This document shows positions 1 through 6,688 of a DNA stretch of 6,688 nt, in pieces. The notes beneath the pieces are model-generated. The model was given only the letters and a program-made list of their open reading frames with translations. It was not told the origin of the DNA and searched no databases. A program made the translations under genes and the position numbers. Position 1 is the stretch's first letter. Every line of letters starts with the position of its first letter. This DNA comes from a bacterium (GTDB lineage: Bacteria; SM23-31; JAUVVT01), in assembly GCA_030616165.1 (NCBI GenBank), contig JAUWXV010000206.1, forward strand, positions 1 through 6,688, in the 5' to 3' direction.

Positions 1-1
1 A

Positions 2-205
2 AAATGGCATCCAGTCAAGACATTCCTGGCATGCTTGATTTTTGGCTTTGCTGATGCCCTCCAGATGAGACTTCAGGGTGTTATTGATATTCCTGTTCAG
101 TTTATACAGATGATTCCGTATATTTTAACAATCCTCGTTATAGTAGGTTTTATTGGAAAGGCAGTGCCACCCGCGGGGAGCGGTGTTCCATATAGGAGGG
201 GATAG
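2..205 (+). CDS. ABC transporter permease, BMP/simple-sugar (nucleoside-type) family, C-terminal fragment
   Basis: The open frame enters from the left edge and gives 67 residues before a TAG stop. The fragment begins KWHPVKTFLACLIFGFADAL, continues through an amphipathic stretch (QMRLQGVIDIPVQFIQMIPY) and a final membrane helix (ILTILVIVGFIG), and ends KAVPPAGSGVPYRRG. The order FGFADALQ, then MIPYILTILVIVG, then a short P-A-x-G-x-P-Y tail is characteristic of inner-membrane permeases in the BPD_transp_2 family that work with BMP-type lipoproteins (nucleoside or simple-sugar uptake; YufQ/NupQ-like). The partner ATPase and binding lipoprotein are expected to the left, outside the window. The substrate cannot be told from this fragment. 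GC content is visibly higher than in the following genes. The family call is fairly secure; the nucleoside assignment is inference. Confidence 0.83.
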   Translation, partial: KWHPVKTFLACLIFGFADALQMRLQGVIDIPVQFIQMIPYILTILVIVGFIGKAVPPAGSGVPYRRG

Positions 206-219
206 AAATTTTATAATGC

Positions 220-258
220 TCCCTTCCAAACCTTTCTTTAAAATTCCCTTCTGTTCAT
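220..258 (-). pseudogene. Frameshifted relic of the MN[RG]REFLKKGLEGIV leader (copy 1)
   Basis: Read on the minus strand from ATG at 258, the sequence starts M-N-R-R-E-F and then hits TAA, because the A-run has one base fewer than in the intact copy at 2831-2879. Restoring that base gives KKGLEG-like codons with few differences. No protein follows. Homology with the copy at 4738 also continues upstream of the ATG (about 274-293 matches 4756-4775 with one mismatch in 20), so this is a decayed gene start rather than chance similarity. Function is presumably lost. Confidence 0.65.
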
Positions 259-273
259 TTCCTCATATTTGCC

Positions 274-297
274 AATGTTTTTGAGATATAAAACATT
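274..297. repeat. 8-bp inverted repeat upstream of leader relic 1
   Basis: AATGTTTT (274-281) and AAAACATT (290-297) are exact reverse complements separated by 8 bases. The related stretch at 4756-4780 keeps the left arm but not the exact right arm. It lies about 16 bases before the ATG of the leader relic on the minus strand, so it may be a remnant operator or promoter element. Evidence for function is weak. Confidence 0.35.
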
Positions 298-399
298 ATT
301 ATTTTCTTAAACTTAAAATACTCTCCTGTGATAATTTTGGGTGGAGCAGAAAAATTGTCTATTTAATTACCTGCTTACTTTGACATATTATTTATGAAA

Positions 400-2763
400 C
401 TATTGATTTGAAAACAAAAAGTAACTTACATAAGCATCTCCTATCCCCAATTTTGTATCTTTTGATACCTTTATGTTATTATTTAAATCTGTTATTGTTA
501 TGGTAAGGGTATATACACCGACCTTGGTTGCGCTCATATCAATGGAGAGGTTAATCTCTTCGGTAGGATTTGAACCTTCGTATTCATAAGAAGCAGTAAT
601 ATCCTGTTTCCCCTCGCTCATTCCGACAAGTTTTCCTATATTCGAAAAGATTCTCGAGATAAGCGGCTTAGTTTCTAATTCCGTACTGATTTTGTATTCA
701 ACTGTAAATTCTGTTTTTTGCTCGGGATTAAGCATAAGGTTATAAATTTCAAAGTATATGTGCATAAGTTGGTCTTTATTAAAGATTCTTATCGGGTTAG
801 GTATTATTCTAAGTCCATGCTGTGCATACCTCGAATCTTCAATTAAGGTGTCTATAACGGATGCAAGTACAATATCGCTCATTTTGAGTTCACCGAATGT
901 GTATGAATCCACTTTCAATTTTTGTCTGTACGCACCAGTATTTTTTGCTTTTTCTTCTTGAAATTCTATAGCAAAGTTATATTCCCCCGGTTCAATTTCT
1001 AATTGATTCTGACCTATGAGATAGAAATTCCATTCTGGGTCGAGTTCTGAACTTAAAAGGGTTTTCTTTCTAATTATCGATTTATTTACCTCATTCCATT
1101 TATCATCAAAAAAGAAAATGCCTTCTCTAAAAGTTGTAGTTTTATAATCTTTTTCCTTCTGGAGATTAAGGTCATTTACAGGCAGGGCATAATATATTTC
1201 TACCAGTGATTTTCCATTATTCCCTCTAAAACTTGCAGTATAATAATCAAAATCAAATATTTTTCCGGGGAATTGAGGTTGATATGTTTCTGGTTTTTCT
1301 CTGTAAATTTTTTCAGCAATCTCTGGAAAATTTATCCCCGGGAAACGTGAATGCGCTCCTAATCGTAAATCACCAGTCGCATACGAGTCTGAAAATGCAA
1401 GGTTAAATCCTTTATAATACCAAACTTCAGTGGGTCCAAGGTCCGGAATTTCCATAGTTTCAGTTCCCGATAATCTTTTTTCTCTATATTCTGCTCCCAT
1501 TCTTACTGCCCGATTTGGAGAACCGTATCTTATATAGATTTTACCTCTATCTGTTTTCCATCCCGGAATGTCCTTTCTCTCGACACCAAATTTTAAGTTT
1601 GCATATGCTACTCTTGAATAATGTTCAAGCAATCTTTCGTTGTATTCAGATAAAAATAGAGGGTCTTTTTGCCTCCAGAATATTCTTTCGAATTCACTTT
1701 TCTCGGCAGAGGCTAAGTTTATAAATCCTTTGATTTCATCAGAAGGAACTATATACTCAATCGACTCAAAGACTGCTCTTTCATCCGACTGCATTATCGA
1801 TTTTGCTTTATTATATTCAATGAGTGCCAGGTCATCTTTACTTTGTTTATGGTATCCATATCCCAAAAAGAGATGTGCATCTTTGTCGTCCGGAGAATTT
1901 TCTAATATTATCTTCTGATAATCTATAAATTTATCAATCATATTAGCTTCGAGTGACAGAATGCTTAAATTATGAAGTGCAACCTTGTTATCCGGGTCAA
2001 TTTCAAGTACCTCTGAAAATGCATCAACAGCATTTACATAATTATACTCCTCATACGAAGAGAAATCTGCAAATCTTCCAGCGCCTTCGTCTCTTTGACT
2101 GAGAATCTCTTTTGATGTCAGTCCTTCGTCCCTGGTTCCTTCGTATTCATAAATATATGAGAGCATTTCCGGGCTAATAAAAGAGACAATACCCCCACCC
2201 CTTGAGTCAACACTTACCATATTTGAGAAATATTCCAACTCTTTTTTATATATTAGACCTAAATTAAGATTAACTTCGATGTTTTTTGGGTATTTCTCTT
2301 TTAGCAATTCAAAATATCTTTTTGAATTATATAAGAATCTTTGTTCCAGTATCAGCTGCCCGTAATGTATTCTATATGTTACATTATCCGGTTCTAATTT
2401 AATAGCCCTTTTTATGGCTATTTCAGCAAGGGCTCTTGAAAATACAGTTCCTTTTTCAATATATGCAAAAGATAGGTTATCATATGCTTCTGCAAATTTA
2501 TTATCTATACTTACTGCTTTTTTGAAGTAATCTACTGCTAAATCAATATTCCCTTCTCTATAATTTTCAACACCTTTGTTAAATAATTCTATAGCATCTT
2601 TATTATCACTCAATCTGGTGTCAATAGTTACCTGACCAAAAACTTCTTTATTATTAAACAGCAAATCAGTTCCTTCTAAAACAAAAAGAGAAGATAAAGT
2701 TAATAAACTGATTCTTAGCCATTTATTTCTTCTTAATTTATATATAATTTTTTCTAAAGCCAT
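400..2763 (-). CDS. TPR-repeat protein with GWxTD domain, exported
   Basis: 787 residues. The N-terminus has basic residues (KLRRNK) and a hydrophobic segment at about residues 17-30, ending near VFGQ (41-44), so it is probably exported by Sec or anchored. Residues about 55-130 and 240-330 read as TPR helices (FNKGVENYREGNIDLAVDYF; ALHNLSILSLEAN; HLFLGYGYHKQSKDDLALIE). The GWxTD domain covers about 355-450, with FWRQKDPL, the signature GWKTDRGKIYIRYG at 401-414, and EVWYY at 446-450. The C-terminal 500-787 looks like beta-rich, Ig-like modules. GWxTD proteins are common in FCB phyla and some Acidobacteria; their biochemical role is not established, though the TPRs suggest protein binding. ATG at 2763 is the first start in frame and has no evident Shine-Dalgarno. 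It lies 17 bases after the mini-ORF stop and is probably co-transcribed with the propeller gene. Confidence 0.9.
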   Translation of the reverse strand: MALEKIIYKLRRNKWLRISLLTLSSLFVLEGTDLLFNNKEVFGQVTIDTRLSDNKDAIELFNKGVENYREGNIDLAVDYFKKAVSIDNKFAEAYDNLSFAYIEKGTVFSRALAEIAIKRAIKLEPDNVTYRIHYGQLILEQRFLYNSKRYFELLKEKYPKNIEVNLNLGLIYKKELEYFSNMVSVDSRGGGIVSFISPEMLSYIYEYEGTRDEGLTSKEILSQRDEGAGRFADFSSYEEYNYVNAVDAFSEVLEIDPDNKVALHNLSILSLEANMIDKFIDYQKIILENSPDDKDAHLFLGYGYHKQSKDDLALIEYNKAKSIMQSDERAVFESIEYIVPSDEIKGFINLASAEKSEFERIFWRQKDPLFLSEYNERLLEHYSRVAYANLKFGVERKDIPGWKTDRGKIYIRYGSPNRAVRMGAEYREKRLSGTETMEIPDLGPTEVWYYKGFNLAFSDSYATGDLRLGAHSRFPGINFPEIAEKIYREKPETYQPQFPGKIFDFDYYTASFRGNNGKSLVEIYYALPVNDLNLQKEKDYKTTTFREGIFFFDDKWNEVNKSIIRKKTLLSSELDPEWNFYLIGQNQLEIEPGEYNFAIEFQEEKAKNTGAYRQKLKVDSYTFGELKMSDIVLASVIDTLIEDSRYAQHGLRIIPNPIRIFNKDQLMHIYFEIYNLMLNPEQKTEFTVEYKISTELETKPLISRIFSNIGKLVGMSEGKQDITASYEYEGSNPTEEINLSIDMSATKVGVYTLTITITDLNNNIKVSKDTKLGIGDAYVSYFLFSNQ

Positions 2764-2779
2764 ATTCTTTTATTACAGA

Positions 2780-2875
2780 TTATATTTTTAAAATATTACT
2801 ACAACTATAAACTAATGGAATACTTGCTATAACAATCCCTTCCAGACCTTTCTTTAAAAATTCCCTTCCGTTCAT
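2780..2875 (-). CDS. 31-codon leader-like mini-ORF (leader copy 2), possibly a relic
   Basis: ATG at 2875 sits one base after the propeller stop codon. It encodes MNGREFLKKGLEGIV, then IASIPLVYSCSNILKI and TAA. The layout is that of a Tat-type lipoprotein signal: a basic n-region, an apolar IASIPLV stretch and a possible weak lipobox ending in C25. However, the twin-arginine is G-R instead of R-R, and the frame ends before any mature domain. At DNA level 2831-2879 matches 4413-4461 in the propeller gene at 46 of 49 bases. It is most likely the preserved 5' end of a lost gene, but the 1-base and 17-base gaps to its neighbours would also suit a translated coupling peptide. It is out of frame with the downstream GWxTD gene. 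Confidence 0.45.
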   Translation of the reverse strand: MNGREFLKKGLEGIVIASIPLVYSCSNILKI

Positions 2876-2876
2876 T

Positions 2877-4457
2877 TTATTTTAACAATAAAATCTTTTT
2901 TGTTTCTACAAATTCATTTGTTTGCAATCTATAAAAATATATTCCAGAAGGAACATTTATCCCATTATATGCTTTCCCATCCCACATTACAGAATATTTT
3001 CCTGGAACTTTTTTTTGATTGACAAGGGTTTTAATTTTTTGTCCCAATATGTTGTAAATATCTAATCTTACATCACTTATCTTTGGCAGATAATATTCAA
3101 TTGTTGTATTAGGATTAAATGGATTCGGATAGTTTTGGAAAAGTTTATATTTTTCATGAATTTTTATTTCTCTTATTTTTTCATCTGTTGATGTTATGAT
3201 ATCCCTTGAAAAAACAGAAACTGCATGATCCATTTCACCAACAACATAAACATTTTTATTATCCGGGCTTACTATAACAAAACGAGCACCATCTAATCCG
3301 TCAACTCCATCAATGCCATCTTTTTTGTATTCTAAAAATGTGAGTTTTCCTGTTGTTAAATCTCTTTGGAAAACAGCAACTGCATCACCCTCGCAACTTG
3401 CAACATAAACATTTTTATTGTTAGGGCTAACTGTAACTGAAAAAGGATTAAGTAATCCATCTACCCCATCAACACCTTGTTTTTTGTATTCTAAAAACAT
3501 GAGTTTTCCTGTTTCTAAATCTCTTTGGAAAACAGCAACTGCATGTTCGCCAGTTCCAGCAGCATAAACATTTTTATTATCAGGACTTACTGTTACTGAG
3601 CGACTACAACATAATCCATCTACACCACCAACGTTATCTTTATGATATTCTAAAAATGTGAGTTTTCCTGTTGTTAAATCTCTTTGGAAAACAGCAACCG
3701 CATCACTATAACCAGTAACATAAACATTTTTATTGTCAGGGCTAACTGTGACTGAAAAAGGTAACATTAATTCAACTCCATGTTTTTTATATTCTAAAAA
3801 TGTTAGTTTTCCTGTTGTTGAATCTCTTTGGAAGACTGCGACTGCATTATCTATGTTACCAGTAGCATAAACATTTTTATTGTCAGGGCTTATTGTAACA
3901 GAAAGAGCGCCAGCTAATCCATCTACACCATCAACACCATCTTTATGATATTCTAAAAATGTTAGTTTTCCTGTTTCCAAATCTCTTGTAAAAACAAAAA
4001 CTGTGTGATCACCAGTAACATAAACATTTTTATTGTCAGGACTAACTGTGACTGAAAAAGGTAACATTAATTCAACTCCATGTTTTTTATATTCTAAAAA
4101 TGTTAGTTTTCCTGTTGTTAAGTCTCTTTGGAAAACAACAACTCCATCATCATTAACACCAGTAGCATAAACATTTTTATTGTCAGGGCTTACTATAACA
4201 GAATTAGCGCCAAATAATCCATCTACACCATTCTGATTATCTTTTAAAACTTGTTGAAATGTTAATTTCCCGTAATAAGTTTGTCCAAAAACTTCATTCT
4301 TATTAAACAATAACTCAGCCCCTGCCAAAATACTTAAAGATAAAACATAAGGAATAATTTTATTTCTTAATTTAGTTAAGAAGCTTTTTTTAGGAATAGT
4401 TAATTCTTCATTAACAATCCCTTCCAGACCTTTCTTTAAAAATTGTCTTCTGTTCAT
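2877..4457 (-). CDS. Secreted seven-bladed beta-propeller protein with T9SS C-terminal sorting domain
   Basis: 526 residues from the chosen ATG at 4457. The frame is open to 4496, but the extra 13 codons lie in a palindromic repeat, while 4457 begins the leader MNRRQFLKKGLEGIV that recurs in the window. A hydrophobic segment (about 34-51) ending near VFGQ (residue 59) is the likely export signal. Seven propeller units follow, each with S-P-[DN]-N-K-N-V-Y (starting near residues 90, 139, 190, 239, 291, 344 and 397), then AVAVFQRD-TTGKLTFLEY. This is the lactonase-like/YVTN repeat type; enzymatic activity is not shown and seems unlikely to be the main role. From about 437 to the end is a type A T9SS sorting domain: NYPNPFNP (442-449), IYNILGQKIKTLV, WDG, SGIYFYRLQ and the C-terminal KKILLLK. 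Known T9SS cargo cross the outer membrane and are released or anchored at the surface. Ligand unknown. No clear Shine-Dalgarno. Confidence 0.92.
   Translation of the reverse strand: MNRRQFLKKGLEGIVNEELTIPKKSFLTKLRNKIIPYVLSLSILAGAELLFNKNEVFGQTYYGKLTFQQVLKDNQNGVDGLFGANSVIVSPDNKNVYATGVNDDGVVVFQRDLTTGKLTFLEYKKHGVELMLPFSVTVSPDNKNVYVTGDHTVFVFTRDLETGKLTFLEYHKDGVDGVDGLAGALSVTISPDNKNVYATGNIDNAVAVFQRDSTTGKLTFLEYKKHGVELMLPFSVTVSPDNKNVYVTGYSDAVAVFQRDLTTGKLTFLEYHKDNVGGVDGLCCSRSVTVSPDNKNVYAAGTGEHAVAVFQRDLETGKLMFLEYKKQGVDGVDGLLNPFSVTVSPNNKNVYVASCEGDAVAVFQRDLTTGKLTFLEYKKDGIDGVDGLDGARFVIVSPDNKNVYVVGEMDHAVSVFSRDIITSTDEKIREIKIHEKYKLFQNYPNPFNPNTTIEYYLPKISDVRLDIYNILGQKIKTLVNQKKVPGKYSVMWDGKAYNGINVPSGIYFYRLQTNEFVETKKILLLK
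3207..4277 (-). repeat. Tandem coding repeats (propeller blades, about 147-159 bp units)
   Basis: Seven in-frame units of 49-53 codons form the propeller. Conserved DNA words such as ACATTTTTATTGTCAGG and TTTTCCTGTTGTTAAATCTC recur through the array. Two stretches, 3711-3819 and 4011-4119, are 300 bases apart and differ at one position in 109, so a two-blade block was duplicated or converted recently. The other blades are more diverged. Confidence 0.85.
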
Positions 4458-4461
4458 TTTA
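4413..4461 (-). repeat. Leader-coding repeat (copy 3, in frame with propeller gene)
   Basis: These 49 bases match 2831-2879 with three mismatches. They encode the first residues of the propeller protein (MNRRQFLKKGLEGIV) plus a few upstream bases. This is the only copy that retains the R-R pair and is also joined to a long ORF. The similarity to the relic at 4615-4738 extends further downstream: AAGC, seven T, AGGAATA is identical at 4381-4398 and 4646-4663, encoding IPKKSFL in both. Confidence 0.8.
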
Positions 4462-4469
4462 TTCAGAAT

Positions 4470-4513
4470 TGTAGGGACAGAACAGTGCCTGCACACTGTG
4501 TTCTGTCCCTACA
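4470..4513. repeat. Palindromic GTAGGGACAG repeat, copy A (hairpin)
   Basis: TGTAGGGACAGAACA (4470-4484) and TGTTCTGTCCCTACA (4499-4513) are perfect 15-bp inverted arms around a 14-base loop. It starts 12 bases upstream of the propeller ATG on the minus strand, so if transcribed it forms a strong hairpin in the 5' untranslated region. It resembles small interspersed palindromes or MITE-like elements. No transposase is present. It interrupts sequence otherwise shared with the start region at 4738-4780. Confidence 0.8.
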
Positions 4514-4540
4514 TAATAATCATTTGTTATTAAATATATT

Positions 4541-4567
4541 GTAGGGACAGGACATTGTCCTGTCCTT
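4541..4567. repeat. Palindromic GTAGGGACAG repeat, copy B
   Basis: GGACAGGACA (4545-4554) pairs with TGTCCTGTCC (4556-4565) around a single central T. The left flank ATTGTAGGGACAG is identical to that of copy A, 70 bases away, so both belong to one family; copy B is shorter and its right end is decayed. It is located in the divergent intergenic region. Confidence 0.7.
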
Positions 4568-4614
4568 CTGTTCTTATTATTTCTCTATTTCAAGAAATAT
4601 CAAGAAAATATATA

Positions 4615-4738
4615 TCATTTATTATTTAATAAGGCACTACCTAAAAAGCTTTTTTTAGGAATATTTTCATTATTAACAATATTTTCAAGAGGCATTTTAT
4701 TTGTTCCATTTAATTTTATAAAATTCTCTTCCGTTCAT
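4615..4738 (-). pseudogene. Degenerate leader relic (copy 4)
   Basis: From ATG at 4738 the minus strand reads MNGREF, then YKIKWNK and TAA. A second frame from ATG at 4695 reads MPLENIVNNENIPKKSFLGS, then ALLNNK and TGA at 4615. The second piece aligns with the propeller N-terminus (LEGIVNEELTIPKKSFLTKL), so the two pieces together are the same leader with an insertion and frameshift between them. It ends before the hydrophobic export segment. It lies head-to-tail behind the propeller gene start and has no mature protein attached, so it is a truncated paralogous gene start. Confidence 0.65.
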
Positions 4739-5040
4739 TTTATTCAGATTTTTTTAATGTTTTTGAAATATAAAAATGTTATGTTAAGAATAACTATAAT
4801 TAAATTTTTAACCGATATTAATATAAGTTTCAATTATTAATATATTTCCAATTTATTAAACAAACCATAATTAAGAAAGTTTCTATAAATATAACAATTT
4901 TTTCAGTAGATGTCAAATGAACTTACAGGTAATTTTAATAAAATTTTTTTATTGAAAAATATATTATCATGTCATATATTATATATAAGCCATAAATTTA
5001 AAAAAATATATCCTGGCATTCTAAAATAAGGGGTATAATT

Positions 5041-5895
5041 ATGATTAAGAAGATTTCTTTAATTATAATTTTTATTTTCGCAAATTTCATCCAGCTATCG
5101 ATAACACCCGTTTACAGTCAAGATTTTGAGAGTAACGTTTCATTAAACGCAGTAAAACTCCCTGAGGAAGTGAGATTTGATTACTTAGACCTTCCTCAGA
5201 AATTATCTGTATATATAGATAACTATGACTGGTCGAATGAAGAATACCCTTATAAAATTGAATTAAATGTAAATATATTCTTTGAACAGATATACCGTGG
5301 ATATGAAGACGCAATTAGAGGACGTTTCATAGTATCTACAAATACTGGAATTCAATATGCCGACAAAGAATGGAGATTCCCATACAAGAGAGGTGACTCG
5401 ATAGACCATATCAATCCGGAGTTTTCACCATTTTTGGGTCTGATTGACCATTATTTATATATCATAATAGGCAATGAAATGGATATGCTTGGTGAACATC
5501 TTGGTACTCCCTTCTATAGAAAAGCAGATGAAGTATGCAATCTCGGAAAATTTTCGAGGTATCCATGGTGGTGGGATAAAAGACAGGAAAAAATTAGATA
5601 CATCTTATCTGAAGACCACAAACCTTTCAGAAGTATGTTAGCATATTTTAACCTGGCTTTATACGAACTTGAAACAGATAACAGAATCGATGCATTAAAG
5701 TTCGGACTGGAAGTAATTAAAATCCTCCAATCAATCATCGACATCTATGAAGAACAAGATTTCTGTGAAGATTTTTTAAACAGGAATTATCGAGAATTCA
5801 ACAAATTAGCCTCCATCCCCGGGGGTGAGAGCATCAAAGAGACCCTCATCAAAATTGACCCTGAGCATGAAGATTATTACATAAAAAATGAATGA
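5041..5895 (+). CDS. DUF4835 / PorD-like protein, probable type IX secretion accessory
   Basis: 284 residues, close to the usual family length of about 290-300. A Sec signal peptide is clear: MIKK, then the hydrophobic ISLIIIFIFANFIQLS, with likely cleavage after VYSQ (residue 27). About 45-115 is a beta-rich N-terminal part (LSVYIDNYDWSNEEYPYKIE corresponds to the family's F/I-N-x-x-x-W-x-N region). The best signature is at about 131-168: FLGLIDHYLYIIIGNEMDML, then GTPFYRKADEVCNLG, matching the DUF4835 pattern of tyrosine-rich helix, I-I-G-x-x-x-D and G-T-P-Y/F-x-x-K-A. A C-terminal helical part follows. PorD is needed for T9SS function in some Bacteroidota, probably in the periplasm. The match is by eye and the sequence is divergent. 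It is transcribed divergently from a T9SS cargo gene. AAGGGG about 7 bases before the ATG may be its ribosome binding site. Confidence 0.72.
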   Translation: MIKKISLIIIFIFANFIQLSITPVYSQDFESNVSLNAVKLPEEVRFDYLDLPQKLSVYIDNYDWSNEEYPYKIELNVNIFFEQIYRGYEDAIRGRFIVSTNTGIQYADKEWRFPYKRGDSIDHINPEFSPFLGLIDHYLYIIIGNEMDMLGEHLGTPFYRKADEVCNLGKFSRYPWWWDKRQEKIRYILSEDHKPFRSMLAYFNLALYELETDNRIDALKFGLEVIKILQSIIDIYEEQDFCEDFLNRNYREFNKLASIPGGESIKETLIKIDPEHEDYYIKNE

Positions 5896-5912
5896 AATGT
5901 TAATTCATTTTT
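5884..5912 (+). terminator. Possible weak terminator overlapping the PorD-like stop codon
   Basis: AAAAATGAAT (5884-5893) and ATTCATTTTT (5903-5912) are perfect 10-bp inverted arms with a 9-base loop; the second arm ends in a T-run. The TGA stop lies at the base of the loop. The stem has only two G-C pairs, so it is weak. The adjacent palindrome at 5912-5939 could add to termination. Confidence 0.4.
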
Positions 5913-5939
5913 CTCTGTTGTTGACAACACCAACAGAGA
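5912..5939. repeat. 28-bp palindromic repeat, copy 1
   Basis: Arms TCTCTGTTGTTG and CACCAACAGAGA surround an ACAA loop, with one mismatch in 12 pairs. A second copy lies at 6119-6146 and differs at three positions. The inferred consensus is a perfect 12-bp palindrome with left arm TCTCTGTTGGTG. It probably belongs to a dispersed intergenic repeat family. Confidence 0.75.
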
Positions 5940-5984
5940 TCAAAATCAATCATCTATATCGAGGACTAAAAATAATGCTGTGTG

Positions 5985-6013
5985 CCTGTCCTTCGGATTG
6001 GTCTTGTGACCAA
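5985..6013. repeat. Double-hairpin block
   Basis: TTGGTC (5998-6003) and GACCAA (6008-6013) form a perfect 6-bp stem with a TTGT loop. Just before it, TCC-TTC-GGA (5989-5997) can form a short stem that may extend to CC (5985-5986) pairing with GG (6000-6001), in competition with the first hairpin. It is flanked by TGTG and ACACA. Probably a repeat-family member; function unknown. Confidence 0.5.
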
Positions 6014-6052
6014 CACATTTTCTAAAAAAATAGAAACTCCATCTTTTTAAAT

Positions 6053-6070
6053 CCCCCTTATCAAAGGGGG
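6053..6070. repeat. CCCCCTT / AAGGGGG palindrome
   Basis: CCCCCTT (6053-6059) pairs with AAGGGGG (6064-6070) around a four-base loop, followed by a further AAAGGGGG at 6075-6082. This looks like the common dispersed 'AATCCCCCTTA' type of intergenic repeat seen in many environmental bacterial genomes. The G-runs stand out against the AT-rich surroundings. Confidence 0.65.
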
Positions 6071-6118
6071 AACTAAAGGGGGTTGTAAAATAATTAAATT
6101 TCTTTTATTATACTATCT

Positions 6119-6146
6119 TCTCTGTTGGTGACAACACATACAGAGA
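6119..6146. repeat. 28-bp palindromic repeat, copy 2
   Basis: Arms TCTCTGTTGGTG and CACATACAGAGA around ACAA, with two unpaired positions. It matches copy 1 at 25 of 28 positions, and the changes hit different arms in the two copies. It ends 32 bases before the start codon of the partial ORF. Confidence 0.7.
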
Positions 6147-6178
6147 GTAAATATTTATTTTTAATAGAATGTAGAATT

Positions 6179-6688
6179 ATGAATAACTGTGAAGTGTGTG
6201 AATCAAATATACCTGAATCTGATATAATATGTAATAATTGCGGTTATAATTTTGATAAAGAAGAAATTGTAGATAAAGATAAATTAAGAGCTCACCATAG
6301 GTTACTTAAATCGGAAAATTGGATTAAAGAAATAAAATTTAAAAAGAGAGTTAATGATATTCAGATAAAAAAATATGGTTATTCACCAAATCCAGGTAAG
6401 CAAGATTCTGATACATGGTCAACGAGTAAAACGGCAAAACTATTAAGTGAAAATAAAAGTCAAACTTCTCGTGATATTAGATTGTATGATTCGTTAGAAA
6501 AACATCAAGAATTATTAGAATGTAAAAATAAGACTGAAGCTTATAACAGACTTAAGGAAATTAATAAAGGCGTTGACATTAAAGGTAATAAAACAAAAAT
6601 CAAATCTGAGGATGATCTTCAAAAATATTTGGCAAATAATTGGGAAAAAACACCTTTTAATGACGATTGGGAACCTAAAGGAAATTCC
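6179..6688 (+). CDS. Zinc-ribbon / helix-turn-helix protein, possible nuclease N-terminus, partial at window end
   Basis: 170 codons are visible and the frame is open at the right edge. Residues 4-21 are CEVC-x10-CNNCG, a four-cysteine zinc ribbon. Residues about 38-70 are basic and helical (HHRLLKSENWIKEIKFKKRV). Around 84-130, DTWSTSKTAKLLSENKSQTS, RDIRLYDSLEKHQELLECK, then KTEAYNRLKEINK, resembles the helix-turn-helix part of ParB-like and related DNA-binding proteins (W-S-x-x-x-T-A-x-L-L ... S-R-D-I-x-L), suggesting DNA binding. The last visible part, DLQKYLANNWEKTPFNDDWE, is similar to the beginning of some PD-(D/E)XK nuclease domains, but no catalytic residues are in view. ATG at 6179 was chosen because the zinc ribbon begins at once after it; no ribosome binding site is visible. 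Very AT-rich. The coding call is firm; the nuclease role is a guess. Confidence 0.7.
   Translation, partial: MNNCEVCESNIPESDIICNNCGYNFDKEEIVDKDKLRAHHRLLKSENWIKEIKFKKRVNDIQIKKYGYSPNPGKQDSDTWSTSKTAKLLSENKSQTSRDIRLYDSLEKHQELLECKNKTEAYNRLKEINKGVDIKGNKTKIKSEDDLQKYLANNWEKTPFNDDWEPKGNS

What the first reader, a model, noticed from the sequence alone, without database searches (positions are those of the whole stretch)
220..4738. One short leader-coding sequence occurs four times on the same strand, mostly without a protein attached
DNA encoding MN[RG]REFLKKGLEGIV appears at 258-220, 2875-2831, 4457-4413 and 4738-4615, all minus strand. Copies 2 and 3 match at 46 of 49 bases. Only copy 3 leads into a long protein; copy 1 is frameshifted, copy 2 ends after 31 codons, and copy 4 is split by an insertion. 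The spread suggests that gene starts are being copied and grafted, by recombination between paralogs or by a small mobile unit. The sequence observations are direct; the mechanism is inference.
Basis: partly seen in the sequence, partly recalled or inferred. Interest (0 to 1): 0.6.

Follow-up and report, generated by a model that had tools for sequence, protein, structure and literature searches.

The report
One export leader on many proteins
In a little-known lineage of uncultured bacteria, with one relative from a cold-seep genome catalogue, one short gene start that encodes an export-and-membrane-anchor signal occurs at least 13 times in a genome, joined to unrelated protein bodies or left orphaned, which suggests that gene starts are being recombined onto new proteins.

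Summary
The repeats are real. They are the first half of a 29-residue leader, MNRREFLKKGLEGIVIGSIPLIxxCxKNP, a predicted twin-arginine lipoprotein signal. The genome has 13 copies on three contigs: 7 head long ORFs, 5 are orphaned or broken, 1 is cut by a contig end. The attached mature domains are mutually unrelated (BsuPI, PrcB_C, a lactonase propeller with a sorting tail, a weak DUF3108-like match, unknowns). Leader codons match far more often than codon usage predicts (0.82 vs 0.43) and more than near-saturated orthologues do between genomes. Window copy 3 is a chimera: 51 bp of this leader joined inside a second leader type. Copy 4 joins the same two types differently. Copy 1 is the remnant of a gene still present beside the same ABC-transporter gene in a same-family genome. 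So 'gene starts are copied and grafted' is well supported as recombination between leaders, probably with exchange between lineages. 'A small mobile unit' is not supported: edges vary, and no hairpin was found, nor a match in viral, phage or plasmid collections. Closest known ideas are terminal reassortment of type III effectors (orphan termini) and the vpma/vsp lipoprotein families. Experimental proof and the exact recombination route are missing.

The parts
220..258 (-). Copy 1 (w1): leader A remnant, 1-base deletion, no mature part; orthologous locus in G001 carries a 75-aa leader gene
   Evidence: G001 gene
274..292 (-). Upstream element TTTATATCTCAAAAACATT before copy 1; only 3 genome sites with at most 1 mismatch, all before leader A copies
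400..2763 (-). 787-aa TPR + GWxTD protein whose N-terminus (MALEKII...LFNNKEVFGQ) resembles leader B; start lies 13 bp behind the stop of orphan copy 2
   Evidence: weak DNA similarity to the other B leaders
2782..2875 (-). Copy 2 (w2): orphan leader A with lipobox Cys, 31 codons, no mature part; ATG overlaps the end of the 539-aa ORF
2877..4457 (-). Gene of copy 3 (w3): 526 aa from the leader ATG; chimeric A/B leader, then lactonase-type beta-propeller, then C-terminal type IX-like sorting tail
4413..4457 (-). Leader A part of copy 3 (MNRRQFLKKGLEGIV)
4293..4427 (-). Leader B part of copy 3, matching G005 leader B (E 1.2e-9), overlapping leader A at LE-x-IV
4468..4513 (.). REP-like palindrome between copies 3 and 4, one of at least 40 in the genome
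4615..4738 (-). Copy 4 (w4): first ~20 bp of leader A joined to the start of leader B (MPLENIVNNENIPKKSFL...), broken
4756..4774 (-). Upstream element TTTATATTTCAAAAACATT before copy 4

Best explanation
The repeated DNA encodes a complete export leader, predicted to be a twin-arginine lipoprotein signal peptide (RRxFLK motif, hydrophobic stretch, lipobox Cys, then KNP). The leader DNA serves as a shared recombination module. By homologous or short-homology recombination between leader copies, gene starts (sometimes with the upstream element) are duplicated, moved onto new secreted-protein bodies, and exchanged between related lineages. Small operons of unrelated lipoproteins with one common start result, and leaders that lose their body remain as orphans, typically at the 3' end of an array. 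Shown: copies, shared DNA, unrelated bodies, chimeric leader, orthologous remnant, excess codon identity. Inferred: the recombination route, exchange between lineages, Tat/lipoprotein processing.
For: 13 leader copies on C197, C219 and C282. Bodies unrelated by pairwise BLASTP and assigned to different Pfam families: BsuPI, PrcB_C, Lactonase + FlgD/Por tail, sub-threshold DUF3108-like. Codon identity at identical residues 0.82 versus 0.43 +/- 0.03 simulated from codon usage of the first 35 codons. Between genomes: own-G001 leaders 0.76 versus ABC permease 0.49 and TatC 0.56; own-G005 leaders 0.86 versus TatC 0.41 and ClpX 0.42. G001_2 versus c282_2 is 22/22 codons, while G001_1 stays at orthologue level (0.55-0.77), so copies differ in their history. 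Copy 3 is an A/B chimera, copy 4 another A/B joint. In G005 two leader-B genes match at 24/28 leader codons but 66/138 codons of their propellers (Fisher p 3e-4). c219_1 and c282_2 share the 5' leader plus PISG and the 3' spacer plus next leader, but not the middle. TatC is present in all six class genomes.
Against: No recombination event has been observed directly, and no recombinase gene was recognised among the ORFs of the leader-bearing contigs inspected. Copies are short, so trees cannot order the events, and pairwise codon comparisons are not independent. Within-contig similarity is only slightly higher than between contigs (0.92 vs 0.90, permutation p 0.04). The bin of the G005 contig carrying the leader A copy is uncertain (it carries 16S rRNA, and its composition is ambiguous). 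Signal-peptide type was judged by eye; no predictor was available.
Confidence: 0.62

Rival explanations
1. Ordinary tandem gene duplication of one lipoprotein gene, followed by very fast divergence of the mature part while the leader is kept by selection for export.
For: Arrays are tandem and same-strand; c219_1 and c282_2 share both unit ends, as duplicates with a diverged middle might.
Against: Bodies belong to different Pfam families and protein selection does not explain codon identity of 0.82 versus 0.43 with uncommon codons kept (AAC, AAG, TTG). It does not produce the A/B chimera.
Confidence: 0.13
2. The leader DNA is itself a functional nucleic-acid element (recombination site, mRNA control or translation element), so it is conserved at base level in every copy and species, as 5' regions in vpma loci are.
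For: High base-level identity across genera and probably families; even the dead copy 1 is 107 bp alignable with its orthologue; the upstream element has only 3 genome sites with at most 1 mismatch, all before leader copies.
Against: G001_1 has only ordinary codon identity (0.55-0.77) to own copies; no unusual folding; two different leader types both behave this way; no fixed edges.
Confidence: 0.17
3. A small mobile unit or gene-cassette system with its own integrase moves leader-plus-body cassettes, the leader acting as attachment site; the terminal orphan leader is the original site.
For: All six array ends that are complete finish with an orphan or truncated leader (w1, w2, c219_3, c282_3, G001_2, G005); gene content of arrays differs between genomes.
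Against: No recombinase recognised on the contigs, no common edges, no hairpin, no relatives in viral contigs, phages or plasmids. In two cases a generic repeat (c282_3) or repeat-like sequence (G005) follows the orphan, which gives a simpler reason for loss.
Confidence: 0.06

Closest known systems
Terminal reassortment of type III effectors, with orphan effector termini (ORPHETs); cited via PMC3826837, original paper not held, remainder from my own knowledge
   Same: An N-terminal export signal, sometimes with its promoter, is joined to new bodies, and orphan termini remain in the genome.
   Different: There the signal serves type III secretion by plant pathogens; here a predicted Tat lipoprotein signal in tandem arrays of a free-living uncultured lineage, with two leader types recombined with each other.
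vpma (Mycoplasma agalactiae) and vsp (M. bovis) lipoprotein gene families (PMC2268961)
   Same: 5' untranslated and signal-peptide DNA are conserved within the family and between species, while bodies of vpma and vsp genes share no significant homology.
   Different: Those loci use a locus-encoded tyrosine recombinase, sites at -72 to -1 and inversions for phase variation. Here no recombinase was recognised on the contigs, no inversions were seen, and bodies belong to different domain families.
SitA lipoprotein toxins of myxobacteria (PMC5562445)
   Same: Lipoprotein N-terminus with diverse C-terminal domains in repeated gene units.
   Different: SitA bodies are toxins with cognate immunity genes and a larger conserved N-terminal domain; no toxin domain or immunity pair was recognised here.

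Membership tests
Tat-exported lipoprotein signal peptide | Twin arginine with RRxFLK-type motif | tested here: met
   RREFLKK in 9 of 10 aligned leaders; window copy 2 has G in place of the first R
Tat-exported lipoprotein signal peptide | Lipobox Cys at the end of the hydrophobic stretch | tested here: met
   Invariant C25 in ten leaders; copy 3 lost it through the A/B joint
Tat-exported lipoprotein signal peptide | Host has the Tat translocase | tested here: met
   TatC over the cut-off in all 6 genomes of the class
Tat-exported lipoprotein signal peptide | Export and lipidation shown in cells | not testable with these tools
Terminal reassortment | One N-terminal export signal on otherwise unrelated bodies | tested here: met
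Terminal reassortment | Orphan termini present in the genome | tested here: met
   w1, w2, w4, c219_3, c282_3
Terminal reassortment | Signal for type III secretion | tested here: not met
   The leader is of Tat/lipoprotein type
vpma/vsp phase-variable lipoproteins | Locus-encoded tyrosine recombinase | tested here: not met
   None recognised among ORFs on C197, C219, C282 and G001 C285, though contigs are short and not every ORF was searched against families
vpma/vsp phase-variable lipoproteins | Invertible promoter or inverted copies | tested here: inconclusive
   All copies on a contig share one strand; contigs are short and from one consensus assembly
Integron-like cassette array | Folded attC-like site | tested here: not met
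   z-scores 0.06, -0.89, 0.22, 0.12, -0.49
Integron-like cassette array | Integrase gene | tested here: inconclusive
   None recognised on the leader-bearing contigs; the genome was not searched for integrases

The most novel reading that the evidence does not exclude
Leader-coding DNA acts as the exchange point of an open system in which this lineage swaps secreted bodies behind standard lipoprotein leaders, within and between species, so that new surface proteins are assembled from a shared start and an imported body.
Probability: 0.3. Interest if true: 0.75.

Novelty: new variant of a known kind. Interest (0 to 1): 0.52.

Why it matters
How a newly acquired gene obtains an export signal is rarely caught in the act. 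Here one short leader is found on several unrelated bodies, as orphans, and in two chimeric joints with a second leader, with base-level identity that outruns synonymous saturation. If confirmed, it is a tractable natural example of signal-peptide grafting outside pathogens and outside type III effectors, and it gives a search recipe (leader DNA conserved, body not) for other genomes.

Tried and rejected
Mobile-element reading: no relatives in viral contigs, plasmids or phages; no strand folding. Genome-collection scan for leader A found only the G001 record JAUVVT01; 60 relatives gave only G001 and G005 beyond the own genome. Codon bias as the cause of leader similarity: rejected by simulation; other RRxFL[K/R] leaders match the leader codons at 0.53 (38/72). 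BsuPI and PrcB_C searches across the class found one further BsuPI protein, with a different N-terminus, in the own genome. Composition test of the G005 contig was inconclusive and the G001 centroid failed because two contigs read N. Literature searches for signal-peptide shuffling returned mostly expression engineering. Structure prediction was not used: only window proteins were clearly allowed, and the informative bodies lie on other contigs.

Full report
What was checked. The window is a whole contig (C197, 6688 bp) of a 3.74 Mb draft genome in 343 contigs. All four reported copies are there. The 15-residue peptide is the first half of a 29-residue leader, called leader A here: MNRREFLKKGLEGIVIGSIPLIxxCxKNP. 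It has a twin-arginine motif and a lipobox cysteine; TatC is encoded in this genome and in all five others of the class. Export and lipidation are predictions.

Copies in the genome. BLASTN and TBLASTN place leader A on three contigs only. Window: copies 1 to 4. C219 (L043): 1606, 2100, 2684, 4431, 4988 and one cut off by the contig end at 5589. C282 (L044, minus strand): 5062, 4559, 4044. Seven head ORFs of 156 to 526 aa, five are orphaned or broken, one cannot be judged. The contig ending inside a leader suggests that the repeat breaks the assembly and that 13 is a minimum.

The bodies are unrelated. Pfam gives PrcB_C (C282 5062) and BsuPI (C282 4559), a sub-threshold DUF3108-like match (C219 2100), a lactonase propeller with FlgD/Por sorting tail (window copy 3), and nothing significant for the rest. 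Pairwise BLASTP of the bodies shows no relation among the leader A proteins; the one match is between the BsuPI body on C282 and part of a G005 protein that carries the other leader, type B (BsuPI there is sub-threshold).

The leader is shared as DNA. Where two copies encode the same residue they use the same codon in 0.82 of cases; drawing codons from the genome's usage in first 35 codons gives 0.43, s.d. 0.03, maximum of 2000 simulations 0.53. Other RRxFL[K/R] leaders agree with the leader A codons in 0.53 (38/72). Pairs of copies are not independent, so no exact probability is claimed.

Comparison between genomes. In G001 (same family; JAUVVT01, isolate CSMAG_1171; the CSMAG prefix occurs in a global cold-seep genome catalogue, PMC10491686) the ABC permease orthologue has 0.49 codon identity at identical residues and TatC 0.56; leaders have 0.76. 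In G005 (another family) TatC has 0.41 and ClpX 0.42, which equals the codon-usage expectation, while the leader A copy has 0.86. Copies differ: G001_2 against c282_2 is 22 of 22, G001_1 against own copies is 0.55 to 0.77, no more than orthologues for most pairs. A uniform base-level constraint would not predict that. Caveat: the G005 contig carries a 16S rRNA gene and its composition does not settle its bin.

A second leader type and chimeras. G005 has two genes whose leader B begins MPLENIINNETRISKKGVLSRLKNKITPYVLSLIILAGAYFGC or similar; bodies are PD40 propellers. Their leaders agree at 24 of 28 codons, their propellers at 66 of 138. Window copy 3 matches leader A for 51 bp (48 identical to copy 2) and continues as leader B, 97 columns alignable with G005. 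The joint lies where both leaders encode LE-x-IV. Copy 4 has about 20 bp of leader A followed by a leader B start. The B part of copy 3 agrees with the two G005 leaders at 0.77 and 0.83; the second lies on contig C66, whose composition is clearly that of G005. The 787-aa GWxTD protein next to orphan copy 2 has a similar end of the signal peptide (LFNNKEVFGQ), but its DNA similarity is within shuffled range or barely above, so its membership is weak.

Copy 1 is a remnant. In G001 a leader gene of 75 codons sits behind the same ABC permease gene on the opposite strand, as copy 1 does; the two loci align over 107 bp including the upstream element. That element, TTTATATYTCAAAAACATT, occurs with at most one mismatch at just three places in the genome, all before leader A copies.

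Edges and array order. Upstream similarity stops at the start codon in some copies, reaches the promoter-like element in others, and a 25-bp spacer in c219_2 and c282_3; downstream it stops between codon 15 and about codon 38. There is no fixed-end unit. Each of the six array ends that could be read finishes with an orphan or truncated leader (w1, w2, c219_3, c282_3, G001_2, G005). The number is small, and in C282 a generic repeat and REP palindrome follow the orphan, so I treat it as a pattern to test, not as a mechanism.

Mechanism. Best supported: recombination between leader copies, duplicating gene starts, joining them to other bodies and mixing two leader types, with exchange between related lineages. 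Shown are the products; the route (RecA-dependent crossover or conversion, or short-homology joining) and the exchange between lineages are inferred. Duplication with divergence, base-level function of the leader, and a dedicated cassette system are rivals with lower probability.

Known relatives of the idea. Terminal reassortment of type III effectors with orphan termini (named in PMC3826837) and vpma/vsp lipoprotein genes, whose 5' and signal-peptide DNA is conserved between species while bodies are not homologous (PMC2268961). SitA lipoproteins are a looser parallel (PMC5562445). This case differs from each in signal type, in lack of a recognised recombinase or toxin, and in the chimeric leaders. 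I therefore rate it a new variant of a known kind.

Noticed in passing
window 4468-4513 and 4538-4574: REP-like palindrome (TTGTAGGGACAGAACAGTGCCTGCACACTGTGTTCTGTCCCTACA); at least 40 related sites on many contigs of the genome, one just behind orphan leader c282_3.
   Followed up: partly
window 3190-4280: Six to seven tandem ~150-bp repeats within the propeller gene (blade-coding units of 141-159 bp), as expected for a beta-propeller.
   Followed up: no
window 5041-5895: DUF4835 protein (E 4e-20) on the opposite strand, unrelated to the leaders.
   Followed up: no
L043 2905-4362 and 155-1354: Two ORFs without Pfam match beside the leader arrays; the first has visibly higher G+C than its neighbours.
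   Followed up: no
window 5911-5944 and 6118-6151: Two copies (85%) of a 34-bp imperfect palindrome TTCTCTGTTGTTGACAACACCAACAGAGA behind the DUF4835 gene.
   Followed up: no
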